Below are positions 1 through 64,000 of a stretch of 64,000 nt of DNA, piece after piece (within the stretch, counting starts at the first letter, position 1; every line of letters begins with the position of its first letter). The translations under genes and the position numbers were made by a program. The DNA is from Methylocaldum marinum (GTDB lineage Bacteria > Pseudomonadota > Gammaproteobacteria > Methylococcales > Methylococcaceae): assembly GCF_003584645.1 (NCBI RefSeq), contig NZ_AP017928.1, positions 4,664,833 to 4,728,832 of the forward strand. The letters are read 5' to 3'. The notes beneath the pieces were generated by a model that did not search any database, was not told the origin of the DNA, and was given only the letters and a program-made list of their open reading frames with translations.

Positions 1-1
1 C

Positions 2-367
2 TACCATTTGCTGATAGACCGGGGCATGACGTTCGCCCTTTCAGTGGACGAGCCGGTGAACTTCAGCCTACCCTCCATTGATGTTCTGTTCGAGTCCGCG
101 GCGCGGAGTCTCGGCGGGGGCGCGATCGGGATTCTGCTTTCCGGCGCCAACGCCGACGGTGCGTACGGACTCAAAGTCATCGAAGACGCCGGAGGGCTTG
201 CGTTCGTTCAGGCGCCGGCGGATGCTGCGATGCCGGCGATGCCGAACGCCGCCATTGCTTTGTGCGAACGGGCCGCAGTCCTGCCGGCCGCGGAAATTCG
301 CGCGTATCTGATCCGGCTGGCGGGGCGCGGAGGAGAAAGTGGCCGAAAACGATACCATGACCGCTAA
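2..367 (+). CDS. CheB-type protein-glutamate methylesterase, C-terminal part
   Basis: Only the last ~120 residues are present; the reading frame is open to the window edge, so the start lies outside. The piece carries the end of a CheB methylesterase domain: the segment LLSGANADGAYGL matches the family loop that holds the catalytic Asp, followed by AIALCERAAVL near the C-terminus. CheB removes methyl groups from chemoreceptor glutamates; stand-alone or CheB-CheR-fused forms also sit in sensory kinase systems. It overlaps the next gene, a REC-histidine kinase, by 29 bp, so the two are translationally coupled and probably act in one signalling pathway. Whether this is a CheB/CheR fusion cannot be seen from the fragment. 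Confidence 0.8.
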   Translation, partial: YHLLIDRGMTFALSVDEPVNFSLPSIDVLFESAARSLGGGAIGILLSGANADGAYGLKVIEDAGGLAFVQAPADAAMPAMPNAAIALCERAAVLPAAEIRAYLIRLAGRGGESGRKRYHDR

Positions 368-1511
368 ACCAAAAATCCTGTTGGTCGATGACCGCGAGGA
401 GAATCTCGTGGCGCTGGCGGGGCTCCTGGGCGGGCATCACGCCGGCCTGCTGTGCGCGCATTCCGGCGAGGAGGCCCTCGATCTTCTGCTGGTGCACGAG
501 GTGGCGCTGGCGCTGGTCGACGTGCAGATGCCCGGCATGGACGGATTCGAATTGGCCGAGCTGATGCGGGGAACCGAACGCACCCGTGAAATTCCCATCA
601 TTTTCGTCACCGCCGGCATACATGACCACACCCGGGTATTCAAGGGCTACGAGTCTGGGGCCGTCGATTTTCTGTTCAAGCCGCTGGACCCTCATATTCT
701 TTCCAGCAAGGTCGCCGTTTTCATGCAGCTCTACCGGCAAAAGCGGGAGCTGGCGGAACGCGTGCGGCAGCTCGAAGTCGCGCTGGCGGAGCGGCAGCGG
801 ATCGAAAACGCCCTGAAGTCGGCGGATCGGCGCAAGAACGAATTTCTGGCCATGCTCGGCCACGAACTTCGGAATCCGCTGGCGCCGATCAGAAATGCCG
901 CGCAAATCATAAAAAGATTGGACGTGTCGGATCCTAGGCTGCAAGCGGTTCAGCAAGTCATCGAACGTCAGACCGGCCATCTGGCCCGCCTGGTGGACGA
1001 TCTCCTCGATATTTCCCGGATCGAGCAGGGCAAAATCACGGTCCGGAAGGCGCCGATCGAACTCTCCGCAGTGGTCGATCAGGCGCTGGAAAGCAGCCGA
1101 CCCTTGATACAGTCCCGCCAGCACCGTTTGATCGTTTCGGTTCCGGATACCCCCGTTCCGCTCATGGGAGATGCCGAGCGCCTCGCGCAGCTGATCTCCA
1201 ATCTGCTCAACAACGCCGCCAAATACACGCCGCCGGGCGGGACCATCTGGCTGACCGTGAGCCGGGAGGACCGGGAAGCTCTGATCCGGGTGAAGGACAC
1301 CGGCGAAGGTATCGCGCAGCCCTTGCTGGCCCAAGTCTTCGAGGTCTTCACGCAGTCCGAGAGAACCCTCGATCGCGCTCAGGGCGGGCTCGGACTCGGT
1401 CTCGCCATCGTCAAGAAACTGGTGGAGCTACATCAGGGGCGCATCGAGGTCTTCAGCGAAGGTCCCGGAAAGGGGAGCGAGTTCTCGGTGTGGCTGCCGG
1501 TGTCTGCTTAG
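339..1511 (+). CDS. Response regulator-histidine kinase (REC-HisKA-HATPase)
   Basis: 390 residues. An N-terminal receiver domain (about residues 12-125; ILLVDDREEN, LALVDVQMPGMDGFE with the phospho-Asp, then the conserved Lys in LFKPLD) is followed by a short coiled coil, a HisKA dimerisation domain with the phospho-His in FLAMLGHELRNPL, and a HATPase_c domain (NLLNNAAKYTPPGG, GLGLGLAIVKKLVELH). No transmembrane segment, so it is a cytoplasmic kinase whose output is controlled by its own receiver. The GTG start at 339 is chosen because GGAGG precedes it by five bases; an ATG at 357 lacks such a site. It overlaps the upstream CheB-like gene, as in chemosensory-type two-component systems. Confidence 0.85.
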   Translation: MAENDTMTAKPKILLVDDREENLVALAGLLGGHHAGLLCAHSGEEALDLLLVHEVALALVDVQMPGMDGFELAELMRGTERTREIPIIFVTAGIHDHTRVFKGYESGAVDFLFKPLDPHILSSKVAVFMQLYRQKRELAERVRQLEVALAERQRIENALKSADRRKNEFLAMLGHELRNPLAPIRNAAQIIKRLDVSDPRLQAVQQVIERQTGHLARLVDDLLDISRIEQGKITVRKAPIELSAVVDQALESSRPLIQSRQHRLIVSVPDTPVPLMGDAERLAQLISNLLNNAAKYTPPGGTIWLTVSREDREALIRVKDTGEGIAQPLLAQVFEVFTQSERTLDRAQGGLGLGLAIVKKLVELHQGRIEVFSEGPGKGSEFSVWLPVSA

Positions 1512-1568
1512 CGAACCGAACCGCCGGGCACGATCGAATTTCGGCGTTTCGCATGGGCGCAATCGTTC

Positions 1569-1636
1569 GTAGGTCGGCAATCCTTGCCGACGAAGACGCT
1601 CGGCCGGGCCGTGACGTCGGGAAAGGCTTCCCGACC
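1569..1636. repeat. REP-type palindrome doublet
   Basis: Two hairpins in tandem: GTCGGCAA (1573-1580) with TTGCCGAC (1584-1591), then GTCGGGAA (1616-1623) with TTCCCGAC (1628-1635). The first, with its flanking CGTAG on one side and GAA on the other, recurs elsewhere in the window (17493-17520, 45168-45229, and degenerate copies near 5799, 43010 and 61084). Dispersed intergenic palindromes of this kind are REP sequences; they can act as transcript stabilisers or insertion targets. Confidence 0.75.
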
Positions 1637-1700
1637 TTGTATTATGAATTCCGTGTGGTTCGGAAGGGGTTGGAGAAGACTCCCGACCGGTCACCACAGG

Positions 1701-2839
<1,139 letters not shown>

Positions 2840-3066
2840 CCCGGATAACAGTATCTACTCGCGAGTTGCCTACGGCTGATATGAAAATGCTCCGGTACGA
2901 CCCGCGCAAACTCGTCTCCGAAAATAATCCAATCTTCATCTCATTTTAATTTTTCTTTCGGCTGTTCGCTCATCTTGCTCCCGTAGGCTAATGGTCCAAG
3001 GCTGCTTCTCTTTGCAGGGACGGCCGCCTTGTCGATCTTGCGAGGAGTTATAAGAGGTTCACGAAC

Positions 3067-4494
3067 ATGCCAATCGGTTTCGGAAGCGTATTCAAAGGGC
3101 TTTACAAACAGTACGGGCACACGGTGATCGTGCTGTTGAGAGTTCTCGACGTCGCGATGCTGCTGGCCGCCGCTTGGGTCGCCTTTTATTTGTGGCATCA
3201 ACAACCGGTCATCGACCAGGATCACCGGGTTGTCATCGCAATCGGCCTTCTGGGAACCATCATTTTCTTCGAGATCGGGCAGATCTACCGCCCCTGGCGG
3301 AGCGATGCGATGCGGGGGGAAGTCGTCCGCATCCTGCGCGCCTGGCTGTTCACCCTGATCTCGGTGGTATCCATCGTCGCCCTGGTCCGCCTGCATGTAT
3401 GGCTCGGTTCCAGTTATCGCTGGATCGCGACCTGGGGCGTATTGGGCTTTGTTTTCATCGTCCTGATGCGGGCCGCGCTTTCGCGCGTGCTGAGGCTATT
3501 GCGCGCGCGCGGCTGGCAGCAGGGCCGCATCGTGATGGTCGGGCTGAACGAAATGGCGATGGCCGCGAGCCGGCAATTGAACGATTCGCCGTGGGCGGGC
3601 TTGCAGGTGATCGGTTATGTCGACGACCGCGTCAAACCGAGAGGCGCGATCGGGGAGATCGCGCTGCCGCGGCTGGGCGGGCTGAATGATCTGGCCCATC
3701 TGGTGGCCCGGGAAGAGGTGGATGAAGTCTGGGTGGCGTTTCCGTTCAAGGGCGAGGCGCGCGCGGAGCAGGTTCTGCACGAACTGCGCCATTTGCCGGT
3801 CAGCATACGGCTGGTGATCGACTGCTTCGCTTTCAAGATGAGCAAGTTTCTGAATCTGAACGATGTCGCCGGCATCCCGACGCTGGATATTTCGGTGTCG
3901 CCTCTGCACGGCATCAACCGCTATATCAAGGAAGTCGAAGACCGTCTGTTGGCGTTGATCCTCCTGATGCTCGCGAGCCCGGTCATGCTGCTCATCGCCG
4001 CCGGGGTCAAGCTCAGCTCGCCGGGGGCGGTGTTTTACCGGCAGGAACGCGTCGGCTGGAACAATCGCTCGTTCATCATGCTGAAGTTCCGGTCCATGCC
4101 GGTGAACGCCGAGGCGAATACCGGTCCGGTCTGGGCCAAGCCCGGCGAAAACCGCGCGACACCGTTCGGGGCTTTCCTGCGCAGGACCAGCCTGGACGAA
4201 CTGCCGCAGCTGATCAATGTGCTTAAGGGCGATATGTCGCTGGTGGGGCCGCGCCCGGAACGTCCGGATTTCGTGGAAGTGTTCAAGGATCAGGTGCCGA
4301 ACTACATGAAGAAGCACATGGTGAAAGCCGGCATTACCGGCTGGGCCCAGGTCAACGGCTGGCGCGGCGACACCGATCTGGTCAAGCGTATCGAGCATGA
4401 CCTTTATTACATCCAGAACTGGTCGGTGTGGTTCGACCTGGAAATCGCCGCGAGAACCGTCGTGTCCGGTTTCGTCAACAAGAACGCCTATTGA
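3067..4494 (+). CDS. Undecaprenyl-phosphate phosphosugar transferase (exopolysaccharide initiation)
   Basis: 475 residues. The N-terminal half has four or five membrane segments (about residues 14-110) and a Rossmann-like CoA-binding-type region (IVMVGLNEMAMAA). The C-terminal half is the bacterial sugar transferase domain, with KFRSMPVNAEA, DELPQLINVLKGDMSLVGPRPE and the terminal helix region typical of the WcaJ/PssY family. The enzyme moves a sugar-1-phosphate, usually glucose-1-P, from UDP-sugar to undecaprenyl phosphate at the inner membrane, starting repeat-unit synthesis. It is the first gene of the locus; a GAGGAG lies about 20 bases before the ATG and GAGG nearer to it. The IS110 element ends about 200 bp upstream and may affect expression. 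Confidence 0.9.
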   Translation: MPIGFGSVFKGLYKQYGHTVIVLLRVLDVAMLLAAAWVAFYLWHQQPVIDQDHRVVIAIGLLGTIIFFEIGQIYRPWRSDAMRGEVVRILRAWLFTLISVVSIVALVRLHVWLGSSYRWIATWGVLGFVFIVLMRAALSRVLRLLRARGWQQGRIVMVGLNEMAMAASRQLNDSPWAGLQVIGYVDDRVKPRGAIGEIALPRLGGLNDLAHLVAREEVDEVWVAFPFKGEARAEQVLHELRHLPVSIRLVIDCFAFKMSKFLNLNDVAGIPTLDISVSPLHGINRYIKEVEDRLLALILLMLASPVMLLIAAGVKLSSPGAVFYRQERVGWNNRSFIMLKFRSMPVNAEANTGPVWAKPGENRATPFGAFLRRTSLDELPQLINVLKGDMSLVGPRPERPDFVEVFKDQVPNYMKKHMVKAGITGWAQVNGWRGDTDLVKRIEHDLYYIQNWSVWFDLEIAARTVVSGFVNKNAY

Positions 4495-4522
4495 TTATCG
4501 ATTTTGCAGGGGAGGGGAAGAG

Positions 4523-5671
4523 ATGAGCGCATCGTCATCCTGGGATTGGTGGATTGGAGGGCCGGGGGGGGCCGCCGGGATTCTGGCGCTGTGGCTGGCC
4601 GTTTTTCTTTCCGGCTGTTCGCTGACGCCGGGCATGGACATGAAGCGGGGCAGCGATATCGCGGACGCCACCGTGCCGGTCATGAAGGACGGCAAGCTGG
4701 TCAAGGAGAAAGTGAAGATCGTTCCGATCACCGCCGATTTGATCATCGAGCGGGAAAACGCCAGGCTGCAGGACGCCAACACGCTCACGCTGCCGAATTC
4801 GGAACCGGAGCCTTACCGGGTCGGGCCGCACGATCGGCTGCAGATCACGGTTTGGGATCACCCCGAACTGAACGATCCGGGCGGCGAGGATATTCCTCCC
4901 GAACTGGCGGGCAAGTCCGTTCTCGATGACGGGACGATTTTCTATCCCTACGTGGGCACCGTTCACGTCGCGGGCAAGACCGTTGCGGAGATCAGAGACC
5001 TGCTGAGCGAGGGGCTTTCCAAATACTTCAAGAAGGTCAAGCTGGACGTGCGCGTGCTCGCGTTCCAGGCCCACAAGGTTGCCGTGGTGGGCGAAGTCAA
5101 GTATCCCGGCGTCCAGTCGATGGTGGATTCGCCGCTCAATGTCGCCGAAGCCATCAGCCGCGCGGGCGGCGTGACGACAGAGGCGGATCTGAGTCACGTG
5201 ACCCTGGCGCGCGGGGAGAAGCTCTATCCGATCAACCTCCAGGCGCTTTATGAACAGGGCAATAACGGCCAGAACCTGCAACTGATGGCTGGCGACGTGC
5301 TGCACGTGCCCGATCGCTATCACGCCAAGGTCTTCGTCACCGGCGAAGTCGGCCGGCAGCAGGCGCTGCAAATCCACAAGGGCAGAATGACGCTCGCTCA
5401 GGCCTTGTCGGAATCCAACGGAGTCGACTTCAACACCTCGAACGCGGAGGAAATCTACGTCATTCGGGCCGGGCAGGCTAGGCCGGAAATTTTCCAGCTC
5501 AACGGTGAGTCGCCCGACGCCATGATCCTGGCCGAGCAATTCTCCTTGCAACCGCACGATGTCGTTTTCGTGGGCACGGCGGGCGTGACCCAGTGGTCGC
5601 GTGTACTCAACCAGTTGCTGCCGTCGTCGTTCAGCCAGGTCATGACGCGCGGGGCGTTCTATGGCTTCTAG
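4523..5671 (+). CDS. Polysaccharide export lipoprotein (Wza/EpsA-like)
   Basis: 382 residues from the ATG at 4523, chosen because GGAGGGGAAG precedes it and a lipoprotein signal follows (LWLAVFLSGCS, lipobox LSGC with Cys near residue 33). The mature part has a poly_export domain (YRVGPHDRLQITVWDHPEL) and SLBB-type beta-grasp repeats (AHKVAVVGEVKYPGV; VFVTGEVGRQQAL). Wza-type proteins form the outer-membrane channel for capsule or exopolysaccharide and contact a Wzc-type kinase in the inner membrane, encoded next. Spacing to the upstream transferase is 28 bp, so co-transcription is likely. Confidence 0.9.
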   Translation: MSASSSWDWWIGGPGGAAGILALWLAVFLSGCSLTPGMDMKRGSDIADATVPVMKDGKLVKEKVKIVPITADLIIERENARLQDANTLTLPNSEPEPYRVGPHDRLQITVWDHPELNDPGGEDIPPELAGKSVLDDGTIFYPYVGTVHVAGKTVAEIRDLLSEGLSKYFKKVKLDVRVLAFQAHKVAVVGEVKYPGVQSMVDSPLNVAEAISRAGGVTTEADLSHVTLARGEKLYPINLQALYEQGNNGQNLQLMAGDVLHVPDRYHAKVFVTGEVGRQQALQIHKGRMTLAQALSESNGVDFNTSNAEEIYVIRAGQARPEIFQLNGESPDAMILAEQFSLQPHDVVFVGTAGVTQWSRVLNQLLPSSFSQVMTRGAFYGF

Positions 5672-5689
5672 GGCTTCCGGCCGGTACCC

Positions 5690-5820
5690 GGATGCGCTGA
5701 GGTACGAAGCGCATCCTTTCCGGGCCCGAGCGGATGGCATCCGGAATGATGCGCTTCACTTCGTTCAGCACATCCTACGAGCTTTTCCGGCGACGCCTTC
5801 GTCGGCAAGGGATTGCATAT
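5690..5820. repeat. Palindromic intergenic repeats
   Basis: The 234-bp gap between the export and kinase genes holds GGATGCGCT (5690-5698) pairing with AGCGCATCC (5708-5716), then GATGCGCT (5748-5755) against AGCACATCC (5768-5776), and a truncated copy of the GTCGGCAA REP family at about 5799-5820. No gene is seen. Such hairpins inside an operon could modulate the kinase-to-export mRNA ratio; that is inference. Confidence 0.6.
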
Positions 5821-5905
5821 CTACAAGCGGCGGCGTGGGTCGGGACCGGAAGTCGGCGGTACTCGGCAAAGGGTCTTTCAACCGAATCGATACGTGGATT
5901 GAGTC

Positions 5906-8146
5906 ATGAACATGCACGGACAAAACGAGATTAGCCTGCCTCCTCCGCCTAACTGGTCGCGGATCGAGGAGCCGAGCGTCAGTATCCGCGACTATGTCGA
6001 TCTGCTGCTCGAAGGCAAGAAGACCATCTTGTTGACGCTGGTGTCGGTCTTGCTGGTGACGGTGGTCTACCTGGTTTTCGCGCCCCGTACCTATAAGGCG
6101 GATGCCTTGCTGAGGATCGACAAGAACAAGGCGCTGCTGACGGCCCCGCTCCGCAGCGAGACCAGTAAATCCCCGGCCGAGGCGGAGAATCCGCGGGCGC
6201 AGCGGGAGGTCGAGATTCTGAGGTCGCGCTCGGTGCTCGGCAAGGTCGTCGACGGTCTGAATCTGGCGATCGAAGCCTCGCCCCGCTATTTGCCGCTGAT
6301 CGGCGAGACCCTCGCCCGTTGGCACGACCCGCGCGACGGGGTGGCCGGCGCCTGGTGGGGCTTCGACAGCTGGGCTTTCGGCGGCGAGAGGATCGAGATC
6401 GGCGAATTCACCGTTCCCGAGCGATACCTGGGAAAAGACTTCACCCTGATCGCCCTTGAAGAAGGGCGTTTCCGGCTGCTCGGCCCCAAGGACCAAGTTT
6501 TGGCCGAGGGGCGGGTGGGCGAAGGCCTCGAAATCGACGTGGGCGAAGAAAAACCCGTCGCGGTCAAGATCTCCGAACTCAAGGCCCACCCCGGCACCTA
6601 TTTCGATCTGCGCCGGGAAAGCCGGCTGACGGCCATCGAAAAACTGAAGAAGGCGTTTTCCGTCAAGGAAGCGTCCAAGGACACGGACATTCTCAATGTC
6701 GAACTCAAGGGCCGCGAACCCCTGCAGCTCGCCAAATCCGTCAACGACATCGCCACCACTTATGTGAACGCAACGGTGAACTGGGAATCGGCGGAAGCCG
6801 GACAAAAGCTGGATTTTCTCGAAAGCCAGCTGCCGGTCGTGAAGGAGCGCCTGGAACGCGCGGAGCAGGCTTTGAGCGCTTACCGGCAGCAGCACGGGGC
6901 GGTCGATATCTCCGCCGAGGCCGAAGTGCTGTTGAAGCAGGCGGCGGAAATGGAAACCCTGGGCATCCAGCTCAGACAGAAATACGAGGAGCAGAACCAG
7001 CGGTTCACCGACGCTCATCCCGACATGATCGCCACCAAGGCCCAGATCAGCCGGGTGGAACGGAAGCTGTCGGACCTCAACAAGCGGATCAAGGAGCTGC
7101 CGCGCACCCAGCAAAACATGGTGAGCCTGTCGCGCGACGTGCAGGTCAATACCGAGCTGTATACCTCGCTGCTGAACAGCGCCCAGGAACAGCGCGTGGC
7201 GGCCGCCGGATCGATCGGCAATTCCCGCATCGTCGATTTTGCCGTCACGCCGGAGAAGCCCTATTGGCCCAAGCCGGTTCTGCTGCTGGCCATAGCCTCC
7301 GTGCTGGGGCTGACCGCGGGCTCGGCGATCGTGTTCCTGCGCAACTCTTTGCAGCGCCATAACAATCACCCCGCACTGCTGGAATACCAGGTCGGTATTC
7401 CGCTTTACGCGGCGATTCCGCACAGCAAGAAGCAGAAGCGTCTGGCCAAGCTGACCGATCAGGATCAGCCGGCGGTACTGGCCAGCCAGGCGCCCCACGA
7501 TATTTCGGTCGAGTCGCTGCGCGCCCTGCGTACGACCCTGGAAGCGACGCTCGCCAGCGGCGAGAGCAAGGTCATCATGATCAGCAGTCCCGCGCCGGGC
7601 ATGGGCAAGTCCTTCGTCAGCTCGAACCTGGCGGCGCTCCTGGCGAGCATCCGGAAGCGGGTGCTGATCATCGACGCCGACCTTCGTAACGGCCGGCTGC
7701 ACGAGGCCTTTTCCGCCCGCAAGGAACTGGGGCTTTCCGATCTCCTGTCCGGGACGGCTTCGCTGGCCGAGACCATTACCAGCCTTCCGGACGTCGGCGT
7801 GGATTTCATCTCGAAGGGGCGGAACGTCTCCAATCCCGCCGAACTCCTGGTGCTCGGCGGCCTGGAAGAGATCCTGGAGGATCTCAAGGCCTTCTACAAC
7901 CATATCGTGATCGATTCGCCGCCGATCCTGGGCGCCACCGACGCCGCCATCATCGGCAAGCACGCCGACGCCACTTTCCTGGTGGTCAAGGAGGGGCGCT
8001 ACACGGCGCAGGAGTTGGAAGTCAGCTTCCGCCGCTTCCAGCACGTGGGGATCAGGCCGAACGGCTTCATCATGAACGACATGAAGGAAGGGTCTTCGTA
8101 TTACCCGTATTACGGGTATGGGTATGGTTATCCGAAGGCGGTTTAA
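5906..8146 (+). CDS. Wzc-like polysaccharide co-polymerase / tyrosine autokinase
   Basis: 746 residues. Order: proline-rich N-terminus, Wzz domain with first membrane helix (about 37-57), long periplasmic region with coiled coils and a GNVR-type segment, second membrane helix (about 455-475), then a cytoplasmic BY-kinase domain. Kinase motifs: Walker A in SSPAPGMGKS (about 558-568), Walker A' in IDADLRNGRLHE, Walker B in HIVIDSPPIL (about 666-675). The C-terminus is a tyrosine cluster (SSYYPYYGYGYGYP), the autophosphorylation tail. Such proteins control chain length and export through a Wza channel; the matching lipoprotein is the preceding gene. The ribosome binding site is weak. Confidence 0.92.
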   Translation: MNMHGQNEISLPPPPNWSRIEEPSVSIRDYVDLLLEGKKTILLTLVSVLLVTVVYLVFAPRTYKADALLRIDKNKALLTAPLRSETSKSPAEAENPRAQREVEILRSRSVLGKVVDGLNLAIEASPRYLPLIGETLARWHDPRDGVAGAWWGFDSWAFGGERIEIGEFTVPERYLGKDFTLIALEEGRFRLLGPKDQVLAEGRVGEGLEIDVGEEKPVAVKISELKAHPGTYFDLRRESRLTAIEKLKKAFSVKEASKDTDILNVELKGREPLQLAKSVNDIATTYVNATVNWESAEAGQKLDFLESQLPVVKERLERAEQALSAYRQQHGAVDISAEAEVLLKQAAEMETLGIQLRQKYEEQNQRFTDAHPDMIATKAQISRVERKLSDLNKRIKELPRTQQNMVSLSRDVQVNTELYTSLLNSAQEQRVAAAGSIGNSRIVDFAVTPEKPYWPKPVLLLAIASVLGLTAGSAIVFLRNSLQRHNNHPALLEYQVGIPLYAAIPHSKKQKRLAKLTDQDQPAVLASQAPHDISVESLRALRTTLEATLASGESKVIMISSPAPGMGKSFVSSNLAALLASIRKRVLIIDADLRNGRLHEAFSARKELGLSDLLSGTASLAETITSLPDVGVDFISKGRNVSNPAELLVLGGLEEILEDLKAFYNHIVIDSPPILGATDAAIIGKHADATFLVVKEGRYTAQELEVSFRRFQHVGIRPNGFIMNDMKEGSSYYPYYGYGYGYPKAV

Positions 8147-8366
8147 AGGGAGGTGTTGGCTGTATGTCGAGAGAAAGCGTAGAGGTTGTAGGCCGGGATA
8201 AGACGGTAGCCATTTCCGGCAATGTGCCATATCCGCCACGGTTTGCCGGAAACGCTGATGTCAACCACGCGCTACAGTATGGTCGCTGGTTAAATGGTGA
8301 GTGTTCCTCCCGGTTGCTGCGCCGAGCACCAGCTTTCGGCCGGAACAGTCCTTGGCGTTGTAACCG

Positions 8367-9683
8367 ATGAAAATCCAAGTCGAAAAAGACCTTCCCATGC
8401 TTCTGATCGTGCTGGTCAGCGTGTCGGCCGTGGCCTCGCTGCCCCAGGTCGACTCGGCCTGGAACGGGGTCAAGGAAGTTTACGGGGAGCAGGATTTCGG
8501 TTTGCGCATATTGCGTGAAGTGATGCTGGCGGTCATCGTCGCTTACGCCGCGCTGGAACGGCGGTTCTGGAACGGCGCGGCGAGCGGTTCGATGTTCGCT
8601 TTTCTTGCGGTGGTCGCGAGCTATGCGCTGTTCGAGGTCGCCTACGCGCTGTTTCTGGATCTGCCCTTGGTGGTGCCGCTGGCCGGGCTTCGGGTGTTCG
8701 AATATCTGCCGCTGGCCCTGATCGGCTACATGACGGCGCGGCTGGGTGCCGCCGAGCAGGTCGTTCAGAAATTCACGTCCCTGCTTCGTTTCTACATCGT
8801 CCTGCAGGGCGGTTTGGCCATTGCCCAGGCGCTGTGGGCGCCGCCCCTGGTCGGAGTGTCGATTCTGGGCGGCGGCCGTCCCTTCGGGACCTTCGTCAGC
8901 CCCAACCTGTTCGGGGCGGCGATGTCGACCTGCACGCTGTTCTTCGCGCTGGCCGAAGACCCGAAGGTCCGCAAATGGATGTACGCGACCACCTTTCTGG
9001 CTTTGTTGAGCGGGTCCCGCACGGCCCTGTTGAGTTCCTTTCTGGTCCTGTTCTTCCAGTTCTATCAGGCGGTGCGTCCCCGCGACCGCTGGGCACTGGT
9101 TCTGCCCGCGCCGGCGCTCGCGGTGGGGGCGCTGCTGCTGGCCTCGAGCCCGCTGCTGAGCGGGCGGGACGATGCCGATCCCACCCAGGACGGACGTATC
9201 GCCCTGTGGCAAAGAATGCTGAGCAACAATATCAACGACGTGCCGGACCTTTTGTTCGGGTGGGGTCTCGGCCTCGGGTCCAATACCATCAATATCTTGT
9301 TCGGCGCCGAACATTTTCCGGGCCAGTTCGACTCGGACAGCCTGTACCTTTTCCTGCTCAACGGTTACGGATTGATCGGCCTCCTCGCCTATCTGGTCTT
9401 CGTCCGGATGTCCGCCCGCATCTCGGGCCATTCCCGTAAAGGATTGGTGATGACCTTCATCTTCGTGGCGGGTCTGCCGTTCAATCTTTGGGAGTACTTC
9501 CCGCAGAACGCAATGCTGATGTTCCTTTGGGGCGCGGTACTGGGAACCGCGCGCAAACCGCATTTACTGCCGTCCGGTGCGGCACGGCGCAGATTCGACG
9601 CGCTCTCCCTCACCCCGACCCATCTCCCGGCGGGGAGACGGGAGTTCGAGTCTCTCTCCCGGTGGGAGAGGGATTTAGGGTGA
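8367..9683 (+). CDS. O-antigen ligase / Wzy-like polymerase membrane protein
   Basis: 438 residues with about ten to twelve hydrophobic segments and a large periplasmic loop near residues 265-320, the layout of the Wzy/WaaL superfamily; LSGSRTALLSSFLVLFF resembles the conserved O-antigen-ligase region. In this locus it is the likely polymerase that joins lipid-linked repeat units in the periplasm. The last ~26 codons and the stop come from an intergenic-type palindromic repeat (9607-9686), so the native C-terminus has probably been replaced or extended. Family-level identification is good; the exact role (polymerase or ligase) is inferred from context. Confidence 0.8.
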   Translation: MKIQVEKDLPMLLIVLVSVSAVASLPQVDSAWNGVKEVYGEQDFGLRILREVMLAVIVAYAALERRFWNGAASGSMFAFLAVVASYALFEVAYALFLDLPLVVPLAGLRVFEYLPLALIGYMTARLGAAEQVVQKFTSLLRFYIVLQGGLAIAQALWAPPLVGVSILGGGRPFGTFVSPNLFGAAMSTCTLFFALAEDPKVRKWMYATTFLALLSGSRTALLSSFLVLFFQFYQAVRPRDRWALVLPAPALAVGALLLASSPLLSGRDDADPTQDGRIALWQRMLSNNINDVPDLLFGWGLGLGSNTINILFGAEHFPGQFDSDSLYLFLLNGYGLIGLLAYLVFVRMSARISGHSRKGLVMTFIFVAGLPFNLWEYFPQNAMLMFLWGAVLGTARKPHLLPSGAARRRFDALSLTPTHLPAGRREFESLSRWERDLG

Positions 9684-9686
9684 GGG
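9607..9686. repeat. CCCTCACCC...GGGTGAGGG palindromic element
   Basis: Terminal arms CCCTCACCC (9607-9615) and GGGTGAGGG (9678-9686) enclose two inner hairpins: ATCTCCCGGCGGGGAGA and CTCTCCCGGTGGGAGAG. It overlaps the 3' end of the Wzy-like gene and supplies its TGA. A related core occurs inside the MITE-like element at 29838-29948. Confidence 0.75.
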
Positions 9687-9748
9687 CATGGGGTTGAGCG
9701 GGATAACCCTGTCGGGTCGTACGAGCGTGAAGGAGAGCTATTTCGGTT

Positions 9749-11083
9749 ATGGCGAACAAAACCGTTGACACCGGTTCCGGGCGGCGAATCTTCGGAGACG
9801 CCTCCTGGGCGCTGCTCGGCCAGCTCGGGTCGGGTGTCGTGCTTCTGCTCGGCACCCGAATTATCACTGAACTGGTTTCGCCAGATGTTTACGGCCAAGT
9901 CGCCCTGCTGACCGGAGTCGTGGCGCTGGGCGTCGCCATTTTTGCCTACCCGTTCATCTGCGCGGGAATGCGTTTGCTGCCCGAGTGCCAGGAGAGGGAA
10001 CAGCGGTCGGGACTGTATCGGGCGGTGCGCGGCCTGGCTGCGCGGTCGAGTTTTGTTGCCATGGTGTGTCTGGCCCTAGGAGGGGCGGCGTACTGCCGGA
10101 GGACGGGGTTCGATCCCTGGCTGTTCGGGGTCGCTGCCCTGCTTTTTGCCGCCACAGTGCACAGGGAAATCGGGATTCAATTGTTGATCGGCGAACGCCG
10201 GCAGCGCGAGGCCAGTCTTTGGCAGACCAGTGACAGTATTCTGCGCCCGCTGATTGCCGTGCTGTTAGTGTGGCACTGGGGCGCGAACGGTGCCTGGGTG
10301 TTGCTGGGCTACGCCTGCGCCAGTATTGCCGCGAGTGCGGTCCGGTCGTTATTGCACCGGCCGAAGCGGAGCGAAAAATTTCGGGGGCAAGCTCCGGCCG
10401 AGTCGCGGAATCGCAAGCGGGAGATTTGGGCATACGCGCTGCCGCTGATTCCGATGGAACTCCTGTCCTGGTTCAGCGGCCTGGGCGACCGTTACATCGT
10501 CGGTTACCTGATGAGCGCGGCGGACGTAGGTGTTTATGCGGCCGCCTACACCCTGACCAACGAGGCTTTCAACCGCAGTGCCATGGTGCTGCTGCGCACC
10601 TTCCAGCCGGTGTATTTCCAGCATTTCTCCGCGGGCCGGAAACCGCGGGCGTTCAAGATCTTCTGGATTTGGCTGGCTTGCGTGGCCGCCATGGGGGCCG
10701 GGGGTGTGGCGGCCCTGGTATTGCTGAAGGACTGGGTGGCCGCCTTGCTGCTGGCGGAAACCTATCATTCGGCGGCCGTGCTGATGCCCATTATCGGGGC
10801 CGGCTGCGCGCTGCAGGCTTTGGGAGTGGTGGCGGCACAACCGCTGCTGGCGGAGAAACGGACTCGGCTCATGCTGTTCGGTCGTTCGTGCGGAGCGATC
10901 GCCGCCCTTGTCGCCATTCCGCTGATGGTGCAGGCCTACGGCCTGATCGGAGCAGCCACGGCCGCACCCGTTTATTTCGGTTGCGAGGCGCTGATCATGG
11001 CCCTGCTGGCGAGACCCTGGCGGATGATCGGCGCGGCCGGGCGGGAGGCATTGTGCCCGACGCCCGGAGCCACGCGTTGTTGA
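9749..11083 (+). CDS. Wzx-like oligosaccharide flippase
   Basis: 444 residues, about twelve membrane segments, of the polysaccharide-biosynthesis/MATE-like flippase superfamily. The N-terminus FGDASWALLGQLGSGVVLLLGTRII is typical, as is YIVGYLMSAADVGVYAAAYTL in the middle. Flippases of this type move undecaprenyl-linked repeat units to the periplasmic face, where the Wzy-like product would polymerise them. A GGAG stands before the ATG. A Wzx/Wzy-dependent route is the simplest reading of the locus. Confidence 0.85.
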   Translation: MANKTVDTGSGRRIFGDASWALLGQLGSGVVLLLGTRIITELVSPDVYGQVALLTGVVALGVAIFAYPFICAGMRLLPECQEREQRSGLYRAVRGLAARSSFVAMVCLALGGAAYCRRTGFDPWLFGVAALLFAATVHREIGIQLLIGERRQREASLWQTSDSILRPLIAVLLVWHWGANGAWVLLGYACASIAASAVRSLLHRPKRSEKFRGQAPAESRNRKREIWAYALPLIPMELLSWFSGLGDRYIVGYLMSAADVGVYAAAYTLTNEAFNRSAMVLLRTFQPVYFQHFSAGRKPRAFKIFWIWLACVAAMGAGGVAALVLLKDWVAALLLAETYHSAAVLMPIIGAGCALQALGVVAAQPLLAEKRTRLMLFGRSCGAIAALVAIPLMVQAYGLIGAATAAPVYFGCEALIMALLARPWRMIGAAGREALCPTPGATRC

Positions 11084-11157
11084 GCGGCACGATGATGCGA
11101 ATCGAAAAATTTGGTCTTCGGCCAACGAATTCAACTCTTTCCTAAGGAGTCCGGTAA

Positions 11158-12153
11158 ATGCCCATACCTTCGTATTTTTTCTCCGATCTGGCCTGGGGCG
11201 GGGTCGATACGGCGCCGGCGTCGCCCGGGTCCGCCTCATTCGGAGAAGTTCTGCGCGAATGCGTGGCTTGCGGCAGCGGGAATCTTCGATTTTGGCGCAC
11301 GAAACGGTTCCGGTACACGCTCGGCGACAGCGGCGAGGCATTCCATATCTGGCGCTGTTCCGATTGTGGCACGGGCTTTTTGAATCGGGCGCCCGATGGG
11401 GATGGGCCGAAATCCATCTACCAATATTCCGGCCAAGCGCTGACCGAGCCGGTGACGGCCGCGGACATACTCACGCGCGAGGCGAAGTTCCCGAACATCA
11501 CGCTCGACGCCGCGCGCATGGCGAGGGACGCCGATCGCTATAACGCTTCGGGAAACAAGCGAGCGCTGGACGTCGGTTCGGGCTTCGGCTTCTACACGCA
11601 GGCGCTTCGAAAACAGGGTTATCGCACCGTCAGTATCAATCCGGGCAAATACGAAAACGCGGTATTCAAGGCGCTCAATGGGGATGAGCCCATACCCATC
11701 ATGCTGGAGTCTTTTCAGGATTCGGAACCGTTCGGGGTCATTTTGATGTCGCAGGTGCTGGAGCACATTCCGGAACCGCGGCAGGCGATCGAAAAAATGG
11801 CCGGGCTATTGGCTCCGGGCGGAGTTCTGGCCTACGCCGTACCCAATTTCGGTTCATTCCCGGTAAAGCTTCTCGGCCCCCGGGATAATGCCTGTTTATG
11901 TGTTCCGGAACATATCAATTACTTTACCGAGAAGGGTCTGAAAACACTTCTTGAAAACAATGGACTCAAGGTGATGAACATGGAACAGATAACCAGACTC
12001 CAGCCGAATACATTATCCAGGCGCCTTAACGGCGGGGAGAAACTGTCGTCCTTTCTGGTATCCCTGGTGGCGCGCCTGCAGAACCCGTTTTCCAGAGTCG
12101 TAAATTCGCTTGGAATGGGTATTTACCTCAGCGTCTACGCTATCAAGATTTAG
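11158..12153 (+). CDS. SAM-dependent methyltransferase with N-terminal Cys4 zinc site
   Basis: 331 residues. The N-terminus has two CxxC pairs (CVACGS about residue 37, CSDCGT about residue 69) that look like a zinc ribbon, as in sugar C-methyltransferase-like proteins. The class I methyltransferase domain follows: LDVGSGFGFYTQAL (motif I, about 138-151) and ILMSQVLEHIPEPRQAIEKM (motif IV region). In an exopolysaccharide locus it most likely methylates a nucleotide sugar or a glycan end. Substrate not identifiable. AAGGAG lies just upstream of the ATG. Confidence 0.8.
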   Translation: MPIPSYFFSDLAWGGVDTAPASPGSASFGEVLRECVACGSGNLRFWRTKRFRYTLGDSGEAFHIWRCSDCGTGFLNRAPDGDGPKSIYQYSGQALTEPVTAADILTREAKFPNITLDAARMARDADRYNASGNKRALDVGSGFGFYTQALRKQGYRTVSINPGKYENAVFKALNGDEPIPIMLESFQDSEPFGVILMSQVLEHIPEPRQAIEKMAGLLAPGGVLAYAVPNFGSFPVKLLGPRDNACLCVPEHINYFTEKGLKTLLENNGLKVMNMEQITRLQPNTLSRRLNGGEKLSSFLVSLVARLQNPFSRVVNSLGMGIYLSVYAIKI

Positions 12154-12175
12154 CCGATTCAATGGAAGAGAGGGT

Positions 12176-13018
12176 ATGAAAAACCGTTTGCTGACCGTGG
12201 TTATTCTGACCAAGAACGAGGAAGACAATCTCCCGCGCTGCCTGGACGGAATACCGCGCAGATACCTTATCGTCATTGTGGATTCCGGGAGTACCGACCG
12301 GACGATCGCGATCGCCAAGCAACGCGGCTGCATGGTTTATCACAATCCTTGGCCGGGATTCGCGGAGCAGCGCAATTTCGCGCTTCAGCACTGCAATGTC
12401 CGTAGCCGCTGGGTATTGTTCGTCGATGCGGACGAGGTTTATCCGGTGAAATTCTATAACTGGTTCGAATCCCAGATTGCGGGTTCGGACTCGACCGATG
12501 TGGTGATGGTGCCGTCGATTCTTTATTTGCGCGGGAAGCCTCTGAAATATGCTCCGGGCTACCCCATCTACCATCCGAGACTGGTGCGCAGGGATACCGT
12601 GAAATTCGTCACCAATCATACCGGCCACGGCGAAGCCGTGACCGATACCTGCCGCTGTTCGTATTCTCCCATTGCCTACGACCATTATTTCTATCACGGC
12701 GAGATTATCGAATGGATGCACAAGCATGTCGGGAAGGCCGCGCAGGAGGTGCAGCTGCGTCCCACGGCGGGCGCCGTGATGACGGCGCGCGGCCGCATGA
12801 GCGTGTGGCTCGGGCGTTCGGCGTTCAGGATATTCGCCCGATTCCTGTATCACTTCGTATTACGGCGGGGGTTCTTGGACGGTGCCGCGGGGCTGGAGTT
12901 CGCTCTGATGTTCACCTGGTATGAAGCCACGATATACCTGCAAGCCAAGGTGAAGCGTGATCGGAGTCAGGTTCTTCCGGTGGAGGCGGAGCCTTGCTCG
13001 AAGGCAATCCAGAAATAG
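12176..13018 (+). CDS. Glycosyltransferase family 2 (WaaE/KdtX-like)
   Basis: 280 residues from the ATG at 12176, chosen for the GGAAGAGAGGG before it and because the GT-A fold begins at LTVVILTKNEEDNLPRCL. VIVDSGSTDRT (nucleotide-sugar binding) and WVLFVDADEV (DxD metal site) follow; NPWPGFAEQRNFAL matches the WaaE-type subgroup that adds glucose to lipopolysaccharide inner core or similar acceptors. Twenty-two bases separate it from the methyltransferase gene. Donor and acceptor are not known. Confidence 0.85.
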   Translation: MKNRLLTVVILTKNEEDNLPRCLDGIPRRYLIVIVDSGSTDRTIAIAKQRGCMVYHNPWPGFAEQRNFALQHCNVRSRWVLFVDADEVYPVKFYNWFESQIAGSDSTDVVMVPSILYLRGKPLKYAPGYPIYHPRLVRRDTVKFVTNHTGHGEAVTDTCRCSYSPIAYDHYFYHGEIIEWMHKHVGKAAQEVQLRPTAGAVMTARGRMSVWLGRSAFRIFARFLYHFVLRRGFLDGAAGLEFALMFTWYEATIYLQAKVKRDRSQVLPVEAEPCSKAIQK

Positions 13019-13033
13019 AGGAGGCTTATTTCC

Positions 13034-13888
13034 ATGAAATGTTCACTTATTCTGGCGACCTTGGGTAGGGATGTCGAGCTGATCCATTTTTTGAATTCCT
13101 TGCAAAATCAGACCTACCGGGATTTCGAGTTGATCATCATCGATCAAAACAGGGACGGAAAAATAGATTCGGTTATCGCCGCATGCAGGATGCGGTTTCC
13201 CGTAAACCACATAAAAGTGGAATTCAAGGGTAATTCCAGGGCCAGAGATTACGGGATTCGTTACGCTCAGGGCGACGTCATCGCATTTCCGGATGACGAT
13301 TGCATTTACGAAAAGGATGTCTTGGAAAAAGTGGTCGATAGATTTCGGGACAAGCCTGATATCGCCATTTTATCGGCCGGTTCTTATGATTTCTCGAAAA
13401 CTCATTTCAGCATAGGCGTCAACTCGAAGGCACCGCGATATTTTTCCCAGTATTACATGATGGGCGTGGAGTTTACCCACTTTTTCAATCTGTCGCGGAT
13501 GGAGCGGAGCGAGTTTTATCTGGATCACGATTTCGGGATAGGATCGAAGTATCCAGGCGCCGAGGGTTTCGAGTTGCTTTACCGGTTGCTACGCGGCGGA
13601 AACAAGGCTTTTTACGAGCCCGCCATACGCATCTATCATGCCGACAAGGATAATTACAGAGTCGGCAAGGACAGGATGCTTTTGTATTCCGCCGGCGTCG
13701 GCGCCTATATCCGTAAATTCGCGAATGAATATGATTTGTCGATGCTGTATTACATCGCGAGAAAGATGTTTATCGCGCCGATGGTGAAAATGGCGCTGGC
13801 CGCAGTCTTGTGCAACCGGAAAAGATTTCTTTATTCCTACAACAACCTGATTGGCATATGGCGGGGCTTCTGTGCGTATGGGAGATAA
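13034..13888 (+). CDS. Glycosyltransferase family 2
   Basis: 284 residues. GT-A features: CSLILATLGRDVELIHFLNSL at the N-terminus, ELIIIDQNRDG, and the metal-binding FPDDDCIYEKDVL at about residues 90-102. The C-terminal part is basic and hydrophobic (AYIRKFANEYDLSML... region), suggesting peripheral membrane association. The gene is visibly more AT-rich than its neighbours and uses more AAA, ATT and TTT codons, a sign of separate acquisition within the locus. AGAGGAGG precedes the ATG. It adds a sugar to the growing lipid-linked repeat unit; specificity unknown. Confidence 0.83.
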   Translation: MKCSLILATLGRDVELIHFLNSLQNQTYRDFELIIIDQNRDGKIDSVIAACRMRFPVNHIKVEFKGNSRARDYGIRYAQGDVIAFPDDDCIYEKDVLEKVVDRFRDKPDIAILSAGSYDFSKTHFSIGVNSKAPRYFSQYYMMGVEFTHFFNLSRMERSEFYLDHDFGIGSKYPGAEGFELLYRLLRGGNKAFYEPAIRIYHADKDNYRVGKDRMLLYSAGVGAYIRKFANEYDLSMLYYIARKMFIAPMVKMALAAVLCNRKRFLYSYNNLIGIWRGFCAYGR

Positions 13889-13893
13889 AAACG

Positions 13894-15102
13894 ATGGCTA
13901 GCACGATGGATGTAGGCGTGGTTTCCACGCATATACCGCCTGCCAAGGGGTACGGCGGAGTGTCGGTGACCGCCGGCGTTCTAACCCGGGCATGGGCCGA
14001 GTCGGGCTGCGGGATTTCGCTGGTGGCGTCCAGTGAATCGATCGATCGCCGCCTAAAGCCGACGGATGTGCAACTGGGCAATACCGTGAAGGTCAGCCTT
14101 TATCGCTCCTACTGGTTCAGGCGCTGGGGCTTCGGACTCGGGGCCGTGCCCAGGCTGTTCGGTTTGTGCCTGAGAGCGCCGGTCGTCTATATCCACGGCA
14201 TTGCGACCTGGCCTGCCACGCTGGCGGCCCTGTTCTGCGTGCTGCTCGGCCGCCGTTTCATGGTTGCGGTGCACGGGGGACTGATGCCCGAGCATGTCGC
14301 GCTGATCCGCCGCCGAAAGCCGCATAAATGGCTGTTTTATAAATGGCTGACCTTTCCCACGCTGCGCCGCGCGATCGCCATCCATTGCACCAGCGAAACC
14401 GAGGCGGCAGGGGTAACCGAGGCGCTAGGCGGAGATGTCCGGATTCTGCTGGTTCCGAACGGCATCGACAGCCGTGCCGTATCGGTTGCGGACTACCCGG
14501 AGGGAGAGGGCATCCAAATCTGTTTTCTCGGCCATGTCCAGCAGGAGAAAGGCATCAATGCTTTTATCCGGGCCTGGCTCAAAACCCGGCGCCCTGCCGA
14601 CCGGCTGGTGGTCGCCGGGCGCAGCGTGGACGGGGCTTATTTCAAGGAGTTCCAGGCCCTGCTCGAACAGGCCGGCGGGGCGATCCGCTACCGAGGCTAT
14701 CTCGGGCAGGCCGAAGTCGCGGCGCTACTGGCCGAAAGCCATTACCTCGCGCTTCCGTCCGGTCTCGAGGAAACCGGCGGCATGCGCGAGAATTTCGGCA
14801 ACGTGGTGGCCGAGTCCATGGCCGCGGGACGCCCGGTCCTGGTCGCGCGCGGTCTGGTCTGGGATCACGTCGAATCGATAGGGGCCGGTTTCATTTTCGA
14901 CCGTGCGGAGGATTCGGCCTGCGAAATCCTGCGCCGGGCGCAGTCACTGAGCCGGGAGGCGTGGCGGCGAATGTCCGTAAACGCCCGCGGCTACGCCGAG
15001 ACGAAGCTCGATCCCGTGCAACTGGGCGAGCAGGTCCGGCGGGTGTTGCAGGGCTCGGACGCGGCCGCGTCCGAGGACATAGCTCTTTGTAGGCCGGACT
15101 GA
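13894..15102 (+). CDS. Glycosyltransferase family 4
   Basis: 402 residues from the ATG at 13894, which has GGGAG before it and starts the GT-B fold at VGVVSTHIPPAKGYGGVSV. The C-terminal half has the GT4 signature: ILLVPNGIDS, ICFLGHVQQEKGINAFIRA and the nucleotide-binding YLALPSGLEETGGMRENFGNVVAESMAAGRPVL region with its EX7E pair, here split as E...GNVVAE. Five bases separate it from the preceding glycosyltransferase. It probably extends the repeat unit on the cytoplasmic side of the membrane. Confidence 0.87.
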   Translation: MASTMDVGVVSTHIPPAKGYGGVSVTAGVLTRAWAESGCGISLVASSESIDRRLKPTDVQLGNTVKVSLYRSYWFRRWGFGLGAVPRLFGLCLRAPVVYIHGIATWPATLAALFCVLLGRRFMVAVHGGLMPEHVALIRRRKPHKWLFYKWLTFPTLRRAIAIHCTSETEAAGVTEALGGDVRILLVPNGIDSRAVSVADYPEGEGIQICFLGHVQQEKGINAFIRAWLKTRRPADRLVVAGRSVDGAYFKEFQALLEQAGGAIRYRGYLGQAEVAALLAESHYLALPSGLEETGGMRENFGNVVAESMAAGRPVLVARGLVWDHVESIGAGFIFDRAEDSACEILRRAQSLSREAWRRMSVNARGYAETKLDPVQLGEQVRRVLQGSDAAASEDIALCRPD

Positions 15103-15172
15103 GCGTATCCTGCGCATGGTCGCCGGGAGTTCGGCCACAACTCGATTCATTCGCACCACTCGGAGTTCGCCC

Positions 15173-16099
15173 ATGACCAAGATCGGCCTGATCGTCCCCA
15201 CCCTGAACGCAGGTGCCCTCTGGCCATCCTGGCTTACCGCATTCGAGCGGCAAACCCGGAGGCCCGACCGTCTTCTGGTCATCGATTCGTCGTCCGACGA
15301 CGATACGGTTGCGCTGGCGCGTTCCTACGGTTTCGGCGTGCATGTCATCGCCAAAGCCGATTTCAACCACGGCGGAACCCGCCAGCTCGGGATCGGCCTC
15401 TTGCACGACGCCGAGATCATCGTGTTCATGACGCAGGACGCCTTGCTTGCCGGTCCCGACGCCATCGAGCGGCTTCTGGAAGCGTTTGCGGACGAGCGTG
15501 TCGGCGCGGCTTACGGCCGCCAGCTCCCGCATCGGGACGCCAAGCCGATCGGTGCCCATGCGCGTCTATTCAATTATCCGCCGCAGAGCCGGGTGCGGAG
15601 CCTGGAGGATCGCCGCCAGCTGGGCATCAAAACCGCCTTCATCTCCAATTCGTTTGCCGCCTACCGGCGCAGCGCCCTGCTCGACGTGGGCGGGTTTCCG
15701 ACCGATACCGTGATGAACGAAGACACTTTCGTGGCCGGCAAAATGCTGTTGTCGGGCTGGAAAGTCGCCTACCGTGCGGATGCCCGGGTCCACCATTCGC
15801 ACGATTATGCTTACGCCGACGAATTCAAGCGCTATTTCGACATCGGCGTGTTTCACGCCCGGACTCCCTGGCTGCAGGAGACCTTCGGAAAAGCAGCGGG
15901 CGAGGGGCGGCGCTACGTCGTTTCGGAACTGCGCTATCTCGCAAAGAACGCGCCGCGGCTGGTTCCGTCCGCCGTCCTGCGCAGCGGCCTCAAGTGGCTG
16001 GGCTTCAAAATGGGGAGTTCGCTGCACCGCAAGCTGCCGCTGTTTCTCAACCGGCGGCTTAGCCTGCACAGGGCCTACTGGCGTCGAGCTTTGCCCTGA
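15173..16099 (+). CDS. Glycosyltransferase family 2 (rhamnosyltransferase-like)
   Basis: 308 residues from ATG 15173. Motifs: IGLIVPTLNAGALWPSWL, LLVIDSSSDDDTVALA, then DFNHGGTRQLGI and FMTQDAL, the pattern of the dTDP-rhamnosyl transferase (RfbF/WbbL-like) subgroup, in which NHG-xxR and TQDA are conserved. NEDTFVAGKMLLSGWKVAY is the acceptor region. It is the last recognisable glycosyltransferase of the locus, giving four in all. Rhamnose as donor is an inference from subgroup motifs; no rhamnose biosynthesis genes lie in the window. Confidence 0.83.
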   Translation: MTKIGLIVPTLNAGALWPSWLTAFERQTRRPDRLLVIDSSSDDDTVALARSYGFGVHVIAKADFNHGGTRQLGIGLLHDAEIIVFMTQDALLAGPDAIERLLEAFADERVGAAYGRQLPHRDAKPIGAHARLFNYPPQSRVRSLEDRRQLGIKTAFISNSFAAYRRSALLDVGGFPTDTVMNEDTFVAGKMLLSGWKVAYRADARVHHSHDYAYADEFKRYFDIGVFHARTPWLQETFGKAAGEGRRYVVSELRYLAKNAPRLVPSAVLRSGLKWLGFKMGSSLHRKLPLFLNRRLSLHRAYWRRALP

Positions 16100-16120
16100 G
16101 AGGGTGTTCCGAGCCGTGGC

Positions 16121-17410
16121 ATGAGCAAGGTACAGGGAAAGCTCCGGCCGGCGTTGCTCTTCGGATATCTTTTTTCCGTCGGGATAGTGGCCGAGGAGTC
16201 TCCGCCCGTGGGGGTTCTGATCGATGCCGCCAGGGAAAGCAATTCGGTGGTTCGTCGCGAGGCTATAGAAAAGCTGGGTGAAATCGGCGACCCCCGGGCA
16301 TTCGATTCCGTGGTCGGCGCCTTGAACGACGATAACCCGGAGGTTCGGCGGAAAGCCGCCGAAGCCTTGGGCGAGCTCAAGGACCCGCGGGCGGTCGCAG
16401 CCTTGCTCGACACCCTGAGAGACGGCGATTCGGCGGTGCAGTGGGCGGCGGCCGTGGCGCTCGGGGAGATGGAGCGAAAGGCGGTCCGGCCTCTGGTCGA
16501 TGCGCTCGAGCACGGTGAACCGCCGGTTCGGTGGGGAGCCGCGAAAGCGCTGGGAGAAATCAAGGATGCCGCGGCCGTGGAGCCGCTGATCGACGCCTTG
16601 TTCGACAGCGACGCCCTGGTTCGCCGCGAAGCCGCGGAGTCGCTGGGATATCTGCGCGACTCCCACGCGGTGCCGGCGTTGACCGAAGCTTTGAAGGACG
16701 AGGAACCCTCGGTCCAGTGGGATGCCGCGGTCGCGTTGGGACGCTTGCACGACGCGCGGGCGGTCGATGCTTTGATCGGGGCGCTCGAGGACAGCGAGGT
16801 GGGGTTTCGAACCAAGTTGACCGAAGCGCTGGCGGCGATCGGACCGCCGGCTTCGGAGCCCCTGGTCGCGGCATTGCGCAGCAACGACCCGGCGGTCCGG
16901 GCCGGGGTGACCGAAGCCTTGGGGAACATCGGCCAACCGGCGATCGACGCATTGATTGCCGGATTCGGGGATGGCGACGCCCGGTTTCGGGGTGTGGCCA
17001 GGGAAACGCTGTTGATACTGGGGGCCGATGCAATATCCCCATTGATCGCCGCTTTGGATGATGATAATTGGCGAATTCGCAGCGGGGCCGCAACGGTACT
17101 GAGTAAAGCCAAGGACTCGCGGGCGGGGGATGCCGTTGCCGCAAGAATGAAGTGCCTCGCCCCGGTGGCCGACGCTCACGGCGAATTGATCGAAACCGGA
17201 CAGCCCGGAACCGAGGACAGTCTCATCGACGCCCTGACTCTTCTGGGAAATGCGCAGATGGCGCGGGATTTCATCGACAGCGGAAACCCCTCGCTGGAAG
17301 AAGCCGGGCGCCTATGGTTCGAGGACCACGGGCAGACCGTGCACAGTTCGTCGGAGAAGGCGAAAGGCAAGCGTCCACGCTGGGGGCGGCCAAAGTCGTT
17401 TGTCCCCTAA
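16121..17410 (+). CDS. HEAT-repeat (PBS-lyase type) protein
   Basis: 429 residues. After a short hydrophobic N-terminus (ALLFGYLFSVGIVA) come about ten HEAT/PBS-lyase repeats of ~31 residues, each with a V-R-R/W-x-A-A-x-A-L-G-E core (for example VRRKAAEALGELKDPRAV, VRWGAAKALGEIKDAAAV). Such arrays form alpha-solenoid protein-binding scaffolds. The C-terminal ~60 residues are a conserved tail (ALTLLGNAQMARDFIDSGN). It starts 21 bp after the last glycosyltransferase and is likely co-transcribed. The N-terminal hydrophobic stretch may be a signal or anchor. Molecular partner unknown; a link to polysaccharide assembly is only from position. Confidence 0.8.
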   Translation: MSKVQGKLRPALLFGYLFSVGIVAEESPPVGVLIDAARESNSVVRREAIEKLGEIGDPRAFDSVVGALNDDNPEVRRKAAEALGELKDPRAVAALLDTLRDGDSAVQWAAAVALGEMERKAVRPLVDALEHGEPPVRWGAAKALGEIKDAAAVEPLIDALFDSDALVRREAAESLGYLRDSHAVPALTEALKDEEPSVQWDAAVALGRLHDARAVDALIGALEDSEVGFRTKLTEALAAIGPPASEPLVAALRSNDPAVRAGVTEALGNIGQPAIDALIAGFGDGDARFRGVARETLLILGADAISPLIAALDDDNWRIRSGAATVLSKAKDSRAGDAVAARMKCLAPVADAHGELIETGQPGTEDSLIDALTLLGNAQMARDFIDSGNPSLEEAGRLWFEDHGQTVHSSSEKAKGKRPRWGRPKSFVP

Positions 17411-17492
17411 AGCGAATTCATCTCACTCAAACGGACTAACAGCCTTGATGGAAGTCGTTGGCGCCTTCGGCCAGGGCAAATCGACTCAAGTA

Positions 17493-17520
17493 TTCGTCGG
17501 CAAAGGATTGCCGACCTACG
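17493..17520. repeat. REP-type palindrome (GTCGGCAA family)
   Basis: GTCGGCAA (17496-17503), AGGA loop, TTGCCGAC (17508-17515), flanked by TTC and CTACG. It is the near-identical reverse-complement copy of the palindrome at 1569-1594. It lies in the 243-bp convergent space after the HEAT-repeat gene, in which no gene is seen. Confidence 0.75.
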
Positions 17521-17653
17521 ACCGTGCACCCCGTAGGTCTTCTATCCATGAGGACCGAAAGACCGCCGGTATTCCGCGTTCGACGGACCCCGATCCTCGT
17601 TGTTTTGCCATGCGCCGAAACCGAGCGTAGTCCGGAAGACGGTCACCGCCGCT

Positions 17654-18436
17654 CTACCACTCGCTGCCCCGTGCTTTCCAGCCATTCGCCAGTCCGTGGA
17701 TGCGGTTTTGTACGGTTTCCAGGACGAGATCGGGGCACTCGAGAATGAAGAAGTGTCCACCCGGGATGCGCACCAGGCTGAAATCGCCGTCGGTCTTTTC
17801 TCCCCAACCGGTCATCTCGTCCGGCGTGACGAGTTTGTCCGCGAGTCCCGCCAGAGCGGTCAGAGGACAATCCAGCATGAGACCCGGCGTGTAGAGATAG
17901 GTCTCGTTGAGACGGAAATCGGCACGCAACATGGGTAAAAGTATCTGAAGCATTTCCTCATGTTCGAGTATTTTCGCGGGGGTTCCGCCGTAGTCCCGCA
18001 AAGCGTCGACCAGTTCGGCATCGGGCAGGTGATGTAAGGTGCGGTTGCGCCGCGGCCGGTCCGGCGAACGATAGCCGGAAACGATCACGTGGGCCGGGCT
18101 GACGCCCCGTTCCTTCAAACGCCTGGCCAGTTCGTAAGCGATCAATGCGCCCATGCTGTGCCCGAACAGAATGAATGGCCGGTCGGCCAAGGCCAGTAAA
18201 GCCGGCAGCAGCGGGTCCAAAAGCTGATGCAGATCGCCGATCGGCAGCTCGTCCAAGCGGCGCTCGCGGCCGGGTAGAAGCGCGCTGTATACATCCACGC
18301 CTCGCAGGCGGTTGCCCCATTCCCGGTAAATGGCCGCGCCGCCGCCGGCGAAAGGGAAGGCGAACAGGCGCACCGGGGCGGTGGCCGGATGATTCTGATA
18401 ACGGACGAACCACTCGGAAGGACTAACCACGGACAT
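17654..18436 (-). CDS. Type II thioesterase (NRPS/PKS-associated)
   Basis: 260 residues, alpha/beta-hydrolase of the GrsT/TEII family. RLFAFPFAGGGAAIYREW at the N-terminus, PGRERRLDE, the nucleophile Ser94 in FGHSMGALIAYELA and the catalytic His near 228 in GGHFFIL are all present. TEII enzymes clear misprimed acyl groups from carrier proteins of peptide or polyketide synthetases. No synthetase, carrier protein or phosphopantetheinyl transferase lies within the window, so this one is an orphan or its cluster has been lost. It overlaps a 48-residue open frame upstream by 14 bp. Confidence 0.88.
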   Translation of the reverse strand: MSVVSPSEWFVRYQNHPATAPVRLFAFPFAGGGAAIYREWGNRLRGVDVYSALLPGRERRLDELPIGDLHQLLDPLLPALLALADRPFILFGHSMGALIAYELARRLKERGVSPAHVIVSGYRSPDRPRRNRTLHHLPDAELVDALRDYGGTPAKILEHEEMLQILLPMLRADFRLNETYLYTPGLMLDCPLTALAGLADKLVTPDEMTGWGEKTDGDFSLVRIPGGHFFILECPDLVLETVQNRIHGLANGWKARGSEW

Positions 18437-18569
18437 GCTCTTCTCCGTTTCCGTCTTGAGCCGAAGCCGTCGATCTTTCTTGTGGGTTCCGGGAATGGAT
18501 GCCGGCGCCGAGCTGCTCGCCCGGAGCCGAGTTTTCTCCTTCGACGGCGTAAAGAATGAGTTCGCTCAT
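18423..18569 (-). CDS. Small open frame before the thioesterase (48 aa)
   Basis: ATG at 18569, AGGAG ten bases upstream, 48 codons, ending inside the start of the thioesterase gene (14-bp overlap). The product begins MSELILYAVEGEN and is hydrophilic and low in complexity afterwards. I recognise no family. The ribosome binding site and the overlap suggest translational coupling with the thioesterase; equally it may be the decayed tail of a lost biosynthetic gene. Confidence 0.3.
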   Translation of the reverse strand: MSELILYAVEGENSAPGEQLGAGIHSRNPQERSTASAQDGNGEEHVRG

Positions 18570-18955
18570 ATCAGGGCTTCTCCTGGGTTGACCTGTATTT
18601 GATTCGCTTCATTGATGAGAGCCTCGAGGTTCCGCGCGGGAAGGCGCGTCCCCGGAGGCCTGTAGGTTCGAAAGCGCTTCCTTCAAATGGCCGGTTTCGG
18701 CTTCTCGTGATGCCATCCAAGACCGCCATGTTCTCGGTTTTTCATCATTCGGTCTGCTGTCGTGGCAAGGGCGATTTGATCCGGAAAGTCTGAACGCCGA
18801 AGTTAAACGGTTCTATTGCCATTCTCCATTGCCGGTGCATTTTAGGCGACCCGCCGATAAGCGGAAGGGTCATGACGAATGGCGGAGAGAGAACAGCCCG
18901 ATATCGTATCCGCTACAACCGTGTGTTGTTTCCGGCAATCATCAAGAAAGTGCGC
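18570..18955. other. Intergenic stretch upstream of the thioesterase
   Basis: No convincing gene. On the minus strand short frames read through parts of this stretch without a clear start, which would fit decayed coding sequence, but no family is recognisable. Confidence 0.3.
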
Positions 18956-18958
18956 CTT

Positions 18959-19029
18959 AGAGCCTATCCCAGTAGGTCTTCAAAACCCTTCGACAAGCTC
19001 AGGGCGAACGACCTACGGAGATAGGCTCT
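18959..19029. repeat. Nested inverted repeat with CCCTTCGACAAGCTCAGGG core
   Basis: Outer arms AGAGCCTATC (18959-18968) and GATAGGCTCT (19020-19029), inner arms GTAGGTC (18972-18978) and GACCTAC (19010-19016), and in the centre CCCTTCGACAAGCTCAGGG, itself a palindrome. The core belongs to the dispersed family seen also at 33098, 42241, 43166, 53293 and 60822. The nested arms give the appearance of a small insertion unit. Confidence 0.7.
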
Positions 19030-19176
19030 TAATGTATCGAGAAGGGCATTCGACAATACAAGTGAATATTCACATTGACATCCTTCCCTCAGCTCGCGCC
19101 CGGAATCGCTCCGCGAGCGAGCGGAACCGCCAATTCGATCCCTAATTCCAACGGTGCGCCTTCGTTCTGCGGGTTA

Positions 19177-19216
19177 TGTAATCCAAAACGTACAAAAAAA
19201 TCAGTAATGGATTACA
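19177..19216. promoter_or_regulatory. AT-rich inverted repeat upstream of the recombinase
   Basis: TGTAATCC (19177-19184) and GGATTACA (19209-19216) are perfect complements separated by 24 bp in locally AT-rich DNA about 120 bp before the serine recombinase gene. It could be a recombinase or regulator binding site; nothing proves it. Confidence 0.35.
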
Positions 19217-19334
19217 AGCATTTTTGCGAATGTTGGACAAAGATTACATATATGAAAATATCTTGTCACAGCAATATTCCTGGTTTGAGCTGGCATTGGT
19301 CGATGCTCTTACCGTTGCCAAGACGGCTTGAGAC

Positions 19335-19892
19335 ATGTTGATCGGATACGCGCGAGCTTCGATATTCGATCAAACCCTGGCCCAGCAGCACGATGCTCTG
19401 AGTGGGGCCGGTTGCGCCAGGATTTTTGAGGACCGGATAACCGGATCCAAGGCTCTCCGGCCCGGGTTGAGTCGGGTTTTTGCGGTCGCACGCTCCGGAG
19501 ACGTGCTGGTCGTCTGGCGCCTGGATCGCTTGGGCCGCTCATTACGGGATCTGATCGATCTGATGGGGAAGCTCAAGCGCAGGGGTATCGGGCTTAAAAG
19601 TCTTCAAGAATCGATCGACACGACCTCGGACAGCGGCAAGGCGATTTTCCCGCTTTTCGACGCGCTTGCCGAGTTCGAACGAAATCTGAATCGCGAGCGG
19701 ACAAGGGCCAGGCTCAACGCCGCCAGCGCCGAGGGGCGTAGGACCGGGAGGCCGAAAAGGCTGGCGCCGGCCAAGCGCCGGCTGGCGGTCAGCCTGTATC
19801 ACCAGCGTGAACAATCCGTCGACGAGATCTGCCGGATGATGGGCATCTCGAAGCCCACGCTCTATAAATATGTCGAAGAAGCGGATGAGTAA
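19335..19892 (+). CDS. Serine recombinase (resolvase/invertase family)
   Basis: 185 residues, the normal size of a small resolvase. N-terminal catalytic domain with the nucleophile Ser9 in GYARASIFDQ, the arginine-rich VVWRLDRLGRSLRDLIDLM and the long E-helix region after FDALAEFERNLNRERT; C-terminal Hin-type helix-turn-helix (DEICRMMGISKPTLYKYV). Such enzymes resolve Tn3-type cointegrates or invert DNA. There is no transposase or matching res site in sight, so it is probably left from a transposon or acts in a local switch. Upstream DNA is AT-rich compared with its neighbours. Confidence 0.88.
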   Translation: MLIGYARASIFDQTLAQQHDALSGAGCARIFEDRITGSKALRPGLSRVFAVARSGDVLVVWRLDRLGRSLRDLIDLMGKLKRRGIGLKSLQESIDTTSDSGKAIFPLFDALAEFERNLNRERTRARLNAASAEGRRTGRPKRLAPAKRRLAVSLYHQREQSVDEICRMMGISKPTLYKYVEEADE

Positions 19893-19954
19893 GAGTGAAA
19901 TTGCGCCGCGTTCGGTCCGGTTCGATCACGGGTGTTTATCGGAACGTTTTGGTT

Positions 19955-19984
19955 GTAAGAAAAACGGCGCCAAAAGGCGCCGTT
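19955..19984 (-). terminator. Intrinsic terminator of the PEP-CTERM gene
   Basis: Perfect hairpin AACGGCGCC (19963-19971), AAAA loop, GGCGCCGTT (19976-19984). Read on the minus strand it is followed by a U-rich stretch (TTTTTCTT), so it ends transcription of the PEP-CTERM gene that stops at 20017. Confidence 0.8.
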
Positions 19985-20016
19985 GATTGCTGAAAGCGTT
20001 CGCGCACAAGAAAGCG

Positions 20017-20865
20017 TCATTGTGTTTTTCGACGCATCCTAACGGCGGCTAAAAAGCCGATTCCCATTAAACCCAGCACTCCGGGTTCGGGCACTGCGCC
20101 GATGGGGGCGAAGGTGTCGTTGAACTGCCATGCCAAGATGTCGTGATTCCCGTAGCCTGAACCGGTAGCGGAAGTAAAGCCGACAAACACGTTTGGCGTT
20201 TGCAAAACCGTGGTCAGGTCGACGATAAGCGATAAACCCGCAGATGATGGCCGGTTGTTCGTGTCCGACCAGCGGGCTTCCAAAGTATCCGTGAGGCCGT
20301 TGTAATCGACCCACGCGTACCAGACATTTCCATTGTCGAAGTTCGGAGACAGTTCGCCGGTAGATACGACGGAGTCGACGCTTCCATTCAGGTCGATGCC
20401 GACGTGATTGCTGCCACCGGTTTCGTCAAGGCCAACATTAAAATAAGTGTCGAATTCGATGGCCAAGCTATTGCCGATGCCGGCATATCCGATTCCTTGG
20501 CCGATACCGCCTGCGGTGTCGGATACTGTTTGAATCGTAAAGGTCAAACCGTCAGCACCACCCCCAGCACCTCCTGCATCGGTGATTCGAAACTGGAATG
20601 CCGAGCTAAAGGACACGTCGTTCGCCAGAGTAACCGGAGAAGTGGAAAAGAATGAACCGCTTTGAATGAAATTTGCGGACGTAAGACGGATTGCATTCCC
20701 AACCTGGGTGGCAGTTCCGTTGAGAGTGAGTCCGGCAGTGCTGGAAAAATCGTTGTACGACAATGAGAGCGCCTTGGCGCTTTCTGTACTCAGAACGCCA
20801 ATGAAGGCGAATACAGTAACTGGGACGATCCTGGTGATACTTTTTGATGTCATTGTTGATGTCAT
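20017..20865 (-). CDS. PEP-CTERM protein with legume-lectin-like domain
   Basis: 282 residues. A Sec signal peptide (IVPVTVFAFIGVLSTESAKA), a beta-rich L-type lectin domain (ADGLTFTIQTVSDTAGG, LAIEFDTYFN, HVGIDLNGS with the family's metal/sugar-site Asp) and a C-terminal PEP-CTERM tripartite signal: VPEPG (about 257-261), a hydrophobic helix and a basic RMRRK tail. PEP-CTERM proteins are processed by an exosortase and end up in the extracellular matrix or on the surface of exopolysaccharide producers. No exosortase gene is in the window, although the exopolysaccharide locus is near. GGAAG stands eight bases before the ATG. Own promoter and terminator, so monocistronic. Confidence 0.88.
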   Translation of the reverse strand: MTSTMTSKSITRIVPVTVFAFIGVLSTESAKALSLSYNDFSSTAGLTLNGTATQVGNAIRLTSANFIQSGSFFSTSPVTLANDVSFSSAFQFRITDAGGAGGGADGLTFTIQTVSDTAGGIGQGIGYAGIGNSLAIEFDTYFNVGLDETGGSNHVGIDLNGSVDSVVSTGELSPNFDNGNVWYAWVDYNGLTDTLEARWSDTNNRPSSAGLSLIVDLTTVLQTPNVFVGFTSATGSGYGNHDILAWQFNDTFAPIGAVPEPGVLGLMGIGFLAAVRMRRKTQ

Positions 20866-21289
20866 TGTTTTAGCTTCCGAGATATCGAAAAGTAGATTTG
20901 GTCTTGTTTTTCGTCAGAGAGCTCAACGATTAGAGCTCATGGGGGTAAGCATGGATTGAGCCAGTCGCTATTTTGTCCGTTAATACAGATATTTACGATA
21001 TATAGCGTCCGCTGAGTAAATGTTTTGTAAATTGTTATGACTTTCTTAACTTTTTCTAACTGACAAGGTCTGCTGGCCTGGTTGAATGACACGAAAAGTC
21101 ATCCCGCGAGTTCCGAGCGCTTTTCACCTTTTCCGATCCGGTGGCTGGCGATTTGCGCCGGCACTCGGCAGCGTTCGTGGCAACTCGCCGAGCCCGGCCT
21201 CCGCCGATCTGTGCACGGTTCATCCGCGCGCCGCTCGAAGACGGGGGCTATGGCACCTGCGATCACGGTATAGTCAAGCCCCCGAGCGC
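20866..21289. other. Intergenic region between the PEP-CTERM gene and argD
   Basis: About 420 bp, strongly AT-rich from 20960 to 21060 and then GC-rich. The AT-rich part presumably carries the promoter of the divergent PEP-CTERM gene. No gene or clear repeat is seen. Confidence 0.4.
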
Positions 21290-21317
21290 TTGTGCCAGGG
21301 TTTTTTTTCAATATAAT
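21290..21317 (+). promoter_or_regulatory. Putative sigma70 promoter of argD
   Basis: TATAAT at 21312-21317 with TTGTGC at 21290-21295, spacer 16 bp, in a run of T residues. Transcription would start near 21324, giving a short leader before argD. Confidence 0.5.
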
Positions 21318-21334
21318 GTTTCCCTTCTTTTCGG

Positions 21335-21362
21335 GGCAGTCTTGCGACTGCCTTTTTATTTT
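21335..21362 (+). terminator. Intrinsic terminator in the argD leader
   Basis: GGCAGTC (21335-21341), TTGC loop, GACTGCC (21346-21352), then TTTTTATTTT. It lies between the putative promoter and the argD start codon 15 bp further on, so it would act inside the leader (attenuation) or end a tiny RNA. Confidence 0.65.
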
Positions 21363-21376
21363 GGGGAAGAAGAGTG

Positions 21377-22564
21377 ATGACCAGTCAGGTAATGCCGACT
21401 TATGCCCGGTTGCCGATAACGTTCGACCGGGGCGAGGGTGCATGGCTTTGGGACACGGAGGGCAAGCGCTATCTGGACGCCATTTCCGGCGTGGCGGTAT
21501 GCAGCCTGGGTCATGCCCATCCGGCAATCTCCCGCGCCATCTGCGAACAGGCGGGCAAATTGCTGCACACCTCCAACATTTATCGAGTCCAGTTGCAGGA
21601 AAAGCTAGCCGGCGAATTGTGCCGCCTGAGTGGACTGGATAACGCCTTTTTCTGTAATTCCGGAGCGGAAGCCAACGAGGCCGCTCTCAAAATCGCCCGC
21701 CGTTACGGGCATCATCGCGGCGTAGAGCGGCCGGCCGTGGTCGTCATGGAGGGCAGCTTTCACGGGCGTACGCTCGCGACCTTGAGCGCCACCGGCAATC
21801 CCAAGGTGCAGGACGGCTTCGAACCCCTGGTCGAAGGTTTCATCCGGGTACCCTACGGCAGCGTAGCCGCCGTCGAGGCCGTCAATGATTCCAATGTCGT
21901 GGCCGTTCTGGTTGAACCGGTGCAGGGCGAGGGCGGCGTACGGGTTCCGACCGACGATTATCTGTCCGGCCTTCGCCGCGTCTGCGACCAGCGCGGCTGG
22001 CTGTTGATGCTGGACGAGGTCCAGACCGGCATCGGCCGGACCGGCAAATGGTTTGCCTTCCAGCACTACGGCATCATGCCCGACGTCATGACCCTGGCCA
22101 AAGCCCTGGGCAACGGTGTACCGATCGGCGCCTGCCTCGCTAGAGGGATCGCCGCGGATATGTTGACCGCAGGCAAGCACGCGTCCACCTTCGGCGGCAA
22201 TCCCCTGGCTTGCAGTGCCGCACTGGCCGTATTGAAGACGATCGCCGAAAACGGCCTGGTGCAACGTGCGGGAGAACTGGGTGAGCGTCTGCTGTCCGGG
22301 ATTCGCGACAAACTGGCGGGCAACCCTCGCGTGGTCGATATTCGCGGAAAAGGGCTGATGATCGGCATCGAACTCGATACCCCTTGCACCGATATGGTTG
22401 CTCAGGCGCTAAACCGGGGCCTTTTGATCAATGTCACGGCGGATCGAACGATACGCTTGTTGCCGCCGTTTGTTTTAAACGAAGATGACGAGAACGTGCT
22501 GATCGAAGGCATCTCTGCTCTGGTCGCCGACTATACGGCCCAGAGAGCCGGAGAAAGCGTATGA
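21377..22564 (+). CDS. argD: Acetylornithine aminotransferase
   Basis: 395 residues, class III PLP aminotransferase of the normal ArgD length. Motifs: [20 protein letters not shown] (about 93-112), [28 protein letters not shown] with the PLP-contacting Asp, and Lys242 in [13 protein letters not shown] as Schiff-base residue. It converts N-acetylglutamate semialdehyde to N-acetylornithine in arginine synthesis. ATG 21377 is preferred over the GTG at 21374 because GGGGAAG lies seven bases before it. It overlaps argF by four bases (ATGA), so the two are an arginine operon. Confidence 0.95.
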
Positions 22565-23460
22565 AACCGCGTCATTTGATTACACTGTTGGACCTGAGCA
22601 ACGACGAATTCCGTGCGCTCATCCGGCGCGCCATCGAACTCAAGCATCTCAAGAGCCCCTACGAACCGCTGAAAAACAAAGTGCTCGGGATGATGTTCGA
22701 GAAATCCTCGACCCGCACGCGCCTGTCGTTCGAAGTCGGCATGGTGCAGTTCGGCGGCGCCGCGATTTTTCTGTCGCCTCGGGATACCCAGCTGGGACGG
22801 GGCGAACCCATCGAGGATTCCGCCCGGGTCGTCTCGCGCATGGTCGATGGGGTGATGCTGCGCACTCATTCTCATAAGGCCGTGGAAACTTTCGCAGCTT
22901 ACTCCCGGGTACCGGTCATCAACGGCCTGACGGATAGATTTCATCCGTGTCAGCTGCTCGCCGACATGCAGACCTATTTCGAACACCGGGGCGATATCGT
23001 CGGTAGGACGGTGGCCTGGGTCGGGGACGGCAACAATATGTGCCAGACTTACATCCACGCGGCGGGACTACTCGATTTCGAGCTTCGGATCGCTTGTCCC
23101 GCGGGCTACGAACCCGAATCAGCGCTGGTCGATTGGGCCGGCGGTCGGGTGGAGTTGCTGAGAAATCCGTCGGAGGCGGTGCGCGGAGCGGATCTGGTCG
23201 TGACCGACGTTTGGGCGAGCATGGGGCAGGAATCCGAACAAACCGAGCGCAATAAGGCTTTCCAGGGCTATCAGGTGGACGCGTCTTTGATGAAGCTTGC
23301 GGCTCCGGACGCTTTGTTCATGCATTGCCTGCCGGCGCACCGCGGCGAAGAGGTCAGCGCGGAAGTGCTGGAAGGGCCGCAAAGCGTGGTATGGGACGAG
23401 GCGGAAAACCGTTTGCACTCGCAAAAGGCCTTGCTGGAGCTGCTGCTGGTTACGAACTGA
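22561..23460 (+). CDS. argF: Ornithine carbamoyltransferase
   Basis: 299 residues. Carbamoyl-phosphate site [11 protein letters not shown] (about 48-58), [11 protein letters not shown] (about 130), ornithine-side motif near [13 protein letters not shown] and the family signature [11 protein letters not shown] (about 255-265). It makes citrulline from ornithine and carbamoyl phosphate, the step after ArgD products enter the cycle. The start codon overlaps the argD stop. Confidence 0.95.
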
Positions 23461-23472
23461 CTTCCCATAAGT

Positions 23473-23503
23473 GGGGCGGTGGCCGGGATTGTGCCACTGC
23501 CCC
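23473..23503 (+). terminator. Hairpin after argF
   Basis: GGGGCGGTGGC (23473-23483) pairs with GCCACTGCCCC (23493-23503) with one G-T wobble. There is no T-run, so it is at best a weak or factor-assisted terminator between convergent argF and mdh. Confidence 0.4.
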
Positions 23504-23551
23504 GCAGCATCAGTGGTGCCGGACCGGCATTTACAATGCACCGGCCGGTCT

Positions 23552-24532
23552 TCAGCGAAGGAGGTGCCGCACCGCTTCCCGTTCGGCCAATAGTTCGGCC
23601 TCGGTTATCTGGAGCCTGTTGCGGCTGAACTCATTGATTTCCAGATTCTGTACGATTTGGTACCGCGCATTCTCGGTTTTCACGGGGTAGGAAAACATGA
23701 GACCCGGTGTGACGCCGTAACTGCCGTCGCTGAGAATGGTCATGCTGGTCCAATCGCCGGCAGGTGTGCCGAATAACCAATCCCGCATATGGTCCAAAGC
23801 CGCATTGGCAGCAGAAGCGGCGCTCGATTTTCCGCGTGTTTGAATCACGACCGCGCCGCGGTTCTGTACGGTCGGGATAAAATCCTTTTCGTACCAATCC
23901 CATTCGAGCTTGTCGAGAGCGGGCTTTCCCCGGACCAGTGCATGATGCAAATCCGGGTACTGGGTAGTTGAATGATTGCCCCAGATGATCACCCGCTTGA
24001 TTTCGCTTACCGGGCAACGGCAATGCATGGCCACCTGGCTTTTTGCCCGATTGTAGTCGAGCCGGGTCATCGCGGAAAAATTTTCCGGCGGAAGTTCGGG
24101 CGCATTGTGTTGGGCGATCAAGGCATTGGTGTTGGCGGGATTACCGACCACCAGCGTTTTGACGGTCCGCTTGGCGGAAGCGTTGAGCGCTCGCCCCTGG
24201 ACGGCGAATATATCCGCATTCACTCTTAGCAAGTCCCTGCGCTCCATGCCGGGACCGCGGGGCTTTGCGCCGATCAGGAAGGCGAGATCGGCGTTTTCGA
24301 AAGCCACATAAGGATCGTCGGACACGACCACATCGTGGAGTAAGGGCGCGGCGCAATCGATAAGTTCCATTTTTACGCCGTCCAATCCGGCGATTGCCTC
24401 GGGAATTTCGAGCAAATGCAGGACGATGGGTTGATCATCGCCCAGCAGATCTCCTGCAATCAGCCGAAACAGCAATGCGTAACTGATTTGTCCCGCCGCT
24501 CCCGTAACGGCAATGTGCGCAGGCGTTTTCAT
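23552..24532 (-). CDS. mdh: Malate dehydrogenase
   Basis: 326 residues, the cytosolic-type NAD-dependent malate dehydrogenase found in many bacteria. NAD-binding [16 protein letters not shown] at the N-terminus, the mobile-loop [15 protein letters not shown] with substrate-binding arginines, [23 protein letters not shown] and the catalytic His in [13 protein letters not shown]. It interconverts malate and oxaloacetate in the citric acid cycle. AAGGG precedes the ATG at 24532. It is convergent with argF and not in an operon. Confidence 0.95.
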
Positions 24533-24814
24533 GTGATTACCCTTTTTATAGTACTAGAGCATTGGGCCGCGGCATCAAGGCCGCTGAGCAATTCCCTGCT
24601 CGAAAACCTCTCTGACATTAGACAGGTGTACGGCGCGATTCGCCATTTCATTCTATCCATTGGCCCTTCTCCGAATACCGTTACGAGCCGGCTACCATAC
24701 TTCAAACCTGTGCTGGATTTGTGGGGGTGGCTCCGATTCCGCGAAGCCGAGCTGATCACTCGTCCCAATGGGAAAAAAGTATCGCCGGGCGTAAAAGTTC
24801 GCGCAGCGGAACCT
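24533..24814. other. Intergenic stretch before mdh
   Basis: Upstream region of mdh; the AT-rich CTTTTTATAGTACTAGAG part next to the gene may carry its promoter. I see no gene. Confidence 0.3.
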
Positions 24815-25021
24815 TTAGTCGACGGTGAAACCCTTCTCGGTGATCGCTTTTTTGACCGACGTTAAGTCGGCTTTCGTATCATCGTAATCGATTTCGACCG
24901 TGCCGGCCTGGTGGGACGCCTTGGCTTCGGAAATGCCGACACAGGATTTGGCGGCGTCCTGAACCTGATTTTCGCAGCCGCCGCATTTCATGCCCGATAC
25001 CTTCAACACAATTTTAGCCAT
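24815..25021 (-). CDS. Heavy-metal-associated domain protein (CopZ-like)
   Basis: 68 residues, one HMA domain: ferredoxin-like fold with the metal-binding GMKCGGCENQV (Cys13 and Cys16) and the closing KKAITEKGFTV. Such proteins carry Cu(I) or another soft metal to P-type ATPases or act as buffers. No metal ATPase or regulator is adjacent, so the partner is unknown. The extra Cys near residue 27 (KSCVGI) is not part of the usual site. Confidence 0.85.
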   Translation of the reverse strand: MAKIVLKVSGMKCGGCENQVQDAAKSCVGISEAKASHQAGTVEIDYDDTKADLTSVKKAITEKGFTVD

Positions 25022-25438
25022 TGCTTATACCCGATCTGTGAAAGCAGTGATTTTCGACACGGATTCCCGAGCCCGCAAGCTTTGCGATCTCGTCTATGGG
25101 AAATCCTCTGAACCAAAGGCCGGCGGATTGCGCCAAAGTTTCAAGTCGGTTGACGCCGGCCTCGAAGAGGACCCGGAACTTGATGCCATGTCCGGATATC
25201 CGCGAATTATATGTCGTGGCGTTTGAGCGAACCAGACATTCGGCGCGCATGCAGACGCCCTTCGAAGCAACAGTTCGTTTGACAGCGAATACTCAATCAC
25301 CGGATGATGCATTACGGGTAGACCCTATTGGAATATGACTCTGAACAGCCGAAAAATTCTGCACCGCTTCAACAACGGGTTGCTATCCGCCGAGCCAGCA
25401 TAGAGCGCTCGCCTGGTTTCACACGAACGGATTTTCTT
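25022..25438. other. Intergenic stretch before the nicotinate phosphoribosyltransferase gene
   Basis: 417 bp with no recognisable gene, repeat or terminator. Short frames exist on both strands but resemble no family. Confidence 0.3.
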
Positions 25439-26779
25439 ATGAACGGGCAAAACACCGCGCTTCTGACCGATCTTTACCAGCTGACCATGATGCAGGCTTA
25501 TCGCCGGGAGGGCATGTCCGACACGGCGACATTCGAACTGTTCGTGCGGAAGCTTCCGCCGAACCGTAACTTTCTGGTCGCCGCAGGTCTTGAACAGCTG
25601 ATCGAATATTTGGAAAACTTTAAATTTTCCGAGGAGGAGTGCGAGTGGCTGAGCACTTTGGCTGACTTTACGCCGGAGTTCATCGCGTATCTGTCGAGTC
25701 TTCGCTTTACCGGGGACGTCCATGCCCTTCCGGAAGGATCGGTCTTTTTTCAGAATGAACCCATCGTTCGGGTGACGGCGCCGATTTCCGAAGCGCAGAT
25801 TGTCGAGACGCGACTGATCAACATCATCCAACTTCAGTCCATGATCGCGTCGAAGGCGGTTCGAGCGGTGCTCGAGGCGCCCGGAAAGCTCTTGGTGGAT
25901 TTCGGGCTGCGCCGCGCCCACGGTGCAGAGGCCGGATTGATGGCCGCCCGCGCCGCTTATCTGGCCGGTTTCGACGGCACCTCGAACGTCTTCGCCGGCA
26001 AGCTGTTCGACATACCGATTTACGGCACCATGGCGCATTCCTACATCATGGCGCACGACGATGAGGCCGAGGCGTTCGAGCGGTTTGCGGAAAGCTTGCC
26101 GAACAACGTGCTGCTTCTGATCGATACCTACGACACCCTGAAGTCGGCCCAAAAAGTGGTGGCTTTGGCTGCAAGGCTGGCCGCAAAAAATATCGCCGTC
26201 AAAGGCGTGCGTCTCGACAGCGGCGACCTGGTGGAGCTGGCCAAAGGCGTGAGATCGATTCTGGACGACGGCGGGCTCTCCGAGTGCACTATTTTCGCCA
26301 GCGGTGATCTGGACGAGCACGAACTCTCCAGAATGCTCGAAGCGGGCGCTCCCATCGACGGGTTCGGAGTCGGGACACGTCTGACGACCTCCCAGGATAT
26401 GCCTTATCTCAACTGTGCCTACAAGCTGCAGGAATATGCCGGACGGCCCAGGCGCAAGCGGTCGAAGGGCAAGGAGAATTGGCCCGGGCGTAAGCAGGTG
26501 TACCGCTGTTACGGCGATGACGGGCATATGCTGCACGATGTCATCGCCGAGGAGACCGAGCCTCGAGCGGAAGGCGAACCGCTGCTTCGCCAGGTAATGG
26601 CGCAGGGTAAACGCATCGGTGCTCAGGAGACTCTGTCGGTTATGCGGGAACGACTGCGCGGGCAATTGCAGCAATTGCCGCCCACCCTGAAAGCGATCGG
26701 GGAAGCCCGGGCCTATCCCGTTCTGATCTCCGAAGGTTTGCAGCGCCTGGTCGAGCGGATGGATAGCGAAGGTCTTTGA
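25439..26779 (+). CDS. pncB: Nicotinate phosphoribosyltransferase
   Basis: 446 residues from the ATG at 25439, where the family homology begins (ALLTDLYQLTMMQAY). Key parts: TFELFVRKLPPNRNFLVAAGLEQ, DFGLRRAHGAEAGL with the conserved His/Arg of the active site, GTMAHSYIMAH, VRLDSGDL and DGFGVGTRL in the phosphate-binding region. It makes nicotinate mononucleotide from nicotinate and PRPP in NAD salvage. An in-frame extension to 25328 would add 37 unlike residues. The ribosome binding site is weak. It is followed closely by an AlkB-like gene. Confidence 0.92.
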   Translation: MNGQNTALLTDLYQLTMMQAYRREGMSDTATFELFVRKLPPNRNFLVAAGLEQLIEYLENFKFSEEECEWLSTLADFTPEFIAYLSSLRFTGDVHALPEGSVFFQNEPIVRVTAPISEAQIVETRLINIIQLQSMIASKAVRAVLEAPGKLLVDFGLRRAHGAEAGLMAARAAYLAGFDGTSNVFAGKLFDIPIYGTMAHSYIMAHDDEAEAFERFAESLPNNVLLLIDTYDTLKSAQKVVALAARLAAKNIAVKGVRLDSGDLVELAKGVRSILDDGGLSECTIFASGDLDEHELSRMLEAGAPIDGFGVGTRLTTSQDMPYLNCAYKLQEYAGRPRRKRSKGKENWPGRKQVYRCYGDDGHMLHDVIAEETEPRAEGEPLLRQVMAQGKRIGAQETLSVMRERLRGQLQQLPPTLKAIGEARAYPVLISEGLQRLVERMDSEGL

Positions 26780-26783
26780 GCAG

Positions 26784-27449
26784 GTGTCTGTCCTCGACAT
26801 CCATAAAAGCGAGTCCATGCATAATCTTGCGCCCCGGGACGGCGAACTGTATTTCGTGGAGAATTTCGTTTCCCGAGAGGAAGCGGACTCGATCCATGCA
26901 CGCTTGCGGCAGGATTTGGCCTGGCGGGAAGAAGAAATCGTGATGTTCGGCCGCCGGGTCAAGGTGCCCCGGCTGGTTTGCTGGTACGGAGATGCCGGCG
27001 CGGTCTACCGCTATTCGGGCGTGGACCACGAGCCTTTGCCCTGGACCGAGACCTTGCTGGCACTCAAGGTCCGCATCGAAAGCTTTTGCGGACGACAGTT
27101 CAACAGCGTGCTCGGCAATCTGTATCGGGACGGGCTGGATTCGATGGGCTGGCACTCGGACAAGGAAAAAGAGCTTGGGCCGAATCCGTTCATTGCTTCC
27201 CTGAGTTTCGGGGCCGAAAGGCGGTTCAAGCTGCGCCATAACAAAACCGGAGAAGTCTTGGAAATCGCCTTGACCCACGGCAGTCTGCTGCTCATGGGCG
27301 GGCGCTTGCAGCACGGGTGGCGGCATTCCGTTCCGAAAGCGCGGGAGCCCGGGGCCGCGCGCATCAACTTAACTTTCAGAACCATTTTCCCTAAAAGCTT
27401 GTTCAAAACGTCTGTATTCGGGAGCGTCAATACATGGGCGAGGTCGTAA
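26784..27449 (+). CDS. AlkB-like 2-oxoglutarate/Fe(II) dioxygenase
   Basis: 221 residues from GTG 26784, four bases after the pncB stop; an ATG at 26817 is an alternative start. The double-stranded beta-helix fold has GNLYRDGLDSMGWHSDKEKELG with the iron-binding His and Asp, SLSFGAERRFKLRH, GSLLLMGGRLQHGWRHSVPK with the second His, and RINLTFR with the 2-oxoglutarate Arg. It belongs to the AlkB/ALKBH2-like group that removes alkyl lesions from nucleic acid bases. Probably co-transcribed with pncB and with the small zinc protein that overlaps its end. Confidence 0.88.
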   Translation: MSVLDIHKSESMHNLAPRDGELYFVENFVSREEADSIHARLRQDLAWREEEIVMFGRRVKVPRLVCWYGDAGAVYRYSGVDHEPLPWTETLLALKVRIESFCGRQFNSVLGNLYRDGLDSMGWHSDKEKELGPNPFIASLSFGAERRFKLRHNKTGEVLEIALTHGSLLLMGGRLQHGWRHSVPKAREPGAARINLTFRTIFPKSLFKTSVFGSVNTWARS

Positions 27450-27619
27450 AATTCCGCCGGCCGAAGCCGTCGGAAAAACAGGCCGGCAAGACATTGTGCC
27501 GGAGCGGTTTTCACAAATGGAAAGTGGCCCGGGAAAGGCCTTTCGATGTCAAGCAGGGCAAGCTGATCACGGTTTATCGCTGCGAACGTTGCGGTGCCAC
27601 CAAGAACGAGTTGCGGTGA
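27434..27619 (+). CDS. Small zinc-ribbon-like protein (61 aa)
   Basis: 61 residues, starting inside the end of the AlkB-like gene (16-bp overlap). It has LCRSGFHKWK and YRCERCGATK, a likely CxnHx...CxxC metal site, and a basic composition. Similar short proteins are annotated as hypothetical in other bacteria; no function is established. The overlap points to translational coupling with the AlkB-like gene. Confidence 0.65.
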   Translation: MGEVVKFRRPKPSEKQAGKTLCRSGFHKWKVARERPFDVKQGKLITVYRCERCGATKNELR

Positions 27620-27662
27620 TTCGGGCGCGGGCGTCGTGTTTTCCCGTCGCCTCGGCGCTTTC

Positions 27663-28952
27663 TCAGCCGAGATCGGTCGGTGAAACCAACAGCTTGTCCA
27701 CTCGATTCTTGTCCATATCCACCACCTCGAAGCGAAGATTATTCCATTCGAAGTGGTCGGCTGCGCGGGGGACGTGGCCGAGCTGCAGCATCACGAAACC
27801 GCCTATCGTATGGAAATTGCCCGTCGCCTCGTCCGGCAGTTCTTCCAGGTTGAAGAGCTGTTTGAATTTCGCGGTGCTCAGCATACCATCCAAAAGCCAG
27901 GAGCCGTCGTTACGCTGTATGGCTTCGGGTTCTTCTTCCCACTCGGCCATGGGAATGTCGCCCACGATGGCTTCCATGACATCCTTCAGCGTGACCAGTC
28001 CGGCGACCTCGCCGTACTCGTCCACCACCAAAGCCATGGGGGTTTTGGAGCGCTTGAACTCCTCCAGAAGCTGCATGGGATTGAGAGATTTCGGCACGTA
28101 GCGCGGTGTTTTGAGCAGGCGGTTCAGATCTATGGTTTCGCCGAGCAGGGACTTGGTCAGTAGATCCTTGGCCTGGACGAATCCTATGACATTATCGAGG
28201 CCGTCTTTACATACGGGGATTCTCGAAAATGGACTGTCGGTGATCTTGCGGCGGTTTTCTTCGAAGGAATCCTTGATGTCCAGGTAATAGATATCCATGC
28301 GCGGGGTCATGATCGCGCCCACCCGGAGGGCGTCCAACTGCAGGACGTTCGAGACCATTTCCTGTTCGGACTTGTCGAATACCCCGGCCGCCGTGCCCTG
28401 CTCGATCATGATCTTGATTTCTTTCTCTGTGACCAGCGGTTCCTCGGGTTGTCGCGTTCTCAACAGCCACAGGATGCAATCGGTAGACAGACTCAGGATC
28501 TTGACCAGAGGGAAAGCCACGAGCGAGATGAAGTTCATCGGCCGGGCGATGACCTGGGCAATTTTCTCGGGTTTTTGCAGTGCCAGGCGCTTGGGAACCA
28601 GCTCGCCTATAATCAAGGAAAAATAGGTAATCCCGATGACCACCACTGCCAGCGATAGCCCGCGGCTGTAGGGGGCGAGTTCCGGAAACCGTTCGAGATA
28701 AGCGGCCAGCTCGCCGGAGAGCGCAGCTTCACCGAATGCGCCCATGAGAATCCCGATCAGGGTAATGCCGACCTGAATCGTGGAAAGAAAATGGGAAGGT
28801 TCGTTGGCTAACTGAAGGGCGGCTTTGGCGCCGAAATGGCCTTCCTGGGCGGCTTCTTGCAGACGGGTTTTTCGAGCAGACACTATGGCCATTTCCGACA
28901 TGGCGAACACGCCATTCAACAGAAAAAGAAAGACCAATATGAGAATTTCCAT
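27663..28952 (-). CDS. CorC/HlyC-type CNNM membrane protein with CBS pair
   Basis: 429 residues from the ATG at 28952. Layout: CNNM (DUF21) membrane domain with four hydrophobic segments (about 1-190; MSEMAIVSARKTRL and GITLIGILMGAFGEAAL are typical), a CBS domain pair (about 210-335; VGAIMTPRMDIYYLD) and a CorC_HlyC C-terminal domain. The family is linked to Mg/Co ion handling and resistance. The minus-strand frame is open further upstream to 29147, but that extension is arginine-rich and unlike the family. The gene is monocistronic. Confidence 0.88.
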   Translation of the reverse strand: MEILILVFLFLLNGVFAMSEMAIVSARKTRLQEAAQEGHFGAKAALQLANEPSHFLSTIQVGITLIGILMGAFGEAALSGELAAYLERFPELAPYSRGLSLAVVVIGITYFSLIIGELVPKRLALQKPEKIAQVIARPMNFISLVAFPLVKILSLSTDCILWLLRTRQPEEPLVTEKEIKIMIEQGTAAGVFDKSEQEMVSNVLQLDALRVGAIMTPRMDIYYLDIKDSFEENRRKITDSPFSRIPVCKDGLDNVIGFVQAKDLLTKSLLGETIDLNRLLKTPRYVPKSLNPMQLLEEFKRSKTPMALVVDEYGEVAGLVTLKDVMEAIVGDIPMAEWEEEPEAIQRNDGSWLLDGMLSTAKFKQLFNLEELPDEATGNFHTIGGFVMLQLGHVPRAADHFEWNNLRFEVVDMDKNRVDKLLVSPTDLG

Positions 28953-29291
28953 CAAGCGATAGCGGTAGTTGATGCGGTAAGCTAGAGTAGCGAATAAGAA
29001 AGGACGATGCAAAGAGGTGTCTTCTGGCACCGACACGCTGAAAAATGGATAAGAGAAGACCGGATGGCGTTTGCACGGCTTACGTCGTGTGGTCCGTGCG
29101 GCCTTCTCTTGCAACCCTTTGACAAGGGCAATGGTCGAACGTTGCACGACCCATGGGAGTTGACGGTCCGTCGGGAAGAGTTGAAAACGGCCGTCGGCAG
29201 ACCTATTTCAGAAATAGACATGTCGGGCTCCGGTTACTTGTCGTGCCTGGCATGTGAGTTTCTCTTCGAGTGTGTTTAAGGAGGAAATGCC
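28953..29291. other. Intergenic region between CorC-like and Hsp20 genes
   Basis: 339 bp between divergent genes, so it should hold both promoters. No clear CIRCE element or sigma32 promoter stands out by eye, and no gene is seen. Confidence 0.35.
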
Positions 29292-29798
29292 ATGTCCGAT
29301 AAGCAAGATGTTCCAAAAAAGAAATCTGCCGGCAAAGAAGTGGCGCAACCGCAAGCGGGGCAATTCTTAAGCCCGTTGGACGAGATCGAGCAGTGGTTCG
29401 ACGAGGTGCGGCGCAATTGGATGCAGCCGTTCTTTTTCGGGCGAGCCTGGCCGGAAAGAGAATTCTTCTCTGGCGGGCGTTTGCCTAGAGTGGACGTTGT
29501 CGACCGCGAACAGGATCTGCTGGTTCGTGCCGAGCTGCCTGGTGTCGACAAGGAAAACCTCGACGTCTCGTTGCAGGACAACGTGCTTAACATTCGAGCG
29601 ACGAGCCGACACGAGGAAGAGGAGGAAAAAGGCCAGTTTTATCGGCGCGAGTTGAGCCGGGGAGAGTTCCAGAGAGCCATCCGTCTGCCTTGCCCGGTGG
29701 AAGGCGACAAGGCAAAGGCGAATTTCAAGGACGGCGTGCTCGAGCTGACCATTCCCAAAGTAGCTTCTTCCAAGCGTAAGAGTATTAAAGTCGAATAA
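29292..29798 (+). CDS. Small heat-shock protein (Hsp20/alpha-crystallin)
   Basis: 168 residues. An N-terminal region with WFDEVRRNWMQPFF, then the alpha-crystallin domain (about 68-155): RVDVVDREQDLLVRAELPGVDKENLDVSLQDN and the signature GEFQRAIRLP, closing with GVLELTIPK. These ATP-independent chaperones hold unfolding proteins. AAGGAGG lies before the ATG. A strong hairpin follows the stop, so the gene is a single transcription unit. Confidence 0.93.
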   Translation: MSDKQDVPKKKSAGKEVAQPQAGQFLSPLDEIEQWFDEVRRNWMQPFFFGRAWPEREFFSGGRLPRVDVVDREQDLLVRAELPGVDKENLDVSLQDNVLNIRATSRHEEEEEKGQFYRRELSRGEFQRAIRLPCPVEGDKAKANFKDGVLELTIPKVASSKRKSIKVE

Positions 29799-29805
29799 GT
29801 TTTCG

Positions 29806-29837
29806 GGGCCGTGGGCTTATTTCCCACGGCCCATTTT
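29806..29837 (+). terminator. Terminator of the Hsp20 gene
   Basis: GGGCCGTGGG (29806-29815) pairs perfectly with CCCACGGCCC (29823-29832), seven-base loop, then ATTTTA. It ends exactly where the MITE-like element begins (29838). Confidence 0.7.
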
Positions 29838-29948
29838 AGGAAGCTCTGATTAAGTCTCCAGTTCGGCGAAGCGATTGTGCAACTGATTGATCCAACAGGC
29901 CCTCACCCAACCCTCTCCCAGAGGGAGAGGGCTTATTCAGAGCTTCCT
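29838..29948. mobile_element. MITE-like element A with AGGAAGCTCTGATTAAG ends
   Basis: 111 bp. Left end AGGAAGCTCTGATTAAG (29838-29854) and right end CTTATTCAGAGCTTCCT (29932-29948) are inverted with one mismatch in 17. The interior has GTCTCCAGTTCGGCGAAGC, GATTGATCCAACAGGCCC and the palindrome CCCTCTCCCAGAGGGAGAGGG. The left ~70 bp is shared with the reverse complement of 53170-53247, and the ends with 43135-43331 and 42311-42328. No coding capacity. Confidence 0.75.
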
Positions 29949-29950
29949 TT

Positions 29951-30634
29951 ATGTGCCGGACCAGCCTGATGCGATCACCGTTTTCACCGCTCTATTTCTT
30001 GTTTTTTTTGGGCTTGCTGCTGTGGGTCATCTTCAGCATCAAGCTGGGCTTGATTACCTTGACCTTCCGGAAGCTCGGTCTGGATCCCGAATCGGCGCTG
30101 ACGCTGCTGATCACATCCCTGCTCGGGAGCGCCGTCAATCTACCTCTGTTTACGCTGCGTGTGTCCGCTCCACAGCCGCCGGTCGAAAGAGCGGGATACG
30201 GTCTGCTGCGCCGCCCGCCGGTACCATTTACCGGCCGTACGCAGGTCGCGGTAAACGTGGGCGGCTGTTTGGTCCCGGTGCTGTTCTCGCTATACCTGGT
30301 GAAAACCTATGGTGTCCCGCCCTTGCACATTCTTGCGGCTACGGCATTCGTCACTTTCGTGAGCTATTTGATGAGCCGGCCCATTCCAGGCGTCGGCATA
30401 GGCATGCCGATCCTGGTAGCCCCCCTCTCGGCGGCGCTGGCCGCCATTTTTCTGGGAGAAGATTTTCGCGCACCGCTCGCTTACATATCGGGGTCCCTGG
30501 GAGTTCTGATCGGAGCCGATCTCCTGCGCTTGAAGGACATCCGCCGCATGGCGGCTCCGATCGCATCCATCGGGGGCGCCGGAACCTTTGATGGCATTTT
30601 CATCACCGGCCTGGTGGCGGTGCTGTTGAGCTGA
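29951..30634 (+). CDS. DUF1614 family membrane protein
   Basis: 227 residues from ATG 29951, or 221 from ATG 29969, which fits the hydrophobic start MRSPFSPLYFLFFL better. About seven membrane helices. The middle has RRPPVPFTGRTQVAVNVGGCLVPVLFSLYL and the end GGAGTFDGIFITGLVAVLLS, the features of DUF1614 proteins, whose function is not established. The MITE-like element ends two bases before the first ATG, so it supplies or disrupts the upstream signals. A CDP-alcohol-synthase-like gene follows 56 bp downstream. Confidence 0.8.
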   Translation: MCRTSLMRSPFSPLYFLFFLGLLLWVIFSIKLGLITLTFRKLGLDPESALTLLITSLLGSAVNLPLFTLRVSAPQPPVERAGYGLLRRPPVPFTGRTQVAVNVGGCLVPVLFSLYLVKTYGVPPLHILAATAFVTFVSYLMSRPIPGVGIGMPILVAPLSAALAAIFLGEDFRAPLAYISGSLGVLIGADLLRLKDIRRMAAPIASIGGAGTFDGIFITGLVAVLLS

Positions 30635-30690
30635 AGCGACAGGGTTCCGGGATCTCGGTATCAATTTTTGGGCGGCCGATCAAGAAAACA

Positions 30691-31170
30691 ATGCTGGCAT
30701 TCAAACTTCTGTTCCTGCTAATGGCGGCAAACGGTGCTCCGATATTGGTCAACAAAGGCCTGGGTGAGCGCTTGGCGTGGCCCATAGACGGCGGTGCGCG
30801 CTTTATCGATCGGCGTCCGTTGTTCGGCTCGTCCAAGACCTGGCGAGGATTGATTACCGCGATTCCGGTTACCGGCGTGGCTGCCGTGGGAGTCGGACTA
30901 CCGTTCGAACTGGGTCTTTGCGTAGGGGCTGCGGCCATGCTGGGTGATCTCTTTTCCAGCTTCATCAAGAGGCGTCTCGGCGTTCCGGCGAGCGGCATGG
31001 CGCTGGGACTGGATCAAATTCCGGAGTCTTTGTTCCCGCTACTTGCCGTGCGCGTCGAGCTGGGTCTGGAACTCATCCAGATCGCCGGCCTGGTCGCCGG
31101 CTTCGTGTTCCTGGAACTCGTCGTCTCGCGCATCCTGTTTCAGCTCAGAATACGCGAGCAGCCCTATTAG
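30691..31170 (+). CDS. CDP-archaeol-synthase-like (CarS/DUF46) membrane protein
   Basis: 159 residues with about five membrane helices. Motifs of the CarS/CdsA-like group: FIDRRPLFGSSKTWRG (about 37-52), GDLFSSFIKRRLG and GLDQIPES, which hold the conserved Asp, Lys and Arg residues for CTP and lipid phosphate. In archaea CarS joins CTP to unsaturated archaetidic acid; bacterial members are uncharacterised and may activate another lipid phosphate. It follows the DUF1614 gene on the same strand and is convergent with, and overlaps by four bases, the metallophosphoesterase gene. Confidence 0.8.
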   Translation: MLAFKLLFLLMAANGAPILVNKGLGERLAWPIDGGARFIDRRPLFGSSKTWRGLITAIPVTGVAAVGVGLPFELGLCVGAAAMLGDLFSSFIKRRLGVPASGMALGLDQIPESLFPLLAVRVELGLELIQIAGLVAGFVFLELVVSRILFQLRIREQPY

Positions 31171-32222
31171 ATCGAGCGCAGACGGTGCAGGGTTATCTCG
31201 GGCGGGCAGTTCAGGCGTACATCCACGATGCTGACACCACTGCCGGCCGATGTATAACCCTGCAGGGAGTGATAACGCCAGTATCCGTTGCAGAATGCTC
31301 TCGGGGCGTTGGCGTTGAGCATTAAGGGAATGGGGCCGGGCAGGCAGATCTGGCCACCGTGGGTATGGCCGCTCAGCATGACGTCGAAATTTGCGTAGGC
31401 CGCATGCCGGTACATTTCCGGCGAATGCGACAGCAGAATGGAAACGGCGTCTTCGGGAATCTGGTCGGTCGCTTTTTCGAGATTGTCGGCTCGGTAGTAA
31501 TGAGGGTCGTCGATACCGGCGAGATGGATGGTTGCATCGCCTCGGGTAAGCGCTATGGACTCGTTCAGCAGCATCTGAATTCCGAGATTTTCGAACTCAG
31601 GCGCCATGCGGATCGTGTCGTGATTGCCCAGAACGCCGTAGATCTGTCCTTTCAGGAACGGACGAACCATTTGCATGGCGGCAACGGCCGGTTGATACGG
31701 GCCAAAGGTCTTTGCCCGGAAATCGCCGGTAAGAACGCAGATGTCGTAGTCATCGATTCGGTTCAAGGCATCGATGAGCGCCGTGGGAATGTCCTCCGAG
31801 ATATCCAGGTGAAGATCGGTGATGTGCAGCAGGGTAAAACCGTCGAACTCCCGAGGAAGCCCTTCCAGCTTGAATTCGTTATGGCGGACCTCTATGGTCC
31901 GGGCATTTTCGCGGCCCCGGTTATGCAGCCATAGAAGTCGAAGGATATGGCGGATCAGGCCATGAACGGAATACCAGTTTTCAATGTGGAAAAAAGTGCG
32001 CCCCTGTCCGAATACCCGGGCCTCGAAATCATGTTCTATGCCCAGTCGTTGGTTGAGGTGGCAGCGCCCTACCCGCCGTTCCAGCCGTCCATAGGTCTCC
32101 GAATCGATAGGCGGACAACGAAGGTGGGGTAGAGAGCCGGGTTTTGGCGCGAGCTGCGCCTCCCCGGCCGCATGCAGTGGCGGAAAGGGCAAGCGCTGGC
32201 CCGGCGGCGGTGTGGGTTGCAT
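31167..32222 (-). CDS. Metallophosphoesterase (YkuE-like)
   Basis: 351 residues from the ATG at 32222, five bases after the stop of the upstream gene; a TTG at 32231 would add three residues. The calcineurin-like domain (about 125-340) has all five metal motifs: HITDLHLD, LTGDF, GNHD, LSHSPE and SGHTHGGQ. The N-terminal ~120 residues, with a short hydrophobic LIRHILRLLWLH, may anchor the protein. YkuE-like enzymes hydrolyse phosphoesters, some on lipid precursors, which would fit the CarS-like neighbour, but the substrate is unknown. Confidence 0.85.
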   Translation of the reverse strand: MQPTPPPGQRLPFPPLHAAGEAQLAPKPGSLPHLRCPPIDSETYGRLERRVGRCHLNQRLGIEHDFEARVFGQGRTFFHIENWYSVHGLIRHILRLLWLHNRGRENARTIEVRHNEFKLEGLPREFDGFTLLHITDLHLDISEDIPTALIDALNRIDDYDICVLTGDFRAKTFGPYQPAVAAMQMVRPFLKGQIYGVLGNHDTIRMAPEFENLGIQMLLNESIALTRGDATIHLAGIDDPHYYRADNLEKATDQIPEDAVSILLSHSPEMYRHAAYANFDVMLSGHTHGGQICLPGPIPLMLNANAPRAFCNGYWRYHSLQGYTSAGSGVSIVDVRLNCPPEITLHRLRSI

Positions 32223-32227
32223 ACGTG

Positions 32228-32536
32228 TCAAGGCATCACGTGATTCAAGAGCTTGGCCAGCTTGCCGACGGCGTCGAAAACGACCGGAACGGCTTCGTTC
32301 AGGCGGGACGGTTCCTTGGCGGCCTTTTCGACGCGCGCCGCCGCCTGGCTCATGGCTTGAACCGCCTGCTGATAGGCCGGCGACGAACTGCTTACGCTGA
32401 GATTGACTAGGTCGATTTTCTGCTGAAATAGTTGATCAAGCAACTCGTCTACCTGATCGGCTTCAGGCAGCTTTTGTTCGCTCAGAGTTTCCAAGGCGCG
32501 AATCGTACGTTGCAGGTTCTGAATAAGACTTTCCAT
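32228..32536 (-). CDS. Helical hypothetical protein (102 aa)
   Basis: 102 residues from the ATG at 32536, with GAAGG eight bases upstream. The sequence is almost wholly amphipathic helix with heptad character (LQRTIRALETLSEQKLPEAD, AVQAMSQAAARVEKAAKEP) and no membrane segment; it might be a phasin-like or coiled-coil protein. I recognise no family. It is in an operon with the metallophosphoesterase gene five bases downstream. Confidence 0.6.
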   Translation of the reverse strand: MESLIQNLQRTIRALETLSEQKLPEADQVDELLDQLFQQKIDLVNLSVSSSSPAYQQAVQAMSQAAARVEKAAKEPSRLNEAVPVVFDAVGKLAKLLNHVMP

Positions 32537-32688
32537 TTTTACACCTTCACGAGCGATTGTTTTACGAAAACTGCACGAACTCACGGGGAGTTCGTCCGGA
32601 ACTGGGTGTATTCATTCTCTTGCCGTATTCGTGTTAACTATTTTCGCTTAATCCGCCTTAATAAAAAAATACGCTAACAGAGCTTTCC

Positions 32689-33045
32689 ATGAACATCGCA
32701 GCGATACAACAGGCTTTACGAGAGTTCGCCGACGAAAGAGACTGGGACCAATTCCACAGTCCGAAAAATCTCGCGATTGCTCTTGCCGTCGAGGCCGCCG
32801 AACTGCTGGAACGTTTTCAATGGCTTAAGGACAGCGAGTCGTATCGTCTGTCTGAGAAGCCCGAGGATTACCGGGCGGTGAGGGAGGAAGTCGCGGACGT
32901 TCTGATCTATTTGTTGAGGCTGGCCGACCGGCTGAGCATCGATCTGGAGGAGGCGGTGTGTGAAAAGATGCGGAAAAATGCCGAGAAGTATCCCGTCGAA
33001 TTGGCCAAGGGAAATGCGGTGAAATACAATCGGCGCGAACCATGA
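32689..33045 (+). CDS. MazG-like nucleotide pyrophosphohydrolase
   Basis: 118 residues, single-domain all-alpha NTP pyrophosphatase like RS21-C6/dCTPase. IALAVEAAELLERFQW gives the E-x-x-E metal site and VREEVADVLIYLLRLAD the E-x-x-D site; EKMRKNAEKYP is the usual end. Such enzymes remove non-canonical or surplus dNTPs to monophosphates. It stands alone, divergent from the 102-residue protein gene. Confidence 0.9.
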   Translation: MNIAAIQQALREFADERDWDQFHSPKNLAIALAVEAAELLERFQWLKDSESYRLSEKPEDYRAVREEVADVLIYLLRLADRLSIDLEEAVCEKMRKNAEKYPVELAKGNAVKYNRREP

Positions 33046-33097
33046 TCCCGAAGACGGCAGGAGACCGCTTAGCGCTTATTCCGGGCAGGCCATGAAA

Positions 33098-33147
33098 GCC
33101 CTTCGACCGGCTCAGGACGGGCGCTTCGACACGCTCGGGGCGAGCGG
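33098..33147. repeat. CCCTTCGAC...CTCAGG-type repeat pair
   Basis: Two imperfect copies in tandem: CCCTTCGACCGGCTCAGG and CTTCGACACGCTCGGGGC, each a short hairpin. Same family as in the MITE-like elements and at 18985, 53293 and 60822. It lies in the 200-bp space before hflD, where no other feature is seen. Confidence 0.65.
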
Positions 33148-33245
33148 CCTGCGGGAATGGCTCCAAACTACGGTACAAAAATTCATATGAATCCTGATTA
33201 TTCGACCGTTTACCCCTATCACCGTGAATTGAGCAGCGGTCTGTC

Positions 33246-33875
33246 ATGACAAGAATCTTACGCAATCAAGTGATCGCTTTGGCCGGCCTATCCCAGGCGG
33301 TCTACCTCGTGCAGCACATCGCCAAGTCGGGAACGGCCGACCGCGAGGACATGGAAGCCAGCATCGGCAGCGTGCTCAGGATCGATTCGGCGGAGGTGGT
33401 GGATGTATACGGCGGGCTGCACCGTGTCATGACGGGACTCAGGCAGATCGAGAAACAGTTGGGCGGTCCCGACGTCGTCGATCCGGAGCAGGCTCGCTAT
33501 GCCTCGACGCTACTTTTTCTCGAACGCAGGCTTATGAAACAGCCGCGCATGCTCGACGTGATTCGCTCAGGGATGGAAAAAGCCTCGGCCCTGGCGGAAC
33601 AGCAAGGTGTCCTGGACGAAGAGGTGCTCGCTACGCTCGCCGATTCCTACCAGCAGACCGTCAGCCAGCTGCGGCCGAGGATAATGGTGACCGGCGAGCA
33701 GATGTATCTGTCCGATCCGGAGAACGGCAACAGGATTCGTTCGCTTTTGCTGGCCGGAATCCGCTCGGCGGTCCTGTGGCGGAAATGCGGCGGCAGCCGA
33801 TGGAAATTGCTATTCCTTCGTCCGAAGCTCCAAAAGGAGGCGAAGCAGCTCCTGGAGTCGCTCAGTCATACTTGA
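33246..33875 (+). CDS. hflD: High-frequency-lysogenization protein HflD homologue
   Basis: 209 residues, all-helical. The start RNQVIALAGLSQAVYLVQHIAKSG and MVTGEQMYLSDPENGNRIRSLLLAGIRSAVLWRKCGGSRWKLLFLR at the end are diagnostic of HflD, a membrane-associated protein confined mainly to gammaproteobacteria; in E. coli it interacts with phage lambda CII. It usually neighbours mnmA and purB; here it does not. Convergent with the pterin dehydratase gene, with a 14-bp overlap at the 3' ends. Confidence 0.9.
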   Translation: MTRILRNQVIALAGLSQAVYLVQHIAKSGTADREDMEASIGSVLRIDSAEVVDVYGGLHRVMTGLRQIEKQLGGPDVVDPEQARYASTLLFLERRLMKQPRMLDVIRSGMEKASALAEQQGVLDEEVLATLADSYQQTVSQLRPRIMVTGEQMYLSDPENGNRIRSLLLAGIRSAVLWRKCGGSRWKLLFLRPKLQKEAKQLLESLSHT

Positions 33876-34239
33876 GATATCTGAAGCGTGGATCGTCCGG
33901 CGTGCCTTCCAGGATACCGCCGGTTTCCGAGTCCGGACGCCACTGGACGACCTCCTCGATCTTTTTTGCCAGAGCGAAATCCTTGTCCGTTATGCCCTTC
34001 GCCGTGTGTGTCATCAGCTTGACGATGACGAAGGCATAGGAAACGGTCAAATCGGGGTGATGCCAGGCGGCTTCCGCCAGATGCCCGACCGTATTCACCA
34101 CCATCAGTGTGGCTTTCCAACCGTGGGTCTTGAACTTGCGGCGTATCCAGCCGTTCTCGTAATACCACTGCGGAAGCTCCTGTTTCAGGCGCTGTTCGAT
34201 CTCTTCCTGGGAATAGGCCTTTTCCTCTTTGCGAGTCAT
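33862..34239 (-). CDS. Pterin-4a-carbinolamine dehydratase-like protein
   Basis: 125 residues from the ATG at 34239, which has GGAGG in front. The PCD fold shows WYYENGWIRRKFKTHGWKATLMVVNTVG, the catalytic HHPDLTVSYAFV and LMTHTAKGITDKDFALAKKI. PhhB-type enzymes recycle tetrahydrobiopterin for aromatic amino-acid hydroxylases and also occur in organisms without a hydroxylase, where they serve molybdopterin or another pterin. The ~25-residue C-terminal tail (GGILEGTPDDPRFRYLKY) is longer than the basic family fold. No hydroxylase gene nearby. Confidence 0.87.
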   Translation of the reverse strand: MTRKEEKAYSQEEIEQRLKQELPQWYYENGWIRRKFKTHGWKATLMVVNTVGHLAEAAWHHPDLTVSYAFVIVKLMTHTAKGITDKDFALAKKIEEVVQWRPDSETGGILEGTPDDPRFRYLKYD

Positions 34240-34458
34240 GGGAAATTCCTCCGGGCACGAATGTCGACCAATCACTGAGCTTGTTGTTCGCGAGGCGGCT
34301 TGTCAAGGCCGATTCGATTGCTGCGAGGCCGTTCGGGCGTATCCATTTCCGGTCCGCATTGACCCCGTTGTCGGCGGGAATTAACCTTGCCTCAGCGGTT
34401 CTTCGGAAATCAGAAGATTTCCGCCTGTTGGCAGGAAGGTCGGAAGCAGGAGAAGACG

Positions 34459-35424
34459 ATGGGTTCACAGGGGCGAATTCTGGTGACCGGTGCACTCGGT
34501 CAAATCGGTTCGGAATTGGTTCCGGCATTGAAGGCCCGATACGGAGAGGATCGCGTGGTGGCGGCCGATATCCGCATGCCTCCTGCCGGAGCCGGCGACG
34601 GCCTGTTCGAACATCTCGACTGTACCCAGTTGCGCCAGATTCAGGATGTGGTGCACCGCTACCGGATCGAGACCGTGTATCACCTGGCGGCGGTTCTTTC
34701 CGCGCTGGCCGAAGACCGGCCGCAAGTGGCCTGGAACGTCAATATGGGCGGTCTGTATCGCATGCTGGAGGTTGCCCGCCAATACCGGTGCGCCGTGTTC
34801 TTTCCGAGTTCGATCGGCGCGTTCGGACCGACCACGCCACGAGAGCAAACGCCTCAAGACACCATCCAGCGTCCGACCACCATCTACGGCATCACCAAAC
34901 TGACCGGCGAATTGCTCTGCGACTATTATTTTCACCGGTTCGGCGTGGATGCTCGAGGTTTGCGCTTGCCCGGGATCATTTCCTATCGGACGCCGCCCGG
35001 CGGCGGAACCACCGACTACGCCGTGGAGATCTTCTATCAGGCGATCCGCTATCGGCATTACACTTGTTTCCTCCGGGCCGACACTCGTCTCGACATGATG
35101 TACATGCCCGACGCGATTCGCGCCATGATGGCGCTGATGGAAGCCGACGCCGTCGGGCTGAAGCACCGCAATGCGTTCAACGTGACCGCCATGAGTTTTA
35201 CCCCGAGCGAATTGGCCGCGGAGATTCGGAAAACGATTCCGGATTTCGCGATCGATTACGACGCGGACCCCGTGCGTCAAGCCATTGCCGATTCCTGGCC
35301 CCAGTCCCTGGACGACAGCGCGGCGCGGCTGGAATGGGGCTGGACGCCGCATTTCGACATAACGCGTATGACCAGCGACATGCTCGAAAAAATTCGAGCC
35401 AAACTGCAAGGCACATTACGCTAG
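34459..35424 (+). CDS. L-threonine 3-dehydrogenase, short-chain (epimerase-like) type
   Basis: 321 residues from the ATG at 34459 (GGAG upstream). Extended SDR: NAD-binding VTGALGQIGSEL (about 9-20), HLAAVLSALAE, and the catalytic pair in TIYGITKLTGE (Tyr and Lys). LPGIISYRTPPGGGTTDYAVEIF matches the threonine-dehydrogenase-like SDR branch rather than sugar epimerases. A KBL-like gene follows 118 bp on, which supports the role: threonine to 2-amino-3-ketobutyrate, then cleavage to glycine and acetyl-CoA. Confidence 0.83.
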   Translation: MGSQGRILVTGALGQIGSELVPALKARYGEDRVVAADIRMPPAGAGDGLFEHLDCTQLRQIQDVVHRYRIETVYHLAAVLSALAEDRPQVAWNVNMGGLYRMLEVARQYRCAVFFPSSIGAFGPTTPREQTPQDTIQRPTTIYGITKLTGELLCDYYFHRFGVDARGLRLPGIISYRTPPGGGTTDYAVEIFYQAIRYRHYTCFLRADTRLDMMYMPDAIRAMMALMEADAVGLKHRNAFNVTAMSFTPSELAAEIRKTIPDFAIDYDADPVRQAIADSWPQSLDDSAARLEWGWTPHFDITRMTSDMLEKIRAKLQGTLR

Positions 35425-35542
35425 AAACGGCGACCGACCGTACCCATGGATCAGCACGCTTCCGTGAAATTCGTCTGTTTCGGCTCCCATAGCCACCGGT
35501 TTGCCGTTATCAAGCTCAACCGTTCAGCGATGAGGTGAATTT

Positions 35543-36781
35543 ATGTCCATGGACCGAATGGAAGTTCTGTTGAGGCAGGCGTTGGCGCAGCTGGACCGTT
35601 CCGGCGTGCGCAAGAGCCGGGAAGCGATCATTACCGCCATTCTCCCGCCGCACGACGGACGCGGCATCCGTTATCGGTTGCAAGGGGAGGGAGACCGTCC
35701 GTTTCTCCGCATGAACTCGAACGGATATTTGGGACTCGCGCTTCACCCGGACGTGATGAAAGCCGAAGAGGACGGTGTTCGGGCCTATGGCGCGGGTCCG
35801 GCAGCCGTGCGATTCATCAGCGGCACCTTTGAGCCGCATGTGCGGCTGGAGCAGCGCCTGGCCGAGTTTCACGGCCGCGAGGCGGCGATGCTGTTCAGCT
35901 CGGCGTACGCGGCGGTGATGGGCGTCGTGCCCACGCTGATCAGTCCCGAGACCGCGGTGCTCAGCGACGAGTTGAACCACAACTGCATCATCAATGCGAT
36001 TCGCCTGGCGCGTCCCAAGGAGAAGTTCGTTTACGAACATTTGAACCTCGATCAGGCCGAAACGTTTTTGCGGCAGTCGGAAGGATCCTGCCGACGCGCA
36101 GTCATCGTCACCGATGGTGTCTTCAGCATGCGCGGCGACCATGCTCCGCTCAAGGACTTGGCGGCGCTGGCACGGAACCATGATGCGAATTTCGCCGAGG
36201 GGGTGTTCCTCGTCGTCGACGATTCTCACGGGGTCGGTGCTTTCGGGCAGACCGGCCGGGGAACCGAGGAATATGCCGGGAGCGGGCCCGTGGATGTTCT
36301 GATCGGCACTTTGGGAAAGGCGTTCGGCGTCAACGGAGGGTATGTCGTCGGCAGTTCGCTGTTGGTCGATTTTCTGCGCGAGAAAGCGCCGCTTTATATT
36401 TATTCCAACCCGATCACACCGGGAGAAGCAGCCGCCGGCGCGAAATCGCTCGAGATCGTCGGCGGTTCCGACGGCCAGCACCGGCTCGAGCGGCTACGGA
36501 AGCTGACCGCCCGATTCCGGCAGGGATTGATCGATTCCGGATTGGAAACGCTGCCCGGCGGACATCCGGTCGTACCGTTAATGCTCAGGGACACGGAAAA
36601 GACCCGAGGCACGGTTTCCCATCTGCGGGAGCGGGGCATTCTCGCGACCGGCATCGTTTATCCGGTTGTGCCTCAGGGGGATGAAGAAATCCGCTTTCAG
36701 ATCACCGCGGATCATACCGAGACCGACCTCGACGAGGTGTTGACGGCGCTGCGCGAAATCGAGCGATCGAAACCCCCCTGA
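35543..36781 (+). CDS. kbl: 2-amino-3-ketobutyrate CoA ligase-like aminotransferase
   Basis: 412 residues, alpha-oxoamine synthase family of PLP enzymes. RMNSNGYLGLALHPDV, GPAAVRFISGTFEPHVRLEQRLAEFHGREAA, VVDDSHGVGAFG with the PLP Asp/His, and Lys259 in IGTLGKAFGVNGGY. With the upstream SDR it forms the threonine-to-glycine pathway. Other members of the family make 8-amino-7-oxononanoate or 5-aminolevulinate; the operon partner favours KBL. GAGGTG before the ATG. Confidence 0.87.
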   Translation: MSMDRMEVLLRQALAQLDRSGVRKSREAIITAILPPHDGRGIRYRLQGEGDRPFLRMNSNGYLGLALHPDVMKAEEDGVRAYGAGPAAVRFISGTFEPHVRLEQRLAEFHGREAAMLFSSAYAAVMGVVPTLISPETAVLSDELNHNCIINAIRLARPKEKFVYEHLNLDQAETFLRQSEGSCRRAVIVTDGVFSMRGDHAPLKDLAALARNHDANFAEGVFLVVDDSHGVGAFGQTGRGTEEYAGSGPVDVLIGTLGKAFGVNGGYVVGSSLLVDFLREKAPLYIYSNPITPGEAAAGAKSLEIVGGSDGQHRLERLRKLTARFRQGLIDSGLETLPGGHPVVPLMLRDTEKTRGTVSHLRERGILATGIVYPVVPQGDEEIRFQITADHTETDLDEVLTALREIERSKPP

Positions 36782-37103
36782 TCGAGTGCCGGAATCGGCC
36801 GGCAACCGTTTCCGAGCACAAATGTCATAGATTTAAGTCCAGGCGCGAAACGCGCCGGGGTGTAAGTCGACAGAAAGACTTCGGGTTGTATATCATGTCC
36901 CCGGAGCGGCGCGGAAAACAAGGGATTGAGCGTTCGTCCGACCCGCAAAGACCAAGCCTTACGGGCTCGCAAATCGTAAAACGAATGGACCGGACTACGG
37001 AAAACAAACCGAGCATTTGAACAACCGGACGGCATGTGCCGGACCGGGGCTCGGCGGACACGTTCGGGCCAATTACAGAGTCGACACTTAATGGGAAAGA
37101 TCT
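36782..37103. other. Intergenic stretch before the hibernation-factor gene
   Basis: 322 bp. One small hairpin, GGCGCG (36842-36847) with CGCGCC (36851-36856), no T-run. No gene is seen; the promoter of the downstream gene is presumably here. Confidence 0.35.
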
Positions 37104-37466
37104 ATGCAAGTTCCACTAGAGATTACGTTTCGAGGAATTCCCCATTCCGACGCCGTTGAAACCCGTATTCGGGAGAAAGCCACAAAACTGGAGCAATTCT
37201 GCGATCACATCATCAGTTGTAGAGTCGCCGTCGAAGCGGAGCATCATCATCAGCACCAGGGTAATCTCTATAAGGTCAGAATCGATTTGAGCGTGCCTCA
37301 GAAACAGATCGTGGTCAGCCGCGACCATCACGACAAGCAGGCACACGAGGACGTATACGTCGCACTACGCGATGCGTTCGATGCCGCAAAGCGCCAGCTC
37401 GAGGAGCACGTTCGCATGCAGCGCGGTGAAATCAAGAACCACAAAATCTCAACCGCCGCCCCGTAA
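37104..37466 (+). CDS. Ribosome hibernation promoting factor / RaiA-like protein
   Basis: 120 residues. The beta-alpha-beta HPF fold is visible: LEITFRGIPHSDAVETRIREKATKLEQFCDHI, CRVAVEAEHHHQHQGNLYKVRIDLSVPQKQIVV, and the last helix VALRDAFDAAKRQLEEH. Family members bind the 30S decoding region and quiet ribosomes in stationary phase. Short C-terminus, so it is the short form without the dimerisation domain. The His-rich stretch in the middle is unusual for E. coli HPF but common in related uncharacterised homologues. Confidence 0.85.
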   Translation: MQVPLEITFRGIPHSDAVETRIREKATKLEQFCDHIISCRVAVEAEHHHQHQGNLYKVRIDLSVPQKQIVVSRDHHDKQAHEDVYVALRDAFDAAKRQLEEHVRMQRGEIKNHKISTAAP

Positions 37467-37622
37467 TCGACTGACCATGCCGTGGATTGGGGCGTAACGA
37501 GGTCCAGCCGCTTCTTACGCCCCGCCGCGTATCCCAACCCTTCCTCGAAACCTTTTCCCGTTCTTTTTTCGTTCCGCGTCGGCTTGTCGTGCGTCAACGA
37601 CAGTGCCGTCCGGAGCGGCTGT

Positions 37623-39443
37623 CTAATCGGTCTGTTCGCAGCAGACGGACGAAGTCGACAAGGGCTCCGAGGGACTGATCACGACGCCGGTAACCGGATT
37701 GGGCCGGTAGGTGGTACAACCTTTCAGGCCCATGTCGTAAGCCTGGCGGTACAGTGATTCCATATCGGAAAAGGGAAAGTCCTCGGGCAGATAAACCGTT
37801 TTCGAAATGGCGTTATCCACCCAGCGTTGAATGGCCGCCTGCATTCGCAAGTGTGCATGCGGCGGCAATTCGAAGGTGGTGACGAACGCGGGCGGTAGCG
37901 TAGGTTCCGAGCGCAGGCGCTTCCACAAGCGTACCGCGTAGTTTTCGATGTCGTAGTTTTGCAGGCCTACGGGTGACAGGATGCGACGCTGGTAGCGTTC
38001 GGCAAATGCCGGTTCGAGCCCGTTGGATACATTGTTCGCGAGCAGGCTGATGGAGCCGGTGGGCGCCACCGCCAGCAGATGGCTGTTTCGAATGCCGCGC
38101 TCGGCAATGGCTTCCCTGATCGTGTGCGGCAAGGTCCGGGCAAAACCGCTGTCGAGGTATTTGTCCGGATCGAATAGCGGAAAACAACCTTTTTTGCCCG
38201 CCAGTTCCACCGATGCCCGATAGGCTGCCAGACACACGGTTCGCATGATTTTTTCGGCAAGCTCGGCCGCGCATTCGTCGTCGTAGCGCAGTCCCAGCAT
38301 GACCAGCGCGTCCGCAAGGCCCGTAACGCCCAGGCCCAGCCGCCGTTTGCCAAGCGCCTCGTCCCGTTGTCGCGGCAACGGAAACCGGCTTGCGTCGATG
38401 ACGTTGTCCAGTATGCGCACCGCCACGGCGGTAATCCGTTTGATGGCCTGGAAATCCAGTGCGGCCTTGTCTTCGAACGGGTCCGTAACGAAGCGGGTGA
38501 GATTGATCGAGCCAAGATTGCAAGCGCCGTAGGGGGGCAAGGGGATTTCGCCGCACGGATTAGTGGCCGAGATATGTTCGCAGTACCAAAGATTGTTTTG
38601 CCGGTTAATGCGGTCGATGAACAGGACACCCGGTTCGGCATATTCGTAGGTGGACCGCATGATCGCATGCCACAGGTCTCGGGCTTTGATTACGCGAAAG
38701 ACACGGCACGGAACCGGGGAATCGGTGTTCGACCAGCGCCTCGACACGATTTGTTCCGAGTCGGCGGGCGTTTTCTCGGTGTTGATGGGGAATACCAGCG
38801 GCCAATCCCGGTCATGTTCCAGCGCCGCCATGAAATCATCCGTAATCAGCACGGAAAGGTTGAAGTTTCGCAGTTCCCCCGCCACACGTTTGGCACCGAT
38901 GAAAGTTTCGATGTCCGGATGATCGCAGCGCAAGGTGGCCATCATGGCACCTCGTCTGGCGCCGGTGGAAAGAACCGTGGCGCACATGCTGTCCCAGATG
39001 CGCATAAAGGATACCGGGCCGGAAGCGATACCGCCGCAGCGGCGTGCGGGCATGCCGGATGGACGCAGGGTGGAAAAGTCGTAACCGATTCCGCCGCCCT
39101 GCTGCATGGTCAGCGCCGCTTCCTTGAGCGCGGAGAAAATACCGTCGATGGAATCTTCGATGGTACCCATCACGAAACAGTTGAACTGGGTGACTTCGCT
39201 GCGGCTACCGGCTCCGGCCAGAATCCTCCCTCCGGGGAGAAAACGAAAGTCTTCCAGGGCTTCGAAAAAGGCTCGTTCCCAATGGGCGGAATGCCCGGAT
39301 TCAGCGGCGGCCAAGGCTCGCGCCACTCGTCGCCAGGTATCGCGAACGGTTGCGTCGCGATTCGCTTCGTCGGGGAGACGATATTTCCACTTCCAGACTT
39401 CCCGCGATACGGGCGTCTCGAATACATCGGCGATTTCTTGCAT
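37623..39443 (-). CDS. Adenosylcobalamin-dependent ribonucleotide reductase (class II)
   Basis: 606 residues. Ten-stranded reductase barrel with FLPGGRILAGAG, MQQGGGIGYDFSTLRPSG, the active-site NPCGEIPLPPYGACNLGSINL (thiyl-radical Cys in NPCGE), and VAPTGSISLLANNVSNGLEP, followed by a Cys pair near the C-terminus (SSVCCEQ). It reduces ribonucleotides to deoxyribonucleotides using adenosylcobalamin. At ~600 residues it is of the short NrdJ type. No NrdR box or cobalamin riboswitch is evident in the ~95 bp before the start. Confidence 0.92.
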   Translation of the reverse strand: MQEIADVFETPVSREVWKWKYRLPDEANRDATVRDTWRRVARALAAAESGHSAHWERAFFEALEDFRFLPGGRILAGAGSRSEVTQFNCFVMGTIEDSIDGIFSALKEAALTMQQGGGIGYDFSTLRPSGMPARRCGGIASGPVSFMRIWDSMCATVLSTGARRGAMMATLRCDHPDIETFIGAKRVAGELRNFNLSVLITDDFMAALEHDRDWPLVFPINTEKTPADSEQIVSRRWSNTDSPVPCRVFRVIKARDLWHAIMRSTYEYAEPGVLFIDRINRQNNLWYCEHISATNPCGEIPLPPYGACNLGSINLTRFVTDPFEDKAALDFQAIKRITAVAVRILDNVIDASRFPLPRQRDEALGKRRLGLGVTGLADALVMLGLRYDDECAAELAEKIMRTVCLAAYRASVELAGKKGCFPLFDPDKYLDSGFARTLPHTIREAIAERGIRNSHLLAVAPTGSISLLANNVSNGLEPAFAERYQRRILSPVGLQNYDIENYAVRLWKRLRSEPTLPPAFVTTFELPPHAHLRMQAAIQRWVDNAISKTVYLPEDFPFSDMESLYRQAYDMGLKGCTTYRPNPVTGVVISPSEPLSTSSVCCEQTD

Positions 39444-39537
39444 GAGACATCTCCGTCGCTTTTCTTACATCCTCGTGTCGGCGCGGCGCAAGTTTCCGCT
39501 TCGCTGCGCCGTTCGACGACGTACTCGCCTTAGACGT

Positions 39538-40062
39538 TCAGGTCATGGCGGTTTTCTCGGAAAGCGGCCGGCCCTGCCAAACGATTTTGCTCCGGGATGC
39601 GAGATCGTGCCAGGCACGCCGGCGGGAATCGAACAATATCCAGATATAGCCGAGCCCGAAGCAGGCGAAGGACAGCAAGCCGCAGATGAAGCGAATCGCG
39701 GCCTGACCCCAGGAAACGGAATCACCGGATGTCGTGCACACGCGAATTTTCCAGGCGCGCATTCCCAGGGTCTGGCCGCCGTGGGTCCAGAACCAGCCGA
39801 AATAAGCGAAGCCGACCATCGATAAATATCCGCTGTAAAGCCCGTGGTTCGGACGAAAGGCTTGTCCGTCATGAAACGGCAGGATAAGCAGCGTCGCGAC
39901 GAAAAGGACCGCGACGAGAACGAGGGTGTCGTAGAACAGCGCCGCCAAGCGGCGCAGCAAGCCGGGTGAGTCGGGTTTCGGTGTCACGAGGGCAAAGTTA
40001 TCGAACGCTCCAAGGCATGCTTTCTCCGGCTGAGGGGGTAGCGACGCGGAGGAGGTGTGCAT
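39538..40062 (-). CDS. RDD family membrane protein
   Basis: 174 residues with three or four hydrophobic segments. The N-terminal part of the domain, GLLRRLAALFYDTLVLVAVLFVATLLIL, carries the R...D pair that names the family, and RAWKIRVCTTSGDSVSWGQAAIRF is the usual second half. RDD proteins are of unclear role, some linked to ion or compatible-solute transport. Same strand as the reductase gene, 94 bp upstream of it. Confidence 0.85.
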   Translation of the reverse strand: MHTSSASLPPQPEKACLGAFDNFALVTPKPDSPGLLRRLAALFYDTLVLVAVLFVATLLILPFHDGQAFRPNHGLYSGYLSMVGFAYFGWFWTHGGQTLGMRAWKIRVCTTSGDSVSWGQAAIRFICGLLSFACFGLGYIWILFDSRRRAWHDLASRSKIVWQGRPLSEKTAMT

Positions 40063-40188
40063 GGTTCTTGCATTTCTGTTTGATGAACGGTTTGTACGGA
40101 ACTTGGTACTAAATCACATTTTCCAGCGCAGTCCGCATGTAAGCTGAGAATCGAGCCTCTTGGACTGCCGCGGTGACAGGACGACCGT

Positions 40189-40422
40189 TCATCGTCCGCC
40201 TGGTTGAGCGTCGTCATTCGACGACAAGCGTCCTTGTTTTTCGCGAGCCGCCGATTTGGCGCCGAAAAACATCGAGAAATAAACCAGGAGCGCGACGAGC
40301 AGCATGGATAGGGTTATCGGTGGGCGTACCAGGGGCAGAAACAGCAGAACCAGGAAGTTTGCGATGAGCGCGCTGGTATGGATCGGGTAAGCAAGGAATA
40401 TGTCGAGTCTGGGTTTAAACAT
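40189..40422 (-). CDS. Small inner-membrane protein (77 aa)
   Basis: 77 residues from the ATG at 40422, AGGAG four bases upstream. Two membrane segments (about 15-30 and 34-50) and a charged C-terminal tail. No family recognised. Divergent from the GGDEF protein gene and 127 bp from the RDD gene. Confidence 0.6.
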   Translation of the reverse strand: MFKPRLDIFLAYPIHTSALIANFLVLLFLPLVRPPITLSMLLVALLVYFSMFFGAKSAAREKQGRLSSNDDAQPGGR

Positions 40423-40567
40423 GTATCTCCTCTTCCAAAATCTCCTGCAGTCGTGGATTCGCAGAGATGCAGAATCGTACATCCCGCTCGGGCGGGACTG
40501 CCTTTCCGGCCGCGATCCCGGAATCCTGCAGGTCGGGCAGGCGGCAGCGAATAGTAGCATAAAGACC

Positions 40568-42025
40568 ATGCAGGCCACGGCATCACTGCAAAAGGGGATA
40601 GTCGAGCAAGTCGTTAGACGGTTTTCCTTGTATGCCTTGCTGACGATTTGCTGGTTGCTGATTGCCTGCGTGGGACTGGCATTCGCCGTGTTTCTCGACA
40701 TTCAGCGGGAAAACCAGCGGTTTTCCGAAGCATCCGCTTTAGTTCAAACGCAGTTGGTATCGCAGGCGCGCCGTTATGTCGATGCGACTCATAGCCTTGC
40801 CGCTTTCCTCAAGGTCCAAGAGCCTTTGAATCGGGAAAAGATCAACAGTTATTCGCGCCTGATAGCGGGGCAGGATGCGGGTATCTATTTCATGGGTGCC
40901 GTTCCGAAATTCGAAAAGGAAGCCTTGGACGAATTCGTGTCTTTTCAGCTTCATGAGGCTGTCGATTCGGATCCGGTATCCGTACTTCGAAACGCCTTCC
41001 AGCATGCCTTCGCGTCCGGGAAAATCGTCGCCAGCCGCTCGTTCCTGCTGGGCAATGGCGATCGCGGGTACGCATTGGTCGAGCCGGTCACACTAGCCGA
41101 CGGCGAAAGCTTCGCCGTCGTGATATGCAGGATAAAAGCGCTGTTCCACCTGCCTTCCAGTTCCGCTTCCCTGGCGCTGACCTTATTCGAGTCGGAGCGT
41201 GCCGGCAGAACGCCGAGCCATAGATTGATTCACGCCGACGCATTGCCGGCAACACCCCTCGAAACCGCCTTGTTTCCCAAGTTGCAGTTTCGCAGTTCTT
41301 TCGGCGAGCCGGAGAAGCATTTCCTGCTCGAAATCGAGCAACAGTTGGGATGGGCGAACCTCGATTGGTACCGGCTGAATCTGATCTTCGTGGGATCTTT
41401 GGCCTTCCTCCTGGTCTTTCTCAGTGTCGCAAGAGTCCACGACCGTTATGAGAAGCGCAAACTGGAGGAGGATAACAAGTTGTTCATGATGGCCAATTTC
41501 GACCCTCTCACGGGATTGCCCAATCGTCAGTTATTCATGGATCGGCTCGACCGCTCGCTGGCCGACGCGCACCGGTCGAAGCGGAAAGTAGCCTTGATTT
41601 ACCTCGATCTGGACGGTTTCAAGCAGGTCAACGATTTCTACGGACATCAGACCGGAGATCGAGTGTTGCAGCGCGCCGCCCGAATTTTCCAGCATTCCAT
41701 CCGGGAGACCGATACGGTTGGAAGACTGGGAGGGGACGAGTTCGTCGTGCTCCTGCAGAACGTCGGAGACAGAAGCGGAGCGGAAGCCGTCGCCAGCAAG
41801 ATCAAGAAAGCCTTTTTTCAGCCGTTCGTGGATCTCCACGAAATCGACAAGATCATGCCGGTACTGGGAACCAGCGTCGGTATCGCCGTATTTCCGGAAG
41901 ATGGCTCCACTACGGCTGAATTGCTTAGATCAGCCGATCAGGCCATGTACCGGGACAAGGCTGTCGGCAAGAGCCAGCAGGGTTCGGTCACCGGACTTCA
42001 ATCTCTGGATTGTCACTCCGTATAG
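40568..42025 (+). CDS. CHASE-domain diguanylate cyclase (GGDEF)
   Basis: 485 residues from the ATG at 40568. A membrane helix (about 20-45), a periplasmic CHASE-like sensory domain (about 55-265; RRYVDATHSLAAFL, FMGAVPKFEKEALDEF), a second helix (about 282-300), and a GGDEF domain (about 315-475) with NFDPLTGLPNRQLFMDRL, VALIYLDLDGFKQVNDFYGHQTGD and an intact GGDEF at RLGGDEFVVLLQ. It should make cyclic di-GMP in response to an extracytoplasmic ligand; a link to exopolysaccharide control is plausible but unproven. No inhibitory RxxD motif directly before GGDEF. Confidence 0.9.
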   Translation: MQATASLQKGIVEQVVRRFSLYALLTICWLLIACVGLAFAVFLDIQRENQRFSEASALVQTQLVSQARRYVDATHSLAAFLKVQEPLNREKINSYSRLIAGQDAGIYFMGAVPKFEKEALDEFVSFQLHEAVDSDPVSVLRNAFQHAFASGKIVASRSFLLGNGDRGYALVEPVTLADGESFAVVICRIKALFHLPSSSASLALTLFESERAGRTPSHRLIHADALPATPLETALFPKLQFRSSFGEPEKHFLLEIEQQLGWANLDWYRLNLIFVGSLAFLLVFLSVARVHDRYEKRKLEEDNKLFMMANFDPLTGLPNRQLFMDRLDRSLADAHRSKRKVALIYLDLDGFKQVNDFYGHQTGDRVLQRAARIFQHSIRETDTVGRLGGDEFVVLLQNVGDRSGAEAVASKIKKAFFQPFVDLHEIDKIMPVLGTSVGIAVFPEDGSTTAELLRSADQAMYRDKAVGKSQQGSVTGLQSLDCHSV

Positions 42026-42240
42026 GGACAATCGTCACTTATATTCCGTAAACCGCAGTTCGGTGCGCCCGGCGTCCCGCTGCCGCCGGGAAGGGGTGCG
42101 ACCGATGTGGCTGTCTGCGCGTGCCGGGAGCGGTGCCCGCCCGGGATTCCTCCCTATAACCGTATATCCGGCGGCGTCAGCCGAACCTTAAGAACGTACG
42201 CGACCGGGCGAGCGAAACCCTTCGTTTTTCCTTCTCAGGA
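42026..42240. other. Intergenic stretch after the GGDEF gene
   Basis: About 215 bp without a recognisable gene or terminator; it runs into the MITE-like fragment. Confidence 0.3.
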
Positions 42241-42328
42241 CAGGCCCTTCGACTGGGCTCAGGCTTGTCGAACGCACTCCCGAGCCTGTCGAAGGGCATG
42301 AACGGAAGCAACTTGATCAGAGCTTTCT
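42241..42328. mobile_element. MITE-like element D (one-ended)
   Basis: Reverse complement of the left ~70 bp of element C: ACTTGATCAGAGCTTTCT (42311-42328) is the terminal repeat, followed inward by a GAAGCAACTT segment, CCCTTCGAC palindromes and GAACGCACTCCCGAGCC. Only one end is present, so it is a truncated or rearranged copy. Confidence 0.65.
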
Positions 42329-42572
42329 AAAACATCCCGGTGCGGTTCTCCGAGCGCGATGGTTCCGATTCCCACAGGTCTGACCAATTCCCGCAATCCG
42401 TACCTCCGCCACGCCCTCAGAACCAGCGCCAGATGAGCCGGTCCTAAGTGTTATGGGCCGGGTCAATCCGGAGTGCGGATGCCCGGCACGGCGATAAGCC
42501 GCGTGAGCCTGGGCCCGAAACACGAGGAGGGTCTTTTGAGGCTTATGTTCGTCACAGACACCGAGGCCTGTC
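42329..42572. other. Intergenic stretch before the EF-hand gene
   Basis: About 245 bp; no gene, repeat or clear promoter recognised. Confidence 0.3.
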
Positions 42573-42971
42573 ATGAAATCATCGATCATACTAGCCATAC
42601 TCGCATTATCGGGAGCGTCCCTGGCGGCAGCCGAACAGCAGCAAGTGCCGGGAACCTCCAGTCCGGATACGGCGACTGAAAAATCCCTGGATGTAACCAA
42701 GCAACCCGCCGAGCCTCCCGCTCAGCTGCCTCCCGGCCAGCAGATCGAGAAGGGCATTCCGGCGAGTCCGCATCAGGTCCAGGTCGAAAAGGAAATCAAG
42801 AGCAAGCGCTTCAAGAAGCTGGATGCAAACGGTGACGGCTTGCTGTCAGAAGACGAAGGTCGTGCGGACAGTAAGTTGATGGAGCAGTGGCAAGAGCTGG
42901 ACAGCAATCGAGACGGCCAGCTGGATGAGGATGAATTCTCGAAGTTCGAGCAGAACGTCCCAGCCGATTGA
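42573..42971 (+). CDS. Periplasmic EF-hand protein
   Basis: 132 residues. Sec signal peptide (SIILAILALSGASLAAA, cut near residue 20), a proline-rich linker, and two EF-hand loops, DANGDGLLSEDE (about 87-98) and DSNRDGQLDEDE (about 112-123), with calcium-binding acidic residues in place. Small EF-hand proteins of this sort are common and mostly uncharacterised in bacteria; likely a Ca-binding periplasmic protein. No operon partner. Confidence 0.8.
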   Translation: MKSSIILAILALSGASLAAAEQQQVPGTSSPDTATEKSLDVTKQPAEPPAQLPPGQQIEKGIPASPHQVQVEKEIKSKRFKKLDANGDGLLSEDEGRADSKLMEQWQELDSNRDGQLDEDEFSKFEQNVPAD

Positions 42972-43009
42972 TCCCCTGAGAGACGGATGCAGAAAGCCAT
43001 TGCAGCCCG

Positions 43010-43029
43010 GTCGGCAAAGGATTGCCGCC
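43010..43029. repeat. Degenerate REP palindrome
   Basis: GTCGGCAA (43010-43017) with an imperfect partner TTGCCGCC (43022-43029); a decayed copy of the GTCGGCAA family. Confidence 0.5.
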
Positions 43030-43134
43030 ACCTCGATCCGTTGGCATTTCCGGACCTGCCGGTAACCCTGGACCGACGACCGAGTTTCGGGCGTCCCTTT
43101 GACGGCGCTCAGTACAGCCTACCGCCAGTCGTTA

Positions 43135-43331
43135 AGGAAGCTCTGATCAAGTTGCTTCCGTACATGCCCTTCGACAGGCTCGGGAGAGCGTTCGACAAGC
43201 CTGTCCTGAGCCTGTCGAAGGGCCTGTCCTGAGCCTGTCGAAGGGCCTGTCCTGAGCCTGTCGAAGGGCCTGTCCTGAGCCTGTCGAAGGGCCTGTCCTG
43301 GGCCTGTCGAAGGACTTAATCAGAGCTTCCT
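43135..43331. mobile_element. MITE-like element C with tandem palindromic cargo
   Basis: 197 bp. Left end AGGAAGCTCTGATCAAGT (43135-43152), right end ACTTAATCAGAGCTTCCT (43314-43331), inverted with one mismatch in 18. The interior starts with CCCTTCGACAGGCTCGGG and holds a 5-copy 23-bp tandem array. Element D (42241-42328) is a copy of its left part in the opposite direction, about 0.8 kb away. Confidence 0.75.
43200..43314. repeat. 5 x 23-bp tandem array
   Basis: Five uninterrupted copies (starts 43200, 43223, 43246, 43269, 43292), each beginning CCTGTCCTGAGC and ending GTCGAAGGG. The fifth differs by one internal base and by its final base. The unit is a half of the CCCTTCGACAGGCTCAGGACAGG palindrome type. 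No spacers, so it is not CRISPR-like. Confidence 0.85.
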
Positions 43332-43583
43332 CAAATTGCATGGGTGCATCCGCCGTTTCTAGGTTCAAGGAAACGCGCCATCAATCCGTGGCATAACTTA
43401 AGTAGGCTTCCTTAGGTGCACAAACTTATATCGCCGGTTCGTCTTCCCCTACACCATTAAGTACCAATACGGTAGTGGGAACTGAATAAGTCGTGACTTT
43501 CTCGAAGGGGTTAGGTCGCCCGATGTGCCTGTAAATAAGGCTCTGGGCGGAACTTCTCTCTTACTTTCAAGGAGGCTGACGAC

Positions 43584-43847
43584 ATGGACTACATTGATAT
43601 TGCCCAGATTGTCGAGGAATGTACGCGGGCCGAGGCCTTGCAACGCCTTAAAGCGTCATCGGCCGAAAACGAGCAGCAAGTCACCGATCCCGAATGCGGT
43701 CTGGTGATTTGCCTGGATTGCGATGCGCCTATTCCTCTGGAGCGTCTTGCGGCCAATCCGCGAGCGGTGCGCTGCATCGATTGTCAAATGGAGTATGACC
43801 GTGAGCAGCAGAACGAAGCCCGGCTGTATCCGAGTTTCGATGATTAG
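43584..43847 (+). CDS. DksA/TraR-family zinc-finger protein
   Basis: 87 residues, the short TraR-like type. The C4 zinc finger is CLDCDAPIPLERLAANP...CIDC (Cys pairs about 48/51 and 69/72). The N-terminal helix (IVEECTRAEALQRLKASSAEN) would enter the RNA polymerase secondary channel. It lacks the long coiled coil of DksA, so any effect on transcription would be TraR-like and independent of ppGpp; inference. AAGGAGG before the ATG. Confidence 0.82.
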   Translation: MDYIDIAQIVEECTRAEALQRLKASSAENEQQVTDPECGLVICLDCDAPIPLERLAANPRAVRCIDCQMEYDREQQNEARLYPSFDD

Positions 43848-44034
43848 GAAAAGTGAGGTTTCGCTCTTCTGTTTGACTCGTCCTTTTCCCGCCTTCGCGA
43901 GAACCGGTAGGACACTCGACCGCGATCGGGGTTCGGTCGCGGGACGGCTGGCTTTGCCGGTGTGAATCCGCTGCTCCGTGAGCTTTTAGATTAGCCGGAG
44001 CAGTCGGCGGAATCAGTGTTCGTTCAGATGCCGA

Positions 44035-44925
44035 ATGGTCCGACAAAGGGTGTTTTCAGTGGACAATAAAGACTGTGCGTTGAGAGTTATGCCGCCATCC
44101 GACTGTACCGTCCAGGTTATGGACATTGAGCATTCGATACCCGCCGAAGACACCGTTCCGGCTCAGCCGAGAAAAGATGAATTCCTCGCGATGCTGGCTC
44201 ACGAACTGCGTAATCCACTGGCATCGATCCGCTATGCGATCGAAGTGTTGCGCCGCCTGGATTTGCAGGAGCCCAGGGCCGAGTGGGCTCGGGAAGTCGT
44301 GGATCGCCAGGCGGCCCAAATGTCCAGAATGATCGACGAGTTGCTCGACGTGTCCAGGATTACCCGCGGACAGATTACGCTCCACCCCGTCCCGCTCAAC
44401 CTTGCCGCCGTCATCGTTCGAGCGGTAGAAGTCAATTTGCCCCTGATCAAGGCTCGCCAGCTCAGGCTCATCGTTGAATCGGGGCCGCTTGACATCGATC
44501 TGGACGGAGACGAGGTTCGTCTCACCCAAGCTTTGGCCAACATCCTCAACAATGCCGCAAAGTACAGCAATGAAGGCGGGCGAATTTGGCTCTCGGTCGA
44601 GATCGAATCGGGCGAAGCGGCCGTGCGCATCAGGGATGAAGGGATCGGCATACCACCCGAGCTTTTGCCCCACATCTTCGATTTGTTCACCCAGGGGCCG
44701 AGATCTTTGGACCGCAGCCAGGGTGGCTTGGGCATCGGGCTTTCATTGGTGCGAAGCCTGATCGAAATGCATGGCGGGAGAGTGGGGGTTTCCAGCGATG
44801 GGGAAGGGCGGGGCACCGAATTCGTGGTTTGGCTGCCGCTCCGACGTGAGCAAGGTCTGATTGCCCGCCGCGATCCCCACGATTTGCCGGCAACCTGGTC
44901 AAAGCTAAACTTTTTGGCAACATAG
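44035..44925 (+). CDS. Soluble sensor histidine kinase
   Basis: 296 residues from the ATG at 44035; later ATGs at 44089 and 44119 are possible because the first has no good ribosome binding site. HisKA domain with the phospho-His in FLAMLAHELRNPLASI (about 56-70) and HATPase_c with NILNNAAKYSNEGG, DEGIGIPPELLPHIFDLF and GGLGIGLSLVRSLIEMHGG. No sensor domain or membrane helix, so input must come from a partner protein. The kinase core is close to that of the kinase at 339-1511. A strong terminator follows. Confidence 0.87.
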   Translation: MVRQRVFSVDNKDCALRVMPPSDCTVQVMDIEHSIPAEDTVPAQPRKDEFLAMLAHELRNPLASIRYAIEVLRRLDLQEPRAEWAREVVDRQAAQMSRMIDELLDVSRITRGQITLHPVPLNLAAVIVRAVEVNLPLIKARQLRLIVESGPLDIDLDGDEVRLTQALANILNNAAKYSNEGGRIWLSVEIESGEAAVRIRDEGIGIPPELLPHIFDLFTQGPRSLDRSQGGLGIGLSLVRSLIEMHGGRVGVSSDGEGRGTEFVVWLPLRREQGLIARRDPHDLPATWSKLNFLAT

Positions 44926-44967
44926 TAGTCGAAGTTTTGAGACTATGGTTGCTTTCCTTAATCTCGA

Positions 44968-44991
44968 GCCGGACGATGTCCGGCTTTTTTT
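44968..44991 (+). terminator. Intrinsic terminator after the histidine kinase gene
   Basis: GCCGGAC (44968-44974), GAT loop, GTCCGGC (44978-44984), then seven T residues: a textbook rho-independent terminator. Confidence 0.9.
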
Positions 44992-45362
44992 GTGCCGCGC
45001 CCGGCAGGGCACACTCGCTTGGGGGTGAAAGTCTTCTGCTCGTCCGGCCAGGAGCAAGCGTTGCCGGAATGGCAAGGCTGTCCCAAGCGGCTGAGAACCG
45101 GAAGAAGGCCGAAGGCTAAGCATTGGCCTTCCGCTTGGTATTCAATCAACGGGAGCTCGCGAGTAGATCGGCAATCTTTTGCCGACGCTGCCGTTGGGCC
45201 GGCCGGTTCGTCGGCAAGGGATTGCCGACGATGGCTAGAGGCGATCTATCCGGGCCGAAGGCGCCAACGACTTCCGCCAAGCCTGTTTTGCCCTATGAGC
45301 GAGATGAAAATGCTCTAAACCCGTACCGGTCTTGGCGGCGATCCGAAATGCCCGGAGGGTAT
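44992..45362. other. Convergent intergenic region with REP doublet
   Basis: 371 bp between the histidine kinase and NorR-type genes. Apart from the REP doublet at 45168-45229 no gene is seen. Confidence 0.4.
45168..45229. repeat. REP-type palindrome doublet
   Basis: TCGGCAA (45168-45174) with TTGCCGA (45179-45185), then GTCGGCAA (45210-45217) with TTGCCGAC (45222-45229). Same family and similar spacing as the doublet at 1569-1636. Confidence 0.75.
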
Positions 45363-46949
45363 TTACGGGCCTGATTGATAGTCCGCGCGGCTGGCCGGCT
45401 TTAGGCCGAGACGTCTGGCGAGACGATGCAGATTGCCCCGGTCGAGTCCCAGGCGGCGTGCCGTTTCCGACCAATTCTGGCGACTTTCGTTCAGGGTCTT
45501 GAGGATCAGCTGCCGTTGAAAATCGTCCACGGCGCGTGTAAGCGGCACCGGATTCGTTCGCTCCGGCAGGCCGGTCTTGATGTCCATGCCGCGCTGGGCT
45601 TCGGGACTGATGTCCAAATCTTCGGGTTGCAAGGTCAGCGAACGTCCGCGATCGGCGGAGGCGCGCAGAGCGGCGCGGAGAATGACGTGTTCGAGTTCTC
45701 GCACGTTACCGGGCCAGGCATACGATTCCAGCGCTTCGATCGTCGCCGGCGCCAGGTTGACCCGGTCCAGACCCAGACGTGTCCGCGCCTGGTCCAGGAA
45801 ATATCCGGCGAGGGGCGCTATGTCCGTTGTCCGCTCCCGTAGCGGCGGTACATTGAGGGGGTACACGCTCAGCCGATGATAAAGATCGGTGCGGAACCGC
45901 CCGGCCTTCACCTCTTCGGCGAGCTGTCGATTGGTCGCTGCGATGATGCGGACGTCGGCCTGATGGCTCCTGTCCGAGCCGAGCCGCTGGATTTCGCCGA
46001 ATTGTAAGGCGCGCAGCAGCTTCGCCTGGATCGAGAGGGGGAGTTCGCCGACTTCGTCCAGAAACAAGGTTCCTCCTTCCGCCAGCTCGAACTTTCCGGC
46101 GCGATCGGTGACGGCGCCGGTGAAGGCTCCACGGACATGCCCGAACAGCTCGCTTTCCGCCAGGGATTCCGGTAGAGCGGCACAGTTCACGTACACCAGG
46201 GGCTGATCGGCGCGTAGCGACTGTGCGTGTATGACGCGGGCCACGACTTCCTTTCCGACCCCGGTTTCGCCCATCACCAGGACTGTCAGATCGGATCGGG
46301 CGACGATGCCGATGTTGCGCTTCAGTTCCTGCAAGGCAAGGCTTTCGCCGAGTATTCGGCCGCCGCGTTGTAAAGCCTCGTTGACCAGTTCGCTGGTGAC
46401 CAGTTCGCGATGTCTGGCCAGTCTTTCGAGCGCGCTGATAAAGGACTCGTGACGCAACGCCACAGTCGCGATGGCGGCGAAGGTCTGAAAAATATGATCG
46501 TCGATGCCGTCGAAAACGCCGGGTTTCAAGGCATCCGCCGAGAGCACGCCGAGCAGGGTGTTTTCGTTATAGAGGCTGCAGCCGATACAGGAATGGACGG
46601 GCAGCTTGCCTCCGGCATCATTGAGCAGCAGCGAATCATAAGGATCCTGTCGCGGGTCGTCGGCCTCGAAGCGGACCGGTGTTCTCGAGCCCAGGATAGC
46701 CGCGAGCCGAGGATGTTGTTCCGGATCGAACCGGCGTCCCATGACCTCGGGCGAGAGACCCCGGGTCGCCACGGGCACGAGTATTCCGTCTTGAAATCGC
46801 AACAGCGCGCACGCGTGATTTCCCGTGACTTTGGCGAAAATCTCGAGAAACCCTTCGATGCGCTCTTTCATGGAAAGATTCGCCGTCAGACTCAAGACGG
46901 CCTCACGAATCGCGGTCTCGGTCGTTCTTGTCTTCGAGCGCTCGGTCAT
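45363..46949 (-). CDS. norR: NorR-type sigma54-dependent transcriptional activator
   Basis: 528 residues from the ATG at 46949 (a TTG two codons earlier is also open). N-terminal GAF domain (about 20-175) with [24 protein letters not shown], which matches the NorR iron-site region; AAA+ domain (about 200-430) with Walker A GETGVGKE (227-234), the sigma54-contacting GAFTGA (274-279) and [14 protein letters not shown]-terminal Fis-type helix-turn-helix (about 497-525). NorR senses nitric oxide by a non-haem iron in GAF and activates NO-detoxifying genes. Here no norVW or hmp is adjacent; instead an efflux operon is divergent, with NorR-like sites and a sigma54 promoter between. Confidence 0.85.
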
Positions 46950-46964
46950 TCTCAAATAGTCGTA

Positions 46965-47003
46965 GTTTGTTTGACAGCACCGATGTCAGGATGACATCGG
47001 TGC
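46965..47003. promoter_or_regulatory. Putative NorR binding sites 1 and 2
   Basis: Site 1: GTTTGTTTGAC (46965-46975). Site 2: GTCAGGATGAC (46985-46995), inside a perfect palindrome with arms GCACCGATGTCA (46977-46988) and TGACATCGGTGC (46992-47003). Both fit GT-N7-AC, the published NorR core, and are 20 bp apart, two helical turns. They lie next to the regulator's own start, so they could also mediate autoregulation. Confidence 0.6.
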
Positions 47004-47107
47004 AAGTCTATTGCAAATCGGATGTTGTATCGGGTCGTTTCCGCGTATGCAAGCGGACGTTCGAATCCGAACAGCCGCATTTCCCGTCGATTTGTTATCG
47101 AGTCGAT

Positions 47108-47118
47108 GTCATTGTGAC
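47108..47118. promoter_or_regulatory. Putative NorR binding site 3
   Basis: GTCATTGTGAC, GT-N7-AC with the same GTCA-N3-TGAC symmetry as site 2. It lies about 55 bp upstream of the sigma54 promoter. Confidence 0.5.
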
Positions 47119-47154
47119 GACGATATAATGTTTTTCGTTAAAAAAGCCATTAAA

Positions 47155-47167
47155 AATCAGTAAGTTG
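47155..47167 (+). promoter_or_regulatory. Possible IHF site
   Basis: AATCAGTAAGTTG fits the IHF consensus WATCAR-N4-TTR. IHF often bends DNA between enhancer sites and a sigma54 promoter; here it is very near the -24 element, so this is tentative. Confidence 0.3.
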
Positions 47168-47172
47168 AGTTG

Positions 47173-47188
47173 TGGCCGAAATATTGCA
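47173..47188 (+). promoter_or_regulatory. Sigma54 promoter of the efflux operon
   Basis: TGGCCGAAATATTGCA: -24 element TGG with C at the fourth place, 5-bp gap, and -12 TTGCA, with exact spacing. Transcription would start near 47200, about 105 bp before the lipoprotein gene. The sequence matches the sigma54 consensus at all invariant positions (GG and GC). Confidence 0.65.
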
Positions 47189-47304
47189 TTACTCGGTGAA
47201 GGCGCCGGCGCCTAGGGTATTCTGCCGATGGGCAGATAAAACCAGTCGCTCGAGTGGCTGAGCTCCAACCTGGCACGACATTCCATAGCCCGTGGTATCC
47301 GCCC

Positions 47305-48198
47305 ATGAAGCGTTATAGCGTATTATTGGTCCTGCTGGCGACCTTGAGCGCCTGCCTCGCTCCACCGATCAAACCGCCGGTTGCCGATACGAACCAAATC
47401 CGCAAGGTACTCGTGGTTCCGGTCGAGGCCCCGCCACTCGAGGTCAGGCCCGATCTGATCGAGTCCCGGCTGCCCATCTATCGGCAAAACGATACCGTAC
47501 CGTTCGATCTTTTCCTGGAAATGAAAATCTACAGGAATCCCGGCGGAGTTTTGATCGCCGGCCTGGTAAGTCATGACGATATCGTTCAGGAAGCGGTTCC
47601 CCGGCAGGCGCGCGCAGCCGATAAAATCATCCCGGGTCTGGAACCGCTCGCGTCTCTCGCGGACAACTGGGTGCCGACCTTCGAACTGGCGAGGCTGGCG
47701 GCATCGCAATTGTCTTCCCGCGGTCTCGAAGCGGTTGCCGGCGGGCATTATTACCGCCTGCCGATTTCTCCCCGCGAGCGTACCGCTAATCTCGCCCATT
47801 GGCATGGCGCCATCCGGGAGTGGTACAAGCGGGACACCTCGGCGGTGGATTACCGTTCGTACCAAGCGGAGCGCATCGACGCCGTTCTGGAAATCGGCCT
47901 CGGGACTTACCGGATTTTCGAGGCACAGGCGCCCTTGCAGTTGCTGGTCAAACTGATAAACCCCGCGACCGGGCAGGTCATCGGCAGGACCGATGCCGAG
48001 GCTTTTCCGGTCAAGGGAAGCGCGCAAATGCTGCTCGATCATGAAGCGGAAAGGTTCAAGGAACTCGTGGTAGAAGTGGGTGCGCGGCTCGTCAGTCAGG
48101 GGTTGAGCGACCTGGGGCTGAGCTCGCCGCCGCGGAATGCCCTGTCGGGTGGGCCGACCCTCGAAACCTCGGTTGCGGAAGGAGTCCCGGCCCGGTGA
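47305..48198 (+). CDS. Lipoprotein of the efflux operon
   Basis: 297 residues from the ATG at 47305, where a lipoprotein signal begins (VLLVLLATLSACLAPP, lipobox LSAC). The rest is soluble, with a possible GNA1162-like or secreted-substrate-handling look (VEAPPLEVRPDLIESR; YRSYQAERIDAVLEIGLGTYRI), but I recognise no established family with certainty. It is the first gene after the sigma54 promoter and overlaps the MFS gene by four bases, so it is made with the efflux proteins and is probably a periplasm-facing accessory. Confidence 0.7.
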   Translation: MKRYSVLLVLLATLSACLAPPIKPPVADTNQIRKVLVVPVEAPPLEVRPDLIESRLPIYRQNDTVPFDLFLEMKIYRNPGGVLIAGLVSHDDIVQEAVPRQARAADKIIPGLEPLASLADNWVPTFELARLAASQLSSRGLEAVAGGHYYRLPISPRERTANLAHWHGAIREWYKRDTSAVDYRSYQAERIDAVLEIGLGTYRIFEAQAPLQLLVKLINPATGQVIGRTDAEAFPVKGSAQMLLDHEAERFKELVVEVGARLVSQGLSDLGLSSPPRNALSGGPTLETSVAEGVPAR

Positions 48199-49790
48199 CG
48201 GTCGTCTTCCCCCGCCGTCTGCGCGGCTGGCGCTTCGTTCTGTTCAATATCGCGCTCGGCCTGGGGCATATGATCGTACTGTTCAACGCCGGCTCGTACA
48301 TCGCCTTGATGCCCCATGTTGCCGGCGACCTGGGGGGCGTGTTGCCGAGTCTCGGCACCTGGGCCCAGACCGATTTCATGATCGCCCTGGCGCTGGCGTT
48401 TCCCATCGCCCGCTGGCTGTCGGGGCGCTTCGGCGATTACCGCTTGTTCGCCGTGGCGTTCGTGGTGTACGCGGCGGCTTCCTATTTCTGTGCCGTCAGC
48501 GAAAGTTTGCGGCTGTTCCTGCCGGCGCGCATTGTTCTGGGCTTCGCCGGCGGCATCACGCTTCCCATCGGCCAGGCTCTGTTGCTGAAAGAGTATCCCG
48601 CCCGGCTCAAATCGGTGGGGCTCGGCACCTGGGGCCTGTTCACCCTCGCCCCGTTCACGATCGGCTTTCCCATCGGCGGTTGGCTTGCCGACGAGGTCGG
48701 CTGGCGTTATCTGTTCTATCTCAATATTCCATCCGCCCTCGCGATCGCCGGTGTGACCGGCTCGCTGCTGTACGGGAGGGGATTTCAGCGCCGCTACATC
48801 CGTTTCGATTTCGTGGGGTTCATCCTGCTGGCCTTGCTGCTCGGCGGCACCCAGACCATTCTCAACCAGGGCAACGATTTCGACTGGTTCGATTCGGCCT
48901 TCCTGCGCGGCCTGCTGATCGTAGTTCTCGTGGCACTGCCTTGCTTCGTGGTCTGGGAATTGGCCGAACGCCACCCCGCGCTGGATATCCGGCTGTTCAC
49001 CCACCGCAATTTCGCCGTCGGGGTGACGTGTCTGGTCGCGGGGTTTTTGTCCATCCAGGGATTGCTGTCCCTGTTCATCGTACAGCTGCAATTGCTGCTG
49101 GGATATTCTTCGTTGCTCGCCGGCATACTGTTCCTGATGATGATTTTCCTGGCGGCGCCGGTCATCGCCGTCATGCATGAGCTCGTCAAGGGCGTCGACG
49201 CTCGGGTGTTCGCCTGCCTCAATCTGCTGGGGCTGGCATTCACCTTGTTCTGGATCGGGCTTTTCGACGACCCGGCATCTTTCGATCAAATCGTTTGGCC
49301 CATGCTGCTTCTGGGCTTTTTCCTCGGATCTTTTTTTACCCCGCTGACGGCCATCGCGCTGCACGGCCTGTCCCCGGCGCAGGTCGTGCGAGCCGCCGAA
49401 GAAGCGGCGCTGCTGCGCATCGCCGCGGGTGCGATCGGCATAACCTTGCAGGGTGTCATGCTGTTCCGGCGCAGTCCCTTTCATCAGCTCCACCTGGCCG
49501 ATCAGTTCGGCGGGCGCCGGTTTCCCTCGCTTGATTTGCTGCCCCGGCTGTCTTCACGGCTGGAGTCCCTCGGTTTCGATCCCGCCATGGTCCAGGGCAA
49601 GCTCTTTGCTCTCATAAAGCAGCAGTCCGGGATTTTGGCTCTGAACGACGCTTTTCTGATGGGGAGTTATCTTTTTCTCGGGCTGGCCGCCCTGGTGTGG
49701 CTGGCCCATCCCACACACCGGCCGCTGCACCCGAGCCGGGCGGAAGATTTGAGAGAAACCCGGGCCGAAGAACTGATGGAGCAGCCATGA
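48195..49790 (+). CDS. DHA2-type MFS efflux transporter (EmrB-like)
   Basis: 531 residues, about fourteen hydrophobic segments, DHA2 family. GTG start overlaps the lipoprotein stop; GGAAGGAG precedes it. The segment ARWLSGRFGDYRLF corresponds to MFS motif A and LGFAGGITLPIGQALLLKEYP to the following helix region. EmrB-type pumps expel hydrophobic compounds by proton exchange and work with a periplasmic EmrA/HlyD adaptor and a TolC-type outer channel, both encoded directly downstream. Substrate unknown. Confidence 0.88.
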   Translation: MTVVFPRRLRGWRFVLFNIALGLGHMIVLFNAGSYIALMPHVAGDLGGVLPSLGTWAQTDFMIALALAFPIARWLSGRFGDYRLFAVAFVVYAAASYFCAVSESLRLFLPARIVLGFAGGITLPIGQALLLKEYPARLKSVGLGTWGLFTLAPFTIGFPIGGWLADEVGWRYLFYLNIPSALAIAGVTGSLLYGRGFQRRYIRFDFVGFILLALLLGGTQTILNQGNDFDWFDSAFLRGLLIVVLVALPCFVVWELAERHPALDIRLFTHRNFAVGVTCLVAGFLSIQGLLSLFIVQLQLLLGYSSLLAGILFLMMIFLAAPVIAVMHELVKGVDARVFACLNLLGLAFTLFWIGLFDDPASFDQIVWPMLLLGFFLGSFFTPLTAIALHGLSPAQVVRAAEEAALLRIAAGAIGITLQGVMLFRRSPFHQLHLADQFGGRRFPSLDLLPRLSSRLESLGFDPAMVQGKLFALIKQQSGILALNDAFLMGSYLFLGLAALVWLAHPTHRPLHPSRAEDLRETRAEELMEQP

Positions 49791-51298
49791 GTGTACGAAT
49801 CGGGAATTGTCGGCTGATCGTGCGTTTTGGCATCGGCGCGCTGTTTCTGATTCAACTCTGGGGCTGCGCGTGGATTCCGTCGGGTGGCCGGCATGCGGAA
49901 TACTTGAAGCCCCCGGGCATGGCGCACAAATTGTCCGAAGCCCGCGACGGCGAGCCTCTGACGGCGGGGCGCTCGTGGCCCGAGGAGAACTGGTGGCGGC
50001 AGTTCGGCAGTTCCGAGCTGAACCGCTTGATGACCATGGCGCTCGCGGAAAATCCCGGGCTCAAGGCCGCCGCGGCCCGTCTGCGTGCGGCGGAAGGCTT
50101 TGCTCGTGTCGAAGGGGCGCGTCTGTTGCCGTTCCTGGATGCGGAGGCGGAGGTCGCAACGGCGCGGTTCTCGGAGCACGGGGTCAACGTTGCGCTTAGA
50201 GGTGCGCACGTCGTTTCCGGATTGATCAATCCCTTGAGCTTCCGCTATGAATTCGACTTCTGGGGAAAGAATCGCGCTGCCTTGGAAGCGGCTCTTGGCG
50301 AAGCCGCCGCGGAAGAGGCGGAGCAGGCCGAGGTTCACCTGCAATTGACGGCCGCCATCGCCCGTTGCTATTTCCGCGGGGTCGCGCTGCGGCAGCAGCT
50401 CGGTTTGGCGGAGGACATGGTGGAGTTGCGGCGGCAACTGCTCCGGCTCGCCGAAACGCGTTATCAATTGGGCCTGGACGCCGCCGATCCGGTCAAACTG
50501 GCCGAATCCGAGCTGGAGGCGGCCGGCAAGCGCCAAGCCCTCACGCGCGACCACCTGGATTTACAGCGAAACCTCCTGGCGCGCCTGATCGGTCGCGGGC
50601 CGGATTCAACGCGGCATCTGTTCGGCGATGACGTGTCGCTACCCGAGCGAATTCCGCTGCCCGTCAAGCTTCCATTGGAGCTGCTCGTCCATCGCCCGGA
50701 TCTCGCTTCGGCGCTGCATCGGGCGGAGGCGGCGGCGCAGCGGATACGCGTGGCCAAGGCCAGTTTCTATCCGACCGTCGATATGACGGCCTTCGTCGGT
50801 TTAAATGCTCTGCGCATGACCAAGGGCGCGAGTTCCCTCGCCAATATTCTGTTCTCCGGAAACAGCTTCGCGTATGGCGTCGCGCCGGGGGTTCGGCTAC
50901 CTATTTTCGAAGGCGGACGCCTGCGCGGACAGTTGTCGGTGCAAAGAGCGGAATACGACGAGGCGGTCGAGCTTTATAACAAGACCCTGCTGCAGGCGGC
51001 GCAGGAGGTGGCCGACAGCCTCAGCAGCTGGCGCGACACCCGGACCATCGTCGAGGCGCAGAACCGTCTGCTGGCTTCGCAACGGGAAGCCTTGGGGCTG
51101 GCGCAGGAACGGCTCCGCAGTGGGCTGGACGACCGCCGGGCCGTGCTGGCGCGCCGGCATTCCGTTCTGGATCACGAGTACACGCTGAAGATTCTGGAAA
51201 CCGATCAGCTGGTGGCTATGACCGACCTGATCGAAGCTTTGGGCGGAGGCTACGACAGCGGTCTCGATCCGGCTCGGCCGCAGCCGATTGCGGATTGA
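49787..51298 (+). CDS. NodT-family outer-membrane efflux lipoprotein
   Basis: 503 residues from the ATG at 49787 (ATGA overlap with the MFS gene). A lipobox-like LIQLWGC near residue 25 gives a lipid anchor. TolC fold: two OEP repeats, the first including WWRQFGSSELNRLMTMALAENPGLKAAAARLRAAEG and the later LLVHRPDLASALHRAEAAAQRIRVAKASFYPTVD region. It is the outer-membrane exit duct of the tripartite pump. Confidence 0.9.
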   Translation: MSVRIGNCRLIVRFGIGALFLIQLWGCAWIPSGGRHAEYLKPPGMAHKLSEARDGEPLTAGRSWPEENWWRQFGSSELNRLMTMALAENPGLKAAAARLRAAEGFARVEGARLLPFLDAEAEVATARFSEHGVNVALRGAHVVSGLINPLSFRYEFDFWGKNRAALEAALGEAAAEEAEQAEVHLQLTAAIARCYFRGVALRQQLGLAEDMVELRRQLLRLAETRYQLGLDAADPVKLAESELEAAGKRQALTRDHLDLQRNLLARLIGRGPDSTRHLFGDDVSLPERIPLPVKLPLELLVHRPDLASALHRAEAAAQRIRVAKASFYPTVDMTAFVGLNALRMTKGASSLANILFSGNSFAYGVAPGVRLPIFEGGRLRGQLSVQRAEYDEAVELYNKTLLQAAQEVADSLSSWRDTRTIVEAQNRLLASQREALGLAQERLRSGLDDRRAVLARRHSVLDHEYTLKILETDQLVAMTDLIEALGGGYDSGLDPARPQPIAD

Positions 51299-51408
51299 GA
51301 GCGCTCGTATCCATCCATGTCGCAAGCCCGGGCACTATCCCGTTGCGCTGAAGTACAGTCCGTACCGCAAAATTAGAAAAACAATTCCGGGAAATTCGAT
51401 TAGGTTCT

Positions 51409-52644
51409 ATGAAGATTCATCCCAAGGCGATTCGCGCCCGGCGCAATCGCCGTCTCTTGTTGGTGGCGCTGGGCGTGATCGCGTGCGCTCTCGCCTATGC
51501 CGTTTATTGGTGGATGCATGGCCGGTTTCTGGTCGTGACCGATAATGCTTTCGTTGCCGGCAATCTGATCCCGGTGGAAGCGGACGCGACCGGCATAATT
51601 ACCCGGATTTTGGCCGAGGAAACCCAGTTCGTGAATAAAGGCGACGTGCTGGTGCGGCTCGACGAACACCGCGCTTATGCCGCCCTGGGCCAGCGCGAGG
51701 GCGACTTGGGTCGAACCGTGCGCGGGATCGGCGCGCTTTTCGCGACACGCCAGCAACTCTGCCGGAAACTGGATGCGCGCTCGGCCAGGCTGGCGCGGGT
51801 GCGCCACGACGTGGTCCGTTTCCGCCAGGCGTATCCGAGCGGTTCGGTTTCCGAGCAGGTGCTGCAAAATGCCGAGGACCAGATGACCGCCCTGGAAGCG
51901 GAATTGCGGGAAGTCGGAGCCGAACTCAAATCCATAGAAGCGCGGGTGGGCGGGACCAGCCGCACGGAACACCCCGAGATCGAGGCCGCCAAGCACCGAT
52001 TCATCGACGCCTACCTGGATTTCGTCCGGCAGCGCATCCGTGCGCCGGTGTCGGGTTACGTGGCGAAACGCAAAGCTCAGGTGGGGGATCGAGTCCATCC
52101 GGGGGATCTTCTGCTCATGGTGGTGCCGCTGGACCATCTCTGGGTGGAGGCCAACCTGCGGGAAACCGAGCTGCGGAAAGTGCGGCCGGGACAATCGGCC
52201 GAAATCATTGTCGATCTCTACGGCCGGCGCCGGGTTTATCACGGGACGGTCGAAGGTCTGGTACCGGGCACCGGCAGCGTGTTCGCCCTGCTGCCGCCGG
52301 ACAATGCGACCGGGAATTTCATCCACATCGTCCAGCGGGTGCCTGTGCGCATCGCCCTGCACAAGGACGAGATTCTGAAACGCCCTATCCGCCCCGGTCT
52401 TTCCACGGTAACCTCCATCCATATCGATGAATCCGGCCGGCCGTTGGACACGTCGCTCGCGGAAGTCTCCGCCGACGCATACGCAACCGATATTTTCAGC
52501 GACGAACTCGCCGCCGCGGAAAATAGGGCACGGGAAATCATCGAGACCAACGTGGTGCAAAAAGACGACCCTTTGGAATCCTCCTGTGCCTGGTCGGGGG
52601 AGCAGTCGCTCGCCGGGAACGGTCAGGCTTCCCGGCTGAGATGA
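51409..52644 (+). CDS. HlyD/EmrA-type membrane-fusion protein
   Basis: 411 residues. Short cytoplasmic N-terminus, one membrane helix (LLLVALGVIACALAYAVYWW), then VTDNAFVAGNLIPVEADATGIITRIL, the EmrA/HlyD barrel-sandwich start; a coiled-coil hairpin (about 95-195); IRAPVSGYVAKRKAQVGDRVHPGDLLLMVVPLDHLWVEANLRETEL is the second half of the lipoyl/beta-barrel part. It links the MFS pump to the outer duct. It follows by 110 bp and ends inside the 3' part of the convergent GFA gene (22-bp overlap). Confidence 0.9.
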   Translation: MKIHPKAIRARRNRRLLLVALGVIACALAYAVYWWMHGRFLVVTDNAFVAGNLIPVEADATGIITRILAEETQFVNKGDVLVRLDEHRAYAALGQREGDLGRTVRGIGALFATRQQLCRKLDARSARLARVRHDVVRFRQAYPSGSVSEQVLQNAEDQMTALEAELREVGAELKSIEARVGGTSRTEHPEIEAAKHRFIDAYLDFVRQRIRAPVSGYVAKRKAQVGDRVHPGDLLLMVVPLDHLWVEANLRETELRKVRPGQSAEIIVDLYGRRRVYHGTVEGLVPGTGSVFALLPPDNATGNFIHIVQRVPVRIALHKDEILKRPIRPGLSTVTSIHIDESGRPLDTSLAEVSADAYATDIFSDELAAAENRAREIIETNVVQKDDPLESSCAWSGEQSLAGNGQASRLR

Positions 52645-53006
52645 GCCAGGGCGTGTGCGTGAGACTCCCAGTTTTGGCCGTCGAAAGGTTCGATAACCAA
52701 TTCCCTGGGCTGAGGCATCAGACAGCGGACATTCACGTCGTAGCCGTCGGGGTTGGATCTTGGAATGTAATAGGGCTTGATGCCGCAGATCTTGCAAAAC
52801 AGATGCTTTGCGACCCCGGTGTTGAAGGTGTAGACGGTAAGGTTCTCCTCGCCCTTCAGGCGTTTGAACTGCGACTTGGGAACGATGAGGTGCAGGAAGC
52901 CGGACTTGGAACAAATCGAGCAATTGCAGTCCTGGCAAACGACTCGCTCGGGCGCCTCGATTTCGAATTGGATGGCTTCGCAATGACAACTACCGCGATA
53001 GAGCAT
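52623..53006 (-). CDS. GFA/CENP-V-like zinc protein
   Basis: 127 residues from the ATG at 53006. Zinc-binding cysteines in the family places: GSCHCEAI (Cys7, Cys9), CQDCNCSICSKSG and LFCKICGIKPYYIPRS. Members were named glutathione-dependent formaldehyde-activating enzymes; formaldehyde-glutathione chemistry would be apt for a methylotroph, but many members have no proven activity. It is monocistronic and convergent with the efflux adaptor gene. Confidence 0.85.
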   Translation of the reverse strand: MLYRGSCHCEAIQFEIEAPERVVCQDCNCSICSKSGFLHLIVPKSQFKRLKGEENLTVYTFNTGVAKHLFCKICGIKPYYIPRSNPDGYDVNVRCLMPQPRELVIEPFDGQNWESHAHALAHLSREA

Positions 53007-53169
53007 GGGGATTCTTTCTCGTGAAAAGCTGTAGATTTTAAACCGGAGCCGATGACGCCAAGTGGCGTGAATGATAGCAGCCGAATGCTTCGCGCGTCTC
53101 ATTCCATTCGGCACTCAAGTGAACATTAAGAAAGCTTGCGGCTCCGCACAGGGACTGTACGGAGTGATT
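53007..53169. other. Intergenic stretch before the GFA gene
   Basis: Upstream region of the GFA-like gene. AACATTAAGAAAGCTTGCGGC near 53121-53141 weakly resembles the other end of MITE-like element B. No gene is seen. Confidence 0.3.
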
Positions 53170-53247
53170 GGGTTAGGTGAGGGCCTGTTGGATCAATCCG
53201 TTGCACAGGTCGCTTCTCCGAATTGGAGACTTAATCGGAGCTTACTT
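53170..53247. mobile_element. MITE-like element B (one clear end)
   Basis: Reverse complement of the left ~78 bp of element A (29838-29910): terminal GGAGACTTAATCGGAGCTTA (53225-53244), then AATTCGGAGAAGCG on the other strand and GGCCTGTTGGATCAATCC. Roughly 85-90% identical by eye over 60 bp. The second end is not clear. Confidence 0.65.
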
Positions 53248-53292
53248 AATCGGATGGGCAGAGCGAAGCGAAACCCATCAATGGCGGGTTAG

Positions 53293-53334
53293 CCCTTCGA
53301 CGGAGCTCAGGACAGGCCCTTCGACAGGCTCCGC
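53293..53334. repeat. CCCTTCGAC-type repeat pair
   Basis: CCCTTCGACGGAGCTCAGG followed by CCCTTCGACAGGCTCCG; same palindromic family as the cargo of MITE-like element C. Confidence 0.65.
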
Positions 53335-53391
53335 GTAATTCACCGATTCGAGGCCGATCGGTGAGTTACGGCCGCGCGGCCTAATCGGGTA

Positions 53392-54735
53392 TCAATCCGG
53401 CAGCGCGTTCAGTCTCCGCTCGAGAAACCGCCGCTCCGGTTCCTGCCGTGTCAGGCCGAGCGCCCGCTGGTAGGCGGCGCGGGCTTCCGAAGCTCTCCCC
53501 AAGCGTCGGCACAGGTCGGCGCGGGCGGCATGCGCCAGGTGATAATCCTTGAGATCGCCGCGAGCCAGTATTGCGTCAATCAGAACGAGACCGGCGGCGG
53601 GGCCATCCCGCATCGCCACCGCTACGGCGCGGTTCAGTTCCACTACCGGTGACGGTTCGGCGCGCAGGAGGAAATCGTAGAGCCCGACGATCTGGGCCCA
53701 GTCGGTTTCGGCGGCATCAGCCGCTTCGGCATGCACGGCTGCGATCGCCGCCTGCAGCGTATACGGGCCGAACCGGCGCGACGACAGCGCGCGCTCCACC
53801 AGGGCGCAGCCTTCCTCGATCCGATTCCGGTTCCAAAGTCTTCGGTCCTGCTCGTCGAGCAGTATCAGTTCGCCCCTGGGCGAGGTGCGCGCGGCGCGGC
53901 GTGATTCGTGCAGCAGCATGAGCGCCAGGAGGCCTTGCGCTTCGGGTTCCGGCAGCAGTTCGATCAGCAGCCTTACGAGGCGGATGGCTTCCTCCGACAG
54001 ATCGTGCCGCGTCACGGATCCGCCCAGCGAGGCGGAGTAACCCTCGTTGAACACCAGGTAGATGACGCGCAGCACCGCATCCACACGCTCCGGCAGATCC
54101 TCCCGTGCCGGTACCTGATAGGGAATGCGGGCATCGCGGATCTTGGCCTTGGCGCGCACGATGCGCTGGGCCAGCGTGGGCGGCGCGGCGAGGAAGGCGC
54201 GAGCGATCTCTTCCGTGGTAAGGCCGCAGACTTCGCGCAAGGTGAGCGCGACCTGTGCGTCCGGCGCCAGGGCCGGATGGCAGCAGGTGAAGATCAGCCG
54301 CAGCCGGTCGTCTTCGACCGCGTCTTCATCCCAAAAGGCGGGATCGACGACGCCGACAGCGCTCCTTTCGGCGAGTTCGGTCAGCGAGGCGGCACCGTGT
54401 TCGAAATGCGCGTCGTCCCGTTCCGTGGGGTCGTCGCTGTCGGGCCGTTCGGCCGCGTCTTCCGGCAAAGCGACGAACCGGGCGCTCCGGCGCAGGTTGT
54501 CGATGGCCTTGAAGCGGCCCGCGGAAACCAGCCATGCCCGCGGATTAGCCGGCACGCCTTGTTTCGGCCACTGTTCGAGTGCCGCCCTGAAGGCGTCGTG
54601 CAGCGCTTCTTCGGCAAGGTCGAAGTCGCCGAGCAATCTCACCAGGGTGGCGAACACGCGGCGCGAATCGGAACGGTAGACGGCGTCCACCGTCTCGCGT
54701 ACCCGTTCAGCGCCGTTGTCGTTCGAGAAGGACAT
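53392..54735 (-). CDS. ECF42-type RNA polymerase sigma factor
   Basis: 447 residues. Region 2 (about 15-85; VYRSDSRRVFATLVRLLGDFDLAEEALHDAF) and region 4 helix-turn-helix (about 160-200; LTLREVCGLTTEEIARAFLAAPPTLAQRIVRAKAKIR), followed by a ~240-residue C-terminal TPR-like extension (INELLPEPEAQGLLALMLLHESRR to the end) that defines ECF42. ECF42 genes are typically linked to DGPF/YciI proteins and have no classical anti-sigma factor; two YciI genes lie 5 kb upstream on the same strand. A VOC gene directly upstream has been split by an IS1-type insertion, which may cut the sigma gene off from its operon promoter. Confidence 0.9.
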   Translation of the reverse strand: MSFSNDNGAERVRETVDAVYRSDSRRVFATLVRLLGDFDLAEEALHDAFRAALEQWPKQGVPANPRAWLVSAGRFKAIDNLRRSARFVALPEDAAERPDSDDPTERDDAHFEHGAASLTELAERSAVGVVDPAFWDEDAVEDDRLRLIFTCCHPALAPDAQVALTLREVCGLTTEEIARAFLAAPPTLAQRIVRAKAKIRDARIPYQVPAREDLPERVDAVLRVIYLVFNEGYSASLGGSVTRHDLSEEAIRLVRLLIELLPEPEAQGLLALMLLHESRRAARTSPRGELILLDEQDRRLWNRNRIEEGCALVERALSSRRFGPYTLQAAIAAVHAEAADAAETDWAQIVGLYDFLLRAEPSPVVELNRAVAVAMRDGPAAGLVLIDAILARGDLKDYHLAHAARADLCRRLGRASEARAAYQRALGLTRQEPERRFLERRLNALPD

Positions 54736-54853
54736 TTGCCGCGCTAAGCGTTGTTTTGCTCGGACAGCGCCGCGGCGCGTCTCGCGATCTCATCGGGAGT
54801 GAGCTCTTCCTTGCGGGTAGCGAGGAACCAGACATGCCCGAACGGGTGGTGGG

Positions 54854-55249
54854 TCAATTTAGTTGAAAGCAGTGGCGATTAATGAAGAGGCCGATCACCC
54901 CATCGTGAAGCAACTCAGATTTTGAAAAGCAGATCGTTTTGCGAGTTAAGCGCTTGATGCGAGTGCGTAACAAAAGGTTTTTGTTTTCGATCTTTTGCGT
55001 ATATTTCTTACCAATGACGTGCTGGTTTGCCGGAATGAACGCCGCATAGCTTGGCCAATCATCGGTGTAATAGGTTCGAATATTGAAAACGCGCAGATTG
55101 GCGATCAATTGTTCGCAAACGTCCTCTTTGCGCCGCCCAAACACAAATGACAAAATGCATCCGGTGGCGGCGTCGATGGCGTACCAGAGCCAACGTTGGT
55201 TCTTCTTGCGAGCCACATAGCTCCACTGTTCGTCCGCCTGAACATCCAT
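54854..55249 (-). CDS. insB: IS1 transposase InsB part
   Basis: 131 residues. DDE domain of IS1: ADEQWSYVARKKNQRWLWYAID (first Asp), YYTDDWPSYAAF (second Asp), and RLTRKTICFSKSELLHDGVIG with the Glu region. Normally InsB is made as an InsAB' fusion by -1 frameshifting at an A-run. Here the A-run is present at the end of insA, but the -1 frame meets a stop near 55260 and insB lies in the insA frame beyond a stop, so the fusion cannot be read without a second shift. The copy is probably inactive or uses a different start. Confidence 0.8.
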   Translation of the reverse strand: MDVQADEQWSYVARKKNQRWLWYAIDAATGCILSFVFGRRKEDVCEQLIANLRVFNIRTYYTDDWPSYAAFIPANQHVIGKKYTQKIENKNLLLRTRIKRLTRKTICFSKSELLHDGVIGLFINRHCFQLN

Positions 55250-55309
55250 CGGCGAATCAATAGAGATGCCTGATTTCCACGGCGATTTCCCGAGAGCCGA
55301 TGTAAGGAT

Positions 55310-55585
55310 TCACCGTGACCACTTCGGTGGACTTTTTTTCAGTGTAGACATGACTGTGTTTTTCCCAATCCCGAGAACACGAGCGGTATCTCGAATACCA
55401 CTGCCATTCATCGCCATGTCAACAATCTGTTCTTTGATACCGGACTCGTAGGCCCGGTAAATGTATTCGGTCTTGAAGGTGCGCCCACAGTGCTTGCAAC
55501 GAAAGCGGGGGTAACCACTCTGTGTACCATAGCGCACCACATCGGAACTTTTACAGTATTTGCACGGAATCGTTTGATAGGCCAT
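55310..55585 (-). CDS. insA: IS1 regulator/transposase InsA part
   Basis: 91 residues from the ATG at 55585. Zinc finger IPCKYCKSSDVVRYG...FRCKHCGRTFK (two CxxC pairs) and a helix-turn-helix (GSGIRDTARVLGIGKNTVMSTL). InsA binds the IS ends and represses transposition. A run of seven A residues (minus strand, 55339-55333) near its 3' end is the usual frameshift site. Confidence 0.85.
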   Translation of the reverse strand: MAYQTIPCKYCKSSDVVRYGTQSGYPRFRCKHCGRTFKTEYIYRAYESGIKEQIVDMAMNGSGIRDTARVLGIGKNTVMSTLKKSPPKWSR

Positions 55586-56267
55586 TGGTCCAGTCAATGC
55601 TTAAGCTAAGAAATAATTGTACATTGTAGTATATAAACTACTTAAACCCACCGCCCCCGAACGGATCTTCCAGTGTGCCGGTGCGGTCACCGTAAAACTG
55701 GTCTTGTACCGGCCTGACAACTTTCGCGCCCGCGTTTACCGCGCGGGCAAACAGCGTATCCACGTCTTCCACGTACATATGGAGGCCGACCGACGAACCG
55801 CCCAGCGCCTCGGGGCTTCGGAACGCGCTCGTCTCGCACGGGTCGGCCATCATGATGGCCGAATCGCCGATTCGGATTTCGGCGTGCCCGATTTCACCGC
55901 CAGAGGCGGCCAGGCGAAAGAGTTCCACTGCGCCGAATGCCCGTTTGTAAAATTCGATGGCCTCGGCCGCACCTTTAATACTCAGGTACGGTGTCACGCT
56001 GTGGTAGCCGTCAGGGATGGGTTTAACGGTCATATCCTTGCTCCTTTCCGGTTGGAGATGATGGTTCAGGCTTTCGGCGATCCGAAACTCTATTCGAACC
56101 GCGTGCGCCGGTTTGCCGGAGCGTGCTTTGCCGCGGTTCAGCGGGGCGGTATTCGAAGACGCTGGCCACGCCCGAGAAAGCCGAAATCTTTCGCAAGTCG
56201 GCAGCCATTCCGGAATCCGGGGCTCAAACGCCCGGTCCGCGGGTGCTGCGCGAAGAAAGCCGTAGGT

Positions 56268-56906
56268 TCATGCCCGCGGCTGCGCCGTTTCCCGCTCGGG
56301 CCGGGTAATCGCAGCCGCTTCCGCCAGGGCGACCGCGTGGGTTCGTACGTCGTCCGGCCAGTTCGCGACAGCCTGGACCAACCGGCCGTGATCGCCGGCA
56401 AACAAGGCCCTGATGGCTTCTTCGAAGCCGGACTCGTTTCCGGCCATGGCATTCATGAATTTATAGGCCGCTTCCCGCGCCCGGCGGATCTGGTCGTCCT
56501 GCTTGTTCGCGCGCATGGCGTGCTCGACGAGTTTTCTCAGGGCCACCGAGGCGCCGCCGGGCTGAGAAGCCAGCCATTCCCAATGCCTAGGCAACAAGGT
56601 GACTTCCCGTGCCGTAACCCCGAGCTTCGGGCGTCCGGCCGCTCGCGGCACGCCGGCGGCTCCGTGCGGGGCCGGCTCGGCCGCGGGGACGGAGGTTTGC
56701 GGCAATCGGTCGAGAACCTCCGTCACCGAGCGGCGAAGATCGAGTTCCACGGGCCGGCTCGTCACGGCATCGAAAATCAAAACCATATCCTGGCTATCGG
56801 TATCGACGAAAGCCTTTACTTCGGAGGCCACGTCACGCGGCGGACCCAGGGCGATGCGTTTGGCGCCTGCAAACGCGATCCACATCGGTTGCGGGTTAAT
56901 ACTCAT
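56268..56906 (-). CDS. DUF2239 family protein
   Basis: 212 residues. The start WIAFAGAKRIALGPPRDVASEVKAF and the later GRPKLGVTAREVTLLPRHWEWLASQPGGASVALRKLVEHA are those of DUF2239 proteins, whose function is not established; the second part resembles a DNA-binding or ribbon-helix type element. Twin palindromes overlap its promoter (56938-56981), so it is tightly regulated, perhaps by itself. It lies between the split VOC gene and the SRPBCC gene. Confidence 0.8.
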   Translation of the reverse strand: MSINPQPMWIAFAGAKRIALGPPRDVASEVKAFVDTDSQDMVLIFDAVTSRPVELDLRRSVTEVLDRLPQTSVPAAEPAPHGAAGVPRAAGRPKLGVTAREVTLLPRHWEWLASQPGGASVALRKLVEHAMRANKQDDQIRRAREAAYKFMNAMAGNESGFEEAIRALFAGDHGRLVQAVANWPDDVRTHAVALAEAAAITRPERETAQPRA

Positions 56907-56937
56907 AAAAATGATCTCGTCAAAAAGTTACGAAATC

Positions 56938-56981
56938 ATTTTACCCGGGTAAAAGACGGCGTCAATTTTACCCGGATAAAA
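56938..56981 (-). promoter_or_regulatory. Promoter with twin palindromic operators before DUF2239
   Basis: TTTTACCCGGGTAAAA (56939-56954) is a perfect 16-bp palindrome; TTTTACCCGGATAAAA (56966-56981) is a one-mismatch copy 27 bp away. On the minus strand TTGACG (56965-56960) and TAAAAT (56943-56938) form -35 and -10 boxes with a 16-bp spacer, so the first operator covers the spacer and -10, and the second lies just upstream of -35. The start codon follows about 32 bp on. Confidence 0.7.
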
Positions 56982-57099
56982 TATTGGCTGCTCATGCCGA
57001 CGAATACCGCACCCTTCTTGGCGATGCCGTCCTGAATCGCGGCGCGGGCCGGTCAGGCCGTGCCGCACCCGGCAGTCTGCCCGGCAAAGTCCGGCACGC

Positions 57100-57636
57100 T
57101 CAGTGTCCGGGGTCCTCTGCGATGGCCTTCAGGCGCGCGAGACCGGCCTCGAAATCCTTGCCGATCATCTTGTCCATGCTGATGAAAATTCCGATGAGTT
57201 TGGAAATGTAGGGGAGGGGGCCGTACATGGCCCAGGTGGCTTGAGTGGTATCGCCCCTGGATTGCAGCGTGAACTCGACCATGTTGTGGGCCTCGAAAGG
57301 CCTGATGAAGTCCAGTTTCATCGCGATCCTGGACGGAGGAGACGACTCCGTGATTTCCATACGCCCCTGGCCGATTTCCTGGTTGCCGTCCCATTCGTAC
57401 ACGACGCCCTTGCCGTCCGGGGCGCCGCTGTAGGTTCGCTTCATCTCCGGGTCCTTTTTCTCGTACGGTGACCAGGAATTCATACTATGCAGATCGTTGA
57501 TGAGAGGAAAGATCTTCTCCGGCGGCGCTTTGATGTCGGTGGTACGCTGGACACGGAAGGTGTCGGGTCTGGTCGCGGCATAGACGAGAACGGCGGCCAG
57601 CAGAAGAATGACTACGACGGCTACGATCCTTAACAT
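57100..57636 (-). CDS. SRPBCC-family membrane-anchored protein
   Basis: 178 residues. An N-terminal membrane helix (LRIVAVVVILLLAAVLVYA), then a START/SRPBCC fold: FRVQRTTDIKAPPEKIFPLINDLHSMNSWSPYEKKDP and MVEFTLQSRGDTTQATWAMYG. Polyketide-cyclase-like proteins of this type bind hydrophobic ligands. Commonly clustered with ECF42/YciI modules. The gap up to DUF2239 (about 360 bp before its start) carries nothing else of note. Confidence 0.8.
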   Translation of the reverse strand: MLRIVAVVVILLLAAVLVYAATRPDTFRVQRTTDIKAPPEKIFPLINDLHSMNSWSPYEKKDPEMKRTYSGAPDGKGVVYEWDGNQEIGQGRMEITESSPPSRIAMKLDFIRPFEAHNMVEFTLQSRGDTTQATWAMYGPLPYISKLIGIFISMDKMIGKDFEAGLARLKAIAEDPGH

Positions 57637-57690
57637 GGTTTTTTCCGGGGTGTAAAACTGCGTGGAAAGGCACGGAGCCGAACCGGGCGA

Positions 57691-57861
57691 TCAGGCCCCG
57701 GCCAGCCGCTCAGCCAGCGGGTCCAGGCATTCGCTCCAGCCTGCCGCGTGGCCGTCACGCGATCGGCGGGAGTCGAATAGGGCCAGGCGGAAGACCAGCC
57801 GGGTTTGTCCGTCGAAGTCTTCGGGGTTTACCGAAACCTCCGTCGTGTGCCGCGGCTTTCC
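57691..57861 (-). pseudogene. AHSA1/SRPBCC gene remnant, C-terminal end
   Basis: About 56 residues, HTTEVSVNPEDFDGQTRLVFR to RDGHAAGWSECLDPLAERL, are the C-terminal end of an Aha1-type SRPBCC protein. The frame is open further upstream, but there it runs through the DUF1579 gene in another phase and does not look like the family. The N-terminal ~100 residues are missing, so a deletion has removed them. Confidence 0.55.
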
Positions 57862-57914
57862 CTCCTCGCCGAGTGTCTTCCTTGCTCCGAACCCGGAGGA
57901 CGGTTTGATGCCAA

Positions 57915-58397
57915 TTATATCTGCCGCCAGAAATTGGCCGACATAATCCGGTGCCAGTCGCCGTCCTCGCCCAGCACATAAGAGTTCATGACTCGGTGCT
58001 CGCTGCTCTTGAACTCGATGACGTCCCGGTATTTCGCCGATTTCCCCTGAACGGCGAAATCCGGTCCCGCGGTATTCAGGCTCAGAACCTGCCCGGCGAC
58101 ATCCAGCGAACCTTCGTAGACGAACAGCCAGCTCATCATCGACCCGAGCCAGGTGCCCACGAAGCGCTCCTTCTGCGAGTCGTGGCCCAGCGTCATCAAG
58201 GCCGTCGCCCTGCCGCCGCCGGGCATTTCGCCCCGACTTTCGCACAAGACCCAGATGCCGCCGAAAAAGCGCACGTTCTCCGTGCCGGTCGCTTTCTGCG
58301 GCGGCTTGCCGGGCTCGCACGCTCCCTCGATCTCGTAGGTCCAGTCCCCCACCAATTTTTGCAGCCATGGGTGTAAGTTTTGCGGTTCATGGTTCAT
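57915..58397 (-). CDS. DUF1579 family protein
   Basis: 160 residues. HPWLQKLVGDWTYEIEGACEPG at the start, FFGGIWVLCESRGEMPGGGRATALMTLGHDSQKERFVGTWLGSMM and MNSYVLGEDGDWHRIMSANF match DUF1579, a lipocalin-like beta-barrel family of unknown role often found near YciI and VOC genes. The end is followed directly by an AHSA1 remnant. Confidence 0.78.
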   Translation of the reverse strand: MNHEPQNLHPWLQKLVGDWTYEIEGACEPGKPPQKATGTENVRFFGGIWVLCESRGEMPGGGRATALMTLGHDSQKERFVGTWLGSMMSWLFVYEGSLDVAGQVLSLNTAGPDFAVQGKSAKYRDVIEFKSSEHRVMNSYVLGEDGDWHRIMSANFWRQI

Positions 58398-58454
58398 GTC
58401 CGTCTCCTGGCAGCCGGATACCGGCCTTGTTTTCAGTTGCGGCGGGGAGCCGTC

Positions 58455-58865
58455 TCAACTCGGAACGATGATCATCCAGGCCACGCTGAAGCGGTCGGTG
58501 ACCATGCCGAAGCATGGAGAAAAGAAGGTCTTGCCCAGGGGCAACTGGACCTGCCCGCCTTCGGCCAGCGCTCCGAACAAGCGTTGGGCCTCCGCTTCAT
58601 TCGCCGCCGAAAGCGATAGCGAGAATCCTTGGAAGTTCGGCTTTCCCTGACAGAGCCCGTCGGAAGCATTCACCGTGGTCTCGCCGATGCGGAAGCTCGA
58701 ATGCAGGATTTTATCCTCGGATCCGGGCGGGAGCGGACACTGGGAAGGCTCGGGGCTTTCCTTGTTGCGCAGCAGCATGGTGACTTCGGCGCCGAGCGCA
58801 CTACGGTAAAAATCGATCGCCTCTTCGCAGCGGCCTTCGAAGAACAGATAAGGTTCGATACGCAT
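58455..58865 (-). CDS. VOC family protein (PhnB/YjdN-like)
   Basis: 136 residues. RIEPYLFFEGRCEEAIDFYRSALGAEVTMLLR, then LHSSFRIGETTVNASDGLC and AWMIIVPS at the end: a VOC fold of the PhnB type (3-demethylubiquinone-9 methyltransferase-like). Same strand as the DUF1579 gene. Function unknown; a common member of ECF42 neighbourhoods. Confidence 0.85.
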   Translation of the reverse strand: MRIEPYLFFEGRCEEAIDFYRSALGAEVTMLLRNKESPEPSQCPLPPGSEDKILHSSFRIGETTVNASDGLCQGKPNFQGFSLSLSAANEAEAQRLFGALAEGGQVQLPLGKTFFSPCFGMVTDRFSVAWMIIVPS

Positions 58866-59170
58866 GCTTGTCTCCTGGTTTGGGTTGGAGGATGGAAAAG
58901 CCCGCGAGGCCCGCTGCGTGAACCGAGCCTCGAGGAGGTTGAAAGTCTGTTCGTTATCCGGGCTTCGTCGTGGGCGGGTGTGCTGACGGTTGCATGGTCA
59001 TGAGTCCTTCTCGACATTGACGGGATTTCGGGGAGCGGCAGCCCGGTAGTCGAACGAGCGACCGGGCAATCGACACTGCGATCTCCATTTCAGGTTGATA
59101 CGTACGTTGACTCATGATGACCCGTTCCGGGCTGTTGTGGTGTCGGCGTCGGGTAGCCGTGATGCCGGCG
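58866..59170. other. Intergenic stretch between VOC and YciI genes
   Basis: 305 bp, no gene or repeat recognised; likely holds the promoter for the VOC and following genes on the minus strand. Confidence 0.3.
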
Positions 59171-59551
59171 TCATGGGCTTCCGTCGTAGCGCCTTTCCTC
59201 GCTCAGCACTTCTTCGATAGGCCGGACTTCAATGCTGCCGAGGCGCGCCGAAGGCCATTTCGATGCGATCCTGACGGCCTCTTCCAGATCCGGGGCTTCG
59301 ATCAGAAAGAAGCCGCCCAGTTGTTCCTTGGTTTCGGCGAAGGGACCGTCCGTCACCGACAGTTCGCCGTTCCTGACGCGTACCGTCCGGGACGTGCGAA
59401 CGCTCTTGAGGGCATGAGTGATGACCAGGTGGCCGCTCTCGCGCAGCGCTTCGACATAGGCGAGTGTCTCCCGCCGCAGGGCATCCCATTCGCCGGGGGA
59501 CAGCGCATCGAGTTTTTCTTCCGCTTCGTACGCCAGGCACAGATATTTCAT
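59171..59551 (-). CDS. YciI/DGPF-domain protein
   Basis: 126 residues. MKYLCLAYEAEEKLDAL at the N-terminus and SVTDGPFAETKEQLGGFFLIEAPDLEEAVRIASKWP, with the name-giving DGPF. Ferredoxin-like dimeric proteins whose genes are regularly linked to ECF42 sigma factors and thought to be their targets or partners. It is a paralogue of the protein encoded 50 bp upstream. Confidence 0.9.
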   Translation of the reverse strand: MKYLCLAYEAEEKLDALSPGEWDALRRETLAYVEALRESGHLVITHALKSVRTSRTVRVRNGELSVTDGPFAETKEQLGGFFLIEAPDLEEAVRIASKWPSARLGSIEVRPIEEVLSEERRYDGSP

Positions 59552-59600
59552 CGTTTTCTCTTGGGTTCGGTTTCAGGGATGGATGCGGTCGCCGCTGGCT

Positions 59601-59945
59601 TCATAGGACCAACTGCCTGACCGGACGCACCTCGATGCTGCCGACTCGGGCCGGCGGGATTTTTGCGGCAATCTGGATGGCCTCGTTGAGATCCTGGGCT
59701 TCGATCATGTAGAAACCGGCCAGTTGTTCCTTGGTTTCCGCGAAGGGACCGTCGGTGACCGAAACCTTGCCGCCGCGAACCCGCACGGTGGTCGCGGTCT
59801 GCACCGATTCGAGGGGGGCCGAGGCCAGCAGGTGTCCGCTCTCGCGGAGGGAATTCGCGCAGGCCAGGCATTCGGAGTCCTTGGGGCTTTCGGGCAGGCT
59901 GTGGAGCTTTTCTTCTTCGCTGTAGACCAGGCAAAGGTATTTCAT
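59601..59945 (-). CDS. YciI/DGPF-domain protein
   Basis: 114 residues from the ATG at 59945 (AGGAGG before it). MKYLCLVYSEEEKLHSLPES, SVTDGPFAETKEQLAGFYMIEAQDLNEAIQIAAKIP. Tandem paralogue of the 59171-59551 gene, about half identical by eye, so a local duplication. A Cys pair LACANS is specific to this copy. Confidence 0.9.
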   Translation of the reverse strand: MKYLCLVYSEEEKLHSLPESPKDSECLACANSLRESGHLLASAPLESVQTATTVRVRGGKVSVTDGPFAETKEQLAGFYMIEAQDLNEAIQIAAKIPPARVGSIEVRPVRQLVL

Positions 59946-60210
59946 GGTTTCCTCCTGAGCGTGATGTAAGGCGGTTGGCACTGGATAGTCGATAGGGACA
60001 GCCGGTTTTCGACACTGCCTTCCGTCATGCGGCCAAAAAATTTTTCCGGCGCCTCGAAAAACGACCGCGCATAGCGCTGCGACGACGTCGGACCAGTCCC
60101 GTGTCGAACCAGGGCGCGCGTCGGCTGCACGCGCTCGCCCGTCGACGCGATCTTCGCCGAAAGCGGTCGAATTCCCATGGCCGTTTCCCTCGACTTGCCG
60201 CGGTTTGTCA

Positions 60211-60783
60211 TCAGCACTTCGGAGAGTTTCCGCGATATGCGATCGAATAGGGCTGGTCGAAGCACGCGATCAGGCGATCGACCACATCCAGATTCGGTAC
60301 GGTGCCTTGAAGCGTCGGCCCCTTGGCGATTTCTTCCCGGAAATCGGCCAGTTTCTTGCGGTCACGTTCCAGAAAGGCGATCGTGGCACGGACATACGCG
60401 TTCCATTTGATCGGCGATTCCGCCGGCTCCTCGTTGTAAAGGGCGGACCTGAAGTGAGCCAGTGCCGCATCGTTCCGTTCCGCGGCAGCATAGAGCTGGC
60501 CTGCGTGAAACCGCAGATTCACCCGCTGCCATTCTGCGAGCTTCTCGGCTTCCCGCTCGTAGCGGTCGATGAGTTCGGCGGCTTCCAGCGGATTGCCCTG
60601 CTCGGCGATTTTCCGCCAGCCGCTTCCGGGGCGCTGGTCGAAATCCTGGTAGTCGAGTTGCAGTTCCCCGGTTTTCGCCGATTTCTCAAGGGCGTCGGGT
60701 GCTGAAACAAAAAGAACGGCTGCGGCGAACAGGATCGTCCAAGCAACTTTCGGCGACGGGATTCGGGTCACTGCAAGGCTCAA
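60211..60783 (-). CDS. Exported hypothetical protein with TPR-like helices
   Basis: About 190 residues from a TTG at 60783 (GGAG eight bases upstream); the open frame continues to 60996, but that part runs into repeats and is arginine-rich. A signal-like helix (VAWTILFAAAVLFVSAPDA) precedes a helical soluble part with LAEWQRVNLRFHAGQLYAAAERNDAALAHFRSALYNEE, which resembles a TPR-like pair of helices. I recognise no named family. Start uncertain. Confidence 0.55.
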   Translation of the reverse strand: MSLAVTRIPSPKVAWTILFAAAVLFVSAPDALEKSAKTGELQLDYQDFDQRPGSGWRKIAEQGNPLEAAELIDRYEREAEKLAEWQRVNLRFHAGQLYAAAERNDAALAHFRSALYNEEPAESPIKWNAYVRATIAFLERDRKKLADFREEIAKGPTLQGTVPNLDVVDRLIACFDQPYSIAYRGNSPKC

Positions 60784-61164
60784 GGGACCGACTCCGGAAA
60801 AATGGGAAGGCTCCGATGAAGTCCTTCGACTGGCTCGGGGCGAATGGTGAAATATCGGTTTCGTCCGCGGCGCGTTTGTCCGGCGGCCTCGACGGTTTCG
60901 GGCATTTGCCTTTGCGCTTCGCTGAAGGGCGCATGCGGAAGAATCATTCAACACCTCCTTGGCTGGAGCGGCGGCCGTCCGGAATTTCCGGCGCATGGCG
61001 CCGCAATGTGTCCCTGCCCGGGCCGCCGCGGGCTTCGCGGTTCGGGACGGCGTCGATTTTCGAAGTACCGTTGGGCCAACCGGTTCTTAGGCAAAGGATT
61101 GCCGGCCTACGAATACCTCCGCTCGATAAGCGGTTCGTATGCCGTAGGGCTTTCCTGATTTTAC
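60784..61164. other. Repeat-bearing intergenic stretch
   Basis: About 380 bp: a CCTTCGACTGGCTCGGGG copy at about 60822-60840, and a degenerate REP at 61084-61111. No gene is seen. Confidence 0.4.
61084..61111. repeat. Degenerate REP palindrome
   Basis: TTAGGCAA, AGGA, TTGCCGGC flanked by CTACG: a diverged copy of the GTCGGCAA family. Confidence 0.5.
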
Positions 61165-61797
61165 TTAGCGCTGCGCCGCGGCCGGTTCGGCATCCTTGGC
61201 CCTGGCCCGTTCCACCGCCGGCCGCAGATTGATGCGATCGATGTAGGCCCTGATCGGCGGTGACTTCGGCACGAGCTTGAACGCCACGGACCAAGAGAGC
61301 GCGATGCTCCACAGCACATCCGCGGCGGTGAACTTCTCGCCCAGGATGTAAGGTCCTTTTGCGAGCTGATCGCTCAGCGTCTTCAACATGGTCTCGTAAT
61401 CGCCGTAGGGCGAGGTCGAGCGCGGCGGCGGCTCGCGCTTCAACCTTTTGTCCACCAGGGCCGGTTCGAAACAGGAGCCGTAAAACACCAGCCAGCGCAG
61501 GTAGGGGCCGCGCAGCGGATTGCCAATGCCGGGCGCCAGTCCCGATTCCGCATAAAGGTCGGCGAGATAGATATAGATGGCCACCAGTTCGGTGACCACG
61601 GCATCAGCGTGCAACAGGGCGGGCACCTTGCCCATGGGGTTGATGGCCAAAAATTCCGGCTTGCGTTGCTCGCCCGCTTTCAGATCGAGCACCTTGAGCC
61701 GGTAATCGGCGCCGAGTTCTTCGAGCAGGGCGAGAGCACCGAGGGAGCGGGTGTTGGGAGCGTGAAACAGGGTAACTTGACGGTTTCCGTTCATCAT
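61165..61797 (-). CDS. Glutathione S-transferase
   Basis: 210 residues from the ATG at 61797 (a GTG at 61806 would add three). N-terminal thioredoxin-like domain: VTLFHAPNTRSLGALALLEELG, AINPMGKVPALLHADAVVTEL (the cis-Pro/Glu-Leu glutathione site), then the helical C-terminal domain with YILGEKFTAADVLWSIAL (N-capping box). A detoxification enzyme of the broad GST superfamily; substrate unknown. Ends 15 bp after the Ogt-AlkA gene on the same strand, so a small operon is likely. Confidence 0.9.
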   Translation of the reverse strand: MMNGNRQVTLFHAPNTRSLGALALLEELGADYRLKVLDLKAGEQRKPEFLAINPMGKVPALLHADAVVTELVAIYIYLADLYAESGLAPGIGNPLRGPYLRWLVFYGSCFEPALVDKRLKREPPPRSTSPYGDYETMLKTLSDQLAKGPYILGEKFTAADVLWSIALSWSVAFKLVPKSPPIRAYIDRINLRPAVERARAKDAEPAAAQR

Positions 61798-61812
61798 TAA
61801 GTTCACTCTTGT

Positions 61813-62988
61813 TCAAAAGATTTCCGCATTGACGACATTCCAGAGGTATAGGGAAGCGACCGTGCGATAAGGTCGCCAGGCATCGCCCAAGGCCGAGAGT
61901 TGTTTGGGCGTGGGAACTTCCGGCATTCCGTAGACTTTCGCGATGCCTTTCCGAAGCGCATAGTCGTCGACCGGGAACACATCCATACGCCCCAGATTGA
62001 AGATGAGCAGCATTTCCACCGTCCACTTCCCGACGCCTCGAATCGAGGTCAGCCGCCTAACGACCTCTTCGTCGCTCAGAGCGACGATGGTTCGTGTGTC
62101 GGGCACGGTACCGTCCAGAGTCTTCGTCGCCAGATCCTTGAGCGCTGCGGTTTTCGCTTTCGACAGGCCCGCCTCCCGCAAGGCTTCGTCGGGGGTGCTC
62201 AGGAGTTCGCCCGGCTCCGGGATCGCCGCTGTCGGATACAGGGCTTTCACCCGGTTCAGGATGGTAGCCGCGGCTTTGGGCGTCAGCTGTTGGTGGACGA
62301 CGGCGCTGAACAAAGCCGTGTAGGGAGAATGGCCGGTGTTCGGCTTGAATAGCACGGTCCGGGACAGGCACTCGGCGAGTTGCGGGTCCTGGGCTTTCAG
62401 CCGGGCTGCGGCGCGCCGGAGGTCCTGCACCGATTTGAGGGCGGGCGGCAAACCCCACGAAACCCCTTCGACGGCCAGCATCCGGGACTTGGTCGCCAGG
62501 CCTCCCGGGGCCGAGAATCCGCCGGGTTTGCCGCCAGCGGCCAGAACCCGGTGGCAGGGTATGATGAGAGGGATCGGGTTTTTCCCCAGGGCCTGGCCGA
62601 CGGCTCTTGCCGCGCCGGGACGCGCCACGGCTTCGGCGATCTCGCCGTAAGTCGCGGTCCGCCCCGCCGGGATGGCGCGAGCAGCGGCGTACACCTGCCG
62701 TGCGAACGGTCCGACGTGATCGAGCCCGACTTCGATGTCCCGAAAATCTTCCGCTTCTCCCCCGAGATGCCTGCGGATTCTTTCAATGATGGCGGCAATC
62801 GCCGGCGGCGCGCTCGAGGGGCGCGCGCCGGATTCCCGCGCGATCCGCGCTTCCGTCGCCTGCACGGTAGCGTCGGGAAGCTGAAACGAGACCACCGCGG
62901 GCGGGGCGCCTTCGGGCCCGCCGTCGCGCCAGGCGAGGCCGCAGGGACCGAGCGGGGTGTCGAAGACACAGTAGTGGGGCGGCTTCAT
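61813..62988 (-). CDS. Ogt-AlkA fusion DNA-repair protein
   Basis: 391 residues from the ATG at 62988. N-terminal half: methylated-DNA-cysteine methyltransferase with the acceptor Cys in LIIPCHRVLAAGG (about 140-152) and ATYGEIAEAVARPGAARAVGQAL. C-terminal half: HhH-GPD 3-methyladenine glycosylase of AlkA type, with ALFSAVVHQQLTPKAAATI, TSIRGVGKWTVEMLLIF and the catalytic Asp in FPVDDYALRKG. One polypeptide would thus reverse O6-alkylguanine and remove N-alkylated purines. It carries no Ada-type regulatory domain, so control must come from elsewhere. Followed by the GST gene. Confidence 0.9.
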   Translation of the reverse strand: MKPPHYCVFDTPLGPCGLAWRDGGPEGAPPAVVSFQLPDATVQATEARIARESGARPSSAPPAIAAIIERIRRHLGGEAEDFRDIEVGLDHVGPFARQVYAAARAIPAGRTATYGEIAEAVARPGAARAVGQALGKNPIPLIIPCHRVLAAGGKPGGFSAPGGLATKSRMLAVEGVSWGLPPALKSVQDLRRAAARLKAQDPQLAECLSRTVLFKPNTGHSPYTALFSAVVHQQLTPKAAATILNRVKALYPTAAIPEPGELLSTPDEALREAGLSKAKTAALKDLATKTLDGTVPDTRTIVALSDEEVVRRLTSIRGVGKWTVEMLLIFNLGRMDVFPVDDYALRKGIAKVYGMPEVPTPKQLSALGDAWRPYRTVASLYLWNVVNAEIF

Positions 62989-63130
62989 GGAGAACGTTCC
63001 TCGTGATCGGCGCAGACGGCTCATATCGCGGTCAGAGAGCTTTTGAGGGCAGGCCGGCAACGAATTCGACGGCCAGGGCGACATAATGCTGGAGTTGATG
63101 TTCTTCATGGAAACTTTCCAAGGCTTAAAA

Positions 63131-63149
63131 TACTTGCATATGACAAGTG
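63131..63149. promoter_or_regulatory. Putative HxlR operator O1
   Basis: TACTTGCATATGACAAGTG, an imperfect palindrome ACTTG...CAAGT, 56 bp before the chosen start of the HxlR gene. The same motif stands before the next gene (63700-63720). Confidence 0.6.
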
Positions 63150-63169
63150 TTTTTGAAACTACTGCACGT

Positions 63170-63187
63170 GCTTGCGTAATGCAAGTG
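63170..63187. promoter_or_regulatory. Putative HxlR operator O2
   Basis: CTTGC-GTAAT-GCAAG, a perfect palindrome with a 5-bp centre, overlapping the leader of the HxlR gene; a weaker form of O1. Confidence 0.45.
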
Positions 63188-63204
63188 AAATTCGGAGATA
63201 CGTT

Positions 63205-63642
63205 TTGCCGAAACTGTTATGCCATAGCGACACTTCGCCCTGTCCGCTGGCTCATGCCCTGGATATCATCGGCGATCGGTGGACGCTATTGATCGTCCGC
63301 GACCTGCTGCTCCGTAACCTGCACGAGTACAAAGAGCTTCTCAATTCCTTCGAAGGCATTTCCACCAACATTTTGACGGACCGGCTGCGCCGGTTGGTCC
63401 AGACAGGTCTGGTCAAATCGGTTCCGCATCCCGAAAGCAAGACCCGTAAGCTGTACTATCTGACACCCTCCGGCAAGGCGCTGGTCCATGTCATGCTCGA
63501 AATCGTCAAATGGTCCAGCGAGCATGTGGGTAGCGCAAAAATCCCGCCCGAGATTGCCGCGCAACTGGAGAACGACCCGGGTGAATTCGTCCGAAAAGTG
63601 CTGGAAAAACTGGAACGCTGGGAAGCCGAGCACTTGGCCTGA
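63205..63642 (+). CDS. HxlR-family transcriptional regulator
   Basis: 145 residues from the TTG at 63205, which has GGAG seven bases upstream; a TTG at 63172 is also open. Winged-helix fold: CPLAHALDIIGDRWTLLIVRDLLL, then GISTNILTDRLRRLVQTGLVKSV and the wing KTRKLYYLTPSGKAL. The Cys in CHSDTSPC pairs are candidate redox or electrophile sensors, as in HxlR/HypR proteins. Operator-like palindromes lie before this gene and before the next, so it probably controls both. Confidence 0.85.
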   Translation: MPKLLCHSDTSPCPLAHALDIIGDRWTLLIVRDLLLRNLHEYKELLNSFEGISTNILTDRLRRLVQTGLVKSVPHPESKTRKLYYLTPSGKALVHVMLEIVKWSSEHVGSAKIPPEIAAQLENDPGEFVRKVLEKLERWEAEHLA

Positions 63643-63699
63643 ATCGTCTCGCGAGCCGAGCCGGCACTTGTCAATGGCGAGATCCTGTGCGGCAGTAAA

Positions 63700-63720
63700 T
63701 TACTTGCATAAAACAAGTAA
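63700..63720. promoter_or_regulatory. Putative HxlR operator O3
   Basis: TTACTTGCATAAAACAAGTAA, differing from O1 in two of the eighteen central bases. It is 73 bp before the start of the truncated gene at the window edge. Confidence 0.6.
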
Positions 63721-63793
63721 TAACGGTCAAGCGTCTCGTAGGGCTCAGCGATGCGCCCCGAAATCATCCGGACTCGCGACAAGGAGCGAAACC

Positions 63794-64000
63794 ATGACCA
63801 ACCCTTCCAGGCAGCACGGACACCTTCAGGCCGATTGGCCATCCGAGAAAGCCCCCAGGGACACGCTCGTCAGAACCTACACCTTGGTCGGCATCATCCT
63901 CGCAGTATTCGCCGAGGGGCTGGCGGCGGTCGTCCGGATGACGCCGGCGACCGGCGACGGCCAGCTCAATCCGGGCATGCTGATCGAGCCGGTCGTGGCG
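63794..64000 (+). CDS. Membrane protein, N-terminal part (truncated by window)
   Basis: First 69 residues only. ATG at 63794 with AAGGAG ahead. A hydrophilic N-terminus and one membrane segment (TYTLVGIILAVFAEGLAAVV, about 30-49), then a Gly/Pro-rich loop. Too short to name a family. Probably regulated by the HxlR protein, whose operator-like site lies directly upstream. Confidence 0.6.
   Translation, partial: MTNPSRQHGHLQADWPSEKAPRDTLVRTYTLVGIILAVFAEGLAAVVRMTPATGDGQLNPGMLIEPVVA

Follow-up and report, generated by a model that had tools for sequence, protein, structure and literature searches.

Palindromic twin sites on DUF2239 promoters suggest a previously undescribed family of autorepressors that also controls a few detoxification-type genes

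Which protein acts on the two 16-bp palindromes that sit on the promoter of a DUF2239 gene in Methylocaldum marinum? The gene lies on the minus strand at 56268–56906 of a 64-kb window (the whole stretch of DNA analysed, 64,000 nucleotides) and encodes a protein of 212 aa that matches Pfam family PF09998 (E=1.6e-71; 240.4 bits against a cut-off of 25, residues 9–195). On the comparisons set out below, DUF2239 is probably an undescribed family of autorepressors with a small regulon of detoxification type.

The gene-proximal operator, TTTTACCCGGGTAAAA (56939–56954), is a perfect 16-bp palindrome, and the distal operator, TTTTACCCGGATAAAA (56966–56981), has one mismatch; neither is assigned a strand. 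Their starts are 27 bp apart, as the preliminary description had it, leaving a gap of 11 bp between the palindromes. The −35 element, TTGACG (56965–56960, minus strand), lies in this gap, with the distal operator immediately upstream of it. The gene-proximal operator fills most of the −35/−10 spacer and most of the −10 element, TAAAAT (56943–56938, minus strand), identified by promoter scan. In alignment A3, the positions of both operators are conserved and TTGAC is strongly conserved. TTGACG/16/TAAAAT is the only sigma-70-like match in 55600–57110 (10/12, spacer 16), where shuffling yields a mean of 0.4 such matches. The operators had been described as framing a good promoter: the pair does sit on one, but the operators do not lie outside it, the proximal one overlapping the −10 element. 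The palindromic sites overlap the promoter of DUF2239's own gene; that DUF2239 is also their regulator is what we infer from the comparisons below.

Such sites are rare in this genome. No further palindrome with up to three mismatches occurs in the rest of the window, and 100 dinucleotide shuffles of the window gave a mean of 0.10 palindromes, none of them containing two. A scan of the 6.09-Mb genome with up to one mismatch to TTTTACCCGGRTAAAA returned, beyond the pair, only C1:3714948 (TTTTACCAGGGTAAAA), a single, unpaired site inside long open reading frames; there is no second such operator pair elsewhere in the genome.

Phylogenetic footprinting of upstream regions supports the assignment of the palindromes as the operator pair of the DUF2239 promoter. 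From a scan of species genomes that gave at least 577 DUF2239 loci, the best 80 were taken, a choice that biases the set towards close relatives of the query. One of them (L091), whose contig begins inside the gene, was not included when upstream sites were counted. Taking as a site any sequence with up to three mismatches to TTTAYCCGGRTAAA within 170 bp upstream, 61 of the 79 remaining loci (from the best 80 of at least 577) carry two or more sites and 78 carry at least one; among 1,580 dinucleotide shuffles of the upstream DNA, two sites were found in none and one in 63. The pair consensus is close to TTTTACCCGGGTAATATTGAC-n-TTTTACCCGGGTAAAAT, its central YCCGGR is nearly invariant, and the second site usually lies over the spacer and the −10 element. 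By title, the loci come from many Pseudomonadota, Verrucomicrobia, Bryobacterales and other Acidobacteria, Melainabacteria, a cyanobacterial bin, Armatimonadetes, Actinomycetes, Chloroploca, Desulfobacteraceae, Corallococcus and Gemmatimonadaceae. Of the 101 genomes searched as relatives, that of M. marinum among them, four have DUF2239, and in all four the operator pair stands ahead of it. The preliminary description had named lack of conservation of the palindrome in relatives as the observation that would speak against it; the opposite was found, decisively, with the pair kept across many phyla.

The distance between the sites is less constant. In the 61 loci, the start-to-start spacing is 28 bp (n=24), 29 bp (n=14), 27 bp (n=12) or 19 bp (n=4), and more rarely 26 bp (n=3), 34 bp (n=2), 20 bp (n=1) or 25 bp (n=1). 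The proposal of cooperative repression has so far found no support: spacing varies (mostly 26–29 bp, but also 19–20, 25 and 34 bp), 27 bp does not correspond to an integral number of helical turns, and in some lineages a single good site is retained. Cooperative binding at a fixed helical phase was not accepted on the same spread of spacings. As Bryobacterales-type loci with 19–20 bp spacing have a TTGACA-like box upstream of both sites, the constant part looks like one site over the spacer and −10 element. In Collimonas (L034, L062 and L075) and in one further genome (G289), the sites vary with no obvious change in the core of the protein.

The occurrence of the sites follows that of DUF2239. 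Genomes were searched with R1, a sequence-only model of the sites derived from the window together with 38 loci; it detects them in 84 of 87 sources, including 46 of the 49 outside its building set. Among the relatives, a strong R1 match (E < 1e-8) is present in 4/4 genomes with DUF2239 and in 0/97 without it, weak matches (E 7e-4 to 0.007) being seen in three DUF2239-negative genomes. In the class set, which shares a few genomes with the relatives set, R1 matches 4/5 genomes with DUF2239 and 0/364 without; the fifth positive genome, G289, has looser sites and no R1 match. The corresponding counts are 59/59 versus 1/41 among relatives of Bradyrhizobium G469 and 31/32 versus 0/88 among relatives of Ralstonia G467, and the Fisher tests applied to all of these counts ignore shared ancestry. 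The exception in the Ralstonia set is G611, whose DUF2239 gene contains an in-frame stop (TAG); in G604, which belongs to the 31, the R1 match lies ahead of another gene and DUF2239 has a single looser site. One changed-core site, TTTTATCCTGATAAAA, precedes the stop-bearing gene of G611 (locus L247, 1738–2295). In one genome, G490, a site stands ahead of a GIY-YIG-like gene and DUF2239 was not detected.

The pair travels with DUF2239 on plasmids across phyla. Among the copies examined (18 of 24 DUF2239 plasmid records), two sites within four mismatches are present in 7/7 copies of one group, to which a Bacillota plasmid (Paenibacillus) belongs, and in 9/11 of another; copies in Bacillota and Deinococcota thus keep the sites. 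The Paenibacillus plasmid pJ45TS6 (L216, 1256–5018) carries tet(L), followed by DUF2239, a DUF1330 protein and a macrolide-esterase-like hydrolase, its DUF2239 gene being preceded by a near-perfect twin operator. Two divergent Acinetobacter copies (L222 and L240; approximately 31% identity) have the changed-core sites ACCCTGATAA and ACCCCGATAA (core ACCCTGA/ACCCCGA) at a spacing of 19 bp, and in the core of the protein LLPRHW has become LQKKHW. This covariation, a single event in one lineage, would favour DUF2239 as the binder but is suggestive only. In viral contigs, the Acinetobacter protein as query gave no homologues; an alignment query gave seven loci, six with one site within four mismatches and one with none.

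What kind of protein might bind these sites? In an alignment of a subset of 48 proteins (A2; L061 was left out, as the range matched there extends beyond stop codons), a core of the form GRPKLGV.AREVTLLPRHWEWL..QPGGASVALRKLVE is close to invariant. In the window, this core is GRPKLGVTAREVTLLPRHWEWLASQPGGASVALRKLVEHA (codons 91–130; 56517–56636, minus strand), and its conservation in A2 and predicted helices make it the candidate DNA-binding region. In 78 of 80 proteins, GRP follows closely on a basic residue, an arrangement that may resemble an AT-hook. AlphaFold2 (mean pLDDT 82) predicts helices at 106–114 and 119–155, so that in the core an extended segment would be followed by a short and then a long helix. 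Because of this order of elements, a ribbon-helix-helix fold was considered. It remains a lead only: none of the 48 proteins matches RHH_1 (PF01402) at E≤10 with hmmscan, a PDB sequence search gave no match to a DNA-binding domain, and hhalign of 30 cores (a shallow profile) against 17 RHH_1 members found nothing. Nor did the 48 members match known helix-turn-helix repressor families (TetR, MarR, LacI and others) in Pfam or NCBIfam at E≤10. Structure searches of the full model with Foldseek and VIA-align returned only weak, unrelated rows, as did BFVD, and Foldseek on the core model, which is of low confidence, gave no usable match. A search of the open-licence literature for DUF2239, COG3644, PF09998, pfam09998 and IPR018715 found no paper; the palindrome motif appeared, in the portions of that literature covered, in no paper except one on double rolling circle replication.

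Beyond DUF2239 itself, the same sites precede a small and recurrent set of genes. A gene for a GIY-YIG-like protein of about 111 aa has twin sites in L152, L078, L080 and L090, and a single site with TTGAC or similar in seven further loci (L193–L196, L201, L202 and L248); several Bradyrhizobium versions are half-twin, retaining just the site upstream of the −35 element. The NCBI annotation of two plasmids calls the gene beside DUF2239 a 'GIY-YIG nuclease family protein', and the GIY-YIG-like proteins tested had no Pfam match. An alpha/beta hydrolase gene has twin sites in L154 and a single site in L241. The L154 hydrolase and its relative behind DUF2239 on the L216 plasmid obtain their highest scores with macrolide esterase models (E ~1e-58), at 195.9–198.5 bits, far below the 420-bit cut-off of those models. 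Sites also precede a dienelactone hydrolase gene (L155 and L242–L244) and a relative of RPE65/carotenoid oxygenases (L245); L078 and L080 have them ahead of a DUF1330 relative that is oriented divergently from the GIY-YIG-like gene. Near DUF2239, the GIY-YIG-like gene is found in 9 and the hydrolase in 2 of the 80 loci, and a MATE transporter gene lies downstream in 15, one of them at only 24% identity. In L242–L244 (approximately 1100–1640; a divergent locus of Cupriavidus/Ralstonia type), a MarR/IclR-like gene stands behind the GIY-YIG-like gene, with the twin operator present. For M. marinum itself we claim no regulon, since the GIY-YIG-like protein has no match in the genome and R1 has only one match at E<0.01 outside the DUF2239 promoter, the weak C1:4537329 (E=0.0027).

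We propose that DUF2239 is a one-component transcription repressor that would bind TTTAYCCGGRTAAA palindromes and repress its own promoter from one site just upstream of the −35 element and another over the spacer and −10 element. Because the sites occupy the −35 flank, spacer and −10 element, protein bound there would obstruct RNA polymerase. In many bacteria, DUF2239 may also repress, through the same sites, a small, scattered set of detoxification type: the GIY-YIG-like protein, the macrolide-esterase-related alpha/beta hydrolase, the dienelactone hydrolase, the carotenoid-oxygenase relative, the DUF1330 protein and the MATE pump behind DUF2239. In M. marinum, the pair is confined to the DUF2239 gene. 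Repression presumably lasts until a small molecule, the putative ligand of DUF2239, is sensed. A more elaborate version of this proposal, for which our confidence is tentative, makes DUF2239 a new transcription factor family in which an AT-hook-like basic GRP arm would contact the A+T arms of the site and a strand/helix/helix unit the YCCGGR centre; it would head a cross-phylum xenobiotic regulon (GIY-YIG-like proteins, MATE pumps and macrolide-esterase-related esterases) induced by a natural product or aromatic compound.

That DUF2239 might bind its own operators had been suggested from the window alone. Conservation and co-distribution make it the most likely regulator, and it is the only gene common to all 80 loci, the next families (antisense and alternative-frame look-alikes aside) occurring in 15. 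Against an autorepressor speak the lack of a sequence or fold match to a known DNA-binding domain, G490, the MarR/IclR-like gene in L242–L244 and the absence of an R1 match in G289, besides the restriction of the covariation to one lineage and the varying sites of Collimonas and G289. Several of these points would suit a separate, widespread transcription factor that binds the palindromes, with DUF2239 as its most conserved target and the core of the protein serving another function: DUF2239 matches no known DNA-binding family, G490 retains a site ahead of its GIY-YIG-like gene with no DUF2239 detected, and the MarR/IclR-like gene behind the same pair offers a possible alternative regulator in L242–L244. 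We nevertheless consider this unlikely, because the sites disappear almost entirely where DUF2239 is absent, the pairs move with DUF2239 on plasmids across phyla, and no other gene is common to the 80 loci, in none of which the MarR/IclR-like gene has a match.

If DUF2239 does act at the sites, it could also be an activator or dual regulator instead of a repressor. The distal site occupies the usual position of an activator, immediately upstream of the −35 element, and only that distal-type site is retained ahead of several Bradyrhizobium GIY-YIG-like genes. However, the second site usually lies over the spacer and −10 element, a position from which bound protein should obstruct polymerase, and the promoter hexamers are already good, so that activation appears very improbable. 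Least credible of all is that the palindromes arose by chance or as a by-product of an A+T-rich promoter and have no bound regulator. Parts of the arms do coincide with the −35 and −10 elements, but the nearly invariant YCCGGR centre is no promoter feature, no shuffle among the 1,580 produced two sites, and the sites are co-distributed with DUF2239; a chance origin is refuted by conservation across phyla.

Several known systems resemble the proposed DUF2239 autorepressor in part. According to excerpts of PMC9110341 and PMC12051234, NrdR likewise acts through two palindromic boxes upstream of the genes it controls, kept across many phyla, and often controls its own gene; its boxes prefer three or four whole helical turns from centre to centre (excerpt of PMC12051234), whereas the DUF2239 pair is mostly 27–29 bp apart, and also 19–20 and 34 bp. 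The motifs differ too, and NrdR consists of a zinc ribbon and an ATP-cone, Pfam families that none of the 48 DUF2239 proteins matches. The genomic setting recalls the TetR- and MarR-type repressors of efflux and detoxification, which are encoded by small autoregulated genes with palindromic operators on their own promoters: DUF2239 has promoter palindromes and lies beside, or occurs with, MATE pump, hydrolase and glyoxalase-type genes. Unlike them, it matches no Pfam helix-turn-helix family, and its core is predicted to run from an extended segment through a short helix to a long one. This predicted order would fit ribbon-helix-helix proteins (Arc, MetJ and CopG), whose beta-helix-helix fold forms an intertwined dimer, but no Pfam, PDB sequence or profile–profile match connects the two, and the first helix of Arc is longer than that of the DUF2239 core. 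As for the regulon, the L154 and L216 hydrolases resemble the macrolide esterases (EstT/EstX and relatives), giving their best scores with models of that group, far under the cut-offs. A term search of PMC11214618 gave no mention of DUF2239, and one of PMC12704417 no word starting with DUF.

If the proposal is right, a large family of at least 577 loci with no assigned function gains a testable job and a defined candidate binding site. The same site recurs from Pseudomonadota to Acidobacteria, Melainabacteria, Deinococcota and Bacillota, and allows the regulon to be listed computationally. The genes of that regulon suggest a role in detoxification: among them are hydrolases related to macrolide esterases, and one plasmid copy lies next to tet(L). 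The likely DNA-binding core is one that no searched library recognises.

By Pfam, 53392–58865 of the window (minus strand) holds a cluster of small detoxification-type genes, encoding an ECF-like sigma factor with DUF6596 and glyoxalase-like, Polyketide_cyc2/AHSA1, DUF1579 and 3-dmu-9_3-mt domain proteins. At 54854–55597 and 55638–56033, an insertion of IS1 type, with DDE_Tnp_IS1 and InsA-like ORFs, directly adjoins the glyoxalase-like gene that lies behind DUF2239. This gene looks truncated by the insertion, as its protein ends early, at 131 aa compared with 180 aa for the uninterrupted version in L004 (829–1371).
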